From Gammaproteobacteria bacterium (lineage in GTDB: Bacteria; Pseudomonadota; Gammaproteobacteria; Pseudomonadales; Halieaceae), in contig JANSYN010000005.1 of assembly GCA_024742415.1 (NCBI GenBank), positions 62,001 through 126,000 on the forward strand: a DNA stretch of 64,000 nt, written 5' to 3'. A model generated the notes under the pieces. The model had not been told where the DNA came from. It worked only from the letters and a program-made list of their open reading frames with translations, and did no database searches. Shown here in pieces: positions 1 through 64,000 of the stretch (within the stretch, counting starts at the first letter, position 1; each line of letters opens with the position of its first letter). The position numbers were made by a program, and so were the translations under genes.

Positions 1-202
1 CACCGAGAATAATCCCCAGCGCCGCGAAGAAAATGAGGTCGTCCAGCTGCTCGCGGCGCACAGGCGACCACGCGCGCCGACAGTGCCGCGTTGCCATCCA
101 CCAGGCGATGCCTATGCCTGCCAGATACGCCAACCCATACCAGTGGACTTTTATCGGCCCCAGAGCAAGGGCAACCGGGTCTATTTCGGGATAGGGCAGC
201 AT
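1..202 (-). CDS. lgt: Prolipoprotein diacylglyceryl transferase Lgt, N-terminal part
   Basis: Partial: about 67 N-terminal codons are present and the gene runs off the left edge. Lgt is the inner-membrane enzyme that moves a diacylglyceryl group from phosphatidylglycerol to the lipobox cysteine of prolipoproteins. The translation begins MLPYPEIDPVALALGPIKVH and continues with WYGLAYLAGIGIAWW, which is the family's usual N-terminus and first membrane helix. A second hydrophobic segment (LIFFAALGIILG) starts at the cut. ATG at 202 fits the family start. The position beside rppH and ptsP agrees with the Pseudomonas order, where thyA often follows; that part is outside the window. Confidence 0.9.
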   Translation of the reverse strand, partial: MLPYPEIDPVALALGPIKVHWYGLAYLAGIGIAWWMATRHCRRAWSPVRREQLDDLIFFAALGIILG

Positions 203-402
203 GGGTGTATTGCGCTAATCCTTTGCGTTGGGCTTAAGAGCAAGTAGAGTGCGATGCGAGGCGATGTCGATTCAACACTGTTACGCAAGACGTAGCAGCG
301 GGTCAGGTACCCTCGCGACGACGCTGGAGTATAAGCCACAATTATCATGTAGCGGTAAATCATGCACAAATCTTTCGCGCCAGCGGCGCAGAGCAGTCGA
401 TC

Positions 403-1179
403 ATGTGTCTTATTATCTTCGCGCACCAGGTAAGCGCGCAGTTCCCCCTGGTGGTCGCGGCCAATCGCGATGAGTTCCATGAACGGCCCACCGCACCGAG
501 TGCGTTCTGGCAGGAACACCCGCAAGTGCTTGCCGGGCGCGACCTCGAGCTGGGCGGAACCTGGCTGGGCACGACACGCACGGGGCGCTTTGCGGCCGTC
601 ACCAACTTTCGCGACCCGGATCGCACAGCGCCTGCGCCATGCTCACGCGGCGCGCTGCCGCTGGACTTCCTGCTAGGCACCGCGTCACCACAGCGCTACC
701 TGCAGGCTGTGGCGCAGCGCGCCCATCAGTATGCAGGGTTTAATCTGCTGGTCGGCACGGGCGATGCGCTGTGGTACCTCAGCAACAGCCCCGGCGAACA
801 ACCGCAGCCACTGGCTCCGGGGATTTACGGACTGAGCAATGCGCGCCTGGACACACCCTGGCCGAAGGCCGAGAAAGGTAAAGCCAAGCTGATGCAACTG
901 ATGGATGCCGCCGAACTGTCCCACGAGTCGCTGGCCGAGGTCGTTGCGGATCAGGCACTGGCTGAACGGTCTGCCGCAGACGCGGCGCCGGTGATATCAC
1001 AGATGGACCATTTGCTTTCCGGGCAATTTATTGTGGGGCCGCACTATGGTACCCGCTGCACCACCACGCTTTGGAAGACCGCACAGTCGCAACTCCACTG
1101 GCAGGAGCTCAGCTTCGACGCCGAAGGACAGGCCAGTCACTGCCAGCGCCAAACGTTTAGGCTCTCTGCCAAGACCTGA
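403..1179 (+). CDS. NRDE family protein (TANGO2-like)
   Basis: A 258-residue protein starting MCLIIFAHQ, with the family-naming motif AANRDEFHERP at about residues 19-29. NRDE/TANGO2 proteins look like N-terminal-nucleophile hydrolases with Cys2 exposed after Met removal; the Cys directly after Met is present here. Further family stretches are GGTWLG (about 50-55) and NFRDP (about 67-71). The biochemical role in bacteria is unsettled; eukaryotic TANGO2 is linked to lipid or heme handling. No signal peptide is seen, so it is probably cytoplasmic. It is convergent with ptsP, with only eight bases between the stop codons, and divergent from lgt across a 200-base gap in which I see no clear regulatory site. 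Confidence 0.85.
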   Translation: MCLIIFAHQVSAQFPLVVAANRDEFHERPTAPSAFWQEHPQVLAGRDLELGGTWLGTTRTGRFAAVTNFRDPDRTAPAPCSRGALPLDFLLGTASPQRYLQAVAQRAHQYAGFNLLVGTGDALWYLSNSPGEQPQPLAPGIYGLSNARLDTPWPKAEKGKAKLMQLMDAAELSHESLAEVVADQALAERSAADAAPVISQMDHLLSGQFIVGPHYGTRCTTTLWKTAQSQLHWQELSFDAEGQASHCQRQTFRLSAKT

Positions 1180-1187
1180 GCAACGGT

Positions 1188-3452
1188 TCAGGCCACCGGA
1201 GCGTGCACAAAATTGCCCATGCCGTGCGCTTTGAGAAACTCGGACAACTTGCTGTATACCTCGGACGAGCGCTCCATCTCCATTACCTCGTCCAACAGCT
1301 GGCGGGCCTCGTCAACGCGCACGTTGCACAGCGCTTTTTTCACCCGCAACAGGCTTGTGGAATTCATCGACAACACGTCGTAGCCCATTGCCAACAGCAA
1401 TACCGCTGCACCGGGATCACCGGCAAGTTCCCCACAGATGCCGATAGGCACGCCCTGCTCGGTACTCTTTTGGGCTACCGTGCGCAGCGCACTTAGCACC
1501 GCCGGGTGCAATGAATGGTAGAGCTCCGCCACGCGCGCGTTGTTCCTGTCTACCGCAAGCAGGTACTGCGTGAGATCGTTACTACCCACTGACATGAAAT
1601 CAACCCGCCGGGCCAGCGCCGATGCCTGGTACACAGCGGCAGGCACCTCTACCATCACCCCGATGGGAGGCAGCTCCAGGTCTGTTCCCTCCTGCACGAT
1701 CTCGCGATGACAGCGGTGTATCAGCGCCATGGCTTCGTCGAGCTCATCGACGTTGCAGATCATTGGCAGCATGATGCGCAAATTGCCCAGGCCCTGGTTG
1801 GCTTTGAGCATGGCGCGGATCTGCGCCAGGAAGATTTCCGGATGATCCAGCGTCACACGAATACCACGCCAGCCGAGAAAGGGGTTGTCTTCCTCGATCG
1901 GGAAATAAGGCAGGGCTTTATCGCCACCGATATCCAGTGTGCGCATGGTCACCGGGCGTGGCGCAAAGGCCTCGAGCTGGCTGCGATAAATCTGTCGCTG
2001 CTCTTCTTCGCTGGGGAAACGGTCACGCAGCAGGAAAGGCACTTCGGTGCGAAACAGGCCAACACCCTCGGCACCCTGTGCCAGCGAGCGGCTGATATCC
2101 GCCATCAGCCCGGTATTGACCCACAGCGGCATGCGCTGGCCATCGAGCGTGATGCAGGGTTGGTCGCGCAGCACCTCCAGATCCTGCGACAGCAGACGGT
2201 CTGCATCGACGATTTCCTGGAAGCGCTTCCTGATGGTGGGGTCAGGGTTGATGTAGACTGCCCCGTTGTAGCCATCAATGACCAGTTCACGATCGCGCAG
2301 CCTGGTATAGGGCAGATCAACGGCCCCCATCACCGTAGGCACACCCATAGCCCTGGCCAGGATCGCTACGTGCGAATTACCGGAGCCGCGTACCGAGATA
2401 AGCCCCGCGAGCTTTTCCCGCGGAATCTCGCCCAGGGAGGAGGCGGTTAGTTCCTCGCCGACGAGAATCGTCTGGTCGGGGTAAACGACGTCTTCCTGGT
2501 TCTCGGCCTGCAGATAAGCCAGCACTCGGGTGCCCAGGTCTTTGACATCGACCGCACGCTCTTTCAGGTAGCTGTGCTCCATGCGTTCAAAATGCCGAAT
2601 ATGCTCAATCATTACCTGCGCGAGCGCACCTTGCGCCCACTGGCCGTCTTTGATCAGTCGCACGACCTCGGCGCCGATCGTGGAGTCATCCAGAATACTG
2701 AGGTATACGTCAAACAAGGCGTGGTCTTCCGGGCTAAGCTCTGACCCGAGGTTGGCCGACACCTGTTTGATATCTTCCTGCACGCGACCCAGCGCTTCGC
2801 GGAAGGCGCGCACTTCCTTGCGCCGGTCTTGCGCCGGCCGCTCCGGCACGGTGTAGAGATCTGCGCCAGGTGTGACGATTACCACCTTGCCGATGGCCAC
2901 ACCGGGAGCACCGGGTATGCCGCTGACTTTCGCCTGGCCAGTGCCGCTCTCGCTCTCTGCCTCGACGGCGCCGGTCACCTTGGCGTGGGCGATGACGCCT
3001 GCCAGCTGCGCGGACATCGTGACCAGAAAGGCGACTTCGCTCTCATCAAAGCGTCGGCGCTCGCCCTGCTGCACGACCAGTACGCCAAGGACCTCACGTT
3101 GATGGATGATGGGGACGCCCAAAAAGGAGTGGTATTTTTCTTCGCCGATGCCTTCAAAAAACTGGAAGCGCGGATGTTCTGAGGCGTTGTCGAGATTGAC
3201 GGGCTCTTCGCGCTCGGCGACCAGGCCGACCAGACCGTCTCCGGCCGCCAGGCTTACCTCACCTACCATGTCCTGGTTCAACCCGCGCGTGGCCCGAAAA
3301 ACATAACGCCCTGAGGCTGAGTCACGCATGTAAACGCTACAGACCTGCGTATCCATCGCAACACGCACGCGGTCTACAATGATTTCCAGCGCCTCGTTGA
3401 GCCCGCGCGCTGAGTTTACCTCCTGGACGATCTGGCGCAGAGTTTCAAGCAT
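1188..3452 (-). CDS. ptsP: Phosphoenolpyruvate-protein phosphotransferase PtsP (enzyme I of the nitrogen PTS)
   Basis: At 754 residues, it has the layout of EI-Ntr: an N-terminal GAF domain (about 1-160), then the enzyme I phosphotransferase part. The phosphorylated histidine lies in GSGNSHVAILARAMG (His about 361), followed by the TIM-barrel PEP-binding domain with GLFRTE (about 466) and SVGSNDLTQY near residue 643. It takes phosphate from PEP and passes it to NPr, signalling nitrogen and carbon status rather than moving sugar. The GAF domain separates it from the sugar enzyme I, PtsI. It starts six bases after the rppH stop on the same strand order rppH-side upstream, matching the conserved rppH-ptsP pair; the two are probably co-transcribed. 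Confidence 0.95.
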   Translation of the reverse strand: MLETLRQIVQEVNSARGLNEALEIIVDRVRVAMDTQVCSVYMRDSASGRYVFRATRGLNQDMVGEVSLAAGDGLVGLVAEREEPVNLDNASEHPRFQFFEGIGEEKYHSFLGVPIIHQREVLGVLVVQQGERRRFDESEVAFLVTMSAQLAGVIAHAKVTGAVEAESESGTGQAKVSGIPGAPGVAIGKVVIVTPGADLYTVPERPAQDRRKEVRAFREALGRVQEDIKQVSANLGSELSPEDHALFDVYLSILDDSTIGAEVVRLIKDGQWAQGALAQVMIEHIRHFERMEHSYLKERAVDVKDLGTRVLAYLQAENQEDVVYPDQTILVGEELTASSLGEIPREKLAGLISVRGSGNSHVAILARAMGVPTVMGAVDLPYTRLRDRELVIDGYNGAVYINPDPTIRKRFQEIVDADRLLSQDLEVLRDQPCITLDGQRMPLWVNTGLMADISRSLAQGAEGVGLFRTEVPFLLRDRFPSEEEQRQIYRSQLEAFAPRPVTMRTLDIGGDKALPYFPIEEDNPFLGWRGIRVTLDHPEIFLAQIRAMLKANQGLGNLRIMLPMICNVDELDEAMALIHRCHREIVQEGTDLELPPIGVMVEVPAAVYQASALARRVDFMSVGSNDLTQYLLAVDRNNARVAELYHSLHPAVLSALRTVAQKSTEQGVPIGICGELAGDPGAAVLLLAMGYDVLSMNSTSLLRVKKALCNVRVDEARQLLDEVMEMERSSEVYSKLSEFLKAHGMGNFVHAPVA

Positions 3453-3458
3453 TGTGAG

Positions 3459-3959
3459 CTAGCGCCTCCCCTGGCGATCGGTCATCCGCCACAGTGGATG
3501 AGAGAGTTCTTTCATTGCGCGCCGATACACCTCGCGCTTGAACGTGATCACCTGCTCCAGGGGGTACCAGTAACTCACCCAACGCCAGTGATCAAACTCA
3601 GGCTTGTCGTTCATATCCAGGCGCACGGCGGAGTCGTCTTCAAGCATTCGCAGTAAAAACCACTTCTGCTTTTGCCCGATGCACACGGGGTTCTGGCCTT
3701 TGCGGACATATTTGCTGGGCAGGCGGTAGCGCAACCAGCCGCGGGTGGAACCCACCAGCTCTACAGCTGCGGGGGTCAGGCCGATCTCTTCCTGAAGTTC
3801 GCGAAACAGCGCATCCTCAGGCGTTTCACCTGAATTGATACCGCCCTGGGGAAATTGCCAGGAATTGCGACCACCCACGCGTCGCGCCCAAAGTACCTGG
3901 CCCCGATCGTTGGCCAGCATAATCCCCACGTTCGGTCGAAAGCCGTCTGAATCGATCAC
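3459..3959 (-). CDS. rppH: RNA pyrophosphohydrolase RppH
   Basis: A Nudix hydrolase of 166 residues that removes pyrophosphate from 5'-triphosphate mRNAs and opens them to RNase E decay. I chose the GTG at 3959 because the protein then begins [15 protein letters not shown], the standard RppH N-terminus; the open frame extends 48 codons further upstream but that part resembles nothing. The Nudix box (pattern GxxxxxExxxxxxxREUxEExGU) is intact at about residues 39-60, with [20 protein letters not shown]. Length matches Pseudomonas and E. coli RppH (about 160-176). It sits directly upstream of ptsP and divergent from the HAD phosphatase gene. Ribosome-binding match before GTG is weak. Confidence 0.93.
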
Positions 3960-4020
3960 TTCGCCGCGCCATGCATTATTCGAACGGGCTATTGTTCCAC
4001 ACTTTACAGAGACTGAGAAA

Positions 4021-4049
4021 TTTACTGTGTGCAGTGCACTCGCTATGCT
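4021..4049 (+). promoter_or_regulatory. Candidate sigma-70 promoter of the HAD phosphatase gene
   Basis: TTTACT (4021-4026) and TATGCT (4044-4049) are separated by exactly 17 bases, each matching the sigma-70 consensus at four of six positions. They lie 48 bases before the GTG start of the HAD gene in the rppH/HAD divergent gap. Seen by eye only. Confidence 0.4.
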
Positions 4050-4096
4050 GCCCCCAACGGCTGACCGCACACACCGCGCATTATGAGGCAAACATT

Positions 4097-4753
4097 GTGA
4101 CACTGGCGATCTTCGACCTGGATAATACGCTCATTGGCGGCGACAGTGACCACCTGTGGGGGCAATTCGTTGACGAGAACAACCTGGCGCCGACCGCCAA
4201 CTACGCAGAGCAGGCGGATGCCTTCTATCACGACTACGCCCAGGGCAATCTCGACATTATCGCCTACCTTCGCTTCGCCCTGAGTCCGCTCAAGGGTCAG
4301 CCAAAAGCGGTGGTCGACGGCTGGCACGAGGCGTTCATGCGCGAAAAAATTGCCCCCATCATGCTGCCCAGGGCTCGGCAGTTGCTGGACGAGCATCGCG
4401 GCAAGGGCCATACGCTGCTGATTATCACCGCCACTAACCGCTTCATTACCGCCCCAATCGCCCAGGCACTGGGCGTCGAACACCTCATCGCCTGTGAGGG
4501 CGAGGTTATTGAAGGTGTCTACACGGGCGAGCCCCTGGGTGTGCCGTCGTTCCAGGCCGGAAAAGTCGTGCGCCTGCAGCACTGGCTACAGGGACGGCAG
4601 GAACAGTTGGAGGGCGCCTTCTTCTACAGCGACTCGCACAACGACCTGCCGCTGCTGGAACAGGTTGATCACCCGGTGGCGGTTGACCCGGATGACCGGT
4701 TGCGTGCGCATGCCGTCGCGGCAGGCTGGGAGATTCTGTCTTTGCGCGATTGA
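4097..4753 (+). CDS. HAD-IB family phosphatase (SerB-like)
   Basis: A 218-residue haloacid-dehalogenase hydrolase. The start GTG at 4097 is preceded by a GAGG element and places motif [12 protein letters not shown], at residues 6-16 with the catalytic pair Asp7/Asp9. Motif II is ITATNRF (about 113-119) and the metal-binding motif is [11 protein letters not shown] near residue 180. This is the HAD-IB (phosphoserine phosphatase-like) type; related genes next to rppH/ptsP in Pseudomonas are annotated only as HAD hydrolases. The substrate cannot be told from sequence; a small phosphorylated metabolite is most likely. The open frame continues 42 codons upstream, but that overlaps the divergent rppH leader and shows no family similarity. 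Confidence 0.87.
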
Positions 4754-4762
4754 GGCCCAGCG

Positions 4763-5953
4763 CTAATCGTGCATACGGCGCACAAACACCGCTTTGAGGT
4801 ATTCAGTTTCAGGGATTGCAGGGTGTACCGGGTGATCAGGCGCCTGCCCGCCCTGCTCGACAATTTGCACTCGACACCCTGCACGCACCGCCGCCTGGGC
4901 AATCGCGCCGATCAGGTCAGCCCGGGCAAGATGCATTGAGCAGGACGCAGACACCAGCAGGCCACCGGGGTTGAGGAGCTGCAGGCCAAGTTCATTGATG
5001 CGTCGATAGGCGGCAATGCCTTTTTTGCTGTCGCGGCGACGCTGTATGAACGCCGGCGGATCAAGCACCACCACATCGAAAGTCTTGCCGTCATCGCGCA
5101 ACGTTGCCATGGACTGTGGCGCAGAGCCGCGCAGCGTCGTCACCTTGTCGGCAACGTCATTGAGTTTGGCGTTTTCCAGCACACCAGCCAGCGCCTGTTC
5201 GGAACTGTCCAGGCAGAGCACACTGCTGGCACCGAACACGGCCGCCTGCACACCCCACCCGCCGATATAACTGTAGACATCAAGCACCGACTTTTGCGCC
5301 ACCCATCCGCGCAAGCGTGCTCGCGAGTTGCGGTGATCATAGAACCACCCCGTTTTCTGGCCACTGTGCACTGGCGCCTTGAACACTACGTTGTTTTCCT
5401 CCAGCAGCACCTGCGCTTCCACGGACCCAAAGATCACTTCGTTGGCTGACGCCAGGCCCTGCTCGCGGCGACTGCGGCTGTCGCCACGCAGCAGCACGCC
5501 ACTGGGGGCGCAGGTTGCCAGCAGTGCAGCAAGAAAATCTGCCTGGTAGCGCTCCAGCCCAGGCTGGTTGAACTGCACCACGAAAGCATCGCCAAACCTG
5601 TCCACTACGATGCCCGGCAGGAAGTCGCTGTCACCGTAAATGAGCCGGTAAAAGGGTTTGGGGAAACAGGAAGCGCGCATCTGCAACGCTGTGTCGAGGC
5701 GTTGTTGGAAGAGTTCACGACACAGGGGCACCGCCTCCGGGCCCGGCGCATACAGGCGCGCGCATATAAGCGCATTGGGTGCCATGTAGGCGCTGCCCAA
5801 CGCCTGGCCACTGCTACTGCAGACCACGACGCAGTCGCCCGCGGTAAACCCGGTCAGCGGTGACTTTGTGTTGTCGACCTCATTGGAATACACCCAAAGG
5901 TGCCCCGCACGCAGGCGGCGCTCTGCACCCTTGCGCAGGAACAGCTCTTTCAC
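4763..5953 (-). CDS. rlmI: 23S rRNA (cytosine-C5) methyltransferase, RlmI family
   Basis: At 396 residues, the protein has an N-terminal PUA domain (about 2-75, opening RKGAERRLRAGHLWVYSNEV) and a C-terminal Rossmann methyltransferase domain. The SAM-binding motif VLDVYSYIGGWG lies at about 223-234, the LDPPAF motif at 298-303 and the catalytic cysteine in SASCSMH (Cys338). In E. coli RlmI makes m5C1962 in 23S rRNA with SAM. Start is GTG at 5953, which gives the usual MKELFLRKG N-terminus. It follows gcvH by 24 bases on the same strand. In many relatives gcvT and gcvP stand here instead. Other members of the YccW/RlmI family are paralogous, so the exact target base is inferred. Confidence 0.88.
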   Translation of the reverse strand: MKELFLRKGAERRLRAGHLWVYSNEVDNTKSPLTGFTAGDCVVVCSSSGQALGSAYMAPNALICARLYAPGPEAVPLCRELFQQRLDTALQMRASCFPKPFYRLIYGDSDFLPGIVVDRFGDAFVVQFNQPGLERYQADFLAALLATCAPSGVLLRGDSRSRREQGLASANEVIFGSVEAQVLLEENNVVFKAPVHSGQKTGWFYDHRNSRARLRGWVAQKSVLDVYSYIGGWGVQAAVFGASSVLCLDSSEQALAGVLENAKLNDVADKVTTLRGSAPQSMATLRDDGKTFDVVVLDPPAFIQRRRDSKKGIAAYRRINELGLQLLNPGGLLVSASCSMHLARADLIGAIAQAAVRAGCRVQIVEQGGQAPDHPVHPAIPETEYLKAVFVRRMHD

Positions 5954-5977
5954 AAGCGCGGGTATCGCGAAGTGGCG

Positions 5978-6367
5978 CTACTCACTCTCACACTGCAGGG
6001 CGTAGTCTTCCGCTGACATCAGGGCGTCCAGCTCGTCGATATCGGCGGGCTTCAGGCGGTAGAACCAGCCATCGTTGTACGGGTCACTGTTGACCATCTC
6101 CGGCTCGTTCTCGAGCGCGCTGTTGACCTCAATCACCTCGCCACTGACGGGCGCGTAGATGTCGGAGGCCGCCTTCACCGATTCGACAACCCCTGCTTCG
6201 TCACCCGCATCGAAGCTGGTTTCCAGCTCGGGCAGCTCAACGAATACAACGTCGCCCAGGGCATCCTGCGCATGATCGGTAATGCCCACGGTGACGGTAC
6301 CATCTTCCTCGAGACGCGCCCATTCATGGGTCGCGGCGTATTTCAAATCACTGGGTGTCTGACTCAT
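5978..6367 (-). CDS. gcvH: Glycine cleavage system H protein
   Basis: A 129-residue lipoyl carrier protein that shuttles the aminomethyl group between the P, T and L proteins of glycine cleavage. The lipoylated lysine is in [16 protein letters not shown] (Lys65). The opening [11 protein letters not shown] and the later [15 protein letters not shown] are typical of the family, and the length is normal. GcvT and GcvP, often encoded beside it, are not in this window; ubiI lies upstream and rlmI downstream. Either the other glycine cleavage genes are elsewhere or this H protein serves in lipoate transfer. ATG at 6367 follows an AAAGGAAT ribosome-binding match. Confidence 0.96.
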
Positions 6368-6474
6368 AACAATTCCTTTGGCCTGGGCTGCGCCGCATGT
6401 TCAAGCGGCCCATTCTAACCAGCCATGAGTGAAAAACAATCATGCGCACGACCGTGCTTGCGTCGCGCAGCGAC

Positions 6475-7692
6475 CTATCCCATACCCATTGCATGGCGCA
6501 TTAACTGTTGCTTGAGTGGCAACATGCGATCAACGCGACGCATCCCTTCGTTGCGTAACCAGCGCACGGGCAGCGCAGGCTCTTCGAACAGGCGCTTGAA
6601 ACCATCCATGGCGGCCATCATCAGCAAGTTTTCTCCCTTGCGCTGCCGCTGGTAGCGCTGCAGCAACGCCAGTTGACCGGGGTCGATACCGTTTGCCTGG
6701 CCTTTGAGTATTTCAGCAGCCAGGGCTGCGACATCCTGCAGCGCAAGGTTAACGCCCTGTCCGGCCAGCGGATGGATCGTGTGAGCCGCATCGCCCACCA
6801 GCGCAACCGATGGCTGCACGTAATCTATGGCGTGTCGCTGGCGCAGGGGAAAACCGGCACGGCGCGAGCACGCCAGCACGGCACCCAGGCGATGCTCAAT
6901 AGCAGCCGCCAGTTGTGTACAAAACTGCTCTTCCTGCAGGGCAAGCAACTCGTCGGCCAGCTCATCGTGCGCCGACCACACAATGGACGCAAAATGCTGC
7001 TGCCCACTGCCAGGCAGTGGCAGGATGGCCAACGGCCCGCTGGACATGAAGCGCTGCCACGCGGTGTTTTCATGCGCGTGCTCCAACTCAACAGTGGCAA
7101 CCACGGCGCGATGGCCGTAGTCCCACTCACGGGTCTTGAAATCCAGCAGCGAGCGTACTTTGGAGCGCGCGCCATCGGCCGCCACCAGCAGGCTGCAGCT
7201 TACGCTCTCACCACGGGTCATGGCAGCCCTGATACCACCGCCGCTGAGCGCCTCACAATGGGCAAGCCCGGCACCGGATATGACTTCTACATTGCGCTTG
7301 CGCAGCAACGGCGTGAGCAATGCGTTCACAACACAGCGGTTTTCGACGATATAGCCCAAGGCGTCGGTGCCCACGTCAGCGCGATCAAATTCAATCTGCC
7401 CGGTCCCCTGGGCATCCCAGACGGTCATGTGTGAGTAGGGACACAATCGGTAATCCGCGATGTGCTGCCAGCAATCCAGTTGCTGCAGGTAGGCGCGTGA
7501 GCGCGGCGTGAGTGCACTGACCCTGGTATCGAATGCGGTGACGCAGACCTCATCGGGCAACTGCGGCAGCTCCACTGGCTGCGACTCCACCAGGGCGATA
7601 CGCAAATCGCTGTCTGCCAGGGCCAGTGCCAACGCAGAACCGGCAATGCCCGCGCCCACGATGGTGACGTCAAAGTCGTGCGTGCTATCCAT
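6475..7692 (-). CDS. ubiI: UbiI-type FAD-dependent ubiquinone hydroxylase
   Basis: A 405-residue flavoprotein hydroxylase of the UbiH/UbiI/UbiF family. The start ATG at 7692 overlaps the last eight bases of ubiH (translational coupling) and gives MDSTHDFDVTIVGAGIAG, with the GxGxxG dinucleotide fold at about 12-17. The second FAD motif, ALVGDAAHTIHPLAGQGVNLA, is near residue 300 and carries the aspartate variant found in UbiI/UbiF. The family adds a hydroxyl to the ubiquinone ring precursor; UbiI acts at C5. The position next to pepP and ubiH corresponds to visC/ubiI of E. coli. Which ring carbon it hydroxylates here is inferred from order and similarity; in some lineages one enzyme covers more than one step. 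Confidence 0.88.
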   Translation of the reverse strand: MDSTHDFDVTIVGAGIAGSALALALADSDLRIALVESQPVELPQLPDEVCVTAFDTRVSALTPRSRAYLQQLDCWQHIADYRLCPYSHMTVWDAQGTGQIEFDRADVGTDALGYIVENRCVVNALLTPLLRKRNVEVISGAGLAHCEALSGGGIRAAMTRGESVSCSLLVAADGARSKVRSLLDFKTREWDYGHRAVVATVELEHAHENTAWQRFMSSGPLAILPLPGSGQQHFASIVWSAHDELADELLALQEEQFCTQLAAAIEHRLGAVLACSRRAGFPLRQRHAIDYVQPSVALVGDAAHTIHPLAGQGVNLALQDVAALAAEILKGQANGIDPGQLALLQRYQRQRKGENLLMMAAMDGFKRLFEEPALPVRWLRNEGMRRVDRMLPLKQQLMRHAMGMG

Positions 7693-8938
7693 GGGAGGAA
7701 GACTCCATCGCGGCCACGCCCGCCGCCTGGCGCACAAATGCGGCCTTGAGCGGCGGGAGTATATCCAGGCCCAGCAGCGCAATATCCCGGCCCACTTGCA
7801 ACAGGGGATCTTTGCGCATGAAGAGGCCCGGTACCTGGTCACTGAAATCGATCGTGCGGTCCTGGTCTTTGTCCTGGCGCTGTTGATAACGCTGCAACAG
7901 CGACAAGTCACCGGGATGCAGGCCCTGCTGCAAGCCTTCCTGCAGCGTCTTGCCCAACTGCACAACATCGCGCAGGGCAAGATTAAAGCCCTGGCCAGCC
8001 ACCGGGTGCAACGCATGTGCCGCGTTGCCCATGACCACAACACCCTGCCGCACCTGCTCCGTCGAACGCGTCAACGACAATGGATAACTTGCGCGTTCGC
8101 TCACTTTGCGCAGGCGGCCCAGCCGGTAACCAAAGCGAGCCTGCAATGCATGCGTGAACGCCGCCGCAGAACAGGACATCATTGCGGCGGCGCGAGACGG
8201 CGGTAACGTCCACACCAGCGCGCAGCGATGCTGAGCTTCAACTGTGCCCACCAGCGGCAACATGGCCAGTGGGCCCTCGTCTGTAAACCGTTCGAATGCG
8301 CAACCGCGGTGCGCTTGTGACACCGCAACATTTGCCACTATGGCGTGTTGTCCATAGGGTTTGTTATGGGTGGTCATACCCAGTTGACTGCACAAGGTGG
8401 ACTGCGCGCCATCGGCTATCAGTAGCAGTCCGGCCCGCACCTGCTGCTGGCCGTCAGCCCCTGCAATGGCCAACTCGACGCCGGCAGTACACTGCAGCGC
8501 CCGCTCAACGCGCGCGGGGCTGACCACGTTCAAGCGCGCGCGGCGGCCAAGGGCACTTGCCAGACAACGACCCAACCATGCGTTCTCAACCACATAACCC
8601 AGGGCCGGCCAGCCATAGTCGTGACCGGCAAGCACCGTGCTACCAAAATGGCCCTTGCTGGAGACATGAATAGTATCTATGGGACAGGCCCATTGTTGCA
8701 GTTCATCCCACAACGACATGCCCTCATACGCTGCACGCGAGCTGTAACTCAGGGCGGTTGAGCGTGCGTCGAACGACGGGTGATAACCATCGGCGCTGGC
8801 TTGTTCGCCACCGGGCAGCGCATGCCCCTCGACCAGCAAAATGGATGTTTCTGCAGGCAACAGGGAGTCCAGTTGCAGGGCCAGGCTGATGCCCACCATG
8901 CCGCCTCCGGCTATGACGATGTCATAGGCAGCGTTCAT
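7685..8938 (-). CDS. ubiH: UbiH-type FAD-dependent ubiquinone hydroxylase
   Basis: A 417-residue protein. FAD-binding GGGMVGISLALQL lies at about 10-22 and the second motif reads VVMGNAAHALHPVAGQGFNLA, with Asn where UbiI has Asp; E. coli UbiH has the same GNAA variant, which supports this assignment over its neighbour. UbiH acts in aerobic ubiquinone synthesis, hydroxylating C1 of the 6-methoxyphenol intermediate. The stop overlaps the ubiI start, and the start lies one base from the pepP stop, so pepP-ubiH-ubiI form a tight operon reading right to left, possibly led by the UPF0149 gene. The order is the same in E. coli and Pseudomonas. Confidence 0.92.
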   Translation of the reverse strand: MNAAYDIVIAGGGMVGISLALQLDSLLPAETSILLVEGHALPGGEQASADGYHPSFDARSTALSYSSRAAYEGMSLWDELQQWACPIDTIHVSSKGHFGSTVLAGHDYGWPALGYVVENAWLGRCLASALGRRARLNVVSPARVERALQCTAGVELAIAGADGQQQVRAGLLLIADGAQSTLCSQLGMTTHNKPYGQHAIVANVAVSQAHRGCAFERFTDEGPLAMLPLVGTVEAQHRCALVWTLPPSRAAAMMSCSAAAFTHALQARFGYRLGRLRKVSERASYPLSLTRSTEQVRQGVVVMGNAAHALHPVAGQGFNLALRDVVQLGKTLQEGLQQGLHPGDLSLLQRYQQRQDKDQDRTIDFSDQVPGLFMRKDPLLQVGRDIALLGLDILPPLKAAFVRQAAGVAAMESSSHG

Positions 8939-8939
8939 G

Positions 8940-10253
8940 TCAGGCCTCCATCAGGGCTTCTATTTCGTGCACCGTGCGGGGAATGGCCGCGGTCAACACC
9001 TCGCAGCCGCGTTCGGTGACAACCACGTTATCTTCTATACGAATACCGATTCCGCGCCAACGTTTTGCTACCCGTGTGTTGTTCGGCGCGACATAAATCC
9101 CCGGCTCCACCGTCATTACCATACCCGCTTCCAGTGCACGCCATGAACCTTCTACCCGATAGTCGCCCACGTCGTGCACATCCAGGCCAAGCCAGTGGCC
9201 AACGCGGTGCATGTAAAAGTCGCGATAGGCGCCGTCTTTGACCAGCGCGTTGACGCTACCCTTAAGCAAACCGAGTTCGACCAGCCCCTGTGTGATCACC
9301 TTGACACTGGCCGCGTGCGGGTCATCCCAGTGATTGCCCGGTTCGATGGCCGCTATGGCAGCCTCCTGCGCGCGCAGTACAACGTCATAAAGCGCGCGCT
9401 GTTCTTTGGAAAACCTGCCATTGACCGGAAAGGTACGAGTAACGTCCGAAGCATAGCCCTGTAACTCACAGCCGGCATCAATCAACACCAGGTCGCCGTC
9501 TCGCAGCTTTGCGTTGTTCTCGATATAGTGCAGGATACAGGCATTCGCACCGCCACCCACAATACTGGAGTACGCCGCGCTTCTGGCGCCGTGGCTGGCA
9601 AATTCATGCAGCAGCTCCGCTTCCAATTGGTATTCAAAAACACCAGGGGCGCAGGCACGCATGGCACGCTGATGGGCCTTGCCGGTGATTTCGGCGGCCC
9701 GGCGCATGATCCGCAACTCCGCAGCGCTCTTGAACAAACGCAACTCATGCACCAGGTGATCAAGGTCGGTAAACTCACCTGGAGGAACAGCACCGCTGGC
9801 TTCCTTGCCGCGGATGGTATTCACCCACTCCATAATGTGGCGGTCAAACTCTGCACTGCGACCCATAGAGTAGTAGACCCGGTCGCGACCCTCGATGAGC
9901 CCCGGTAAAATGTCGTCGATGTCGCCTATAGGAAAAGCATCGTCTGCCGCGTACCGCTCCACCACGCCCTCGGGGCCTGCGCGGTAGCCATTCCACAACT
10001 CCATGGTGTGGTCACGTTCACGGCAGAACACAACACATTGGCCGTGCCTGCGACCGGGTATCAGGACCAGCACTGCGTCCGGCTCACAAAAGCCCGAGAG
10101 GTAGAAGAAGTCGCTGTCCTGACGGAACGGGAAATGCGTATCGCGACTGCGCACCTGCTCTCGCGCAGACGGGATAATGGCGATACTGTTCGGCTCCATC
10201 AGCGCCATCAGGTGGCGGCGGCGGCGCGCGTACTCTGTCTTGCTGATCCCCAT
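8940..10253 (-). CDS. pepP: Xaa-Pro aminopeptidase PepP
   Basis: A 437-residue M24 metallopeptidase that removes an N-terminal residue preceding proline. The creatinase-like N-terminal domain begins at about residue 5 (YARRRRHLM) and the pita-bread catalytic domain starts near residue 180. Metal ligands are visible: the two aspartates in IDAGCELQGYASDVTRTFP, the histidine in MHRVGHWLGLDVHD, and glutamates in VEPGIYV and GIRIEDNVVV. The length equals that of E. coli PepP (441). It is upstream of ubiH with one base between them, and 24 bases downstream of the UPF0149 gene, the conserved arrangement. ATG at 10253. Confidence 0.96.
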   Translation of the reverse strand: MGISKTEYARRRRHLMALMEPNSIAIIPSAREQVRSRDTHFPFRQDSDFFYLSGFCEPDAVLVLIPGRRHGQCVVFCRERDHTMELWNGYRAGPEGVVERYAADDAFPIGDIDDILPGLIEGRDRVYYSMGRSAEFDRHIMEWVNTIRGKEASGAVPPGEFTDLDHLVHELRLFKSAAELRIMRRAAEITGKAHQRAMRACAPGVFEYQLEAELLHEFASHGARSAAYSSIVGGGANACILHYIENNAKLRDGDLVLIDAGCELQGYASDVTRTFPVNGRFSKEQRALYDVVLRAQEAAIAAIEPGNHWDDPHAASVKVITQGLVELGLLKGSVNALVKDGAYRDFYMHRVGHWLGLDVHDVGDYRVEGSWRALEAGMVMTVEPGIYVAPNNTRVAKRWRGIGIRIEDNVVVTERGCEVLTAAIPRTVHEIEALMEA

Positions 10254-10277
10254 TGCGGGCTCGGCTCCTTTAGCTAG

Positions 10278-10883
10278 CTAGTGCAGGGGATCTGAAGGGC
10301 CGCGGTCGAGCTCGACAAACCCCTCCCTGGTGCTGTTCTCCAGGAAAAGATTGAGCACGGCAAAGCGCAGGTACTCGTAAATTTCCATGTAGTTCTCTTC
10401 GGATTCGTCCTCATCCAGGTCTTCATCAACCGTCGCCTGCGCCAGCGCGCCGATGTCCTGCAGTATCTCCTTGCCATCGCTGGACCAATCCGCTGGCGGA
10501 CTGGCGCCCTGCGCGCCGGCCTGTGCCAGCCCAGCGAGAAAACCGCCGCACCAGCTGGCCAATGCCACTGTGCGTATTTCGATCTGGGCTTCGTCTTCGG
10601 GTAGCAGTGGGAAAAAGCTGAACTCTTCGTCCCGCAACGCAGCGTCTGTCACGACGTACAGTTCCATGACGCGATCGGCAAGCTCGCCATGCGGTACAAC
10701 ATCCAGCGTTTGCATCATTGCGTCGAGGCCGCGCTCCGCCGTCCCCACCAGCCCGCCGGTCAACAGGCCTGTGAGGCAGCCGTGTATCTCGGCCGGCGAG
10801 AACTCGGACCCCTGTTCCACAAGATGATCCGCCAATTCATCGAAGTCAAAAACCGAAACGTTCTCGTCGCCGTCAAAGTACAT
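10278..10883 (-). CDS. UPF0149 family protein (YgfB-like)
   Basis: A 201-residue acidic protein of the YgfB/UPF0149 family. Recognisable stretches are EFSPAEIHGCLTGLLTGG (about 31-48), WCGGFLAGLAQAG (about 111-123) and the C-terminal YMEIYEYLRFAVLNLF. Structures of the family are all-helical; in Pseudomonas aeruginosa YgfB has been tied to antibiotic resistance through an effect on AlpA-dependent expression, but no enzymatic function is known. It leads the pepP-ubiH-ubiI gene set and diverges from the zapA operon, the same arrangement as in E. coli and Pseudomonas. No signal peptide or membrane segment is seen, so it is cytoplasmic. Confidence 0.9.
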   Translation of the reverse strand: MYFDGDENVSVFDFDELADHLVEQGSEFSPAEIHGCLTGLLTGGLVGTAERGLDAMMQTLDVVPHGELADRVMELYVVTDAALRDEEFSFFPLLPEDEAQIEIRTVALASWCGGFLAGLAQAGAQGASPPADWSSDGKEILQDIGALAQATVDEDLDEDESEENYMEIYEYLRFAVLNLFLENSTREGFVELDRGPSDPLH

Positions 10884-10972
10884 CTTTTACTTTCCTCTTG
10901 CCTTTACTTGTAGAGGGTTAACCCAGCGCCAGGCGCGGTTTTCGGCTGGCAGGCACATGGCTGCGCTGCGCG

Positions 10973-11001
10973 TTGACCTCACACATCGGCATCACTATAG
11001 T
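10973..11001 (+). promoter_or_regulatory. Sigma-70 promoter of the zapA operon
   Basis: TTGACC (10973-10978), a 17-base spacer and TATAGT (10996-11001) match the sigma-70 consensus at five of six positions each. Transcription would begin near 11008, leaving a leader of under 30 bases before the start at 11036. This is one of the best promoter matches in the window. Confidence 0.7.
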
Positions 11002-11035
11002 AGTCCCCTGATAAGACCACTCCCAGTATACCCCG

Positions 11036-11239
11036 ATGGCAGAAAATCAACTGAAAACGCTCGAAAAAAAGATCGACGAGCTGATCGCGCTTTGCCAGGA
11101 CCTGGACCGGGAAAACCAAGCACTCAAAAACAGCCAGGCGGGATGGCGCCGCGAGCGCAAAGAGCTCATTGATAAAAACGAACTCGCGCGCAGCAAGGTA
11201 GAAGCCATGATTGGACGTCTGCGCACCCTGGAGCCATAG
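11036..11239 (+). CDS. TIGR02449-type small coiled-coil protein (ZapB-like)
   Basis: A 67-residue protein that is almost all heptad-patterned: leucines and charged residues from LKTLEKKIDELIALCQDLDR through RVLRTLEP form one long coiled coil. Small coiled-coil proteins encoded immediately before zapA carry the TIGR02449 family name and resemble the division protein ZapB. The gene ends one base before the GTG of zapA, so the two are co-translated and a shared role at the division ring is plausible but unproven. ATG at 11036. It is driven by the promoter at 10973-11001. Confidence 0.8.
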   Translation: MAENQLKTLEKKIDELIALCQDLDRENQALKNSQAGWRRERKELIDKNELARSKVEAMIGRLRTLEP

Positions 11240-11240
11240 C

Positions 11241-11552
11241 GTGAGCCAACCCAATACTGTCACCGTAAAAATCCTGGACAAGGAATACCAGGTTGCCTGC
11301 CCTGAAGATCAGGAAGACAACCTGGCAACATCGGCCAAGTACCTCGACAAACAGATGCGCAAAATCCGCGAGACTGGCAAGGTCATCGGTGTTGAGCGCA
11401 TTGCTGTCATGGCGGCGCTGAACATCAGTTATGAACTCGTGGAAGCGTCACAGGGCGGTGGCGCAGACAAAACCAGCCTGGACGCGTTGAACCGTCTCAA
11501 CCGCAAACTCGATGAAGCCCTTTACGACCTTCGCCAGATGGAAATCAGCTAG
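11241..11552 (+). CDS. zapA: Cell division protein ZapA
   Basis: A 103-residue protein that binds and bundles FtsZ polymers at midcell, stabilising the Z ring. The GTG at 11241 is chosen: a GGAG element lies nine bases before it, it falls one base after the preceding stop, and it gives the family start VTVKILDKEYQVACPEDQ. The N-terminal globular part spans about 7-60, including the conserved LATSAKYLD and ERIAVMAALNIS, followed by a C-terminal coiled coil (about 65-103). An in-frame ATG at 11211 would overlap the upstream gene and is less likely. 6S RNA follows about 127 bases downstream, the order found across gammaproteobacteria. Confidence 0.94.
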   Translation: MSQPNTVTVKILDKEYQVACPEDQEDNLATSAKYLDKQMRKIRETGKVIGVERIAVMAALNISYELVEASQGGGADKTSLDALNRLNRKLDEALYDLRQMEIS

Positions 11553-11678
11553 GCTCCTCCACAGGCGCCGCTCGTTCACCGTTACCTGCGCGTCGAATGC
11601 GCTACATCGATCACAGTTCTGTCCACTTTTACCGGCCTGTCGCCTGTTGTCGGCTTGCTTCTGCGTTATACTGCGTGC

Positions 11679-11860
11679 GGGTACCTGGCGTATTTGCCAG
11701 ACAGACAGTCCTCGAGCCGATATTTTTACACCGGGGGTTGCCAGCTACTGTTGGTGTGCATGTCCGGGCTTAACCGGAAAGCCTGATACAGTACGGGAAC
11801 CGCCACCTTGAACCATCGGGTTCAAGGGCAGCTCTGTCAGCGGTATGCCGGGACACCCCT
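11679..11860 (+). ncRNA. ssrS: 6S RNA
   Basis: About 182 bases, the normal size. The 5' end GGGTACCTGGCGT pairs with the 3' end ATGCCGGGACACCC to form the closing stem. Inside are hallmark blocks known from Pseudomonas and other gammaproteobacterial 6S RNAs: CTCGAGCCGATATTTTTAC, GTGTGCATGTCCGG on the apical side, and the hairpin CCTTGAACCATCGGGTTCAAGG. 6S RNA mimics an open promoter and traps sigma-70 RNA polymerase in stationary phase. A TATACT -10 box lies at 11667-11672; no good -35 is visible. It lies between zapA and fau, as in E. coli (ssrS-ygfA). Exact ends are estimated from the pairing. Confidence 0.93.
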
Positions 11861-11862
11861 TC

Positions 11863-12477
11863 ATGTCTATCTCTCCTGACGACAAACAAAAGCTGCGCCG
11901 CAGGCTACGCGACCTGCGCCAGCACTTGCCGGCCGAACAACAAACCACAGCGGCTACCCAGCTCGTACACAGGGTACGCCGGCTGCCGCTATGGCAACCG
12001 GCGCGGCGCATTGCGCTTTACATCGCTGCCGATGGTGAGATTGACCCGGGACCACTGGGCTCAGCAGCGCGCTCCGAGAACAAGCAACTTTTGCTCCCGA
12101 CCGTTCTGCAAGGCAACGCCATGGCGTTCGCGCGCTGGGACGCCGACACTCCCCTGATTCACAATCGCTTTGCCATTCCACAGCCAGACGACAGCGCGCA
12201 GCGCGCAGCGTTAAGCACTATCGATATCGTATTTTTTCCGGTCGTTGGCTGGGACAGATTCGGTGGGCGCCTGGGCATGGGCGGAGGCTTCTATGATCGC
12301 GCCTTACAGGCATTGCCGGCAGACCCAGCTTCAAGGCCGCTACTGGTGGGGCTGGCACACGCCTGCCAGGAAGTCGACCGGGTGCCAACCGAGTCTTTCG
12401 ACGTGAAGCTTGACTATGTGGCTACCGACAACGCCCTGATTCACTGTCGGGGCGCCGGAAATCCACAAACAGGTTAA
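11863..12477 (+). CDS. fau: 5-formyltetrahydrofolate cyclo-ligase
   Basis: A 204-residue enzyme converting 5-formyl-THF to 5,10-methenyl-THF with ATP. The basic N-terminal helix (KQKLRRRLRDLRQHL) and the Gly-rich C-terminal motif GGRLGMGGGFYDRAL near residue 139 are the family's nucleotide and folate site signatures. ATG at 11863 lies just two bases past the 3' stem of 6S RNA, and there is no clear ribosome-binding match before it because that space is filled by the RNA stem; translation may therefore depend on read-through transcripts that are not folded as 6S. This ssrS-fau pairing is conserved in E. coli (ygfA). Its stop codon overlaps that of the small gene on the other strand. Confidence 0.93.
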   Translation: MSISPDDKQKLRRRLRDLRQHLPAEQQTTAATQLVHRVRRLPLWQPARRIALYIAADGEIDPGPLGSAARSENKQLLLPTVLQGNAMAFARWDADTPLIHNRFAIPQPDDSAQRAALSTIDIVFFPVVGWDRFGGRLGMGGGFYDRALQALPADPASRPLLVGLAHACQEVDRVPTESFDVKLDYVATDNALIHCRGAGNPQTG

Positions 12478-12620
12478 TCGCGGATAATAACCCCGGCATG
12501 CAACTCGGAGGCAGGGGCAGCCACCGTTTTGTTGGCGGCGGTGGGCAGTAACAGCGTTAACAGCACACCAAGGCCGAACGCGGCCACAAGAACTACTACC
12601 AGATCAGGTTTACGTTTCAC
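12474..12620 (-). CDS. Predicted 48-residue single-pass membrane protein
   Basis: The reading frame starts at GTG 12620 and ends at TAA 12474-12476, giving 48 residues: a short basic start (VKRKPDL), one strongly hydrophobic helix (about residues 7-26, VVVLVAAFGLGVLLTLLLP) and a polar tail. Such short positive-inside, one-helix proteins are typical of small inner-membrane proteins. A GAGAGAG purine run lies about nine bases before the GTG. Its stop overlaps the stop of fau by two bases, tail to tail. I recall similar one-helix proteins starting KxxPDL in Pseudomonas relatives but cannot confirm homology. Function unknown. It could also be a chance frame; the hydropathy pattern is the main support. 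Confidence 0.55.
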   Translation of the reverse strand: MKRKPDLVVVLVAAFGLGVLLTLLLPTAANKTVAAPASELHAGVIIRD

Positions 12621-13032
12621 CACTTACTCTCTCGCTTGATAACGCCCGGGCTATCTGCGCAGCCCCTTGCCCTGACGCCCACTACAACGTCACGGCTTGT
12701 TGTCGCCAACTCATTTGCAGCTCTGCTGCTCCTTGCGGCGTTCTGCCCTGCAATCACCGGCCACTCGCTGCACAGTGCCCTGGGAAAGCCCGCTTTGCGC
12801 TTTCCCGCATGACCGCTGCTACCTTATCGAATGCATGCCTTGGCGCACTGCCCGCACTGCAATGAGGCGCCAATACTCGCCGGTAACGTGCCAACTTGCG
12901 CCAGTTTGTTATTATTTCACAAACCACGCAAATCTTATCTCAGCATTTTGCAAAATAAAACCCTGTACCAGGCCCTGCCTGCCCACCTACCCGCGCCGAA
13001 CAAAGGGCCTCGTGGGCACACCCGCTACCGCG
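12621..13032. other. Gene-poor gap between the small membrane protein and ilvA
   Basis: About 410 bases with no gene I can support. It holds an inverted repeat GGGAAAGC (12782-12789) / GCTTTCCC (12799-12806) without a T run, and an AT-rich stretch at about 12905-12965 containing the palindrome ATTTTGCAAAAT (12945-12956). A 139-codon open frame on the plus strand from 12697 runs into the 3' end of ilvA and has no protein-like features. The gap may hold the 3' region of the ilvA transcript or an undetected small RNA. Confidence 0.4.
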
Positions 13033-14562
13033 CTAGGTTCCAACCCCACCAAGATACAACTGATAGGCCCGATTGCCGGTTTCTTCCCAATAGCGGTATT
13101 TGATTGCGCCCAGTAAATCCTCGAACGCTGCTTGCTCATTCCCGGGCACCTGCACACCGAGCAGGATACGGCCATAGGCTGCCCCGTGATTGCGATAGTG
13201 AAACATGGAGATGTTCCAGCGCTGACCGAGGCTGTTGAGGAACTTGAGCAGCGCGCCCGGTCTTTCGGGAAACTCGACACGGTAGACACGTTCGTCAGTG
13301 AGGCCTTCGGGGGCATGTCCTCCCACCATGTGACGGATGTGCAGTTTGGCGACTTCGTTATTGGTGAGGTCTTCGGCGTGATAGCCGCGCCCATTGAGCT
13401 CGTTGATCAGGCGGGCCAGGTCGTCACCGCCGGGAATAACTGATAAACCGACAAAAATCTGCGCCTGCGCGGCATCCGCGTATCGGTAATTGAACTCCGT
13501 GATATTGCGACGTCCCAGCGCCTGACAAAAGCGCTTGAAACTACCGGGCTTTTCCGGGACGCTCACGCTGATCACCGCTTCGCGATGCTCGCCAATTTCG
13601 GTGCGCTCGGAGATGTAGCGCAAACGGTCAAAGTTGGTGTTGGCACCGCTGACAATTGCCAGCAGGTCCATATCCTGCGCATTGCTTTGCTCCACGTACT
13701 TCTTCAGGCCGGCCAGTGCCAGGGCACCCGCCGGCTCGGCGATGCTGCGCGTGTCTTCGAAGATGTCCTTGATGGCGGCACACATCTCGTCGGTCGATAC
13801 GGTGATCACGTGTGACACCGTTTGGCGAATGATCCGAAACGGCTCCTTGCCAATCTGCGCCACTGCGCAGCCATCCGCAAACAGGCCCACCTCCGGCAGG
13901 GTATCGCGCCGACCGCGCTGCAGGGCAAGCTGCAGGCAGGCCGCATCCTCGGGCTCGACGCCAATAATCTGGGTGTCTGGCCACACGTATTTGACGTAGG
14001 CGGCAACACCGGCTACCAGGCCACCACCGCCAACGGGCACAAAAAGCGCGTCCAGAGGCTGCTGCATCTGCCGCACAATCTCCATACCGATAGTGCCCTG
14101 GCCCGCGATCACGTCCTTATCATCAAATGGATGCACATAAGTCAGGCCTTTTTCCTCCACCAGCCGCAACGCCTGCGCTGCGGCCTCCTCAAAGGAATCG
14201 CCATGCAATACCACGCGGGCACCACGGTCACGTACCGCATCAACCTTGATCTGCGGCGTGGTGCGTGGCATCACGATGGTGGCCCTGGCGCGCAGCTTCT
14301 GGGCCGCCATCGCGACGCCTTGCGCATGATTACCGGCGGAGGCGGCAACCACGCCGCGCGCAAGCTGGTCAGCAGACAGGCGGCTCATCTTGCAGTAGGC
14401 GCCGCGCAGCTTGAATGAGAAGATCGGCTGCAGGTCCTCGCGCTTCAGCCACACGCGATTGGCCAGACGTCGCGACATGAGTGTCGCCTCCTGCACCGGT
14501 GTCTCGCGCGCCACGTCATAAACACGAGCATCAAGAATGCGTTTAATGTAAGACTGTGGCAT
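13033..14562 (-). CDS. ilvA: Threonine ammonia-lyase, biosynthetic (IlvA)
   Basis: A 509-residue PLP enzyme that deaminates threonine to 2-oxobutanoate, the first step of isoleucine synthesis. The PLP lysine is in IFSFKLRGAYCK (Lys51). SAGNHAQGVA (about 79-88) binds the substrate carboxylate, and the glycine-rich loop VGGGGLVAG (about 186-194) holds the PLP phosphate. Two ACT-like regulatory repeats follow (about 335-410 and 430-505), marking the long feedback-inhibited form rather than the short catabolic TdcB. I prefer ATG 14562 to an upstream TTG because it gives the family start MPQSYIKRILDARVYDVA. It diverges from rpiA across about 200 bases, as in Pseudomonas and E. coli relatives. Confidence 0.96.
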   Translation of the reverse strand: MPQSYIKRILDARVYDVARETPVQEATLMSRRLANRVWLKREDLQPIFSFKLRGAYCKMSRLSADQLARGVVAASAGNHAQGVAMAAQKLRARATIVMPRTTPQIKVDAVRDRGARVVLHGDSFEEAAAQALRLVEEKGLTYVHPFDDKDVIAGQGTIGMEIVRQMQQPLDALFVPVGGGGLVAGVAAYVKYVWPDTQIIGVEPEDAACLQLALQRGRRDTLPEVGLFADGCAVAQIGKEPFRIIRQTVSHVITVSTDEMCAAIKDIFEDTRSIAEPAGALALAGLKKYVEQSNAQDMDLLAIVSGANTNFDRLRYISERTEIGEHREAVISVSVPEKPGSFKRFCQALGRRNITEFNYRYADAAQAQIFVGLSVIPGGDDLARLINELNGRGYHAEDLTNNEVAKLHIRHMVGGHAPEGLTDERVYRVEFPERPGALLKFLNSLGQRWNISMFHYRNHGAAYGRILLGVQVPGNEQAAFEDLLGAIKYRYWEETGNRAYQLYLGGVGT

Positions 14563-14698
14563 GAGGGTCGTCCGTACTGGCAAGGTGAGCGTTTGATACT
14601 AATCGACGGGGCACTAATTTACAGCCTGTGCAAGGCTCGCCCGGAACGATTAATCTGCGCAATCGCGCGCTGCCACTACCGCCGCTCAGCGCCTTCCC

Positions 14699-14704
14699 TA
14701 TAAT
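14699..14704 (+). promoter_or_regulatory. Perfect -10 box upstream of rpiA
   Basis: TATAAT lies 62 bases before the rpiA start in the ilvA/rpiA divergent gap. No convincing -35 stands 16-18 bases upstream, so activator help or another start site is possible. Confidence 0.4.
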
Positions 14705-14766
14705 GAACCCACGCGCTGGCGCAGAAACCGCTCCACCCAACACACCCCCAACAAAGGAAAGCCGGC

Positions 14767-15444
14767 ATGACGCAAGATGAACTAAAGCAGGCCGTAGCCG
14801 ATGCAGCTCTGGCCTACATACGACCAAAACTGGAAAACAACACCGTACTGGGCATCGGTACCGGTTCCACCGCCAACCTGTTCATCGATGCACTGGCCGG
14901 CATCAAGGGGCTGATCAATGCGACTGTTGCCAGCTCCGAAGCATCGGCTGAGCGCCTCAGAAGCCATGGAATCCCCGTGTACGAACTCAATACCGTGGAC
15001 CAGGTGGACTTCTACATCGACGGGGCCGACGAAAGCAATTCGGCGCTGCAGCTGATAAAAGGCGGCGGCGCGGCGCTGACGCGCGAAAAAATAGTCTCCG
15101 CCGTGGCGCGCGAATTCATCTGCATTGCCGACGAAAGCAAACTCGTACACACGCTGGGGCAATTCCCGCTCCCGGTTGAGGTGATTCCCATGGCGCGCAG
15201 TTACGTAGCTCGGGAGCTGGTCAAACTGGGCGGAGACCCAGTCTACCGGGAGGGCGTTATAACCGACAATGGCAACGTAATTCTCGACGTTCACAACTTT
15301 TCGATACCACAACCGCTGAAAACGGAAGAGAGGATCAACAATATCACCGGTGTGGTGACCAATGGCCTGTTCGCACTCAAACCGGCCGATGTGCTACTAC
15401 TCGGCACCGCCTCCGGCGTGCAAACGCTGCGCGCCGATGCCTGA
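14767..15444 (+). CDS. rpiA: Ribose-5-phosphate isomerase A
   Basis: A 225-residue enzyme interconverting ribose 5-phosphate and ribulose 5-phosphate in the non-oxidative pentose phosphate path. Signature loops are all visible: [15 protein letters not shown] (about 29-43), the active-site loop DGADE (about 84-88), [12 protein letters not shown] (about 97-108) with the catalytic glutamate, and DESKLV (about 120-125). Length is normal (E. coli 219). ATG at 14767 follows an AAAGGAAA ribosome-binding match. It diverges from ilvA. Downstream lies a long gap before the TonB receptor gene, so it is probably monocistronic. Confidence 0.97.
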
Positions 15445-15777
15445 TAGCCGCTGCCGGGAAACCCGCTGATCAGCGGGTCGCCCGCTTCAAGGGGCACAGG
15501 CCGGGAACGGGAGCGCAGCCCCCGAATTGCCCATGAGGGCCAATTAGAAAAGGTCTTTTCATTCAATCATTTGCCCGCGATGCAGCGGTACTTTTACGCA
15601 ACTTGAGGCGTTTCAGCCCATGCCGCAGGAATGATAAATTAACACTCGGGTATATAAAGGTGGATCAATCGCTCCGCGGCGGATCAACAACACCTGACGA
15701 CACTGATCGCATGGGGCAGGAATTAGGGAAAATTCCATGACGTCACTGTGCAACACTGACAAACACTAGGGGCAATC
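15445..15777. other. Intergenic region between rpiA and the TonB receptor gene
   Basis: These 333 bases have no gene. An 18-base perfect palindrome, ACCCGCTGATCAGCGGGT (15461-15478), follows the rpiA stop and may form a hairpin at the transcript end, although no T run follows. Farther right, TATATAAA at about 15652-15659 could be a -10 region for the receptor gene, with a long leader, but a -35 is not clear. I looked for a cobalamin riboswitch and for a Fur-box-like repeat and found neither. Confidence 0.4.
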
Positions 15778-18153
15778 ATGGGAACCAAAACCTTCCAACT
15801 TTCCGCGCTATCAGCCGCCATCGCGTCGACTCTGATGACAGGTACCATTCCTGCGCTCGCACAAGCGCCAGCACTGCTAGAGGAAGTCATCGTAACCGCA
15901 ACCCGCCGTTCTGAATCGATTCAGGACATCCCGATCAACATCACGGCATTGAGCGCCGACCTTATCGCGCGTGAGCGCTTGCAGGACCTTACCGATATTG
16001 CACGCCGCGTGCCGGGCATGACGGTTATCGACCAGGGCTCACGTTCGGCGGATGTCATCACCGTTCGAGGCCTGAATGTCGACGCCATACAGCCAACCGA
16101 TGGCGACAATGACGGTGGCGACAGCGTGGGAACCTACATCGGCGAGATTCCGTTCTACGTTGACCTGCGCCTGAACGACATGGAGCGTCTTGAGGTTCTG
16201 ATTGGCCCCCAGGGTACACTGTATGGCGCGGGCACACTGACCGGCGCTGTGCGCTACATGCCCAACCGCCCCCAGAGCGACGAGTTTACCGTGCAGGCGC
16301 GGGGTGATGTCTTCGACCTGTCACAGTCCAGCGACCTCGGCTACGAAGGCGGCGTCACGGTCAACGTACCAATTATCGAAAACACATTCGCCGTCAGGGC
16401 CTCGCTGGACTACTACGATGACCCCGGCTTTATTGACTACAACTTTCTGGTTCGAGAGCCCGGTGTGTCTCGCCCCCAGCCCGACTTCACCAACCCGGAT
16501 GACGTTAACGCCAATCTGACGCGGCGCGCGGATGCCAATGACGAGCAGGTGCTGTCAGGCCGCCTTGGTGCGCGTTATACCACCGACATGATCGATGCCA
16601 ACCTGACCTACTACTATCAGGACAGCGAGAGCGGAGCACGCCAGATCAATCATCAGGCGGCATTTGGTACGGGCAAATACGAAGCGGCACACCGCTACCT
16701 GGAGCCCCTGGAGCGCGAAAACGAATTACTTGCGCTGGAGATCGTCGCAGACCTGGGCTTCGCGGAGCTGACCTCGGCGACGGGCTTCTCCAAGTACGAG
16801 GAAGAAGGGCAGCGCGACCAGAGCGATCTGCTACTGAATTTTGAGTACGGCTATGAAACCTTCCCCAGTTTTGCAGCCTTTACCCGCGATACTGCCGAAG
16901 AGGAAGCCATCACCCAGGAATTGCGCCTGGTATCGACCAGCGAAGGCCCCCTGTCATGGATCGTTGGTGCGTTCTACAACGAGTTCCAGCTGGACAGCCT
17001 GAGCCAGGAATTCACGCCCGGCTTTGACCAATGGGCGGTAGACAACCTGGGCGGCGTGCAATTGCGCCCCGACGCACTTGAATACTATGAAGTGCGTGAA
17101 CAGGAAACAACCGAGATGGCCCTCTTTGGCGAACTGGGCTATGACATCACCGATGCCTGGTCTGTCACTATCGGCGCGCGCTGGTTCAAGTTCGAAGACG
17201 AGCAAAGCGGCGGCTTTGCCCTGCCCCTGTCAGACACCGTTTTTGGCGGCGCCCCGCAGGACCTCATCGACGTCGCGCTGGATGAAAACAAGGTCGATGA
17301 CGATGACATGATCTTCAAACTCAATACCTCGTACCAGATCAACGATGACGTCATGGCCTACTTCACCGTCAGCGAGGGCTATCGCCTGGGTGGTTTGAAC
17401 TCGGTTCCCGAGTGTCCGCCCAATCCGGATCCGAATGAGCAGAACGTGTGTGCGTTGCCTGATGAAGTTCTCATCAAGTCAGACACGACCACCAACTACG
17501 AGTTTGGTATGCGCACGCAGTTCAATGACAACCTGCTCATCAACGGTTCGGTGTACTTCATTGACTGGGAAGATGTACAGGTCGCCAGCGTTACTGCGAA
17601 TGGCGATATCCCCATCACCTCCAACGGCGGCTCCGCTGAAAGCTATGGTGTTGAACTGGCCTCTCGCTATTACATCACCCCTGAGCTTTCAATCGCTGCG
17701 ACGTACGCCTATAACAAGGCCGAGCTGACCGAGGACGCACCCGGGCTGGTAGACGGCGAGGATGCATTTGACGGCGACCGCCTGCCTGGCTCACCAGAGC
17801 ACCAGTACTTCCTGTCGGCCAACTACTCGATGCCCATGGACAACGGTGCAAGCCTGGATTTTGACTGGTCCATGACCGGTCAAAGCGATGTCATTACCAA
17901 GGTCGGAGAGCGCGCTAACGGCGAATCCCTGGACGGCTACATCCTGCACAACGTGTCCGCCTCGTGGATAGAAGACAGTTACACCGTGAGCCTGTACGCC
18001 GACAACCTGTTCGACGAGTTCGCGGAAACCGGCGTGCGCCGCGACCGCAGCTTCATACGAGCAGTGGATCAGTTTGACCTGCGACGCTACTACAACGACG
18101 TGTTGCGTCCCCGCCAGGTGGGCCTGCGTTTCGTTTACAACTTCGCAAACTAA
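15778..18153 (+). CDS. TonB-dependent outer membrane receptor
   Basis: At 791 residues, it begins with a signal peptide (about 1-29, ending PALAQA), then a TonB box EEVIVTATRR at 35-44, a plug domain (about 46-165, with VRGL and GPQGTLYGAGTLTGAVR) and a 22-strand barrel of alternating aromatic and polar strands to the end. Such receptors take up large substrates such as siderophores, cobalamin, oligosaccharides or other nutrients with energy from TonB-ExbBD. The substrate cannot be read from sequence; the subtype resembles the large expanded set of receptors in marine gammaproteobacteria and sphingomonads. It is followed by an intrinsic terminator and then by a TPR-sulfotransferase. The TonB-like gene at 34293 could serve it. 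Confidence 0.92.
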   Translation: MGTKTFQLSALSAAIASTLMTGTIPALAQAPALLEEVIVTATRRSESIQDIPINITALSADLIARERLQDLTDIARRVPGMTVIDQGSRSADVITVRGLNVDAIQPTDGDNDGGDSVGTYIGEIPFYVDLRLNDMERLEVLIGPQGTLYGAGTLTGAVRYMPNRPQSDEFTVQARGDVFDLSQSSDLGYEGGVTVNVPIIENTFAVRASLDYYDDPGFIDYNFLVREPGVSRPQPDFTNPDDVNANLTRRADANDEQVLSGRLGARYTTDMIDANLTYYYQDSESGARQINHQAAFGTGKYEAAHRYLEPLERENELLALEIVADLGFAELTSATGFSKYEEEGQRDQSDLLLNFEYGYETFPSFAAFTRDTAEEEAITQELRLVSTSEGPLSWIVGAFYNEFQLDSLSQEFTPGFDQWAVDNLGGVQLRPDALEYYEVREQETTEMALFGELGYDITDAWSVTIGARWFKFEDEQSGGFALPLSDTVFGGAPQDLIDVALDENKVDDDDMIFKLNTSYQINDDVMAYFTVSEGYRLGGLNSVPECPPNPDPNEQNVCALPDEVLIKSDTTTNYEFGMRTQFNDNLLINGSVYFIDWEDVQVASVTANGDIPITSNGGSAESYGVELASRYYITPELSIAATYAYNKAELTEDAPGLVDGEDAFDGDRLPGSPEHQYFLSANYSMPMDNGASLDFDWSMTGQSDVITKVGERANGESLDGYILHNVSASWIEDSYTVSLYADNLFDEFAETGVRRDRSFIRAVDQFDLRRYYNDVLRPRQVGLRFVYNFAN

Positions 18154-18170
18154 ACCTTCGCAAGTCGTAG

Positions 18171-18196
18171 AAAGGGCGCCCATGGCGCCCTTTTTT
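18171..18196 (+). terminator. Rho-independent terminator after the TonB receptor gene
   Basis: GGGCGCC (18174-18180), loop CAT, GGCGCCC (18184-18190), then six T. The arms are perfect, and flanking AAA/TTT extends the stem. It lies 18 bases after the receptor stop, so the sulfotransferase gene downstream probably has its own promoter or depends on read-through. Confidence 0.92.
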
Positions 18197-18300
18197 CTTG
18201 CCGGGCGTACTCTGGGCACAACCATTCGCGCATCACGCTCAATACAACTGACGCGCCAGACTATCGCCGGCAGTATGAGTCGCCCTACAATGGCGCGGTA

Positions 18301-19926
18301 ATGGCAGCATCACAGCAACAGATCACCACCTGGCACAGTCAGGCCGTCGCCGCCCTCAAGCAGGGGAAAGGCCGCGAGGCCCATCAACTGTGCCTGGCAA
18401 TCCTGCGCGAGAACCCACAGCATGCCGACGCGTGGTTTCTGTGCGGTGTAATTGCAGGGCAAAACGGCCAGACCGCCAAGGCTATTGAAATACTGGGCAA
18501 AGCGGTTCGGCTCGACAGCCAGCAACCTGAATACCTTGCCGAGCTGGGTAAGCACCTGTTTGCCAGCGGCGAGCACCGGGCCGCACTGGAAACCGCCCAT
18601 CGTGCTTGTGCGCTTGAACCACGCGATATCCCCACACTCAACACCCTCGGCACATTGCTCAGCCATTGCGGTGAACACGACATCGCGGTCCAGTGCTTCC
18701 GCAGTGCAGTGCATGCGCTGCCAGACCGCAAGACTGATGGTCGCGGTTTCTCGAGCGAGTTTCGCAGCGAGTTGCTGTTTAACTTCGCGGCGTCTTTGCA
18801 CTTTGCGGGCGATTTCACCGGCGCTGAAGCGGCCTATGAATCAGCCATCGCTTTGCAACCGGCCCTGTTCAAGGCGCACTCAGCGCTCGCTACCCTGCGC
18901 AAACAAACACCCCAGCGCAATCATCTCGATCGACTAAAAGCACTGCAATCGAGCGTGACAACAGCAGCGGACCAACTCCACCTTGGCCACGCTATGGCCA
19001 AAGAGCTGGAGGACCTGGAAGACTATTCCTCAGCGTTCCAATCGCTGCTGTGGGCGAAAGAACGACAGGCGGCAAAAACCGGCTACAACAGCGCAGACGA
19101 TGCCGCATTGTTCGCAACGGCCAGGGCAGCAGGGCGCGTTGGCAACGCGGAGGCCACTGACGCCACCGGCTGTGGCAGCAAAGAACCGATCTTTATCGTT
19201 GGCCTGCCGCGCACCGGTACAACACTCATCGAACAGATACTGGGCAGCCACCCGGATATCTTTGCAGCCGGTGAGTTACAGAATTTTCCCGCCCAGGTGA
19301 AGCGGCTCACGGCGACCACTTCACCGGATAATCTCGACATCGAGACGCTGCAGGCAGCAGAGCATCTCGACATGGCGCAACTGGGCGATCAATACGTTGC
19401 GAGCACGCGCCCACGAACCGGGCATACGCCTCATTTTACCGACAAACTGCCGCTGAATTTCATGTACGTTGGCCTGATCAGGCGCGCGCTGCCCAATGCA
19501 AAAATCGTTTGCCTGCAGCGCGATCCTATGGACGCCTGCCTGAGTAACTTTCGCCAGCTGTTTGCCACCAACTTTCGTTACTACTTCTACAACCTGGATA
19601 TTCTTGACTGCGGCCGCTACTACATCGAATTCGATCGTCTGATGCAGCACTGGCAGCGCACACTGCCGGGCGCTGTTTATCACTTACAGTACGAGCGTCT
19701 GGTCAGCGAACCTGAAACGCAAATTCGCGCACTGCTGGAATACTGCGACCTCCCCTGGGAAGAGGCCTGCCTGAATTTCAACCAGCGCAAGGGCAGTGTC
19801 GCCACGCCCAGCGCCGTGCAGGTCAGGAGCGGTATCTATACCGGGGCCATTGCGCGGTGGCGTCACTATGCCGATGAGCTGCAACCACTGTATGCACTGC
19901 TCAAGGCCAACGGCTACTACCGCTGA
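18301..19926 (+). CDS. TPR-repeat sulfotransferase family protein
   Basis: A 541-residue protein. The N-terminal half (about 10-260) is made of tetratricopeptide-like helical repeats (for example AWFLCGVIAGQNGQTAKAIEILGKAV). The C-terminal half is a PAPS-dependent sulfotransferase fold: the 5'-phosphosulfate loop is VGLPRTGTTLIEQILGSHP (about 300-318) and the 3'-phosphate motif is CLQRDPMDACLSNF (about 404-417). It would move sulfate from PAPS to an unknown acceptor, with the TPR part binding a protein or peptide partner. No signal peptide is seen. Genes of this type often sit beside TonB receptors in marine proteobacteria, which suggests a shared substrate, but this is inference. ATG at 18301 has a poor ribosome-binding site; the start is not certain. 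Confidence 0.85.
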   Translation: MAASQQQITTWHSQAVAALKQGKGREAHQLCLAILRENPQHADAWFLCGVIAGQNGQTAKAIEILGKAVRLDSQQPEYLAELGKHLFASGEHRAALETAHRACALEPRDIPTLNTLGTLLSHCGEHDIAVQCFRSAVHALPDRKTDGRGFSSEFRSELLFNFAASLHFAGDFTGAEAAYESAIALQPALFKAHSALATLRKQTPQRNHLDRLKALQSSVTTAADQLHLGHAMAKELEDLEDYSSAFQSLLWAKERQAAKTGYNSADDAALFATARAAGRVGNAEATDATGCGSKEPIFIVGLPRTGTTLIEQILGSHPDIFAAGELQNFPAQVKRLTATTSPDNLDIETLQAAEHLDMAQLGDQYVASTRPRTGHTPHFTDKLPLNFMYVGLIRRALPNAKIVCLQRDPMDACLSNFRQLFATNFRYYFYNLDILDCGRYYIEFDRLMQHWQRTLPGAVYHLQYERLVSEPETQIRALLEYCDLPWEEACLNFNQRKGSVATPSAVQVRSGIYTGAIARWRHYADELQPLYALLKANGYYR

Positions 19927-19927
19927 G

Positions 19928-20884
19928 TCACCGACACTCGAAAACGCCGCGCTCAACCAGATACCCGGCAACCAGGTTGAGATAGTGCGCGCGGGTTGCC
20001 GGCGTCTCGTTAGCCAACTGGTGCCCCGCGCCCTCGATCATCTCCACCGCCGCACCGGGAAACAATTGCGCCATAAACTCGAGGTTGTAGCGCCAGTCAA
20101 CCGTGAGATCCCGATCCCCCTGAACGATAAGTGCCGTGCCGACACCCAGATCTTCGCGCGGCAGCTCCTTGAGCCAGCGGCGCAAGGCAGACACCCACGC
20201 CAGTGGTACCTCGTGGCACTGCAAAGGGTCGGTACGAACAAAGTCGAGGAACTGCAGATTGCCCGTATTTTCGGCAAAGGTGCGCGGAATACTTCTGACA
20301 AAGGAGCGCAGCAAGGTATGGGCAACGCGCACACCGTTCCAACCCGCAGGCCTTACCAGCGGTGCCAACAACACCGTTGCGGCAAACGGCCAGGGGCTAC
20401 CAGAAGAAATGCGCGCATACTCCACGATCGCCGCGCCACCTGTGCTCTGCGCCATGGCAACAAGCGGCAGTTGCGGCAACCATACTCGCTGCAATACGGC
20501 ATCTATGGCCCGGCCATAATCAGAAAAATCATGAATGACGGCCGGAGCGCCCGTCGATAAGCCATGACCCGGCAGATCAAAAATAACGACGTTACACCGA
20601 TTAGCCAGACCCCACTCAACGAGGTGGCCAAAGAGCCCGGTATGATCGTAGTAGCCATGAACAATCAACAGATTGGCCTGCGCGTCCGGTTGGCGCCAAC
20701 AGTGCAGTGCCAGGCGGAAGCCACCTGACTCTACATAGCCAACAAGATGCTCAAGCGCTGGAAAGCGCTCAGTGAAGTTTATGCCGTAGAACCGGCAGAA
20801 CGCGTGCATCTCCTGGGAGGGCCTGGCTCCCTCGCCAAACGGAGGGAGCTGGTAGCGCAGGATACGCAGTTGCTCCGGCGACAA
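19928..20884 (-). CDS. Alpha/beta hydrolase (serine hydrolase family)
   Basis: A 318-residue alpha/beta-hydrolase-fold protein. The oxyanion-side motif is LLIVHGYYDHTGLF (about 72-85), FDLPGHGLS lies at 102-110, the nucleophile elbow is MAQSTGG with Ser147 (a variant of GxSxG with Ala first), the acid is likely the Asp in GDRDLTVDW, and the His is in GAGHQLANE. This resembles the monoacylglycerol lipase/lysophospholipase group. The substrate is unknown. It lies 12 bases after the fba stop on the same strand, so it may ride at the end of the tkt-epd-pgk-fba operon. The start is uncertain: TTG at 20884 gives the longest form, and the first ATG would trim 25 residues. Confidence 0.8.
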   Translation of the reverse strand: MSPEQLRILRYQLPPFGEGARPSQEMHAFCRFYGINFTERFPALEHLVGYVESGGFRLALHCWRQPDAQANLLIVHGYYDHTGLFGHLVEWGLANRCNVVIFDLPGHGLSTGAPAVIHDFSDYGRAIDAVLQRVWLPQLPLVAMAQSTGGAAIVEYARISSGSPWPFAATVLLAPLVRPAGWNGVRVAHTLLRSFVRSIPRTFAENTGNLQFLDFVRTDPLQCHEVPLAWVSALRRWLKELPREDLGVGTALIVQGDRDLTVDWRYNLEFMAQLFPGAAVEMIEGAGHQLANETPATRAHYLNLVAGYLVERGVFECR

Positions 20885-20896
20885 TCTCTGTACTCT

Positions 20897-21961
20897 TTAG
20901 TTGATGTGAGGCTTCAGCTCACCTGCTTCGTAGGACTGGTACATCGCTTCCAGCGTGCGCACTTTGATCTTGTCAGCGTTGCCGGCGGTGCCAAAGGCTT
21001 CGTAGCGCGCAATACAGATGTCCTTCATTGCGGTAATGGTGTGGGCAAGGTACTTGCGCGGGTCAAACTCAGCAGGGTTCTGCGCGAGAAACCGGCGAAT
21101 TGCACCCGTGGAAGCAAGGCGCAGATCGGTATCGATATTGACCTTGCGCACGCCATGTTTAATGCCTTCCTGGATCTGCTCAACCGGCACCCCGTAGGTC
21201 TCGGGAATATTGCCGCCGAACTCATTGATAATCGCCAGCCACTCCTGGGGCACTGACGAGGAACCGTGCATGACCAGGTGCGTATTGGGAATACGCGCGT
21301 TGATCGCCTTGATGCGGTCAATCGCAAGAATGTCGCCCGTGGGTGGGCGCGTGAACTTGTAGGCGCCATGACTGGTGCCGCAGGCAATGGCCAGCGCATC
21401 AACTTCAGTTGCCTTGACAAAGTCTGCGGCTTCTTCCGGATCAGTGAGCATCTGGTCGTGCGTCAACGTGCCTTCAGCGCCGATGCCATCTTCTTCACCG
21501 GCCTCGCCCGTTTCCAGTGAACCCAGACAGCCAAGTTCACCTTCAACAGATACTCCGCAGGCGTGAGCCATCTCAACGGCCTGGCGCGTAACCGCAACAT
21601 TGTAGTCGTAGTCCATGGGGGTTTTGCCGTCGGGGCCCAGTGACCCGTCCATCATGACCGAACTGAAACCGAGCTGGATGGAGCGCTGGCACACTGCCGG
21701 CGTTACCCCGTGGTCCTGATGCACCACCACAGGAATGTGTGGAAACTCATTCATGGCCGCGTCCATCATCGCTTTGAGGAACGGGGCGCCGGCGTATTTA
21801 CGCGCGCCGGCAGATGCCTGCATGATGACGGGTGAGTTCGTCTCGCTGGCCGCTTCCATAATGGCTCGCGTTTGCTCGAGGTTATTGACGTTAAATGCCG
21901 GTACGCCGTAGCCGTTTTCGGCGGCATGATCCAGAAGTTGCCGCATGCTGATTAATGCCAT
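20897..21961 (-). CDS. fba: Fructose-bisphosphate aldolase, class II
   Basis: A 354-residue zinc aldolase that splits or joins fructose 1,6-bisphosphate with DHAP and glyceraldehyde 3-phosphate. [11 protein letters not shown] (about 77-87) carries the catalytic Asp and zinc-binding His, and a second zinc His lies in TSHGAYKF (about 195-202). The MHGSSSVP loop (about 235-242) and NIDTDLR (about 274-280) bind phosphate and ketose. The length and the [10 protein letters not shown] stretch match the long class IIA/Calvin-cycle-type enzymes of Pseudomonas. It is last of the tkt-epd-pgk-fba set, 34 bases after pgk. Confidence 0.96.
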
Positions 21962-21995
21962 GAGAAATATCCTTTATGAGTGACTGCCAGACCCG

Positions 21996-23174
21996 CTAGT
22001 GGGGACCTTTCCCCTTACGCTGCTCCAGTACTGCTACAGCGGGTAGGGTTTTTCCTTCAACGTATTCCAGAAACGCTCCGCCGCCGGTCGATATGTAGGA
22101 AACCTTATCTGCGATGTCGTACTTGTCAATGGCTGCCAGCGTATCACCCCCACCGGCAAGAGAAAACGCGGCGCTTTGCGCAATCGCATGCGCCAGTGCC
22201 TCGGTGCCGCCGGCAAACTGGTCAAACTCAAACACACCGACCGGACCATTCCACAGTATCGTGCCTGCTGCGGCGACCAGTTCTGCAATCTGTTGGGCTG
22301 ACTGGGGGCCGATATCGAAAATCATATCGTCTTCAAGAACGGCGTCTGCGCTTTTCAGCTCGGCCGCTGCATCTTCTGCAAAAGCCTTGCCGGTCACTAC
22401 GTCGGTGGGTAGCGGTATATGGGTTTTTGCCATCAGCGCCCTGGACTGTTCGATCAGGTCATGTTCACACAGTGACTTGCCCACTGGCTTTCCCGCTGCC
22501 GCGAGGAAGGTATTGGCGATGCCGCCGCCCACGATCAACTGATCGACTTTTTCGGACAAGGCTTCCAGTACGGTCAGCTTCGTTGAGACCTTCGAGCCGC
22601 CAACGATGGCCAGCATGGGTCGCGCCGGGTTGCTCAGCGCCTGCTCCAGGGCTCGCAGTTCACCTTCCAGTAGCGGCCCGGCGCAGGCAACTGGCGCAAA
22701 GCGCGCAACACCATGCGTAGACGCCTGTGCCCGGTGGGCCGTGCCAAAGGCATCCATCACAAACACGTCGCACAGCCCCGCATAGGCGCGCGCCAGGGCC
22801 TCGTCATCGCTCTTTTCGCCGGGATTGAAACGCACGTTTTCGATCAGGGCGACTTCACCATCGTGCAAATCAACACCAGGGCGCCAGTCCTGCACAAGCG
22901 TCACCGACTGGCCAAGCAATTGAGCCAGGTGCGTGGCAACCGGGGCCAGTGAAAACTGCTCGTCGAACTCTCCCTCTACGGGGCGTCCCAGGTGGGACAT
23001 CAGTATGACCTTCGCACCGGCAGCCACCGCGCGTTGGATGGTCGGCAGGGCCGCACGTATTCGCGCGTCCGAGACGACCTCGCCATACTTGACGGGTACG
23101 TTAAGATCTTCACGGATCAGCACGCGCTTGCCTGACAATTCAAGGTCGGACATCAGGTCAACGTTTAGTGTCAT
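21996..23174 (-). CDS. pgk: Phosphoglycerate kinase
   Basis: A 392-residue enzyme transferring phosphate from 1,3-bisphosphoglycerate to ADP. ATG at 23174 follows AAGGAGAA, nine bases upstream, and gives [20 protein letters not shown]; the open frame continues about 37 codons upstream, where it overlaps epd, and that part has no family resemblance. The substrate motif [19 protein letters not shown] (about 20-38), LSHLGRP (about 61-67), the nucleotide-site VGGSKVSTK, and GGGDTLAAI near the end (about 359-367) are all intact. It lies 53 bases after epd and upstream of fba. Confidence 0.97.
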
Positions 23175-23227
23175 AGCCAGCGTTCTCCTTCTGCTATTGT
23201 TGCCAGCATCGCCTCGCGGCATCCAGG

Positions 23228-24241
23228 CTAGGGCTGCGCCTGCCAGTAACGCGCTACATCGAGCATGCGATTGGCATAACCCCATTCATTATCAAACCAG
23301 GTAAGCACCTTGACCATACGCTTGCCACTGACACGTGTCTGGCTGGCGTCCACAATGCTTGAGCGCGGGTCATGATTGAAATCACAGGATGCCAGAAGCT
23401 CCTCGGTGTAGCCAAGCACGCCATTGAAACGAGACTGTGACGCATCTCGCAAAATACGGTTCACGGCAGCAGTGTCGGTGTCTTTGGCGGTTTGGATGGT
23501 CAGGTCCAGCAAGGACACGTTCAGTGTAGGCACACGGAGCGCCTGGGCGCTGAAGCGACCGGCCATGTCCGGCAAAATGCGCTCTACACCACGTGCCAGT
23601 TCGGTATCCACCGGGATGATGGATCCAAACGCCGCGCGCGTCTTGCGCAAATCAGTGTGGTGGTAGGCGTCAAGTACTGGCTGGTCATTCATCGCGGAGT
23701 GTATTGTGGTGATCGTACCCGTCTCGATACCCAATGCATCATCCAGTGCGGCAATTACCGGCACAATGGCGTTTGTGGTGCACGATGCATTGGATACTAT
23801 CTGGTGCGCTGCGGTTAACGCCGCGTGATTGACGCCAAAGACCACCGTGGTATCAACGTCCGCCTGCGCCGGCTGGGAAAACAACACACGCCGCGCGCCC
23901 TGCTGCAGGTGCTGTTCTGCGGTGGCCCTGTCCGAGAAAGCGCCGGTGCACTCCAGGACGATATCGACATCGAGATCACCCCAGGGCAGGTCACTGATAC
24001 TTTCGCTGTTGGACAGCGCGATCACGTCACTGGCAACGCGCAGCTCCCGCTCGTTACCGTCAAGCGCCACGGGAAACCTGCCGTGTGTGGAGTCATAGCG
24101 ACTCAGGTGCAGCACAGTGCGCGCATCCGCCAACTCATTGATCGCGACGATACTGACTTCGCGCTTTAACGGACTTTCATAGAGCGCGCGCAGGATGCTG
24201 CGACCTATACGGCCATAGCCATTGATTGCTAGTCGCAACAC
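23228..24241 (-). CDS. epd: Erythrose-4-phosphate dehydrogenase / GAPDH-family enzyme (Epd)
   Basis: A 337-residue enzyme of the glyceraldehyde-3-phosphate dehydrogenase family. The NAD motif [14 protein letters not shown] is at 7-20, the catalytic Cys154 in [12 protein letters not shown], and His181 in [11 protein letters not shown]. The sequences [21 protein letters not shown] and [20 protein letters not shown] are closer to Epd of E. coli and Pseudomonas than to glycolytic GapA. Epd oxidises erythrose 4-phosphate toward pyridoxal phosphate synthesis. Gene order tkt-epd-pgk-fba is also that of E. coli (epd-pgk-fba). Start is GTG at 24241 with AGGAAT upstream. If no gapA exists elsewhere, it could also serve glycolysis. 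Confidence 0.88.
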
Positions 24242-24250
24242 GGGGGATTC

Positions 24251-26251
24251 CTAGAAGAGGAGGTCTTCCGCAACGGACACAACGTTCTCGGTTGTGAACC
24301 CGAAGTGGCGCATGAGCTCGGGGCCAGGGGCAGACTCTCCGAAGGTGGTCATACCAACGATGCGCCCGTCGAGCCCGACGTACTTGTACCAGAAGTCTGC
24401 ATGCAGCGCCTCCACCGCTATACGCGCCGGCACGTCGCTGGGCAAGACTGCTTCCCGGTAAGCGGCGTCCTGGGCTTCAAAGAGCTCTGCGCAGGGCATC
24501 GACACCACGCGAATACGCTTGCCCCTGGCAGTCAGCGCGGCGGCGGCTTCAACCGCCAGCTGCACTTCGGAGCCGGTAGCGATAAAAATCGCATCCGGTG
24601 TGCCATCGCATTGCACCAGTACATAGCCACCGCGCACGATGTCTTGCACCTGCGCATCGGTACGCGCCTGATGCGGCAGACCCTGGCGCGAGAAGATCAG
24701 CGATGACGGCCCATCGCGACGCTCGATGGCACTTTTCCACGCAACAGCGGATTCAACCGTGTCACAGGGGCGCCAGGTGTGCATGTTGGGTGTGGCGCGC
24801 AATGCCGTGAGCTGCTCAACCGCCTGGTGCGTCGGGCCGTCTTCGCCCAGCCCGATAGAGTCGTGGGTAAACACAAAGATACTTTGCTGTTTCATCAACG
24901 CCGACATCCGCACAGCGTTGCGCGCGTACTCCATAAATATCAGGAAGGTAGCACCGTAGTTGATAAACCCACCGTGCAGCGCGATGCCGTTCATGATCGC
25001 GGCCATACCGAACTCGCGTACGCCGTAATAGATGTAGTTGCCACTGGCGTCATCGGCCTGCACTCCCTGGGAGCCGCTCCATAGCGTCAAGTTGGAACCG
25101 GCCAGATCAGCGGAGCCGCCCAGCAGCTCTGGCAGTAATGGGCCGTACGCATTCAGGCAATTTTGCGAGGCCTTGCGCGAGGCAATAGTAGAGCCTTCTT
25201 CCTGGCATTGGCGAATATACGCATCAGCCTGTGCACTGAACGTTTCCGGCAGGTCTCCGGCAAGGCGACGGCGCAGTTCAGATGCCAGTTGCGGGTGCGC
25301 CGCTGCGTAGGCCGACATCGCCTCGTTCCAGGCGGCCTCGCGCGCGGCGCCGCGCTCCAGCGCACTCCAGCCACTATACACATCGTTGGGGATCACAAAT
25401 GGCGCATGCTCCCAACCCAGGGCGGCGCGCGTTGCCGCCACCTCGTCCTCGCCCAGGGCAGCCCCATGGCAGGCTTCGGACCCTTCCTTGTTCGGCGCCC
25501 CTTTGCCTATGATCGTCCGGCAGCAAATCAGCGTGGGCTTGCCCTGCTCGCCGCGAGCCGCCTCAATTGCGGTGCTGATCGCATCGGGGTCGTGACCATC
25601 CACGTCGCGCACCACCTGCCACCCGTAGGCCGCAAACCGCGCGGGTGTATCATCAGTAAACCAGCCCGCGACGTCACCATCGATCGAAATACCGTTGTCA
25701 TCGTAGAATACAACGAGTTTGCCCAGGCCAAGGGTTCCGGCCAGCGAGCAAACTTCGTGGGAAATACCCTCCATCAAGCAGCCATCTCCCACAAACGTGT
25801 AGGTATAGTGGTCAATCACTTCATGACCGGGGCGATTGAATTGCGCTGCCAGAACCTTCTCGGCCAAGGCCATACCCACAGCATTGCTCAGGCCCTGACC
25901 CAGGGGGCCGGTGGTGGTCTCAACGCCCGGGGTATAGCCGTACTCGGGATGGCCCGGTGTTTTCGAGTGCAGTTGCCGAAAGTTTTCGAGTTCTGACATT
26001 GGCAGGTCATAGCCGGACAGGTGCAGCAACGCGTAGATCAGCATGGAGCCATGCCCATTCGAGAGCACAAACCGGTCACGATTGGACCATTTGGGGTTCG
26101 CAGGGTTATGGCTGAGGTAGTCATTCCAAAGGACTTCGGCGATATCCGCCATGCCCATCGGGGCGCCGGGATGGCCGCTATTGGCCTTTTGGACGGCGTC
26201 CATACTGAGGACGCGAATGGCATTAGCTAGCTCTTGGCGGGGGGACGACAT
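24251..26251 (-). CDS. tkt: Transketolase
   Basis: A 666-residue thiamine-diphosphate enzyme shifting two-carbon units between sugar phosphates. The ThDP and metal motif [13 protein letters not shown] begins at about residue 154, with [11 protein letters not shown] following (about 181-191). The early His motif [16 protein letters not shown] is at about 65-80. [18 protein letters not shown] carries the catalytic His region in the pyrimidine domain (about 450-470), and the C-terminal domain ends with the usual [15 protein letters not shown]. It is the first gene of the tkt-epd-pgk-fba operon and diverges from the ArsR-methyltransferase gene across about 250 bases; the palindromic operator lies near the other gene. 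Confidence 0.97.
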
Positions 26252-26447
26252 CGGGTTCTCCAGGGGATTTCAGGGGTTGGAGCGAGGCGGCGCCCCGAAC
26301 GGCGGCTATTTTCGCGTAACTGGCGTCCAACAGCAATCAAATCGGCGAAATAGGCGCTGCACAGGCGCAACAGTGAGGCGTTGGACAGCCGCTACCGTGC
26401 CGCTACGGCGGGACCGCGGCCGTGCTATCTGCGAGGGAGTTCACAAG

Positions 26448-26471
26448 CTATATCAAAATATTTTGATATAG
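26448..26471. promoter_or_regulatory. Perfect 24-bp palindromic operator before the methyl-cycle operon
   Basis: CTATATCAAAAT followed by ATTTTGATATAG is a perfect inverted repeat with no spacer. It lies 28 bases before the start codon of the ArsR-methyltransferase regulator. ArsR-family proteins bind AT-rich palindromes of this type, so autoregulation of the regulator-metK-ahcY-metF operon is the natural reading. A TTCACA at 26440-26445 overlapping its left side could be a -35 box, which would make binding repressive. Control of the divergent tkt (about 200 bases away) is less likely. Confidence 0.75.
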
Positions 26472-26499
26472 ATTAGGGGCCCTGCTAGACTTCCGCCCC

Positions 26500-27510
26500 A
26501 TGCTCACGCCATCCACCGCCCTCAAGGCCGATGACTCACCGCCACTGGCTAACCCTGAAGCGCACATTGCCGCGCTCACCAGCCTGTGCAAGGCCAGCGC
26601 CGATACGCTGCGCCTGCTCGTGTTGCGCGTGTTGCGCAAAGATTCCTTCGCGGTGTCTGAACTTTGCGCCATTTTTGACATGCGCCAGCCTGCGCTTAGC
26701 CACCACTTGAAAGTTCTGGCCAATGCCGGCCTGGTCGCCGCCAGGCGCGAGGGCAACACCTTCTTTTACCGCCGGGCGGAACTGCGACAGTCAACTGAGT
26801 TGGAGCCGCTGCAGGATGCGCTGTTTGACACAGTAGACCGCATGGAACTGCCCGTCGACATTGCCTGTCGCCTGCACAGCCTGCACGCCCAGCGCGAAGA
26901 AAACTCGCGCAATTTTTTCCGCGATAACGCCGGCAAGTTCCAGCAGCAGCAGGACCTCATTGCCAGCTACGAGCAATACGCGGATGTCGTCGCCAGCATG
27001 TTGCGTGATGCGCCCGTGTCAGCACGCACAACGGTATTGGAAGTCGGGCCGGGCGATGGCTCCTTCCTGCTTGAGTTGTCACCGCAGTTCGAACGCGTTG
27101 TCGCTCTCGACAGCGCGCCCGGGATGCTGGAGCAGGCCCGTCACAAAACAGCAGCACTTGGCCTGCACAATATCGAGTTCGTCGATGGAGACACACAGCA
27201 CCCGAGACTTGCCGAGCTGCGTACCGATTGTGTTGTTATCAATATGGTGTTGCACCACACGCCCCACCCGGGCGAAGTGCTGCAGGACATTGCGCGCACA
27301 CTCAACCCTGGCGGCGTCGTGCTGGTGACTGACCTGTGCAACCACGACCAGGGCTGGGCGCGCGAAAACTGCGGCGACTTATGGCTGGGTTTCGATCCCC
27401 AGGAGCTCGCGCAATGGGCCGACGCCGCCGGCCTGCACACGATTGCCAGCGAATACCTGGCACAGCGCAACGGATTTCAAATCCAGGTGCGGCTGTTTGG
27501 CCGCAACTGA
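26500..27510 (+). CDS. sahR: ArsR-family regulator fused to a SAM-dependent methyltransferase domain (SahR-like)
   Basis: At 336 residues, it has an ArsR-type winged helix at about 25-100 (helix-turn-helix FAVSELCAIFDMRQPALSHHLKVL split around 50-73) followed by a class I methyltransferase domain whose SAM motif is VLEVGPGDGSFLLEL at 179-193 and whose motif II acid is in VVALDSAPGML. SahR is the known ArsR-family repressor of methionine-cycle genes in Proteobacteria and responds to S-adenosylhomocysteine; this gene's position directly before metK, ahcY and metF and behind a palindrome fits it well. Whether the second domain only binds SAM/SAH or also methylates is not known from sequence. It is 24 bases upstream of metK and probably co-transcribed. 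Confidence 0.82.
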   Translation: MLTPSTALKADDSPPLANPEAHIAALTSLCKASADTLRLLVLRVLRKDSFAVSELCAIFDMRQPALSHHLKVLANAGLVAARREGNTFFYRRAELRQSTELEPLQDALFDTVDRMELPVDIACRLHSLHAQREENSRNFFRDNAGKFQQQQDLIASYEQYADVVASMLRDAPVSARTTVLEVGPGDGSFLLELSPQFERVVALDSAPGMLEQARHKTAALGLHNIEFVDGDTQHPRLAELRTDCVVINMVLHHTPHPGEVLQDIARTLNPGGVVLVTDLCNHDQGWARENCGDLWLGFDPQELAQWADAAGLHTIASEYLAQRNGFQIQVRLFGRN

Positions 27511-27534
27511 ACAATCAATAAAAGGAACAAACTT

Positions 27535-28695
27535 ATGAGCGAATATTCAATCTTCACGTCGGAATCGGTGTCTGAAGGCCACCCGGACAAAATGGCAGAT
27601 CAAATCTCAGATGCGATTCTCGACTACATCCTCAAACGCGACCCTGATGCGCGTGTGGCGGTTGAGACCATGGTAAAAACCGGCATGACTGTGGTCGCCG
27701 GAGAAGTCACCATGCAAGGCAAAATGGATCTGGAAGAGACCATACGCAAAACCATCACCGGCATCGGCTACGACAATTCCGATGTGGGTTTCGATGGTCG
27801 CTACTGTGCTGTCCTCAATGCCATTGGCCAACAGTCTCCCGATATTTCGATGGGCGTTACCGAAGGTGAAGGCGCACACGAGGAACAGGGCGCGGGCGAC
27901 CAGGGCCTCATGTTTGGCTATGCCACCAATGAAACTGACGTGCTCATGCCGGCGCCTATCTATTATTCCCATCGCCTGGTCGAAAAACAGGCCGAGCTGC
28001 GCAAGAACGGTACATTGCCCTGGTTGCGCCCCGATGCAAAAAGCCAGGTAACGCTGCGCTACGAAAACGGCAAGCCGGCCGCAGTGGATGCCGTCGTGCT
28101 ATCTACCCAGCATGACGACAACATCAGTCAGGCCGACATCCACGCTGCCATCATGGAGCATGTGATCAAGCCCGTCCTGCCGGCCCAGTGGCTGCATGCC
28201 GATACTCTCTACCACATCAACCCAACCGGCAAGTTCGTGATCGGCGGCCCCGTGGGTGACTGTGGCCTGACCGGCCGCAAGATTATCGTGGACACCTACG
28301 GCGGCATGGCGCGGCACGGTGGCGGTGCATTTTCGGGTAAGGACCCCTCCAAGGTCGACCGTTCAGCCGCTTACGCGGGGCGCTATGTTGCCAAGAATAT
28401 CGTCGCTGCTGGCCTCGCTGATCGCTGCGAAATACAGGTGTCTTACGCCATTGGCGTGGCCGAACCGACTTCGATCTCCATCGACACCTTCGGCACTGGC
28501 AAGCTGTCCGATGCGCGCATCGCTGAACTGGTTCGCGAGCACTTCGACCTGCGCCCCAAGGGCCTCATCGAAATGCTGGACCTGAAACGCCCGATCTACC
28601 AGAAAACCGCAGCCTACGGTCATTTTGGCCGTGAAGACGCAGACTTCACCTGGGAAAAAACCGACAAGGCCGACGCGCTGCGAGCTGCTCTGTAA
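27535..28695 (+). CDS. metK: S-adenosylmethionine synthase
   Basis: A 386-residue enzyme making SAM from methionine and ATP. The N-terminal [21 protein letters not shown] split over residues 6-26 gives the catalytic His (about 16), [12 protein letters not shown] (about 119-130) is the core signature, and the phosphate loop [19 protein letters not shown] (about 262-280) is complete. Length matches E. coli MetK (384). ATG at 27535 follows AAAGGAAC. It is second in the regulator-metK-ahcY-metF operon, so SAM synthesis and SAH removal are controlled together. Confidence 0.98.
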
Positions 28696-28758
28696 CGCAC
28701 CGGAAACCCGGAACCAGTTTCATCACACATCACTAAAGACTTTATCGAGGCAAATGTA

Positions 28759-30150
28759 ATGAGCACAGCAGAACAACTGACCGAACAGCAGGACTACAAA
28801 GTCGCGGACATCTCCCTGGCACAGTGGGGACGGCGCGAACTGGACATCGCCGAAGGTGAGATGCCCGCACTGATGGCAATGCGCGAGAAGTACGCCGCAA
28901 AGCAGCCGCTCGCCAATGCAAGAATTCTCGGCTGTATTCACATGACTATCCAGACAGGCGTGTTGATTGAAACGCTGATCGCACTGGGCGCAGAAGTGCG
29001 CTGGTCATCGTGCAACATTTTTTCGACACAGGATCACGCCGCGGCCGCCATAGCTGCCGCGGGCATCCCGGTGTTTGCATGGAAGGGTGAAACGGAAGAA
29101 GAGTACGACTGGTGTCTGGAGCAAACCATCCTCAAGGATGGCCAGCCCTGGGACGCCAACATGGTACTTGACGACGGCGGCGACCTGACCGCAATGCTGC
29201 ACGAAAAGTATCCCGAGATGCTGGACAAGATTCACGGCATCACGGAAGAAACAACCACCGGCGTGCACCGCCTGCAGGAAATGCTCGAGCAGGGCACACT
29301 CAAAGTGCCGGCTGTCAATGTTAACGACTCGGTGACCAAATCCAAGAACGACAACAAGTATGGCTGCCGCCACAGCCTGAACGATGCCATCAAGCGCGGT
29401 ACGGACCACCTCATGGCCGGAAAGAAGGCGCTGGTGATCGGCTACGGCGATGTCGGCAAGGGGTCCGCCCAATCCTTGCGCCAGGAAGGTATGATCGTGA
29501 AGATCACCGAGATCGACCCGATCTGCGCCATGCAAGCGTGCATGGATGGTTTTGAAGTCGCATCGCCTTACATTGACGGCGTTAACGACGGTACCGAGGC
29601 GTGTATTAATCGCGACCTCCTGCAGAACACGGATCTTCTCGTCACAACCACTGGCAACTACAACGTGTGTGACTCCAATATGCTCAAGGCACTGAAGTCC
29701 GGCGCGGTGGTTTGCAACATTGGCCACTTTGATAACGAAATCGATACCGCCTTCATGCGCAGCAACTGGGAATGGGATGAAGTCAAGCCGCAGGTCCACA
29801 AGGTGTATCGCGATCGCGCCAGCAATGATCACCTGATTCTTCTTTCAGAGGGCCGTCTGGTGAACCTGGGCAACGCCACCGGCCATCCCTCGCGCATCAT
29901 GGATGGCTCTTTTGCCAACCAGGTACTGGCACAGATCTACCTGTACGAGCGTCGCTTTGCCGACCTTGAGCCAGAGATGAAGCCAGCAGCACTGAGTGTT
30001 GAAGTCCTGCCGAAAAAACTGGACGAGGAAGTGGCCATGCACATGATTGGCGGATTTGGCGCAACGCTGACCAAACTGACTAAAGACCAGGCTGACTACA
30101 TTAACGTTTCCGTTGATGGGCCGTTCAAGCCTGACAGCTACAAGTACTAG
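28759..30150 (+). CDS. ahcY: Adenosylhomocysteinase
   Basis: A 463-residue NAD-bound enzyme splitting S-adenosylhomocysteine into adenosine and homocysteine, relieving product inhibition of methyltransferases. Key stretches are [13 protein letters not shown] (about 55-67), [18 protein letters not shown] (about 77-94), [15 protein letters not shown] (about 192-206) with the catalytic Lys/Asp, and the NAD motif [16 protein letters not shown] (about 229-244). The C-terminal KPDSYKY that reaches into the neighbouring subunit is present. AhcY, rather than the Pfs/LuxS route, marks the SAH pathway of this organism. It lies 63 bases after metK. Confidence 0.98.
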
Positions 30151-30163
30151 GACCAGCAAGCCC

Positions 30164-31003
30164 ATGGCAGACCAAAAAGCCCGTATCAGCTTCGAGTTCT
30201 TCCCGCCTAAAACAGAGGCGGGCATGGACAAGTTGATGAACGAGGTCAATCCCGTACTGAATGCGCTGAATCCGGCGTTTTTCTCCGTGACCTATGGCGC
30301 CGGTGGCAGCACACGCGACACAACCCTGGGTATTGTGTCCGCCATTCGCGCCAACGGCATCGATGTCGCCCCTCACCTGAGTTTTGGTGGCGATGACGAG
30401 AGCGCCGTGGGCAATCTACTGGACACCTACCGCGAACGGGGCGTCAACAGGTTGGTCGCCCTGCGCGGTGATCGACCTTCCGGTATTGGCCGCTCTACAC
30501 ACCTGGTTTATGCCAGGGAGCTGGTGGAGTTCGTGCGGCAACGCCATGGCGATCATTTCAATATTGAAGTCGCCGCGTACCCGGAGATTCATCCTGAAGC
30601 AAAAAGCTACGATGCGGACATACAGTATCTCAAGGGTAAGTTTGACGCTGGCGCCAACAGTGCCATTACGCAGTATTTCTTCAACGTTGAATCCTACTTT
30701 TATTTTCTGGACCAGTGTGCCGCCCAGGGCATCACGCAACCGATCTACGCCGGCATCATGCCGATCACCAACTTTGCAAACCTGCAGCGCTTTTCCGTCA
30801 ACTGCGGTGCAGAGATCCCGCGCTGGATATGCCAGCGCATTGCGGCCTACGGTAATGATCAGGAAAGCATCCAGAAGTTCGGCGTCGAGGTCGTCACGCA
30901 GCTTTGCCAGACACTCCTGGAAAGCGGTTGCCCAGGCATTCACTTCTATACTATGAACCAGGTCGAGCCTACGCGTGAAATCCACGCCAATCTGGCGCTG
31001 TAG
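30164..31003 (+). CDS. metF: Methylenetetrahydrofolate reductase
   Basis: A 279-residue flavoprotein that reduces 5,10-methylene-THF to 5-methyl-THF for methionine synthesis. ATG at 30164, 13 bases after the ahcY stop, gives MADQKARISFEFFPPKTEAG, the standard start; the frame continues upstream inside ahcY without family resemblance. SVTYGAGGSTRD (about 46-57) and LVALRGDRP (about 98-106) are the FAD and folate site motifs, and the C-terminal GIHFYTMNQ (about 257-265) is typical. Last gene of the methyl-cycle operon. Confidence 0.97.
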   Translation: MADQKARISFEFFPPKTEAGMDKLMNEVNPVLNALNPAFFSVTYGAGGSTRDTTLGIVSAIRANGIDVAPHLSFGGDDESAVGNLLDTYRERGVNRLVALRGDRPSGIGRSTHLVYARELVEFVRQRHGDHFNIEVAAYPEIHPEAKSYDADIQYLKGKFDAGANSAITQYFFNVESYFYFLDQCAAQGITQPIYAGIMPITNFANLQRFSVNCGAEIPRWICQRIAAYGNDQESIQKFGVEVVTQLCQTLLESGCPGIHFYTMNQVEPTREIHANLAL

Positions 31004-31083
31004 CTTCTTTCCAACAGCGCGAGGTAGTCGTCCGCACGCCCCGTCTGGCTTTGCACTGCATGCAAACCTCCTGATGATTCTGT

Positions 31084-31105
31084 CTACAGGTGTCTCGGCC
31101 TGTAG
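31084..31105. repeat. Inverted repeat upstream of rsmE
   Basis: CTACAGG (31084-31090) and CCTGTAG (31099-31105) with an eight-base loop. It lies 12 bases before the rsmE start. It could be a metF-end hairpin, an operator or a leader structure; no T run follows. Confidence 0.4.
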
Positions 31106-31117
31106 TAGGATGCGACT

Positions 31118-31846
31118 ATGCGCGTTCCAAGAATCTTTACCTCACAGCGACTGAGCAGCAAGGCGGTCATTGCACTGGACCCTCAGTCCAGTCGGCACCT
31201 TGCGCGCGTGCTGCGCAAAAAAGTTGGCGATGCAGTCATCGTTTTTGACGGTGAAGGTGGCGAGTACCAGGCAACCATTGAGGACATCGACAAGCAACGT
31301 GTGCTTGTACAAGCAACGCAATGGATGCAGGACGATTTGGAGGCACCGCTTGCGATACACCTTGGTATCGGGCTTTCCAGGGGCGAGCGCATGGACGTGG
31401 TCATGCAAAAAGCCACCGAGCTTGGGGTGCGCGAAATAACACCGCTGTTCACCGAGCGCAGCGAAGTGAAGTTACGCGACTCACGCGCAGAAAAAAAACG
31501 TCTGCACTGGCGGCAAGTCACCATCAGTGCCTGTGAACAATCTGGTCGTAATCGCATTCCAGTCGTTCATCCGCCCTGCTCACTGGCACAGTGGGTGGAC
31601 ACGGCCGGGGCCGATTGCAAACTCGTGTTGCACCATCGCGCAACAGAACAGGCCGCGCTGCCTCCACCGCAGAGTATTGCATTGCTGGTGGGGCCCGAAG
31701 GCGGCCTGAGCCCCAGCGAAATCACGCACGCCGAAGACGCCGGGTTTCTTGCCTTGAAACTGGGGCCGCGAGTACTGCGCACGGAGACTGCGCCGCTAGC
31801 AGCCATCGCCATACTGCAGGCGCGCTGGGGCGATATGGCGTTCTAG
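31118..31846 (+). CDS. rsmE: 16S rRNA (uracil-N3) methyltransferase RsmE
   Basis: A 242-residue SPOUT-fold enzyme methylating U1498 of 16S rRNA. The N-terminal MRVPRIFTSQRLSS is a PUA-like RNA-binding part. The trefoil-knot motifs are visible: GERMDVVMQKATELGVREITPLFTER split over about 88-112, LLVGPEGGLSPSEI (about 189-202) and LKLGPRVLRTETAPLAAIA (about 211-229). Length matches E. coli RsmE (243). In Pseudomonas relatives rsmE is also near gshB. Convergent with the esterase gene. Confidence 0.96.
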   Translation: MRVPRIFTSQRLSSKAVIALDPQSSRHLARVLRKKVGDAVIVFDGEGGEYQATIEDIDKQRVLVQATQWMQDDLEAPLAIHLGIGLSRGERMDVVMQKATELGVREITPLFTERSEVKLRDSRAEKKRLHWRQVTISACEQSGRNRIPVVHPPCSLAQWVDTAGADCKLVLHHRATEQAALPPPQSIALLVGPEGGLSPSEITHAEDAGFLALKLGPRVLRTETAPLAAIAILQARWGDMAF

Positions 31847-31925
31847 CAGCCCGGCGTCGCTGCTGCCAGTGCACTCACTTGCACACCTTGCCGTGCGCCG
31901 CAGCCAGACGCCGGCGCCCGATGCA

Positions 31926-33170
31926 TCAGCGCAAAGACACCCAGCGGGCATGCGCCCATTCCAGGAAGTCACCGACGGCGTTAACCGTGTGATCGGTGCG
32001 CACCGAATGAAAAATCTCAAAGGCGTGCTGCGCACCTGGCAGTTCAGCGTAAACCACTGGCTGCGCTGACTCGGCCGACATGCGCGCGGCGAAGACCCTG
32101 GCTTCTTCAACCCAGACCAGCGAATCATGCGTCCCCTGAACAATAAACATTGGCGGCGCAGCGGCGCTGACGTGATTGATGGGCGAGGCGTTGTGCCAAA
32201 GCTCCGGATCACTCTCTGGCGAACACTTAAGTACCTTCTCGGCCAGAAAGTCCGTCATGGGCATGTCCGGCCGCACTTTGTTGCCATCCATAAAATCGTA
32301 CACGCCATAGAACGGCACTGCGGCCTGTATCGATGTATCTGCCTGTTCGAAACCGGGCTGCCATTCTTCCCGATTTGGCGTCAGGGCGGCCAGAGAGCTC
32401 AAATGGCCACCCGCTGAACCGCCGGTAATGGCAATGTAGTCAGGGTTGCCACCATACTCTGCGGCGTGTTCACGAATCCAGGCAATGGCTTTTTTGACAT
32501 CGATGATATGGTCGGGGAACGTATCACGCGGACTAAGCCGATAATTGATCGCAAAACACAGCCAGCCGCGCTCGGCCTGGTGATACATCAACGGCTTGCC
32601 CTGCTCTTCTTTATTACCAATCATCCACGCACCGCCATGCACCTGCAGGAGAATGGGGAAACCATCCTCGCGGGGAGTCTCTGGCTGGTACACATCCAGC
32701 AGGTTGCGCTTACCGGCCTCGGCATAGGCAATGTTCCTGGTCACACGGACGCCGGGGCGTGAATAGTGGAATGGCCGCAACCACTGCGCGCTAAGAACAT
32801 GATCGCGCAAAACGCCTTGTCGCTGCCGCGGAATATCCAAACGATAGTCATCGCCCAGTCCGGCGCGCAGCGCCTGGCTCAGGGCAGCGGGCGTGTCGCA
32901 GGCCTGGCAATGCAGATACAGCAAACCCAGCCAGTTGAGCGCAAACAACGCCAGGCCAATCTGCGGAGCAGGTTGCGACAACACACCGGCAAAGCCCAGT
33001 GCAGCTGTTAATCCCACCTGCCAGAAGACATGAATCAGCGCCAGTTCGCCGGTAAGCCACGCCGTGAGGAAGTACAGCGGCATACCCCAGTACAGGCGGC
33101 GTGCCTGAACAATCGCCGTCCAGGTGAATAAAAGGCTGATGACAGCCAGCACTGTGTAAAAAGTCGCCAT
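31926..33170 (-). CDS. Membrane-anchored alpha/beta hydrolase (HSL/BD-FAE-type esterase)
   Basis: A 414-residue protein from ATG 33170. The first 90 residues form three or four hydrophobic helices (about 4-22, 30-61, 70-87). The rest is an alpha/beta hydrolase with oxyanion motif HGGAW (about 178-182), nucleophile elbow GGSAGGH (Ser about 252), Asp of QGTHDSLV (about 349) and His of PGAQHAFEI (about 382), which is the hormone-sensitive-lipase/carboxylesterase type. Substrate unknown; a membrane-bound lipid or ester is likely. The frame is open about 34 codons further upstream, but ATG 33170 lets the first helix start at once. Divergent from gshB. Confidence 0.82.
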   Translation of the reverse strand: MATFYTVLAVISLLFTWTAIVQARRLYWGMPLYFLTAWLTGELALIHVFWQVGLTAALGFAGVLSQPAPQIGLALFALNWLGLLYLHCQACDTPAALSQALRAGLGDDYRLDIPRQRQGVLRDHVLSAQWLRPFHYSRPGVRVTRNIAYAEAGKRNLLDVYQPETPREDGFPILLQVHGGAWMIGNKEEQGKPLMYHQAERGWLCFAINYRLSPRDTFPDHIIDVKKAIAWIREHAAEYGGNPDYIAITGGSAGGHLSSLAALTPNREEWQPGFEQADTSIQAAVPFYGVYDFMDGNKVRPDMPMTDFLAEKVLKCSPESDPELWHNASPINHVSAAAPPMFIVQGTHDSLVWVEEARVFAARMSAESAQPVVYAELPGAQHAFEIFHSVRTDHTVNAVGDFLEWAHARWVSLR

Positions 33171-33327
33171 GAGAAGTCTCGCCCTGCTGGTAAGTGCCCG
33201 GTCGGTGGGCGCACAGTCTAAACGAATCTGGCGCACCCCTTGAATGCCTAGTGTAAATGGCTGCGCTTGCACAGGCTATGCCCTTTGCGTAAGTTACAGG
33301 GCCTGCCGTTATTCTCGGAAGCTGCCA

Positions 33328-34281
33328 ATGACCGTCAAGCTGGGCGTGGTGATGGACCCCATCGCCAACATCAATTACAAGAAAGATACCACCATGGCAA
33401 TGCTGTGGGCGGCCGAGGCAAAAGGCTGGTCATTGTTCTATATGGAGCAAAGCGACCTGTACCTGCTGCAGGGCGAAGCGCGCGCAAAGGTTGCGCCGCT
33501 TGAGGTATTTCGCGATCCAGACCACTGGTATGAGTTGGGCGAACCTGCCGATATCGCGCTGGAAGAGCTCGATGTAGTGCTGATGCGCAAAGACCCTCCG
33601 TTCGACAACGAATACATCTACAGCACCTACATACTTGAGGCTGCCGAACGTAAGGGCACATTGATCGTCAATCGCTGCCAGAGCTTGCGCGACTGCAATG
33701 AGAAGGTATTCGCCACGCAATTTCCCCAGTGCTGTCCTGCGGTGATGGTGAGCGCCGACATGCAGCGACTGCGCGCGTTTCATGCACAGCACGCGGACGT
33801 AATCTTCAAGCCGCTCGATGGTATGGGCGGCAGCGCCATCTTTCGCGCCCGGGCAGATGACCCCAACGTCAGTGTCATTCTTGAGACCCTGACCGAACAC
33901 GGCCGCAGCAGCATTATGGCGCAAGAGTACCTGCCCCAGATCAGTGACGGAGACAAACGCATTCTCATGATCAACGGCCAGGCCATACCTTACTGCCTGG
34001 CGCGTGTGCCGTTAGCCGGGGAATCCAGGGGGAATCTCGCCGCCGGTGGCAATGGCATACCGCAGCCTTTGACCAAACGTGACCAGTGGATTGCCGACCA
34101 GGTTGGCCCCGCCCTGAAAGAGAAGGGCCTGATTTTTGTGGGGCTTGACGTGATCGGCGACTACCTGACGGAAATTAACGTCACCAGCCCCACCTGCATT
34201 AGGGAAATTGACGCAGGTTTTGATCTGGACATTGCCGGCCAACTGATGGAATGTATTGAGGGGGAATTGGACAACAAATAA
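33328..34281 (+). CDS. gshB: Glutathione synthetase
   Basis: A 317-residue ATP-grasp enzyme joining glycine to gamma-glutamylcysteine. ATG at 33328 gives the family start MTVKLGVVMDPIANINYKKD; the upstream extension of the frame shows no similarity. VLMRKDPPFDNEYIYST (about 87-103) binds glutathione, FKPLDGMGGSAIFR (about 158-171) is the ATP-grasp loop, and EINVTSPTCIREID (about 281-294) closes the metal site. Length matches E. coli GshB (316). It begins the gshB-tonB-yqgE-ruvX run known from Pseudomonas. Confidence 0.97.
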   Translation: MTVKLGVVMDPIANINYKKDTTMAMLWAAEAKGWSLFYMEQSDLYLLQGEARAKVAPLEVFRDPDHWYELGEPADIALEELDVVLMRKDPPFDNEYIYSTYILEAAERKGTLIVNRCQSLRDCNEKVFATQFPQCCPAVMVSADMQRLRAFHAQHADVIFKPLDGMGGSAIFRARADDPNVSVILETLTEHGRSSIMAQEYLPQISDGDKRILMINGQAIPYCLARVPLAGESRGNLAAGGNGIPQPLTKRDQWIADQVGPALKEKGLIFVGLDVIGDYLTEINVTSPTCIREIDAGFDLDIAGQLMECIEGELDNK

Positions 34282-34292
34282 CCAAGGTCGCT

Positions 34293-35156
34293 ATGTACGA
34301 TCTGTTACTGGGGCACGATGAACAAACACGTTTTCGCAATGCGCTGGTCGTTGCGCTGGTGGCGCACGCGGTTATCATTTCCAGCGTTTCGTTCGGTACT
34401 ATCAAGGGCGAGTACAAAACGCCCCAGATAGAAGTCACGCTGGCCACCCAGCCTAACGACCAGCCCCAGCCCGATGCCACAAAGATTGCCGCCGCAAACC
34501 AGGTCGGTAGCGGCAACCTGGACGACATCACCGAGATTACCAGCCGCGACAACCTTCCACTTGCCGCGCCACTGGAACAACAAACACCCCGGCTGCAATC
34601 TGAGGACCACAGCGCCAACTACCAGGACGCCGTTACCACGGCCGCATTGAGCCAGCGGCTGGTGAATACCGACATCGCCGAACGCGACAAGCAGCCCATT
34701 GACCTGGACGGTATCAGTCCGGAGGTCGACCGACTCAATCGTGAACTGGCCAGCCTGCAAGCCGAGCTGGACCAGCAAACCAGGAATTTTTCCTCCCAGC
34801 CGCGTGTTCGTCGGCTCACCGCCGCCAGCGCCAAGCAATCAGCAGACGCGGCATACCTGTTGGACTGGCGACAGCGCCTGGAGGCGGTGGGCAACAAGTA
34901 CTATCCTGAGGCTTCCGTTCGCTACGGCATTTATGGGGACTTGCGCCTGCTGGTTGTCATTCGCTCTGACGGCTCGCTGGAAGACGTCAGGGTACTGTCC
35001 TCGTCGGGCTATGCCGTTCTGGATGAAGCCGCCATCAAGATAGTCCGTATGGCAGCACCCTATTCCCCGTTTCCTGCAGAGCTCAAAGCCACCACGGACA
35101 AACTGGAGATCGTTCGCACGTGGCAATTTCAGCAAAACCAGCTAAGCTCAAACTAG
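34293..35156 (+). CDS. tonB: TonB-like energy transducer
   Basis: A 287-residue protein with a short cytoplasmic start, one membrane helix (about 17-36, NALVVALVAHAVIISSVSF), a periplasmic linker rich in Gln, Asp and Leu with a coiled-coil part (about 135-160), and a TonB C-terminal domain (about 190-285) ending in the usual strands YSPFPAEL and IVRTWQF. It carries proton-motive energy to outer membrane receptors. A TonB gene in this place between gshB and yqgE/algH is standard in Pseudomonas (alongside others elsewhere), where it has been linked to pilus and motility as well as uptake. No exbB/exbD is adjacent. Eleven bases after gshB. Confidence 0.88.
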   Translation: MYDLLLGHDEQTRFRNALVVALVAHAVIISSVSFGTIKGEYKTPQIEVTLATQPNDQPQPDATKIAAANQVGSGNLDDITEITSRDNLPLAAPLEQQTPRLQSEDHSANYQDAVTTAALSQRLVNTDIAERDKQPIDLDGISPEVDRLNRELASLQAELDQQTRNFSSQPRVRRLTAASAKQSADAAYLLDWRQRLEAVGNKYYPEASVRYGIYGDLRLLVVIRSDGSLEDVRVLSSSGYAVLDEAAIKIVRMAAPYSPFPAELKATTDKLEIVRTWQFQQNQLSSN

Positions 35157-35228
35157 GGCCAGCGGCAGCGCGCGCAGCTACTGCGGGTCACGTTGAACGA
35201 CACCACTGATAGCGAGATTACCTGACTG

Positions 35229-35819
35229 ATGAGCGTACGGTTTGCCGTTAATGCAGCAAAAAGCAGCGATTGCCTGAGAGATCATTTCCTGCTGGCGATG
35301 CCTTGCCTGTCGACAGGAATTTTTTCCCAGAGCATTACTTACATCTGCGAACACGGGGAAAGCGGTGCCATGGGCATCATTATCAACCAACCGCTGGATC
35401 TCAACGTTAAGGAAATTTTCGAACACCTGCAGATTGCACCGTGCAGGGACTTCAGCCACGAGCCAGTCATGGCCGGCGGCCCCGTTCAAATGGATCACGG
35501 TTTTGTGCTGCACCGACACTGTGACACATCCTGGGAGGCCAGCCTGAAGGTCACCGCGGAGATCACCCTGACCACCTCGCGAGACATCTTGCGCGCCATT
35601 GCCAATGACGAGGGCCCACAGGATCGCCTCATCGCTCTGGGTTACGCCGGCTGGGCACCGGGCCAGCTCGAACAGGAACTCGCGGCAAACAGCTGGCTAA
35701 CCCTGTCGGGAGATAGCGATATTATCTTCGCCACTCCGGCGCAGCAGCGCCTCAATGCCGCGGCCGCCTCACTCGGGGTTGATATGAACCTGATTTCCGC
35801 ACAAGCCGGCCATGCCTGA
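35229..35819 (+). CDS. yqgE: YqgE/AlgH family protein (UPF0301)
   Basis: A 196-residue protein with the family's landmarks: LRDHFLLAMPCL (about 17-28), ITYICEHGESGAMGIIINQPL (split at about 37-57), the VMAGGPVQMDHGFVLH stretch (about 78-93), and ALGYAGWAPGQLEQELAANSW (about 136-156). The function is unknown; it was named AlgH from an alginate phenotype in Pseudomonas. No signal sequence. The start ATG at 35229 is the most upstream; the conserved part begins about 16 residues in. Its stop is 12 bases before ruvX. Confidence 0.93.
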   Translation: MSVRFAVNAAKSSDCLRDHFLLAMPCLSTGIFSQSITYICEHGESGAMGIIINQPLDLNVKEIFEHLQIAPCRDFSHEPVMAGGPVQMDHGFVLHRHCDTSWEASLKVTAEITLTTSRDILRAIANDEGPQDRLIALGYAGWAPGQLEQELAANSWLTLSGDSDIIFATPAQQRLNAAAASLGVDMNLISAQAGHA

Positions 35820-35831
35820 CGCACAGCGTTT

Positions 35832-36275
35832 GTGAGCAATCACTCAGGCAGCGTTGTAGCATTCGACTTTGGCCTTAGCCAGATTGGCGTGGCAACCGGA
35901 AATGCCCGTTTTTCAACCAGCCAGCCGCTGCCAATTCTCAAGGCAAAAGATGGCATACCTGACTGGCACGCCGTGCAGGCACTGCTGGCAACCTGGCAGC
36001 CCGAAAAGCTGATAGTGGGCGACCCCATCAATATGGACGACAGTGTGAGCGAATTGGCAGAACGCGCGCGTAAATTCGCCCGGCGTTTACACGGCCGTTT
36101 CGGGCTGGAGGTCATAATGGTAGACGAGCGGCTGAGCAGCCAGGCGGCCAAATCGGCGCAGTTTGAAGGGGGTCACAAGGGTGACTTTAAACGCCATCCG
36201 GTGGACAGTTACGCAGCCGAACTGCTACTCCATACCTGGTTTGAGGCAGCGCGCAGCGAAGAAGACACGGGTTGA
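35832..36275 (+). CDS. ruvX: Putative Holliday junction resolvase RuvX (YqgF)
   Basis: A 147-residue RNase H-fold protein. The motif VVAFDFGLSQIGVATGN carries the first catalytic Asp (about 11), IVGDPINMDDS lies near 59-69, the second acid in VMVDERLSSQ (about 96-104), and the last in HPVDSYAAELLL (about 121-132). YqgF proteins are needed for 16S rRNA end processing and may also cut Holliday junctions. Start GTG at 35832. Pyrimidine genes (pyrR, pyrB, pyrC) that follow ruvX in Pseudomonas are replaced here by the convergent pilU. Confidence 0.94.
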   Translation: MSNHSGSVVAFDFGLSQIGVATGNARFSTSQPLPILKAKDGIPDWHAVQALLATWQPEKLIVGDPINMDDSVSELAERARKFARRLHGRFGLEVIMVDERLSSQAAKSAQFEGGHKGDFKRHPVDSYAAELLLHTWFEAARSEEDTG

Positions 36276-36311
36276 AGCCGCAACAGTACCGGGCCGCTGG
36301 ATCAGGCGAAA

Positions 36312-37448
36312 CTAGCGCCCGAGGAAGCGCCCCTGATCTTCCTCTTCGCCGAAAGACAGCCCCAGATCCTCTACGCCGCCCTCGCCCCGATCGTGCATCT
36401 TGATCTGCAGGCGCACATCGTTTGCCGAGTCTGCGTAGCGTACCGCGTCTTCCTTGGAGATGAGTTTTTCCTTATAGGCTTTCACCAGCGACTGGTCCAG
36501 GGTTTGCATTCCCAGTTCGGTTGATTTGGCCATGAGATCCTTGATCAGGTGAACTTCGCCCTTGCGGATGTAGTCGGCAACCAATGGTGAGTTCAACAAG
36601 ACCTCGACAACCGGCACGCGGCCCTTGCCGTCAATGCTGGGAATAAGTTGCTGGGCCACCATCGATTTCAGGTTCAGCGACAAGTCCATCCATACCTGCC
36701 GATGCAACTCAGCGGGGAAAAAGCTCTGTATACGATCCAGCGCCTGGTTGGCATTGTTGGCGTGCAGCGTGCACAGGCAGAGGTGTCCGGTTTCAGCGAA
36801 GGTCAGTGCCTGCTGCATGGTCTCCGCGCTACGCACCTCACCAATCAGGATGACATCCGGCGCCTGGCGCAAAGTATTCTTCAAGGCGACATCAAAGGAC
36901 TCGGTGTCCATACCCACCTCTCGCTGGGTGATAATGCACCCGGCATGCTCATGGATGTATTCGATCGGATCTTCAATACTAATGATATGCCCACGGCTGT
37001 TGCGATTGCGGTACCCCACCATTGCCGCCAGTGATGTGGACTTACCGGTACCAGTGGCACCAACAAAAATCACCAGACCGCGCTTGGTCATCGCCAGATC
37101 TTTGATAATCGCTGGCAGACCGAGGCCATCGATGGTCGGGATTTCTGTATTGATGCGTCGCACAACCAGACCGCACTGACCTCGCTGCACAAAGGCGCTC
37201 GCACGAAAACGGCCGAGGTTTTCAGTTGAAATGGCGTAGTTGCACTCGTTGCGCTGCTGAAACTCAGCCTGCTGTGCTTCACTCATGGTGGAGAGCACCA
37301 GCTCACGCGTTTCCTCTTCAGTCAGGGGCTCTTCGGCCATCGGAAAAATCTGGCCATCTACCTTGATGCTTGGCGGCGCATCCGCTGCAAGAAAGCCGTC
37401 TGATGCGCCTTCCTTTACGATTCGCGCCAATAAGTCTTCTATCTTCAT
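36312..37448 (-). CDS. pilU: Type IV pilus retraction ATPase PilU
   Basis: A 378-residue hexameric secretion ATPase that works with PilT to retract type IV pili. The Walker A loop is VGATGTGKSTSLAAMVGY (about 133-150), the Asp box is IIDIEDPIEYIHEH-like (ISIEDPIEYIHEH, about 156-168), Walker B is PDVILIGEVRSAET (about 197-210), and the His box is LCLCTLHANNANQALD (about 225-240). The acidic C-terminus (SFGEEEDQGRFLGR) extends beyond the core as in Pseudomonas PilU. It follows pilT by 77 bases on the same strand; PilU cannot act without PilT in known systems. Confidence 0.96.
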   Translation of the reverse strand: MKIEDLLARIVKEGASDGFLAADAPPSIKVDGQIFPMAEEPLTEEETRELVLSTMSEAQQAEFQQRNECNYAISTENLGRFRASAFVQRGQCGLVVRRINTEIPTIDGLGLPAIIKDLAMTKRGLVIFVGATGTGKSTSLAAMVGYRNRNSRGHIISIEDPIEYIHEHAGCIITQREVGMDTESFDVALKNTLRQAPDVILIGEVRSAETMQQALTFAETGHLCLCTLHANNANQALDRIQSFFPAELHRQVWMDLSLNLKSMVAQQLIPSIDGKGRVPVVEVLLNSPLVADYIRKGEVHLIKDLMAKSTELGMQTLDQSLVKAYKEKLISKEDAVRYADSANDVRLQIKMHDRGEGGVEDLGLSFGEEEDQGRFLGR

Positions 37449-37525
37449 CTCGCCCGCCCCCTGTTATTCTCGTCGCAGGAACACTTCGTCCCAGGCGTTG
37501 CTAAGTGCAACGCGCGGCTGTGAAT

Positions 37526-38560
37526 CTAAAAATTCTCCGGCATTCTGGCTTTTTCACGCGCCACTTCACGGGTAATGATGCGCTTCTCAACCAGGTCTTC
37601 AAGGCACTGGTCCATCGTCTGCATACCCAGCGCGCTGCCCGTTTGAATGGCCGAGTACATCTGTGCCACCTTGTCTTCGCGTATGAGGTTACGGATGGCC
37701 GAAGTGCCTCGCATGATCTCATGCGCAGCAACCCGCCCGCCGGCCGCGCGCTTCATTAGTGTCTGTGCAACTACCGCCTGTAATGATTCTGACAGCATGG
37801 AACGCACCATGGATTTTTCGGCAGCTGGAAAGACGTCGATCACGCGGTCAATCGTCTTGGCCGCTGAAGTTGTGTGCAGCGTGCCAAACACGAGGTGTCC
37901 GGTTTCTGCAGCGGTCAAAGCAAGGCGGATAGTTTCCAGATCGCGCATCTCGCCAACCAGGACGATGTCCGGGTCTTCACGCAGCGCCGAGCGCAAGGCT
38001 TCAGAAAACCCCAATGTGTCACGATGCACTTCACGCTGGTTGACCAGGCACTTCTTGCTTTCATGAACAAATTCGATCGGGTCTTCAATAGTCAGGATAT
38101 GTTCGTATTTGTTGTCGTTGATGTAATCGACCATCGCCGCCAGCGTGGTGGACTTTCCCGAGCCGGTGGGCCCCGTTACCAACACCAGGCCGCGCGGCAT
38201 CATGGAGATATCACGAAACACCTGGCCCATGCCCAGGTCTTCCATGGTCAGTACCTTCGAAGGAATCGTACGGAACACGGCACCGGCGCCGCGATTCTGG
38301 TTGAAAGCGTTCACACGAAAACGCGCAACTCCCGGCACCTCAAACGAAAAGTCGGTTTCAAAGAACTCTTCGTAGTCCTTGCGCTGCTTGTCGTTCATGA
38401 TGTCGTAGATAAGTTCGTGAACCTGCTTGTGCTCCATAGGCGGCAGGTTGATACGGCGAATATCGCCATCAACACGAATCATGGGCGGCAATCCCGCCGA
38501 AAGGTGTAAATCCGATGCGCCCTGCTTGGCACTGAAGGCCAACAGTTCAGTAATGTCCAT
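37526..38560 (-). CDS. pilT: Type IV pilus twitching motility ATPase PilT
   Basis: A 344-residue retraction motor. The N-terminal PAS-like domain spans about 1-100, Walker A is GPTGSGKST (130-138), the Asp box ILTIEDPIEFVHE (155-167), Walker B PDIVLVGEMRDLET (197-210), the His box FGTLHTTSAAKTIDR (225-239) and the PilT hallmark SAIRNLIREDK near residue 289. Length equals that of P. aeruginosa PilT (344). It diverges from yggS, the conserved arrangement, and is upstream of pilU. The protein gives twitching motility, so pilus assembly genes should exist elsewhere. Confidence 0.98.
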   Translation of the reverse strand: MDITELLAFSAKQGASDLHLSAGLPPMIRVDGDIRRINLPPMEHKQVHELIYDIMNDKQRKDYEEFFETDFSFEVPGVARFRVNAFNQNRGAGAVFRTIPSKVLTMEDLGMGQVFRDISMMPRGLVLVTGPTGSGKSTTLAAMVDYINDNKYEHILTIEDPIEFVHESKKCLVNQREVHRDTLGFSEALRSALREDPDIVLVGEMRDLETIRLALTAAETGHLVFGTLHTTSAAKTIDRVIDVFPAAEKSMVRSMLSESLQAVVAQTLMKRAAGGRVAAHEIMRGTSAIRNLIREDKVAQMYSAIQTGSALGMQTMDQCLEDLVEKRIITREVAREKARMPENF

Positions 38561-38692
38561 AAGTCCCCTCCCTCTGACGGTTTGCAGACCGACAGCTCCC
38601 TAGCCGGGAAGCAATGGTGACGATTTGGTTACCGCCACTTCGTTTTATTTTAAAGTCGCCGTTCCACTGCACAATGGGCTACCATTTGCGCG

Positions 38693-39409
38693 ATGAGCAA
38701 CAATCAGCTTAAAGACAATATAACAAACGTTCTCGAAAGGGTACGGCGGAAGTCACAAAAACGCCAGTTTGGCAATAGTGACATTCTTGTACTTGCGGTG
38801 AGTAAAACCCGCCCGGCCGAGGATGTTGCCGCGGCACACGTTTGCGGGTTATCAGATTTCGGCGAGAACTATCTCCAGGAGGCCTTGCCCAAGATCACCG
38901 CGCTACAGGCACTGCCACTGGTCTGGCATTACATCGGCCCCATCCAATCCAACAAGACGCGCGCGATTGCAGAAAACTTCTCCTGGGTGCATACCGTGGA
39001 TCGCGAAAAAATCGCGCGGCGCTTGAGCGAGCAAAGACCGCCACACTTGCCGCCGCTGCAAGTATGCCTGCAGGTCAATATTTCCAACGAGGCGAGCAAG
39101 TCCGGCATTGCACTGCCTGAACTGCCCGACCTTGCCAGGGCAGTCGCTGGCCTGCCACACCTGCAGCTGCGCGGGCTCATGTGTATACCCGCACCGGAGC
39201 CGGCCGGGGCAGATCAACGCGCGCCCTTTCGCAAGATGCGCGAAAACCTGGATGAGCTTCGCAAACACTACCCACAGATGGATACGCTATCGATGGGAAT
39301 GAGCGCCGACATGGATGCCGCCATTGATGAAGGCGCAACGATTATTCGCATCGGGACCGCCATTTTTGGGCCTCGCCTAACCGGAGCGGCCGCTCGGGCA
39401 GACCACTGA
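38693..39409 (+). CDS. yggS: PLP homeostasis protein YggS
   Basis: A 238-residue TIM-barrel PLP-binding protein (PLPBP family) that buffers pyridoxal phosphate and affects amino and keto acid balance, without known catalysis. The PLP lysine is in LAVSKTRPAEDV (Lys38). FGENYLQEA (about 60-68), WHYIGPIQSNKTR (about 83-95) and the C-terminal LSMGMSADMDAAI and IRIGTAIFG complete the family pattern. Divergent from pilT and about 150 bases before proC. Confidence 0.96.
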   Translation: MSNNQLKDNITNVLERVRRKSQKRQFGNSDILVLAVSKTRPAEDVAAAHVCGLSDFGENYLQEALPKITALQALPLVWHYIGPIQSNKTRAIAENFSWVHTVDREKIARRLSEQRPPHLPPLQVCLQVNISNEASKSGIALPELPDLARAVAGLPHLQLRGLMCIPAPEPAGADQRAPFRKMRENLDELRKHYPQMDTLSMGMSADMDAAIDEGATIIRIGTAIFGPRLTGAAARADH

Positions 39410-39556
39410 CCGCGCAGAACCGACGCACTCTTGCACAAGCCCGCAGCGTCCGGCCCCAGCGCTTACATCACACCTGCAACAGATGATTTTAGGCCCGCCC
39501 GGCGTGTATACTGTGCGACTGTTTTTTTTGGCTTTCACACTGAGCGGGTGGTTTCT

Positions 39557-40378
39557 GTGGGCGCTCCAAGGATCGCGTTTATCGGCGCTGGCAACATGGC
39601 CAGCAGCATCATCGGGGGCCTGCTGGAAAGCGGTCATCCGGCGGCCGCTATTCGCGCCGCCGATCCATTCCCGCAAAGTCTGGAGCGCATTGCCAGTCTG
39701 GGCGATATCGCCACTTTCTCCGACAACAACGAGTGCGCGACGGGCATGGACGTCATCATTCTCGCGGTGAAGCCGCAAGTCATGGGCGCAGTCGCCCAGA
39801 GCATCGCCGGCGCTGTCCAGGCTTCATCGGGACTGGTCATTTCCATTGCTGCAGGTATTACGATCGAGAGCCTGCAGCGCAGGCTTGGCAAGACCGCCGC
39901 CATCGTCAGGTGCATGCCCAACACACCGGCGCTGTTGGGCTGTGGCGCCAGTGGCATGTTCGCCAACAGTGCTGCCACACCAGCGCAACGCGCTCATGCA
40001 GAGCACATCCTGGAGGCGGTGGGGATCATTCAGTGGGTAGACGACGAATCACAGCTCGACGCTGTAACCGCGCTGTCAGGCAGTGGTCCGGCCTACTTCT
40101 TCCTGTTCATGGAAGCCATGATCGAGGCCGGGTGTGAACTCGGCCTGGACCGCGCCACCGCAGGCACACTTGCCATGCAAACCGCGCTCGGTGCCGCGCG
40201 CATGGCACTTGAAAGTGATGTTGATCTTGCGGAACTCAGGCGCCGCGTTACCAGCCCCGGCGGAACGACTGAGCGTGCCATACAAAGTCTTACCGATAGT
40301 GACTTACAAGCAACGGTCCGGCGTGCCATGCAGGCGGCGTCGGACAGAGCGGCCGAGATGGCCCGGGAAATGGGATAG
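39557..40378 (+). CDS. proC: Pyrroline-5-carboxylate reductase
   Basis: A 273-residue NAD(P)H enzyme for the last step of proline synthesis. GTG at 39557 gives VGAPRIAFIGAGNMASSIIGG and the family length; the frame is open further upstream (to 39431) but that part does not align with the family. The dinucleotide motif is FIGAGNM (6-12), MPNTPALLGCGASG is near 117-130, and the C-terminal signature ALSGSGPAYFFLFMEAM begins near 172. Followed by yggT after 15 bases, as in Pseudomonas and E. coli relatives. Confidence 0.95.
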   Translation: MGAPRIAFIGAGNMASSIIGGLLESGHPAAAIRAADPFPQSLERIASLGDIATFSDNNECATGMDVIILAVKPQVMGAVAQSIAGAVQASSGLVISIAAGITIESLQRRLGKTAAIVRCMPNTPALLGCGASGMFANSAATPAQRAHAEHILEAVGIIQWVDDESQLDAVTALSGSGPAYFFLFMEAMIEAGCELGLDRATAGTLAMQTALGAARMALESDVDLAELRRRVTSPGGTTERAIQSLTDSDLQATVRRAMQAASDRAAEMAREMG

Positions 40379-40393
40379 GAGGGTGCAAACCCC

Positions 40394-40981
40394 ATGACGG
40401 CAACCGCAGAAATTCTGATCTACCTCATTCAAACCGTGCTCTCACTGTACATGATTGCGATGTTACTGCGCTTTTTGCTGCAAGTTGTGCGCGCTGATTT
40501 CTACAACCCTATCTCGCAGTTCCTGGTAAAAATCACCAACCCGCTGGTGTTGCCCGTGCGCAAGTTTGTTCCCGGACTTGCCGGCATTGACATGGCATCC
40601 CTGCTGCTCACATTTTTGCTGCAGATGCTGGCCATTATTGCGACTTTGTGGCTCATCGCCGCGCAGCTCCCGCCCATACTGCCACTGCTGATCTGGGCGG
40701 CGCTGGGCGTGGTGGGCTTACTGGTTAATATTTACTTCTTCGCCCTGCTGGCAACCATCATTCTCAGCTGGGTTGCACCTGGCAGCCAGAATCCGGCGAT
40801 ATTCCTGCTACACCAGATTACCGAGCCGGTAATGGCGCCTTTTCGCAAGGTATTGCCGGCAATGGGCGGCATGGATTTCTCTCCCATTCTGGTATTCGTG
40901 CTGATCAACGTCATCCAGATTGCGTTGCGGCATATGGCGGGCAGTGTAGGGCTGAGCCCCGCACTGGTTATTGGCCTGTAG
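40394..40981 (+). CDS. yggT: YggT family membrane protein
   Basis: A 195-residue integral membrane protein with two YGGT repeats, each of two helices: hydrophobic segments at about 5-28, 60-85, 90-120 and 160-185. The repeat signature is visible as RADFYNPISQFLVKITNPLV (about 34-53) and again as NPAIFLLHQITEPVMAPFRK (about 133-152). The function is unsettled; YggT has been linked to osmotic shock tolerance and, in Gram-positives (YlmG), to division. Located between proC and metX as is usual in Pseudomonadales. Confidence 0.94.
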   Translation: MTATAEILIYLIQTVLSLYMIAMLLRFLLQVVRADFYNPISQFLVKITNPLVLPVRKFVPGLAGIDMASLLLTFLLQMLAIIATLWLIAAQLPPILPLLIWAALGVVGLLVNIYFFALLATIILSWVAPGSQNPAIFLLHQITEPVMAPFRKVLPAMGGMDFSPILVFVLINVIQIALRHMAGSVGLSPALVIGL

Positions 40982-40990
40982 ATTCCCACC

Positions 40991-42139
40991 ATGCCCACAA
41001 CGCACAACAGCGCATCCGTTGGCATCGTGCAGCCGCAAACGGCGGTTTTCGACCAACCACTGACCCTGGCCTGCGGCCGCGTGCTTACGACCTATGAGCT
41101 GGTTTACGAAACCTACGGCACCCTCAATGCCCAGCGCAGCAATGCCGTTCTGGTGTGCCACGCACTTAGCGGTCACCATCACGCCGCCGGTTATCACAGC
41201 GCAGAAGAAAAAAAACCCGGGTGGTGGGACGAGTGCATCGGCCCGGGCAAACCCATAGATACCAATCGCTTTTTTGTGGTGAGCCTGAACAATCTTGGCG
41301 GGTGCCATGGCTCTACCGGGCCCAGCTCAGTCAACCCGGCAACAGGCAAGCCCTGGGGGCCTGGCTTTCCCCCTGTACGCACGCGCGATTGGGTAGAGAG
41401 CCAGGCAAGACTTGCGGATTACCTGGGTATAGCGTGCTGGGCGGCCGTTATTGGCGGCAGCCTGGGCGGCATGCAGGCCATGCGCTGGTCCATCGAGTAT
41501 CCGCAGCGCATCAAGCACTGCGTCGTTATTGCCGCGGCACTGAAGCTCAGTGCACAAAACCTGGCGTTCAATGAAGTGGCTCGCCAGGCCATACTGTCTG
41601 ATCCGGAGTTTCTGGAAGGTGACTACCAGACGAGAAACACCGTCCCCGCACGCGGCCTTGCACTGGCCAGGATGATCGGACACATCACGTACCTGTCTGA
41701 TGACGCAATGGCCAGCAAGTTTGGCCGCGATCTACGCTCCGGCAGCCTGGGCAGGGGCAGCGAAGAAAACGTTGAGTTTCAGGTGCAAAGCTATTTGCGC
41801 TACCAGGGCAGCCAGTTTTCAGAGAAGTTCGACGCCAACACCTATATCCTGATGACCAGGGCACTGGACTACTTTGACCTGGCACTGGAGTATGGCAATG
41901 ACCCGGTCGCTGCGTTTCGCAATGCCACTTGCGACTTCATGGTCATTTCCTTTTCTACCGACTGGCGGTTTTCGCCACAGCGCTCGCGGGAGATCGTAGA
42001 GGCACTGATCGCAGCAGATCGGCAGGTCAGCTATGCAGAGATCGACGCGGACGAAGGCCACGACGCCTTCCTGATGCCAATCCCTAGATACCTGGATGTC
42101 TTTCGCGCCTATATGCGGCGCGTCGGCGAGGAGGCCTGA
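40991..42139 (+). CDS. metX: Homoserine O-acyltransferase MetX
   Basis: A 382-residue alpha/beta-fold acyltransferase that activates homoserine for methionine synthesis. The nucleophile is Ser157 in [28 protein letters not shown] (about 100-113) and the His of [12 protein letters not shown] (about 351-362) complete the site. MetX enzymes from gammaproteobacteria with metW beside them are often succinyltransferases, so either acetyl- or succinyl-CoA is possible; the sequence alone does not let me choose. The stop overlaps the metW start (TGATG). Confidence 0.95.
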
Positions 42140-42729
42140 TGCGCCTTGACCTGACGCATATTCAGCGCTGGATCGCACCGGGTTCGCGCGTACTCGACCT
42201 CGGCTGCGGCGATGGGGTATTTCTTGAGTACCTGCGCGACAACCTGAACGTGCGTGGCATGGGCCTGGAAATCGACCACGACTATATTACGCAGGCCATT
42301 GGCCGCGGCCTCAACGTCATCGAGCAGGACATGGACGAAGGGCTGGGCAACTTCCCCGACCAGAGTTTTGATACCGTTGTGATGGCGTTGGCGCTGCAGG
42401 CCGTGAACTATCCCGAAAAAGTCCTCGAAGAGATGCTGCGCATCGGGCGAGAGAGTATTGTGACGTTCCCGAATTTTGGCCACTGGCGCTGCCGGCTACA
42501 GCTGGGACTATTGGGAAAAATGCCGCGTTCGGAGTTTATGCCCCACACCTGGTACGACACTCCGAATATCCACTATTGCACCGTGCAGGATTTTGAACAG
42601 CTCTGTCATGACAAGGGAATAAAGATACTGGCCCGGGATGTCATAGGCAGCTCCGACGACAAATCGATGTTCGCCAACCGCTGGCCGAACCTGTTTGCCA
42701 CCACCGCCATCTATCACATCACGCGTTGA
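42139..42729 (+). CDS. metW: Methionine biosynthesis protein MetW
   Basis: A 196-residue class I SAM-fold protein. The SAM motif is VLDLGCGDGVFLEYL (about 19-33). FPNFGHWRCRLQL (about 113-125) and the TWYDTPNIHYCTVQDFE stretch (about 137-153) are characteristic of MetW. The protein is always paired with metX and is thought to assist or stabilise it; a methylation reaction has not been proved. The ATG overlaps the metX stop, indicating tight translational coupling. Confidence 0.95.
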   Translation: MRLDLTHIQRWIAPGSRVLDLGCGDGVFLEYLRDNLNVRGMGLEIDHDYITQAIGRGLNVIEQDMDEGLGNFPDQSFDTVVMALALQAVNYPEKVLEEMLRIGRESIVTFPNFGHWRCRLQLGLLGKMPRSEFMPHTWYDTPNIHYCTVQDFEQLCHDKGIKILARDVIGSSDDKSMFANRWPNLFATTAIYHITR

Positions 42730-42732
42730 ACT

Positions 42733-43173
42733 ATGCCAAAGTCCTTTGCTAAAGCGTTGATACTATTGCTTGCCGGCGTACTGCCCATGCTTGCTCATGC
42801 ACAACAGTCGGAGATGTTCGACAACTACGAGCTGCACTATACCGTCGTGAACTCAACGTTTGTCGCACCGGAAGTCGCCGCCAGCTATGGCATTACGCGT
42901 GGCAAGAAACGTGCGTTCCTGAATCTTGCTGTTCGCGAGCACAACGGTGATACCGCCGTTACGCGGCCAATGCTGTTGCAGGGTCGCACCTGGGATCTCA
43001 TACACGGGCAAACCTTTGAGTTTAAGGAGATCCGTGAGGGTGATGCGGTGTACTACATTGCCGAGTTCAAGTTCATCAACGAAGAGTGGCGTTTTTTTGA
43101 GATTGACTTCCGTCCCGAAGGCGCCAACAAGACCTACACGTTCAAGTTCAAACACCAGCTGTACATCAACTGA
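42733..43173 (+). CDS. DUF4426 family periplasmic protein
   Basis: A 146-residue secreted protein. The signal peptide is about 1-23 ([17 protein letters not shown]). The mature part has the DUF4426 pattern with [22 protein letters not shown] (split at about 34-55) and the closing [11 protein letters not shown]. Members are found beside metXW and rdgB in Pseudomonas and relatives; function unknown. It starts three bases after metW and its stop overlaps the rdgB start (TGATG), so the metX-metW-DUF4426-rdgB-hemW genes form one coupled transcript. Confidence 0.9.
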
Positions 43174-43781
43174 TGGCAGCCGGCCCTCCTTCCAATACAG
43201 TTGTTCTGGCCAGCGGCAACCCGGGAAAGCTCAGGGAACTGCAACAGGTTCTTGGGGCACTGCACCTGAACCTGCTGCCCCAATCGCAGTTTAATGTGCC
43301 CGACGTGGCAGAAACCGGCTTGACCTTTGTTGAGAACGCCATCATCAAGGCCCGCGCCGCAGCAGCCTGCACAGGGTTGCCCGCCATTGCCGACGACTCC
43401 GGCCTTGAAGTTGATGCACTGCAGGGCCAACCTGGCATTTACTCGGCACGCTACTCCGGCAGGGGTGATGCCGCCAACAATGCCAAACTGCTCGAGGCAC
43501 TGCGGGGCGTCGAACAGATCGACCGGTCAGCACGCTTTCAATGTGTGCTGGTGTATATGCGCCATGCAGAAGACCCAACACCGGTTATCTGCCAGGGCAC
43601 CTGGGAGGGCCGCATCCTGGAAGATGCACGCGGCCATGAAGGCTTTGGCTACGACCCGCTGTTCTTCGTTCCGGAACACCATTGCAGTTCCGCCGAGCTT
43701 GATCCAGGCGTGAAGAATCGCATCAGTCACCGTGCACAGGCCAGCGCATTGCTGTACGAGGCGCTTCGCCAGCGTCAATGA
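43173..43781 (+). CDS. rdgB: Non-canonical purine NTP pyrophosphatase RdgB
   Basis: A 202-residue house-cleaning enzyme that hydrolyses dITP, XTP and similar nucleotides to monophosphates. [13 protein letters not shown] (about 10-22) binds the base and phosphate, [21 protein letters not shown] (split at about 72-92) holds the catalytic Asp, and [12 protein letters not shown] (about 157-168) completes the family pattern. ATG overlaps the DUF4426 stop and the stop overlaps the hemW start (ATGA). Confidence 0.96.
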
Positions 43782-44923
43782 TCCTGCCTCCCCTTAGCCT
43801 CTATATCCACTTGCCCTGGTGCGAGCGCAAGTGCCCCTATTGCGATTTCAATTCCCATGAAACTGACAAACTGCCAGAGGCAGAATACTTAGCAGCACTG
43901 GTCGCTGACGTACGGGCCGATGCGCCAATGGCTTACGGCCGTACCGTGCAAAGTGTTTTTATAGGTGGCGGAACGCCCAGTTTGTTTTCCAGCGCAGCCA
44001 TCGCCCGGCTGTTGGAAGCCGTATCAAACCTGCTGCCACTGCAGACCAACGCCGAAATTACCATGGAGGCGAATCCCGGCAGTGCCGAGGCCGGAAAGTT
44101 CCGCGGCTTCAGGCGTGCAGGCGTCAACCGGCTATCGCTTGGCATTCAGAGCTTTAGCGACAGGCATCTGCAAACATTGGGCCGCGTGCACACCGGTGCG
44201 CAGGCGCGCGCGGCAATCGAAATGGCACACCGCGAGTTTGATAACCTCAATATAGATTTGATGCATGGCCTGCCTGGCCAGTCGACCGATGAGGCCCGCA
44301 ACGACCTGGCAACGGCCATAGACTGTAGCCCAACACATTTATCCTGGTACCAGCTAACGATTGAACCCAACACGCGCTTTTTCAACAACCCGCCGGTACT
44401 GCCCAGAGATGACACATTGGCTGACATACAAGCCTGTGGCGAAGCACTACTGACCACAGCAGGGTACTCCCAATATGAAGTGTCAGCCTACAGCACGCTC
44501 GCCAGACGTTCGGCGCACAACCTCAATTACTGGACCTTTGGCGACTACCTGGGAATTGGTGCAGGCGCACACGGCAAGATCACACACCCCGACGGGCGCA
44601 TCGAACGCTACTCCAAGGTAAGGCAACCTGCGGATTACCTGGCGAGAGAGGCCGGCAATTTTATTGCCAGGAAACAGGCAGTGCCGCTGCAGGATTTACC
44701 CGGCGAGTTTGCAATGAATGCACTGCGCCTGCGCGAGGGAATCGACCCCGAGCTTTATTCCCAGCGCACCCGCCAGGATAGCCAAACGTTCATGGCAACT
44801 GCCCAAAGGCTGGCAGACCGCGGCTTGTTGCTGCTGGAAGACGGCCGCATGCGGGCGACGGCGCTGGGGTTCTTGCATCTGGATAGCGTCATTGCCGAGT
44901 TCTTTCCTGACGCGCCTCGATAA
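43778..44923 (+). CDS. hemW: Radical SAM heme chaperone HemW
   Basis: A 381-residue radical SAM protein of the HemN-like group. The [4Fe-4S] cysteines are in [11 protein letters not shown] (Cys15, Cys19, Cys22); the aromatic residue before the last Cys is typical. GGGTPSLFS (about 65-73) and the [14 protein letters not shown] stretch (about 119-132) follow. HemW lacks the extra cysteine of coproporphyrinogen oxidase HemN and is known to deliver heme rather than oxidise it. Starts ATGA-overlapped with rdgB; the same order is found in E. coli and Pseudomonas. Confidence 0.95.
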
Positions 44924-44958
44924 TACTGCCCAGCAAAAGCTTTAACTTTAGGCCGCTG

Positions 44959-45651
44959 CTAACACACTTTAACGAAGATAAGATCCCAGACCCCGTGGCC
45001 AAGCCGCTCGCCGCGCTGTTCAAATTTGGTTAGCGGTCTTGAATCGGGGCGCGGGGCATACTGGCCAGCGCCGCTGCGGTTACTGTAACGCGGCGATGCA
45101 GTGAGCACCTCCATCATCTGCTCGGCGTAATGTTCCCAGTCGGTCGCGAGGTGGAGCTCTCCGCCATCAGCAATTTTATCGGCAAGCTGGTCAACAAACG
45201 CTGGCTGGATAAGCCGGCGCTTATTGTGGCGCTTCTTGTGCCAGGGGTCAGGAAAAAATACCTGCACGCGATCGAGCGCACTGTTGTCGATACACTCGCG
45301 CAGCACCTCAACAGCATCGTGGCAGTAAACACGAATATTGTGCACCTGCTCATCAGCCATACTGTGCAGCAAGCGGCCAACACCCGGCTTGTGGACCTCG
45401 ATACCGATAAAATCGCGCGCAGGGTCAGATTTTGCCATCTGCACCAGGGACTGGCCCATACCAAAACCGATTTCCAGCGTGACCGGCGCCTTGCGCTGAA
45501 AAGCCTGCTGCAAGTCGAGTCGCCCTGCGTCGGCATCCAGGCCCCAACGCTCCCAGTTCTCGTCAAAGGCGCGCTGCTGGCCTGCGGTCATACGGCCACT
45601 GCGCAAAACATAGCTCCGCAGCGGGCGTCGCTGGCGTGTTTCTTCGCTCAC
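44959..45651 (-). CDS. trmB: tRNA (guanine-N7)-methyltransferase TrmB
   Basis: A 230-residue Rossmann enzyme making m7G46 in t[18 protein letters not shown] (about 57-71) is the SAM motif, [12 protein letters not shown] lies near 83-94, and [17 protein letters not shown] (about 128-144) is the catalytic and RNA-contact signature. Start is GTG at 45651. Convergent with hemW, 35 bases between stops, and 15 bases downstream of the DUF423 gene. Confidence 0.95.
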
Positions 45652-45666
45652 GTTACCGGCTGCCGC

Positions 45667-46038
45667 CTACTGACGCAGCCCGAACGCTGCCAGGCACATC
45701 CAGCCGCCAATAAAGGCCAGGCCGCCAAGCGGGGTGATCGCACCCAGCCAGCGTAATCCACTTACACTCAGCAGGTATAAACTGCCGCAGAACACCACGA
45801 TACCCAGCGTGAAGAGCCAGCCACTACTGCGCAGCAGCTCCGCCTGGGGTTGCTGCACGGCCAGGATACCCACCGCCAGCAAGGCAAGCGCATGATAGAA
45901 ATGATACTGGACAGCCGTTTGAAAAACGCCCAGCGCGTAATCATCCAGTCTGTTTTTAAGGGCGTGGGCGCCAAAGGCCCCCAACATGACCGCCAACAGA
46001 CCGTTGACGGACGCTAGCGTGATAAAGAGTTTTGTCAT
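45667..46038 (-). CDS. DUF423 family membrane protein
   Basis: A 123-residue four-helix membrane protein. ATG at 46038 gives MTKLFITLASVNGLLAVMLG; a longer frame runs to 46089 but has no similarity. The family stretch AFGAHALKN (about 22-30) and FQTAVQYHFYHALALLAVG (split at about 38-56) are clear. Helices at about 5-22, 44-62, 70-88 and 98-118. Function unknown; relatives are named YgdD. No ribosome-binding site is visible at this ATG (the bases before it are pyrimidine-rich), so the start may be weak or shifted. Directly upstream of trmB, downstream of rpoH. Confidence 0.88.
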   Translation of the reverse strand: MTKLFITLASVNGLLAVMLGAFGAHALKNRLDDYALGVFQTAVQYHFYHALALLAVGILAVQQPQAELLRSSGWLFTLGIVVFCGSLYLLSVSGLRWLGAITPLGGLAFIGGWMCLAAFGLRQ

Positions 46039-46123
46039 GGAGGATATTCTAGCAGGAAGGGGCGGCGAGTCGCGCCCCCCACCCCCCACCCTGTATCCCC
46101 TGCCGGTTGCAGCAGGGCGTGGA

Positions 46124-46978
46124 TTATGCGGCCAACGCCGAACGCAGTTTCTTCATGGCAGCTTGCTCGATCTGCCTGACACGCTCAGCTGACACTGAAT
46201 ACTCGGCGGCCAGCTCGTGCAATGTTGCCTTGTCGTCGGCCAGCCAACGGCGTGTGAGGATATCCCGGCTGCGCTCATCCAGCTCCGCCAGGGCCTGATG
46301 CAGCTGCGCCTCGCTGTTTTCCTGCCAGTCACTGGATTCAACGACCTGCGCGGGATCAGCGCTGCGATCCTCCAGAAAAAACTGCGGCGATTGCCAGGCA
46401 TCGTCATCATCGCTATCGGTGGGCTGGTCAAAACCGAGATCGCGGCTGCTCAGGCGGCCCTCCATGCGCTGCACTTCCTGCACATCGACTCCCAGGTCAT
46501 CGGCGACGGCTTGAGCCTCTTCCCTGGTCAACCAGGCGAGGGTCTTTTTTGCGCTGCGCAGGTTAAAGAAAAGCTTGCGTTGCGCCTTGGTAGTCGCGAT
46601 TTTTACGATACGCCAATTCCGCAAGATGAATTCGTGCATCTCAGCCTTGATCCAATGCACCGCAAACGATACCAGGCGCACGCCCTTCTCGGGATTGAAG
46701 CGCTTCACCGCTTTCATCAACCCGACGTTACCTTCCTGGATCAGGTCGGCCTCTGCCAAACCGTAACCGGAATAGCTGCGCGCAATGTGTGCCACAAATC
46801 GCAGGTGGGACATGACCAGCTCACGGGCAGCATTCAGGTTGTTGTTGTAATAGAGATCCTCAGCCAACTCGCGCTCGCGCTCGGGCGTCAGGATGGGGAT
46901 ACTGCTGACCGCCTGCACATAGGCCGCCAGATTGGCGCCTGGTACCAGCTGGTCTATCGGTTGCAGTGTTGTGCTCAT
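46124..46978 (-). CDS. rpoH: RNA polymerase heat-shock sigma factor RpoH (sigma-32)
   Basis: A 284-residue sigma-70-family factor. ATG at 46978 follows GGAGGATCC and gives MSTTLQPIDQLVPGANL, the usual start. Region 2 is AEADLIQEGNVGLMKAVKRFNP (split at about 74-95) for core binding and -10 contact; the RpoH box QRKLFFNLRS is at about 130-139, confirming sigma-32 rather than RpoD or RpoS. Region 4 near the C-terminus (LHELAAEYSVSAERVRQIE) reads the -35. It lies downstream of ftsX, the E. coli and Pseudomonas order (ftsY-ftsE-ftsX-rpoH). A CIRCE element sits in its leader (47011-47037). Confidence 0.97.
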   Translation of the reverse strand: MSTTLQPIDQLVPGANLAAYVQAVSSIPILTPERERELAEDLYYNNNLNAARELVMSHLRFVAHIARSYSGYGLAEADLIQEGNVGLMKAVKRFNPEKGVRLVSFAVHWIKAEMHEFILRNWRIVKIATTKAQRKLFFNLRSAKKTLAWLTREEAQAVADDLGVDVQEVQRMEGRLSSRDLGFDQPTDSDDDDAWQSPQFFLEDRSADPAQVVESSDWQENSEAQLHQALAELDERSRDILTRRWLADDKATLHELAAEYSVSAERVRQIEQAAMKKLRSALAA

Positions 46979-47010
46979 CGCAGGATCCTCCCTGTGGTTC
47001 TTTGCCAATT

Positions 47011-47037
47011 TTAGCACTCTTTGCATTAGAGTGCTAA
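47011..47037. promoter_or_regulatory. CIRCE operator (HrcA binding site) in the rpoH leader
   Basis: TTAGCACTC-N9-GAGTGCTAA, with both nine-base arms exactly matching the CIRCE consensus and the spacer exactly nine bases (TTTGCATTA). It lies 33 to 59 bases before the rpoH ATG, the usual place for CIRCE near or in the 5' leader. HrcA represses genes carrying CIRCE, commonly groESL or dnaK; presence before rpoH would place sigma-32 under HrcA. No hrcA is in this window. The leader transcript could also fold through the same inverted repeat. Confidence 0.92.
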
Positions 47038-47116
47038 TTCCACAAAAGTTCCATCCTGCCTGTGGAAAAGTCGTATTATTTATTGTTTTTCAACATGTTA
47101 CCTATGATGCCGTCGT

Positions 47117-48112
47117 CTAGCGAGGCTCTATTTTCGACAAATGCCGCGTCACGGCCAGCCAGGCACCGGCCAGGCCAAGCAGCCCTCCGAGAATCACCAG
47201 ATTAAGGACACCCATCACACCGGGCCCAACAACAGAAAAGTTGCTTTTGTAGAGAGCTGCCAAGCTCGCCACCGGCTCATCGACAAACCACAGGGCCGCC
47301 GCCACCAACAGGCCCGCACACAGACCGCCACCCACTCCATACCACAGCCCGGTATACAGGAAGGGGCGGCGTACAAATGCGTTGCTGCCCCCTACGAGCT
47401 TGACCACGACTATTTCATCGCGACGGCCCTCAATGGCAAGCCGGATGGTGTTGCCCAGAATGAGAATGACCCCCAGCACCAGCATGGCTCCGATCATCAG
47501 CACCGCCCGGCGGCTCAATTCCAGCAGTGACTGCAGGCGCTGCAACCAGGCCATATCAACCACGACCTCGTCGACATCCTCAAGGGCGGCCAGTTCGTCG
47601 CGCAGGGCTGCCACCGCTTCACTGGCCAAATCGCGTCGGGGCGTCACCAGCATGACATCCGGCAGTGGGTTTTCCTGCAGGCTCTCGATGACATCGGCGA
47701 AACCGGAAAGCGCCGCAAACTCACTCAGAGCGGCCTCGCGCGATACAAAGTTGACACTATCGATCTGGTCGTGCTGCTGCAGTGACGCTGTCATGGCAGC
47801 GGCGCGCTGGGCATCCACATCTTTTGTCAGAAAAATGGACATCTGTGCGGGGCTGTCCCAACCAGCGCCAAGGCGATCGACATTGTCCAGCGCAACGCTA
47901 AAGCCCACGGGAAGCGCCAGGGCAATACCAATGACCAGCCACGTCAGCATACTCGCCGCGGGTCGTTCCAGAACCTTGAGCAGGCTTTGCGCGGCAGACA
48001 GGCGATGGTGCTGCAGCCATCCACGCAACTGGTGCGATACCTGCGCGCGGCTCTGGCTCGCTCCCGCCCGACCAGTGGATTTGCCCGGCGCCTGATGGTC
48101 AGCGACGCCCAT
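47117..48112 (-). CDS. ftsX: Cell division protein FtsX
   Basis: A 331-residue permease-like protein with a short N-terminal cytoplasmic tail, a first helix (about 56-78), a periplasmic loop (about 80-200) and three more helices near 205-230, 255-280 and 295-320. The periplasmic stretch MSIFLTKDVDAQRAAAM and PLPDVMLVTPR fit FtsX. With FtsE it moves no known substrate but activates peptidoglycan hydrolases at the septum. The ATG overlaps the ftsE stop by one base. Between it and rpoH lie about 140 bases with the CIRCE site. Confidence 0.95.
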   Translation of the reverse strand: MGVADHQAPGKSTGRAGASQSRAQVSHQLRGWLQHHRLSAAQSLLKVLERPAASMLTWLVIGIALALPVGFSVALDNVDRLGAGWDSPAQMSIFLTKDVDAQRAAAMTASLQQHDQIDSVNFVSREAALSEFAALSGFADVIESLQENPLPDVMLVTPRRDLASEAVAALRDELAALEDVDEVVVDMAWLQRLQSLLELSRRAVLMIGAMLVLGVILILGNTIRLAIEGRRDEIVVVKLVGGSNAFVRRPFLYTGLWYGVGGGLCAGLLVAAALWFVDEPVASLAALYKSNFSVVGPGVMGVLNLVILGGLLGLAGAWLAVTRHLSKIEPR

Positions 48113-48777
48113 CAGGCGCCACCACCCGCAATCAGCCGGCCTTCTTGCAGGGTCATGATGCGATGGTGCAGGCGTGAAATCAGCACCAGGTCATGACTGG
48201 CAATCAGCACCGTGACGCCCACCTGACGGAAATCCTCAAACAAACGCATAATCTCGGCCGAAAGATCCGGATCCAGGTTACCGGTTGGTTCGTCCGCGAG
48301 CAGAATTTTTGGCTTGCCTACCACAGCCCTGGCGATCCCCACCCGCTGCTGCTCGCCGCCTGAGAGTGTTACCGGCATGGCACGCTCACGGGCCAGCAGC
48401 CCGACCTTGTCGAGGGCGGCCCGCACCCTGCGGCCGACTTCACGATGGTCGTAGCCGGCGATGATCAAGGGCAGGGCCACGTTGTCAAAGACTGAACGAT
48501 CGTACAACAGTTGATGATTCTGGAAGACGACGCCAATCTTGCGCCGGTGGTGAGGGATGCCGCGTCGCGACACACTGTGCAGGCCGGTCTCGTCCACGGT
48601 CACCTGGCCGCGCGTGGGACGATCCATGAGCATGATCAGACGCAACAGCGTGCTCTTGCCAGCACCAGAGTGGCCAGTGAGAAACACCAGCTCGTCTTTT
48701 TCTATGGTAAAACTGACTTCCCGCAGGGCATCATGCCCTTCTTCGTAACGCTTGCTGACCCGTTCGAAGCTGATCAT
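48112..48777 (-). CDS. ftsE: Cell division ATP-binding protein FtsE
   Basis: A 221-residue ABC ATPase. Walker A is GHSGAGKST (35-43), the signature loop LSGGEQQRVGIARAVVG begins near 138, and Walker B is ILLADEPTGNLDPDLS (about 159-174). It binds FtsX in the membrane and couples FtsZ-ring action to septal cell wall cutting. Its start overlaps the ftsY stop by four bases (ATGA) and its stop touches the ftsX start, so the three genes are translationally coupled. Confidence 0.97.
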   Translation of the reverse strand: MISFERVSKRYEEGHDALREVSFTIEKDELVFLTGHSGAGKSTLLRLIMLMDRPTRGQVTVDETGLHSVSRRGIPHHRRKIGVVFQNHQLLYDRSVFDNVALPLIIAGYDHREVGRRVRAALDKVGLLARERAMPVTLSGGEQQRVGIARAVVGKPKILLADEPTGNLDPDLSAEIMRLFEDFRQVGVTVLIASHDLVLISRLHHRIMTLQEGRLIAGGGA

Positions 48778-49928
48778 GCAGTATCGTCGTGGCCGGCGAA
48801 GAGCGCATCAATGAATTGCGCAGCCTCAAACGGGCGCAGGTCATCTACCGCCTCACCCACACCGATGAAGCGAATCGGCAGGCCCAGTTTTTTGGCAATC
48901 GCGAAAATAATACCGCCCTTGGCTGTGCCGTCCAGCTTGGTCAGGGAAATACCCGAAACCCCCACCCATTGCCCGAAGTTCTCCGCCTGTGCCAAAGCGT
49001 TTTGCCCCGTGCCGGCGTCCAATACCAGCATCACCTCATGCGGAGCATCCGGGTCCAACTTGCCCATCACGCGCGTGACCTTCTTCAACTCTTCCATGAG
49101 ATTGTCTTTATTGTGCAAGCGCCCGGCGGTATCGGCAATCAACACATCAATACCCCGCGACTTCGCCGCCTGCAAGGCATCAAAGATTACCGAGGCGCTG
49201 TCGGCGCCCGTGTGCTGCGCCACAACGGGCACATCGTTGCGCTCCCCCCACACCTGCAGCTGTTCTACCGCCGCGGCCCGAAAGGTATCACCAGCGGCCA
49301 GCATCACGGAGCGGCCCTGCGCCATGTAGTATTTTGCCAGCTTGCCGATCGTTGTAGTCTTGCCAACGCCGTTCACACCCACCATCAGGATGACAAATGG
49401 GCTCTTGCCTGCGACATCCAGGGGCGCCTCGCAAGGCTTTAGCAAGGCCAGCAATTCTTCTTTGAGTGCCGCCTGCAGCGCGTCGGCCTGCGTCAGCTCT
49501 TTGCGCGATACGCGTTGCGTCAGGCTGCCCACAATTTCCAGCGTGGCCTCAACGCCGACATCCGCCATCAGTAGCTGCGACTCCAGCTCTTCCATCAGCT
49601 CGGCATCAATCTCCTTGCGCCCCAGGAACAGCGTGCCCACGCCCTCGACAAACGTATTGCTGGTGCGGCCCAGACCGCGGCGCAGGCGCTGGAAGAATCC
49701 TTCCTTTTCTACGCCTTCACCATCAGCGCTTGTGCTGTCTGCCACGGTCGGTGCTGCTGTGGCCGGCTCGGCGGCGGCCTGTTCCGCAGCCGATGCGGGG
49801 CCGGGCGCAGGGGTGTCCACTGGCTCTGCAGCAAGTTCGCCCGCGAGGCTTGCGGAATCGGTGGCCGCAGCACTTTCTTCGACCGGCGGCGCGTCATCCG
49901 CGGCTTTTCGACGTTTAAAAAACTTCAT
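48774..49928 (-). CDS. ftsY: Signal recognition particle receptor FtsY
   Basis: A 384-residue SRP GTPase from ATG 49928. The first about 90 residues form an acidic Ala/Glu-rich A domain typical of FtsY, with no fold signature. The N domain (about 90-165) and G domain follow: G1 GVNGVGKTTTIGKLAKYY (about 191-208), AAGDTFRAAAVEQL near 215, DTAGRLHNK (about 268-276), and LTKLDGTAKGG (about 326-336). It docks ribosome-SRP complexes at the membrane. The frame continues upstream inside the divergent rsmD, which is not real coding. First gene of ftsYEX. Confidence 0.97.
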   Translation of the reverse strand: MKFFKRRKAADDAPPVEESAAATDSASLAGELAAEPVDTPAPGPASAAEQAAAEPATAAPTVADSTSADGEGVEKEGFFQRLRRGLGRTSNTFVEGVGTLFLGRKEIDAELMEELESQLLMADVGVEATLEIVGSLTQRVSRKELTQADALQAALKEELLALLKPCEAPLDVAGKSPFVILMVGVNGVGKTTTIGKLAKYYMAQGRSVMLAAGDTFRAAAVEQLQVWGERNDVPVVAQHTGADSASVIFDALQAAKSRGIDVLIADTAGRLHNKDNLMEELKKVTRVMGKLDPDAPHEVMLVLDAGTGQNALAQAENFGQWVGVSGISLTKLDGTAKGGIIFAIAKKLGLPIRFIGVGEAVDDLRPFEAAQFIDALFAGHDDTA

Positions 49929-50019
49929 ACGTGTTCTGTTAGAGTGTGGGCGGGTGCCTGCAAAGGCGTTTATCCTATCACCCTTTAACGATACCCACGA
50001 AATAGTTGATGACAACGAG

Positions 50020-51182
<1,163 letters not shown>

Positions 51183-51198
51183 CTGGCCGGGAAGGTCG

Positions 51199-51594
51199 TT
51201 ACTGGGCAGCTTGCTCTGCCGCTGCGGCGGCGGCTGCCGCTTCTTCTTCAGCCTTCTTGCGCTTGGCAAACTCCAGATCCTTGTCCGTGTAGCCGGTATT
51301 GCGACAGCCAAGACAACGCATGAACGTGGACTCGACCGGCCCTGCGATCAGCGTATCGGCAGCCTCACCCGCATGGCCTGACAGCAGGGTAAACGGCAGG
51401 CTAACCAGCCACACCGCCGCGCCACCTGCGACCATCACCAACCCTATAGGACGCGCGACGAGCAAGTCGCCGACCATCGCAAATTCATTGGGACTTTCGT
51501 CGATGGCATTCTGAGCAAGAAGAGTTTGCGGCAGCATCATGATGGTTATCAACGCAACCGCCAAAGCGCGCCTGGCGCCAGCTATTATTTTCAT
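51199..51594 (-). CDS. Conserved small envelope protein of unknown function
   Basis: A 131-residue protein with a signal peptide (about 1-27, ALITIMMLPQTLLAQ), a conserved core with VARPIGLVMVAGGAAVWLVSLPF (split at about 47-69) that forms one or two membrane helices, the short motif RCLGCRNTGY with a CxxC pair (about 93-102), and a C-terminal tail very rich in Lys, Glu and Ala. I recall similar uncharacterised proteins in gammaproteobacteria with a VxRPxGLV core. No function can be given. It is convergent with coaD and downstream of mutM after 61 bases, where a terminator-like hairpin for the opposite strand lies. Confidence 0.75.
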   Translation of the reverse strand: MKIIAGARRALAVALITIMMLPQTLLAQNAIDESPNEFAMVGDLLVARPIGLVMVAGGAAVWLVSLPFTLLSGHAGEAADTLIAGPVESTFMRCLGCRNTGYTDKDLEFAKRKKAEEEAAAAAAAAEQAAQ

Positions 51595-51605
51595 GGTTAC
51601 ACTCC

Positions 51606-51626
51606 CGGGTTTGGTACCCGTTTTTT
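51606..51626 (+). terminator. Terminator-like hairpin on the plus strand
   Basis: CGGGT, loop TTGGT, ACCCG, then six T. It reads on the plus strand, opposite to the genes on either side (mutM and the 131-residue protein). It could stop transcripts running through from coaD. The stem is only five pairs, so it is a weak call. Confidence 0.4.
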
Positions 51627-51655
51627 AATCCCCTATGGCCGCCAGTTTAGCCTGT

Positions 51656-52468
51656 TCAACGCTGGCAGGCCAAGCAGAAGACGCTGCTGCGCTGCCCTAG
51701 GCGAACCTCTCGCAACACGCCTCCACAACGCTTGCAGGCCTGTCCCCCACGGCCATAAACGAGCAGTTGCTGGGCAAAGTATCCTGGCTTGCCATCTCCC
51801 CCTACAAAGTCCCTAAGTGTAGTTCCACCCTGCTCTATAGCCGTAGTAAGCACTTGCTTAATATGCTGTGCAAGGCGCTCGTAGCGGGCCAGCGAAATAC
51901 GACCGGCGGCACGATCAGGGCGGATGCCGGACAAAAACAGCGCTTCGCTTGCGTAAATATTACCAACACCAACTACCACTTTTCCGTCCATTATGAAGTT
52001 CTTCACTGCACCCTTGCGCCCCCGCGCGCGCGCGTAGAGCAACTCTCCATCAAATGCGTCAGACAACGGCTCTGGGCCCAGGTGATCCAACAGCGGCGCG
52101 GGAGCACCAGGCGCCAGCCAGTGAAAGGAGCCAAACCTGCGTGGGTCGTTAAAGCGCAGGCAAAGGCTGCCTTCCAGCACAATATCAATATGGTCATGCG
52201 CTGCCGGCACCGCGTCAGGCGCAACGATACGCAGCGAACCCGACATGCCCAGATGAATCATCAAGGTACCGCGTGCCGTGCGCATCAGCAGATACTTGGC
52301 GCGGCGGTCTATTGCCTGCAGCTGCGCGCCCACCAACACCTCGGCCAGATACGCCGGCACAGGCCAGCGCAGGCGGCGCTCGCGCACGACAAGGTCACGC
52401 ACCTGTTTGCCCCGGCAGTGAGGTTCTATGCCGCGTCGCGTTGTTTCAACTTCGGGTAATTCGGGCAT
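51656..52468 (-). CDS. mutM: Formamidopyrimidine-DNA glycosylase MutM (Fpg)
   Basis: A 270-residue bifunctional glycosylase/lyase that removes 8-oxoguanine from DNA. The mature N-terminus [13 protein letters not shown] has the catalytic Pro2 and Glu3. [10 protein letters not shown] is near residues 72-81 and the C-terminal zinc finger has four Cys in [19 protein letters not shown] and FCLACQR. Length is normal (E. coli 269). It lies downstream of rpmG beyond an intrinsic terminator, the Pseudomonas and E. coli order. Confidence 0.97.
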
Positions 52469-52529
52469 GCTGTCGGTTTCTTGTCGGGACCCTGATTAGC
52501 GTGTTGCTGACACAATAGCGCACGGGCAC

Positions 52530-52556
52530 AAAAAACCCCGGTCAGTGCCGGGGTTC
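52530..52556 (-). terminator. Rho-independent terminator of the rpmB-rpmG operon
   Basis: On the minus strand AACCCCGG, loop CACTGA, CCGGGGTT, then a T run. Eight perfect pairs close to the rpmG stop. Confidence 0.92.
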
Positions 52557-52576
52557 CAAGCGAGCCTGTCAGCCCA

Positions 52577-52732
52577 CTACTTGATTTTGCCTTCCTTATA
52601 CATCACGTGCTTGCGCACGACCGGGTCGTACATTTTCTTCTCAAGCTTGTCAGGTGTAGTGCGCTTGTTCTTGTCGGTGGTGTAGAAATGGCCGGTTCCA
52701 GCGCTGGAGTTCATTCTGATCTTGTCTCTCAT
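52577..52732 (-). CDS. rpmG: 50S ribosomal protein L33
   Basis: A 51-residue protein, too short for a 60-codon cut-off: [20 protein letters not shown] then [20 protein letters not shown] and [11 protein letters not shown]. It matches L33 of the cysteine-free gammaproteobacterial type. It follows rpmB by 11 bases, with a GGAG match in front of the ATG at 52732, and is followed by a strong terminator. Confidence 0.97.
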
Positions 52733-52743
52733 CGTTCCTCTCC

Positions 52744-52980
52744 TTAAACCTTCTCGCCGCGCGCGCGCATTTCCTGCAGCACGTTTTCAATGCCTTTTTT
52801 GTCGATAATGCGCATGCCCTTGCTCGAAACACGCAGGCTTACAAATCGCTTCTCGGACTCCAGCCAAAAACGGTGCTGATGCAGATTCGGCAGAAACCGA
52901 CGACGGGTGCGGTTCTTTGCGTGGGATACGTTGTTTCCAGTTACGGGGCGCTTGCCGGTAACCTGACAGACTCTAGCCAT
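52744..52980 (-). CDS. rpmB: 50S ribosomal protein L28
   Basis: A 78-residue ribosomal protein. ATG at 52980 gives [20 protein letters not shown], followed by [20 protein letters not shown]; both are standard L28. The frame is open further upstream, but that part is the leader. GGGAGAGAG precedes the start. The promoter at 53089-53117 leaves a leader of about 100 bases, in which a small hairpin TTTGGG-AAAG-CCCAAA stands about 20 bases before the start codon. Confidence 0.98.
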
Positions 52981-53088
52981 GTTGCTCTCTCTCCCAAAAC
53001 TTTGGGCTTTCCCAAAACCGGGGGAAAATCTATTAAAAATGAAGTAGCTAGCGGCGTTTTTCGGCCCACCAGCCGCGCAGAGCGCGAC

Positions 53089-53117
53089 TTTATACCAGAA
53101 CACCCCCGGCATGGCAA
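53089..53117 (-). promoter_or_regulatory. Sigma-70 promoter of rpmB-rpmG
   Basis: On the minus strand TTGCCA, a 17-base spacer, then TATAAA, each five of six matches to the consensus. It lies just after the radC stop and about 109 bases before rpmB. Growth-rate-type expression of ribosomal proteins fits a strong promoter here. Confidence 0.75.
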
Positions 53118-53130
53118 GGGTGCAACCGGC

Positions 53131-53805
53131 TCAGAGCAGGCCCTGCTCAGCAAAGGAAAACTCACAGCCGGTGCCAACAATAATGTGGTCGAGCACCCTG
53201 ATATCAAACAGGGCCAGTGCTGAGCGCAGGCGCTCCGTGATGCGCTTGTCTGCCGCACTGGGCTCCGCCACGCCGGAGGGGTGATTGTGCGCAAAAATGA
53301 CAGCGGCTGCACTGAGTTTCAAGGCCCTCACGGCGACTTCCCTGGGGTAAACGGCGGCGCCATCCAGCGTGCCAAAAAACAGATCCTCACAAGCCAGCAC
53401 CCGGTGCTGGCTATCCAGGAACAGGCAGGAAAACACCTCGCGCTCACGGCTGCCCAGGTGGTACTGCAGGAAGCGGCGAGTATCGGCGGGGCTGCTTAAT
53501 ACGTCGGTCTCGTTCAGCCTTTGCAGCGCCTGGCGGCGCGCGAGTTCCATGGCCGCGACCAACTGGGCAGACTTGGCTGGACCCATGCCTTTTTGGCACA
53601 TTAAAGTTTCATGACCCGCCCGCAACACAGCGCCAATATCGCCAAAGTGGTGCAGCAAATCACGCGCGAGCTGCACAGCACTGCACTGCTGATAACCGGT
53701 TCCCAGCAACACCGACAGCAGCTCAGCATCAGACAGCGCGCTGGCGCCACGCGTAAGCAGCTTGTCTCTTGGGCCCTCGCCAGACAACAACATTGCCAAA
53801 CTCAT
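53131..53805 (-). CDS. radC: RadC family protein (JAB/MPN domain)
   Basis: A 224-residue protein. ATG at 53805 follows AAGGAGGAG, the best ribosome-binding site in this part of the window, and gives MSLAMLLSGEGPRDKLLTRG. The N-terminal part has a helix-hairpin-helix-like GMGPAKSAQLVAAMELARR; the C-terminal JAB/MPN domain has FAHNHPSGVAEPSAAD with the metal-binding histidines. RadC was once thought a repair protein; its role is now unclear. It diverges from coaBC, the conserved neighbour, with about 110 bases between starts. Confidence 0.96.
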   Translation of the reverse strand: MSLAMLLSGEGPRDKLLTRGASALSDAELLSVLLGTGYQQCSAVQLARDLLHHFGDIGAVLRAGHETLMCQKGMGPAKSAQLVAAMELARRQALQRLNETDVLSSPADTRRFLQYHLGSREREVFSCLFLDSQHRVLACEDLFFGTLDGAAVYPREVAVRALKLSAAAVIFAHNHPSGVAEPSAADKRITERLRSALALFDIRVLDHIIVGTGCEFSFAEQGLL

Positions 53806-53913
53806 CACGCTCCTCCTTGAGCCCCGAGTTGCAAGACTGCGACCGCCGGTGTGCAAGGTTGGCGGTCGGTGGTATCTTTCGACATCGTCTATCGTCCCAG
53901 TTTGGACCGCCAA

Positions 53914-55119
53914 ATGGCACATCTTTTCAATCGCAATGTTCTGCTCGGTGTGAGCGGCGGTATCGCTGCTTACAAGGCGGCAGAAATCATTCGCGCTCTG
54001 CAACAGTTGGGGGCGACCGTCAGGGTCGTCATGACCCACGGTGCCCAGGAGTTCATCACGCCACTTACCCTGCAGGCGCTTTCGGGCAATCCGGTGCATA
54101 CCCAACTGCTGGATGCGGAGGCCGAGCTGGGCATGGGGCACATAGAGCTCGCACGCTGGGCCGACCTCTTCCTTATTGCGCCGGCCACCGCCGATGTACT
54201 GGCAAGGTTGGCAGCCGGCCGTGCCGATGACCTTCTGACCACCGTTGCACTGGCCACACCCGCCCCGCTGCTGCTGGCTCCGGCCATGAATCAGCAGATG
54301 TGGCGGGATGCGGCGACTGTAGAAAACGTGGCGACCTTAAAGGCACGCGGTGCTCACCTGGTAGAACCGGCCGAGGGCCTGCAGGCCTGCGGCGACGTCG
54401 GGCCAGGGCGCATGGAAGAACCCACGCTGATTGCCCAGGCTGCATCTTCGCTGTTCCAGAGCGGGCTCCTGGCGGGCCGACGCGTGGTCATCACTGCCGG
54501 ACCAACGCGCGAGGCGCTGGACCCGGTGCGCTATATCTCCAACAACAGTTCCGGAAAGATGGGGTTCGCGCTGGCTCGGGCCGCGGTTGACGCCGGCGCC
54601 GTGACGACCCTGATCGCCGGCCCCGTGCAACTGGCAACACCTGAACACGTGCAACGCATCGACGTTGCAAGTGCGCAACAGATGCTTGAGGCAAGCCTCT
54701 CAGCGCTGCCCCAGTGCGACATCTTTATCGCCTGTGCGGCGGTGGCTGATTACCGACCGGCGGCAGTAAACGCACAGAAAATCAAGAAAAGCGGCGAGGA
54801 AATGACCATCACGCTGGTGCGTAACCCCGACATCGTGGCCACCATCGCCGCGAAGCCCGACGGGCCCTATACCGTTGGATTTGCCGCCGAAACCAACGAC
54901 CTCGTTGCCTACGCCAGCGATAAGCTCAGGCGAAAATCACTGGACATGATTATCGCCAATGATGTCTCTGACCCAGAAATTGGCTTCAATAGCGACAGCA
55001 ATGCCGCCACGGTGCTTTGGCCAGGTAACGGGCGCCAGGACCTGCCACGGGCGGGCAAAGCCACGCTGGCCAGGCAGATCATCCAGCTTATTGCCCAGCA
55101 GCTGCCGGTAGCAGAGTAA
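53914..55119 (+). CDS. coaBC: Bifunctional phosphopantothenoylcysteine decarboxylase/phosphopantothenate-cysteine ligase CoaBC
   Basis: A 401-residue protein of coenzyme A synthesis. The FMN-binding CoaC domain (about 1-190) starts NVLLGVSGGIAAYKAAEIIR, has the catalytic region MTHGAQEFITPLTLQ and APAMNQQMW (about 124-132); the CoaB ligase domain begins at about 191 with RRVVITAGPTREALDPVRYISNNSSGKMG. The full set of both domains is present. ATG at 53914 follows the family start. In E. coli and Pseudomonas dut comes next; here it is missing and algC follows after 226 bases. Confidence 0.97.
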   Translation: MAHLFNRNVLLGVSGGIAAYKAAEIIRALQQLGATVRVVMTHGAQEFITPLTLQALSGNPVHTQLLDAEAELGMGHIELARWADLFLIAPATADVLARLAAGRADDLLTTVALATPAPLLLAPAMNQQMWRDAATVENVATLKARGAHLVEPAEGLQACGDVGPGRMEEPTLIAQAASSLFQSGLLAGRRVVITAGPTREALDPVRYISNNSSGKMGFALARAAVDAGAVTTLIAGPVQLATPEHVQRIDVASAQQMLEASLSALPQCDIFIACAAVADYRPAAVNAQKIKKSGEEMTITLVRNPDIVATIAAKPDGPYTVGFAAETNDLVAYASDKLRRKSLDMIIANDVSDPEIGFNSDSNAATVLWPGNGRQDLPRAGKATLARQIIQLIAQQLPVAE

Positions 55120-55345
55120 TTCCTGCAGGGCGCCAGCCCACCGCCGGCTGGTGCAAGCGGCGGCCCAGCCCGAATCGGCCCGCGCCCAATGGGAACTGGT
55201 TCACAGGAAACCGCGCAAAGTAGACGCAAGCTGCCGTTTTCAAAGACTTTTCCCTGGCTGTAAAAATGTGGAGAAAAGTTCACATGTTCGTTTTAGCCGC
55301 GGGTTCGATGTAATACTATTTTGGAAAGACCTTGGGGCTAAAGCA

Positions 55346-58944
<3,599 letters not shown>

Positions 58945-59043
58945 AAAAAATACTGAATATTTAGTCTGTGCGCGCTTACTTTTATTGCAGCCCGCCCGGG
59001 TAGCAGCTAGCATTGGTTACAACGCTCACCCCGATGGATCAAC

Positions 59044-59679
59044 ATGCCTCCGAGAAAATCCCAACGGCGCCAGCAGATACTCGAAGCACTGGCCCAGATG
59101 CTGGAGGCCAATCCCGGCAACCGCATCACAACGGCAGGCTTGGCCAAACAGGTTGGCGTATCTGAAGCTGCGCTCTATCGGCATTTCCCCAGTAAATCAA
59201 AAATGTTCGAGGGACTTATCGAGTTCATCGAAGAGACGCTGTTCAGCCGCATCAACCTCATTCTCAGCGAAGAGACTACCGCCGCCAGGCGCTGCGAGAA
59301 AATGCTCATGCTGTTGCTTACCTTCACCGAACGCAACCCGGGCATTACACGCATCCTCACTGGTGATGCACTTGCCGGCGAAACCGACCGCCTGCATCAG
59401 CGCGTCGCCCAGCTATTCGACCGTTTCGAGACGCAATTGCGACAGGTCATACGCGATGCCGAAATGCAGGAGGGTCTGCGCCCGGTCGCACCGCTGCCGG
59501 TCGCCGCTAACCTGCTATTGAGCGCAGCGGAAGGCCGAATATCCCAGTATGTGCGCAGCGGGTTCAAGCGCTCACCAACGGCAGACTGGTCAGCGCAATG
59601 GGCGCTGCTGATCGACGGCTTTTTCAAGGATGCCGTGACACAGCCACTGGGCAGCCAGACCGCCAGCTACGCCAGCTGA
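59044..59679 (+). CDS. slmA: Nucleoid occlusion factor SlmA
   Basis: A 211-residue TetR-type DNA-binding protein. The N-terminal helix-turn-helix is ITTAGLAKQVGVSEAALYRH (about 28-47) followed by FPSKSKMFEGLIEFIEETLF, the SlmA signature. DNA-bound SlmA blocks FtsZ rings over unsegregated nucleoids. The position near dfp, argB and pyrE agrees with E. coli (dfp-dut-slmA-pyrE). In Pseudomonas the equivalent gene also lies beside argB. An inverted repeat GCCCTG-AA-CAGGGC (59691-59704) follows the stop without a T run. Confidence 0.95.
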   Translation: MPPRKSQRRQQILEALAQMLEANPGNRITTAGLAKQVGVSEAALYRHFPSKSKMFEGLIEFIEETLFSRINLILSEETTAARRCEKMLMLLLTFTERNPGITRILTGDALAGETDRLHQRVAQLFDRFETQLRQVIRDAEMQEGLRPVAPLPVAANLLLSAAEGRISQYVRSGFKRSPTADWSAQWALLIDGFFKDAVTQPLGSQTASYAS

Positions 59680-59783
59680 TTTTCTCTGTTGCCCTGAACA
59701 GGGCGACTAACTCCGCGGCGCACGCACGCGCCGGGTGCGGGCACGCACAGTGGCTTTGAGGCCTGGAGGAAGGGGGCGGCCGA

Positions 59784-60428
59784 CTAGGGCTTCTCGCCGT
59801 GTGTTCTGCGCAGGTCTACCATGTCCTGTAGCTGCTCAAACCGTTCGATGTCCATTTGAAAGCTCTCTGCGAGTTCTTCCATCTCGCGCTGGCGATCGGC
59901 GATGGCTCTTTCGGTAGCGCCAATCTCCTGCTGCATGTCGCTTATGGCCTGCAGGCGTTTTTTGTCAACCTCGCGGCCAGACCGCTCTATCTCCGCCGCC
60001 TGGGCCTGGTAGTTTTCGATCTTCTGCTTCAGTGAACGTCGATTGCCCTTGAGAATACTCATGCGAATGCGCAGGTTATCCAGGGCGCGCTCCCTGGCCG
60101 CCTCGATATCCGCAGACGTGCTGTAGCGCAGCAACAGCGATTCGTCCCACTGCCGCAGGCGCTCTTCCTCTGCCCGCGCTTCTTCTTCCAGTTTTCGCTG
60201 GATTTCAGCCGCTTTCTTTTCTTCCGGCGTCAGTTCCCTGGGAACAATCTCCAGCACAACGCCTTCGTCATTAATGACCTCGTAGCCACCACTGACGTAC
60301 TCCGCCGGCACGCGGTAATCAACCACCACATTGCCCTCGGCGTTACGGTATCGGTACAGCTTCTCAGCGGCCGCTGTTGCAGCGGTAGCCGTTAGCACAA
60401 CAATTAATAAACCTGCCAATCGTTTCAT
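59784..60428 (-). CDS. DUF4124 domain-containing coiled-coil protein
   Basis: A 214-residue secreted protein. ATG at 60428 follows GGAAGCAA and opens a signal peptide (about 1-21, ending TAAA). The DUF4124 domain (about 22-65) has EKLYRYRNAEGNVVVDYRVP, a motif that recurs in periplasmic proteins of unknown role. The rest is one long coiled coil (about 70-210) rich in Glu, Arg and Gln. Function unknown; cell-envelope structural or adaptor roles are only guesses. It follows pyrE by 54 bases on the same strand. Confidence 0.85.
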   Translation of the reverse strand: MKRLAGLLIVVLTATAATAAAEKLYRYRNAEGNVVVDYRVPAEYVSGGYEVINDEGVVLEIVPRELTPEEKKAAEIQRKLEEEARAEEERLRQWDESLLLRYSTSADIEAARERALDNLRIRMSILKGNRRSLKQKIENYQAQAAEIERSGREVDKKRLQAISDMQQEIGATERAIADRQREMEELAESFQMDIERFEQLQDMVDLRRTHGEKP

Positions 60429-60482
60429 TTGCTTCCAAGCTTCCATGCCATTAGCAAAGCGGCCGGTAAGTGGTCACTCACA

Positions 60483-61127
60483 TCAAACTCCATAGCGCTC
60501 GCGATATTCACGCATATCAGCCAGAGTACCCGAAGGGCCCTCTCCTGTCGTTTCAAGATAATCAATAATATGACACATCTGGACAATACCGCGTACAGGC
60601 ACGCTCTGGGCCTGGCTGAGCTCTCCCACCGCCGACAGCTCACCCTCACCGCGCTCCTGGCGATCGAGGCCTATCACCACGCCCGCCAGATCAGCACCGG
60701 CGGCATGGATCATTGCTATCACTTCACGTACGGCTGTGCCGGCGGTGATGACGTCATCGATCACCAGAATGCGTCCCTGCAACGGCGCGCCGACCATCGT
60801 ACCGCCCTCGCCGTGCGCCTTTGCCTCCTTGCGGTTGTAAGCGAACGGCACATCGCGCCCATGTTCATTGGCCAGGGCAATCGCAGTGGCAGCCGCCAGG
60901 GGTATTCCCTTGTAGGCAGGGCCAAGTAAGACATCGAACTCGAAACCGGCATCAATGATGCAACTGGCATAGCACCTGCCCAGTTGTGCCAGCGCTTCAC
61001 CGCTGGCAAATGCGCCCGCATTAAAAAAGTAGGGGCTGACGCGACCGGACTTTAGCGTGAACTCGCCGAACTTCAGAACATCGTAGCGCCGCGCAAGCTC
61101 GATGAAGTCGTTCTGGTATGTCTGCAT
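60483..61127 (-). CDS. pyrE: Orotate phosphoribosyltransferase
   Basis: A 214-residue enzyme adding ribose phosphate to orotate in UMP synthesis. ATG at 61127 gives [20 protein letters not shown], the family start; an upstream TTG is less likely. [18 protein letters not shown] (about 26-43), the flexible loop with [13 protein letters not shown] and the PRPP motif [17 protein letters not shown] (about 120-136) are complete. It diverges from crc across about 300 bases, as in Pseudomonas. Confidence 0.97.
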
Positions 61128-61429
61128 CCGCTCACTGTCCCTCAAACAAGCATTGAATTTGCTATTTTTGGCTATAGAATAGCCGAAGCCGGTCCCTGAC
61201 GTTTTTTTATAAAGTGCTCGCTGCTGCCGCCTCTTCGAGCAGCTCAGTCAGCCAATAACTTGTTGTCGAAAAGCCCGGTCTGATTCACTTCGCAAGTAAT
61301 ACCCGGCGCTCCGGCGACCGACCTGGTTGGACGCTCCAGCGACCGACACAGGCTGTACATTTTTACACGTAACAGGCACGCCGGCTCGCGTTCCGGCATG
61401 ATACACGCTCTCATACCAAGGGGCCACGA
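61128..61429. other. Divergent pyrE-crc intergenic region with a 25-base-spaced direct repeat
   Basis: About 300 bases without a gene. Two copies of a 15-base unit, GCTCCGGCGACCGAC (61308-61322) and GCTCCAGCGACCGAC (61333-61347), differ at one base and start 25 bases apart. GGCTAT-AGA-ATAGCC (61170-61184) is a small inverted repeat and a run of seven T lies at about 61202-61208, which would end a plus-strand hairpin poorly. No catabolite-repression A-rich motif was found here. Confidence 0.5.
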
Positions 61430-62194
61430 ATGAGAATCATCAGCTTCAGTGCTGACGGGCTACAAGCCGCCGCAGAAAAAGGCTTCTACGACTGGCTCAA
61501 GGATCAGGATGCAGATTTCGTGTGCGTGCAGGATTTGCGTTGTTCGGAATATGACCTGCAGGACAACGTGTTTTTCCCCGAGGAATATAACGCGTACTTC
61601 TTTGACGACATTAATGGCAAGGCCAATGGCGTTGCGATTTACTGCCGCCAGTTGCCCAAAGCCATCATGACAGGGCTCGGGTTTGCTGACTTCGACATGG
61701 AAGGCCGCTACATCCAGGCTGACTACGAAAACCTGAGCGTTGCCTGCCTGCTGGCCCCCTCGGCGGAGCCTGGCAACGGCGAGCAACAGGCGCGCAAGAA
61801 CGAGTTCTTTGCACTGCTGGCACCACATCTGCAAAAGATTCGTAACAAGCGTCGCGAGTTCATCATCTGCGGCAACTGGCAGATCGCCCATACCGCGATA
61901 GACGTAGAAGACACCGCCAGCAACAGCACCGTCTCGGGATTTCTGGCTGAAGAGCGCCAGTGGATGGATGAACTGCTGGAGTCCGGCTACGTCGATGCCT
62001 TTCGCGAGATCAACTCTGACCACGACGAGTTCAGCTGGTGGCCTGATGGCGATCGCGAACACAACGGCTGGCGCACCGACATGCAGATTGTCTCGCAAGG
62101 CCTGAAGTACAGTGTGGACTACGGCGCAATCTACAAGACCAGGGCATTTTCGTCACACGCCCCGGTCATCATGGATTTTGACATCGAACTCTAG
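61430..62194 (+). CDS. crc: Crc-like catabolite repression protein with degenerate exonuclease III fold
   Basis: A 254-residue protein of the exonuclease/endonuclease/phosphatase family that aligns with Pseudomonas Crc along its length: MRIISFSADGLQAAAE at the start, FVCVQDLR near 30-37, the FSWWPDG stretch at about 201-207 and AFSSHAPVIMDFD at the end. Catalytic residues of ExoIII are changed: Asn7 is Ser, Glu34 aligns to Asp35, the Asp-Asn pair is Asn149/Gln151 (in CGNWQIAH), and Asp258 is Ser242; only the terminal His243 remains. Crc works with Hfq to block translation of catabolic mRNAs and is itself not a nuclease. The position pyrE-crc-rph is the same as in Pseudomonas. AAGGGG precedes the ATG. 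Confidence 0.85.
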   Translation: MRIISFSADGLQAAAEKGFYDWLKDQDADFVCVQDLRCSEYDLQDNVFFPEEYNAYFFDDINGKANGVAIYCRQLPKAIMTGLGFADFDMEGRYIQADYENLSVACLLAPSAEPGNGEQQARKNEFFALLAPHLQKIRNKRREFIICGNWQIAHTAIDVEDTASNSTVSGFLAEERQWMDELLESGYVDAFREINSDHDEFSWWPDGDREHNGWRTDMQIVSQGLKYSVDYGAIYKTRAFSSHAPVIMDFDIEL

Positions 62195-62227
62195 CCTGGT
62201 CGCTCGCAGGCCACCAGGCGTGCCGGC

Positions 62228-62950
62228 CTAAGCTTCCGCTAGCGCCGCTTTTTGCTTTTGTATCAGCTCCTCGATGCCCTGCGTCGCCAGGTCCAGCATG
62301 TTATTGAGCTCGGCGCGCGAGAACGACGCTCCCTCCGCGGTACCCTGCACTTCGATAAGGCCCCCTGACTCATCCATGATCACGTTCATATCTGTATCAG
62401 CTGCAGAATCCTCCGGGTAATCCAGGTCAAGTACCGGCACACCCTGGTACACACCTACAGACACTGAAGCGATCATCTGCAGCAGCGGGTCCGTCTCGAT
62501 TCGCTTGCTGCGCTGCAACGTATTGAGCGCATCTACCAGTGCTACACAGGCGCCGGTGATGGATGCCGTGCGGGTGCCGCCATCAGCCTGGATGACGTCG
62601 CAGTCTATGACGATGGAGTGCTCACCCAGTTTTTTCAGGTCGACGGCGGCGCGCAATGAACGGCCTATCAATCGTTGAATTTCTACGGTGCGCCCCCCTT
62701 GCTTGCCGCGCGCTGCCTCGCGGCCCATGCGGGAATCGGTAGATCGCGGCAACATGCCATACTCTGCCGTGACCCAGCCGCTGCCGGTGCCCCGTAAAAA
62801 TCGCGGCACGCCCTCTTCGACAGAGGCCGTACAGATCACCCGGGTATCACCGAAACAGACCAGCACGGAGCCCTCCGCGTGTCGCGTGAAATGACGAGTA
62901 ATGCTGATATCGCGTAACTGTGAGGGGGCCCGGCCGCTGGGTCGCTGCAT
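62228..62950 (-). CDS. rph: Ribonuclease PH
   Basis: A 240-residue phosphorolytic exoribonuclease trimming tRNA 3' ends. ATG at 62950, after TTGGAG, gives [40 protein letters not shown] (about 31-50), the RG/SR-rich [20 protein letters not shown] (about 65-84), and the catalytic-site [20 protein letters not shown]-like stretch ([20 protein letters not shown], about 116-135) are intact. Convergent with crc, divergent from yicC as in E. coli and Pseudomonas (rph-yicC). Confidence 0.97.
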
Positions 62951-63115
62951 GTATAACTCCAAGTAGTGAACTATATTCGCGCCACAGTATACGCGAGCCG
63001 GGGCCGGTAATCGCAGCCCCTGCTGTGCTAATTGCGCAGCCGCCGTGGCTCTATAAGGGCCCGAACCAAGCTGCTACACTCGTGCCACAGCATCCAACCA
63101 GGTTCCTTTTCTTCC

Positions 63116-63982
63116 ATGATCCAAAGCATGACCGCCTTTGCCAGGGAAAGTATGCACACCTCCGGGGGCACGCTCACCATAGAACTGCGCTCGGTGAACC
63201 ATCGCTATCTGGATTGCAGCCTGAAAATGCCGGACTCGCTGCGCGCCCTGGAGCCCGAACTGCGCGAGGGGCTGGTATCGTCACTGGCGCGCGGCAAAGT
63301 CGAGTGCTTTATCAAGATGCAGGCCAACGCAGCTGAACCAGAAGAGATGGCAATACACGAGCCACGCCTGGCGGCCCTGATCGCCGCCACCGAAAGTGTC
63401 AACGCGCGACTGGACAGCGACCGCGTGCCCGATGCACTGTCGCTGCTGCAATTCCCCGGCATTTACACTGCGCGTGAGGCCTCAGAAGACGCACTGCAGC
63501 AGGACACGCTCGCCCTGTTCAGGGCCGCGCTGGCCAACCTGCAACAGGCACGCAGCCGCGAGGGCGCAAAACTTGCCGAGCTTGTTACCGACAGGCTGGT
63601 TCAGGTAGAGACCCAGGTCGCCGCAACCCGCGCCGTCATGCCAGAACTGATGCAACATCAGCGCGCGAAGATTACCCGGCGCATTGCCGAGCTTGAAGTA
63701 GAAGTCGATGAAGGCCGCCTTGAGCAGGAGCTGGTCTACCTGTCGCAAAAAGCCGATGTCGATGAGGAACTGGACAGGCTCGACGCGCACATCGCAGAAG
63801 TCAGGCGCACGATCAAAAAGGGTGGACCATGTGGCAGGCGCCTGGATTTTCTCATGCAGGAGCTCAACCGTGAGGCCAATACGCTCTCTTCCAAATCCCA
63901 ATCGGCCACAACCACGCTGGATGCCGTGGAATTAAAAGTGCTCATTGAGCAAATGCGCGAACAAATCCAGAATATTGAATAA
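63116..63982 (+). CDS. yicC: YicC family endoribonuclease
   Basis: A 288-residue protein from ATG 63116. MIQSMTAFARESMHTSGGTL is the family start, with SVNHRYLDCSLKMP following (about 27-40), and the C-terminal DUF1732 ends with RLDFLMQELNREANTLSSKS (about 241-260). YicC of E. coli has been reported as an endoribonuclease affecting small RNA turnover. Earlier in-frame starts lie in the rph leader and do not fit. gmk normally follows downstream, outside the window. Confidence 0.94.
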   Translation: MIQSMTAFARESMHTSGGTLTIELRSVNHRYLDCSLKMPDSLRALEPELREGLVSSLARGKVECFIKMQANAAEPEEMAIHEPRLAALIAATESVNARLDSDRVPDALSLLQFPGIYTAREASEDALQQDTLALFRAALANLQQARSREGAKLAELVTDRLVQVETQVAATRAVMPELMQHQRAKITRRIAELEVEVDEGRLEQELVYLSQKADVDEELDRLDAHIAEVRRTIKKGGPCGRRLDFLMQELNREANTLSSKSQSATTTLDAVELKVLIEQMREQIQNIE

Positions 63983-64000
63983 CCCACTCAACGCCAACAC

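Follow-up and report, generated by a model that had tools for sequence, protein, structure and literature searches.

A perfect CIRCE element before rpoH in a Halieaceae genome overlaps predicted sigma-E and sigma-70 promoters and is a probable HrcA operator

The gene encoding sigma-32, rpoH, lies on the minus strand at 46124-46978 of the window, meaning the whole 64,000-nucleotide stretch of DNA that was analysed. Its product of 284 amino acids matches TIGR02392 above the cut-off (E 3.4e-120). The ATG start codon is at 46978-46976 and is preceded by a ribosome-binding site, GGGAGG, at 46987-46992 on the same strand. Profile searches place ftsX, ftsE and ftsY upstream of rpoH. The immediate neighbour is ftsX (47117-48112, minus strand; TIGR00439, E 2.1e-99), and the ftsX-rpoH order is the same in the E. 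coli K-12 record. Between the two genes, at 47011-47037 on the minus strand, is an exact CIRCE operator, which reads TTAGCACTC-TAATGCAAA-GAGTGCTAA along the rpoH strand. The earlier note had reported a perfect CIRCE in the rpoH leader, and this stands. Inspection of the sequence finds both 9-base arms perfect around a spacer of nine bases, and the profile match confirms the gene as rpoH. The location also suits an HrcA operator, with a heat-shock gene starting 32 bases downstream. The complete order leading into the gene is GGAACTT-TTGTGGAA-TTAGCACTC-TAATGCAAA-GAGTGCTAA-AAT...GGGAGG...ATG.

This is the sole CIRCE match in the 64-kb window when up to three mismatches are allowed. At the same tolerance, dinucleotide shuffling yielded 0.03 matches on average (three of 100 shuffles had a single match), and base composition predicts 4.9e-7 exact matches in 64 kb. 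The spacer happens to contain an ATG (47026-47024) that is in frame with rpoH, and a mechanical reading of the frame adds 16 codons to give 300 amino acids. This upstream start is probably unused and was discarded, as both the ribosome-binding site and the family alignment favour 46978.

The idea that HrcA acts here would have little appeal if the genome had no hrcA gene, as the earlier note recognized. The gene is present and intact. The source assembly (4.14 Mb in 27 contigs, 99.65% complete) encodes an HrcA of 347 amino acids (TIGR00331, E 1.8e-95, over the cut-off; Pfam HrcA, E 4.5e-60), with grpE after it. Across the whole assembly there are two CIRCE sites at up to three mismatches, and both are exact. 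One precedes rpoH and the other precedes groES of groESL, a chaperone locus among those that the earlier note had proposed to search for further sites. No CIRCE is present upstream of hrcA at this tolerance, and autoregulation of hrcA in the source genome was rejected on that ground. The predicted HrcA regulon, again at up to three mismatches, would consist of groESL and rpoH. The genome also encodes RpoE (G000:C12; TIGR02939, E 3.2e-94, over the cut-off).

Conservation was examined at several depths, beginning here with the family. Among 120 Halieaceae genomes, a full rpoH scoring above the curated cut-off occurs in 112 and a partial gene that includes the 5' end in two others, which gives 114 upstream regions (loci L005-L034, L095-L174, L194 and L298-L300); the other six contributed no piece of rpoH. 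A CIRCE with no more than one mismatch precedes rpoH in 112 of the 114. The two without it (G022 and G032) are on contigs that end 4 and 1 bases upstream of the gene. In 111 aligned family rows the 18-base palindrome has no mismatch in 92 and one mismatch in 17, and is cut by contig ends in two. hrcA was detected in 114 of the 120 genomes, and the six misses are in genomes that are 73-88% complete. In one single-contig genome hrcA matches as two overlapping pieces in different frames (G033:C1:3067296-3067957), a probable frameshift, and the CIRCE before its rpoH (L095) is retained with one mismatch. The hrcA of G081 is likewise matched as two pieces.

Beyond the family, the presence of CIRCE before rpoH tracks the presence of hrcA. 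The draw at the level of the order contained 86 genomes, 30 of them with hrcA. Of these 30, three are family members and two lack a full rpoH, leaving 25. CIRCE at up to three mismatches precedes rpoH in all 25, versus none of the 25 hrcA-less genomes examined, which are not a random sample of the 56 available but the best rpoH matches returned plus G154. The class draw contained 85 genomes, 56 with hrcA. Here 51 hrcA-bearing genomes (52 rpoH copies) were examined, the rest being the source genome itself (G000) and four without a full rpoH. The hrcA-less group comprised 23 of 29, with G154 already counted under the order and five genomes lacking a full rpoH. At the same tolerance the site is present in 47 of the 51 versus four of the 23. 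Order and class combined give 72/76 hrcA-bearing versus 4/48 hrcA-less genomes, or eight exceptions among 124. Four of the exceptions have hrcA but no CIRCE at rpoH (G238, G273, G227 and G214). The other four have the CIRCE and apparently no hrcA; these are G207 (62% complete), G239 (81%), G217 (97%) and G276 (99%). A separate oddity is G233, which has two rpoH copies (L204 and L205), one with a CIRCE (one mismatch) and the other without.

How much of this is shared ancestry? Of 61 full RpoH proteins placed on a tree, 32 come from genomes with both hrcA and the CIRCE, none from genomes with hrcA alone, two from genomes with the CIRCE alone and 27 from genomes with neither. Four independent pairs could be drawn on well-supported branches, with a mean of 3.6 concordant and none discordant. 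A sign test for joint loss on these four independent hrcA differences gives p 0.125, which is not significant, and the tree test of the association is suggestive. Conservation of both arms among relatives, on which the earlier note had staked its proposal, holds both in the family and in the wider hrcA-bearing genomes. Among the hrcA-bearing Gammaproteobacteria sampled, a CIRCE at rpoH is apparently the usual condition. The sequences are best explained by HrcA control of rpoH, since hrcA is intact and the operator is perfect, conserved and tracks hrcA. The suggestion that this might be special to the present lineage does not survive.

A strict pattern scanned across the phylum matched 6 of 299 genomes, all six among the 87 Gammaproteobacteria and none among the 212 outside, with a pattern too stringent for measuring prevalence. 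Five of the matches precede rpoH and one precedes a clpB-like reading frame. A composite of sigma-E-like element and CIRCE is seen before a reading frame that we take to be clpB-like at L414 (G273:C8:47854-47898), in an hrcA-bearing genome without CIRCE at rpoH. Another variant is L197 (G211:C61:202422-202982), where two CIRCE-like sites stand in tandem upstream of rpoH, TTAGCAGTC-N9-GAGTGCTAA and, five bases on, TTAGCACTC-N9-GAGTGCTAA. Each of them is followed by AAT, and GGAACC lies farther upstream.

The position of the operator relative to promoters is the second part of the argument. The consensus for sigma-E promoters is GGAACTT, a gap of 15 to 17 bases, and TCNNA. The stretch GGAACTT-N15-TCTAA at 47052-47026 fits this pattern. 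The predicted sigma-E -35 element (GGAACTT; 47046-47052, minus strand) lies 8 bases upstream of the CIRCE. The predicted -10 element (TCTAA; 47026-47030, minus strand) takes its TC from the left arm and its TAA from the spacer. A consensus scan also predicts an extended sigma-70 -10 element, TGC-TAAAAT (TGCTAAAAT), at 47008-47016 on the minus strand, formed by the right arm and the AAT that follows. The full match is TTAGCA-18-TAAAAT with the TG, from 47037 to 47008, and agrees at 9 of 12 consensus positions. It is the only sigma-70-type match in the 401-base region, where shuffles lead one to expect 0.3.

Taken alone, the sigma-E pattern is not enriched genome-wide (3 matches versus 6 in the reversed control). 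Since it occurs at chance level, the sigma-E assignment rests on positional conservation. When family genomes with a short leader are aligned on the CIRCE, a near-invariant GGAACTTT precedes it, the spacer starts with TAA in nearly all, and a T three bases past the right arm is invariant. This T, called T30, occupies the position equivalent to 47008. With GAAC counted if it starts 13-16 bases before the CIRCE, and with L298-L300 outside the counts, the 71 short-leader genomes have GAAC in 70, TCNNA in 70 and T30 in 71. The corresponding figures are 23, 18 and 38 of the 38 long-leader family genomes and 54, 57 and 69 of the 72 wider hrcA-bearing genomes with CIRCE. T30 is present in 109/109 family genomes overall. 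The background for GAAC is 38 of 1525 nine-base windows farther upstream (2.5%). The sigma-E overlap is not universal, as the -35 element is missing in 15 of the 38 long-leader and 18 of the 72 wider genomes and the -10 element in 20 and 15, respectively. Nothing on the opposite side of the palindrome is conserved as a partner to T30, which is hence not part of the operator. A sigma-E-like element is also found upstream of the source genome's own rpoE, and the strict motif occurs in only 10 of 30 family rpoE upstream regions (1 of 30 when the reverse strand is read).

The CIRCE sites of groES served as a control. Thirty family sites were used (31 were examined, and L281 was dropped since no groES frame was recognised). 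They have GAAC in the same window in 0/30, a TAA spacer in 0/30 and T30 in 1/30. The bases that follow are mostly CCTTGAAA or CCTTGAAT, which we take by consensus to be a sigma-32 -35 element. At L002:1501-1560 and in 29 further family groES upstream regions, CTTGAA, by consensus presumably the sigma-32 -35 element, comes about 4-9 bases after the CIRCE. This spacing indicates that operator and promoter are adjacent at groESL, not merged.

A composite pattern, GAACT-N9-CIRCE, was also scanned through one genome per species for 84,980 species. It found 102 stretches, 99 of which are followed by rpoH according to tblastn. A further one (L340) ends early and resembles the start of rpoH by eye, and another (L406, Acaryochloris) has too little downstream DNA to judge. 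A single composite in a Bacillus methanolicus record (L399) is not before rpoH. Among the matches listed are Haliea, Parahaliea, Halioglobus, Pseudohalioglobus, Kineobactrum and Chromatocurvus, together with Oceanicoccus, Aquabacterium, Leptothrix and Thiobacillaceae records.

We put a probability of roughly 0.7 on the reading that the CIRCE is a working HrcA operator which represses rpoH and overlaps both a sigma-E promoter and a sigma-70 promoter with an extended -10 element. HrcA binding, repression, use of the two promoters and the signal to which they respond are what we infer from this arrangement. Bound to the CIRCE, HrcA would lie across the two -10 elements as well as the predicted sigma-E start and would keep RNA polymerase out. 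Both promoters would be blocked, one of them apparently the counterpart of P3 at E. coli rpoH. Under stress HrcA would become inactive and both would open, with rpoH mRNA then made by the housekeeping polymerase and, if the envelope is stressed, by the sigma-E polymerase. Sigma-32 would in turn drive groESL, where a CTTGAAA-like sigma-32 -35 element comes after the CIRCE, and other heat-shock genes. In Bacillus, HrcA activity depends on GroEL, and HrcA is inactive under stress because GroEL is busy. It is in this sense, by way of GroEL, that the repressor might be titratable as the earlier note proposed. Given that dependence, low free GroEL might be what opens rpoH transcription, amounting to transcriptional feedback from GroEL onto sigma-32.

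What if the operator is real but the promoter lies elsewhere? Transcription might begin upstream, in or after ftsX, with HrcA acting as a roadblock or from a distance and with GGAACTT and TAAAAT as coincidences. The chance-level count of the sigma-E pattern in a single genome would fit this arrangement, and the short-leader family profile does have an AT-rich stretch about 30 to 60 bases before the CIRCE. However, GAAC and T30 keep the same place with respect to the CIRCE in many genera and families but are nearly absent at the groES CIRCE of the same family, and T30 lies outside the palindrome with no symmetric partner. We regard a promoter farther upstream as unlikely, and an operator merged with its promoters as the better description.

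Genomes without hrcA bear on another possibility, that the CIRCE is a relic, weakly bound or unused, and is kept only because each half also serves as part of a promoter. A strict sigma-E-like match (GGAACTT..TCNNA) lies no more than 450 bases from rpoH in 21 of the 48 hrcA-less genomes and in none of the other 27. Retention of this match without hrcA would agree with the relic idea, as would the part of the right arm that a few of these genomes retain. However, 44 of the 48 have no CIRCE, and the family maintains all 18 bases of the palindrome, even those in the left arm for which a promoter has no use. A relic therefore seems very improbable beside a working HrcA operator. About as improbable is that the inverted repeat acts as a hairpin in the rpoH mRNA, affecting stability or translation. 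CIRCE hairpins have been reported to affect mRNA in Bacillus, and a site 32 bases ahead of the start codon is placed as a leader element might be, but this reading was rejected on the association with hrcA, the absence of any Rfam match and a fold no better than shuffles for RNA from about the predicted sigma-E start (z -0.05). Moreover, genomes differ in the distance from CIRCE to gene start, which ranges from about 19 to 180 bases, and transcription is predicted to start inside the repeat or beyond it, in which case the mRNA would lack the hairpin. The look for an RNA thermosensor of the E. coli rpoH type, a stable structure over the ribosome-binding site and early coding region, gave the same z-score and no Rfam match.

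If HrcA does hold rpoH by this operator, what happens when hrcA is lost? The right arm was scored against shuffles in the 21 hrcA-less genomes with a sigma-E-like match, allowing offsets of -2 to +3, and seven reach p <=0.05. Two of the seven (G276 and G207) still have a CIRCE at up to three mismatches. A third, G177, which belongs to the same family as the hrcA-bearing G136, has both arms intact around a spacer of 10 bases. In G179, G171, G157 and G175 the right arm (7/9) is better preserved than the left. Three of the remaining genomes give p 0.059 to 0.075 and 11 give nothing. An earlier scoring of a hand-picked set, 14 hrcA-less genomes and E. coli K-12, was kinder (p <=0.05 in 8 of 15), and within that set K-12 scores p <0.002 at offset +3. 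A few hrcA-less genomes keep pieces such as CAGTGCTAGACT after the sigma-E-like match. The pattern is suggestive of a CIRCE decaying around its promoter letters, and only suggestive because just four genomes beyond those with a near-whole CIRCE exhibit decay clearly.

In E. coli K-12 the sequence before rpoH is TTGAACTTGTGGATAAAATCACGGTCTGATAAAACAGTGAATGATAACC (GAACTT then TCTGA), which we take to be the known sigma-E promoter P3. Perhaps, then, the ancestral gammaproteobacterial rpoH promoter was a composite in which an HrcA operator gated sigma-E and sigma-70, and the E. coli sigma-E promoter is a remnant of the CIRCE. This is a tentative proposal to which we give somewhat less than even odds. 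The ancestor would have had a 27-base operator whose left arm and spacer provided the sigma-E -10 element and whose right arm provided the extended -10 element for sigma-70, and HrcA would have been the gate through which both housekeeping and envelope-stress input reached sigma-32. With loss of hrcA, for example in the E. coli lineage, the operator would decay around its promoter letters. On this view one could trace step by step how an HrcA-gated rpoH evolved into the one seen in E. coli.

Textbook heat-shock control has HrcA repressing chaperone genes or sigma-32 activating them. The arrangement here suggests that the two controls are wired in series, as the repressor's site sits on the activator's own promoter, apparently a common condition in Gammaproteobacteria that kept hrcA. 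DnaK feedback acts on the activity of sigma-32. HrcA, if the reading is true, would add transcriptional feedback on sigma-32 synthesis beside it, and sigma-E input to rpoH, and with it the response to envelope stress, would be conditional on HrcA.

In the portions of the open-licence literature at hand, nothing was seen on a CIRCE over a sigma-E promoter or at a gammaproteobacterial rpoH, although Permina and Gelfand (2003), who reportedly treat HrcA/CIRCE in the beta, gamma and epsilon groups, may list rpoH sites. The only prediction of CIRCE at rpoH seen in those portions is for Geobacter sulfurreducens (Rodionov et al., 2004; PMC545781). The available parts of PMC3224663, PMC11764788, PMC9866376, PMC3135505, PMC10696704, PMC3989490 and PMC7563307 hold nothing on CIRCE at rpoH, the last of these describing more than one start site for Cupriavidus rpoH, and PMC5343134 mentions neither HrcA nor rpoH nor heat shock. 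Within that partly available literature, we claim as new the promoter overlap, its breadth and the hrcA association, the CIRCE at rpoH itself having been predicted before (PMC545781).

Three known systems are close to the one described here. The portion of PMC545781 available gives Geobacter sulfurreducens, called a delta-proteobacterium there, as the one species with an rpoH site in its Table 8, at -51, with other CIRCE sites at groESL and hrcA-grpE-dnaKJ. As here, an exact CIRCE precedes rpoH and another is at groESL, and in both cases these are predictions without experiment. The differences are that Geobacter lies outside the Gammaproteobacteria, that no sigma-E promoter overlap is seen in that portion of the paper, and that its hrcA operon has a CIRCE whereas hrcA of the source genome has none.

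The second system is rpoH of E. coli, which has sigma-70 promoters neighbouring P3 and an RNA thermosensor. P3 itself is a sigma-E promoter (PMC8103513, in the part available). The likeness lies in the ftsX-rpoH intergenic region, with GAACTT then TCTGA in the K-12 sequence. The difference is that E. coli has no HrcA match among the control genomes and no CIRCE was seen upstream of its rpoH. The earlier note had set a CIRCE at rpoH against the E. coli type of control. The CIRCE is indeed present, but sigma-E and multi-promoter control has not been replaced, since the CIRCE overlies what is apparently the same sigma-E promoter.

The third is the repression of groESL by HrcA at CIRCE, as in Bacillus. 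It is also described for Agrobacterium and Xylella (in the available part of a review) and for rhizobia (in that of PMC3989490). Operator and repressor are the same, and groESL of the source genome has a CIRCE too. The difference is that the target at 47011-47037 is the gene for the heat-shock sigma factor, which would place the activator of the entire regulon under the repressor.
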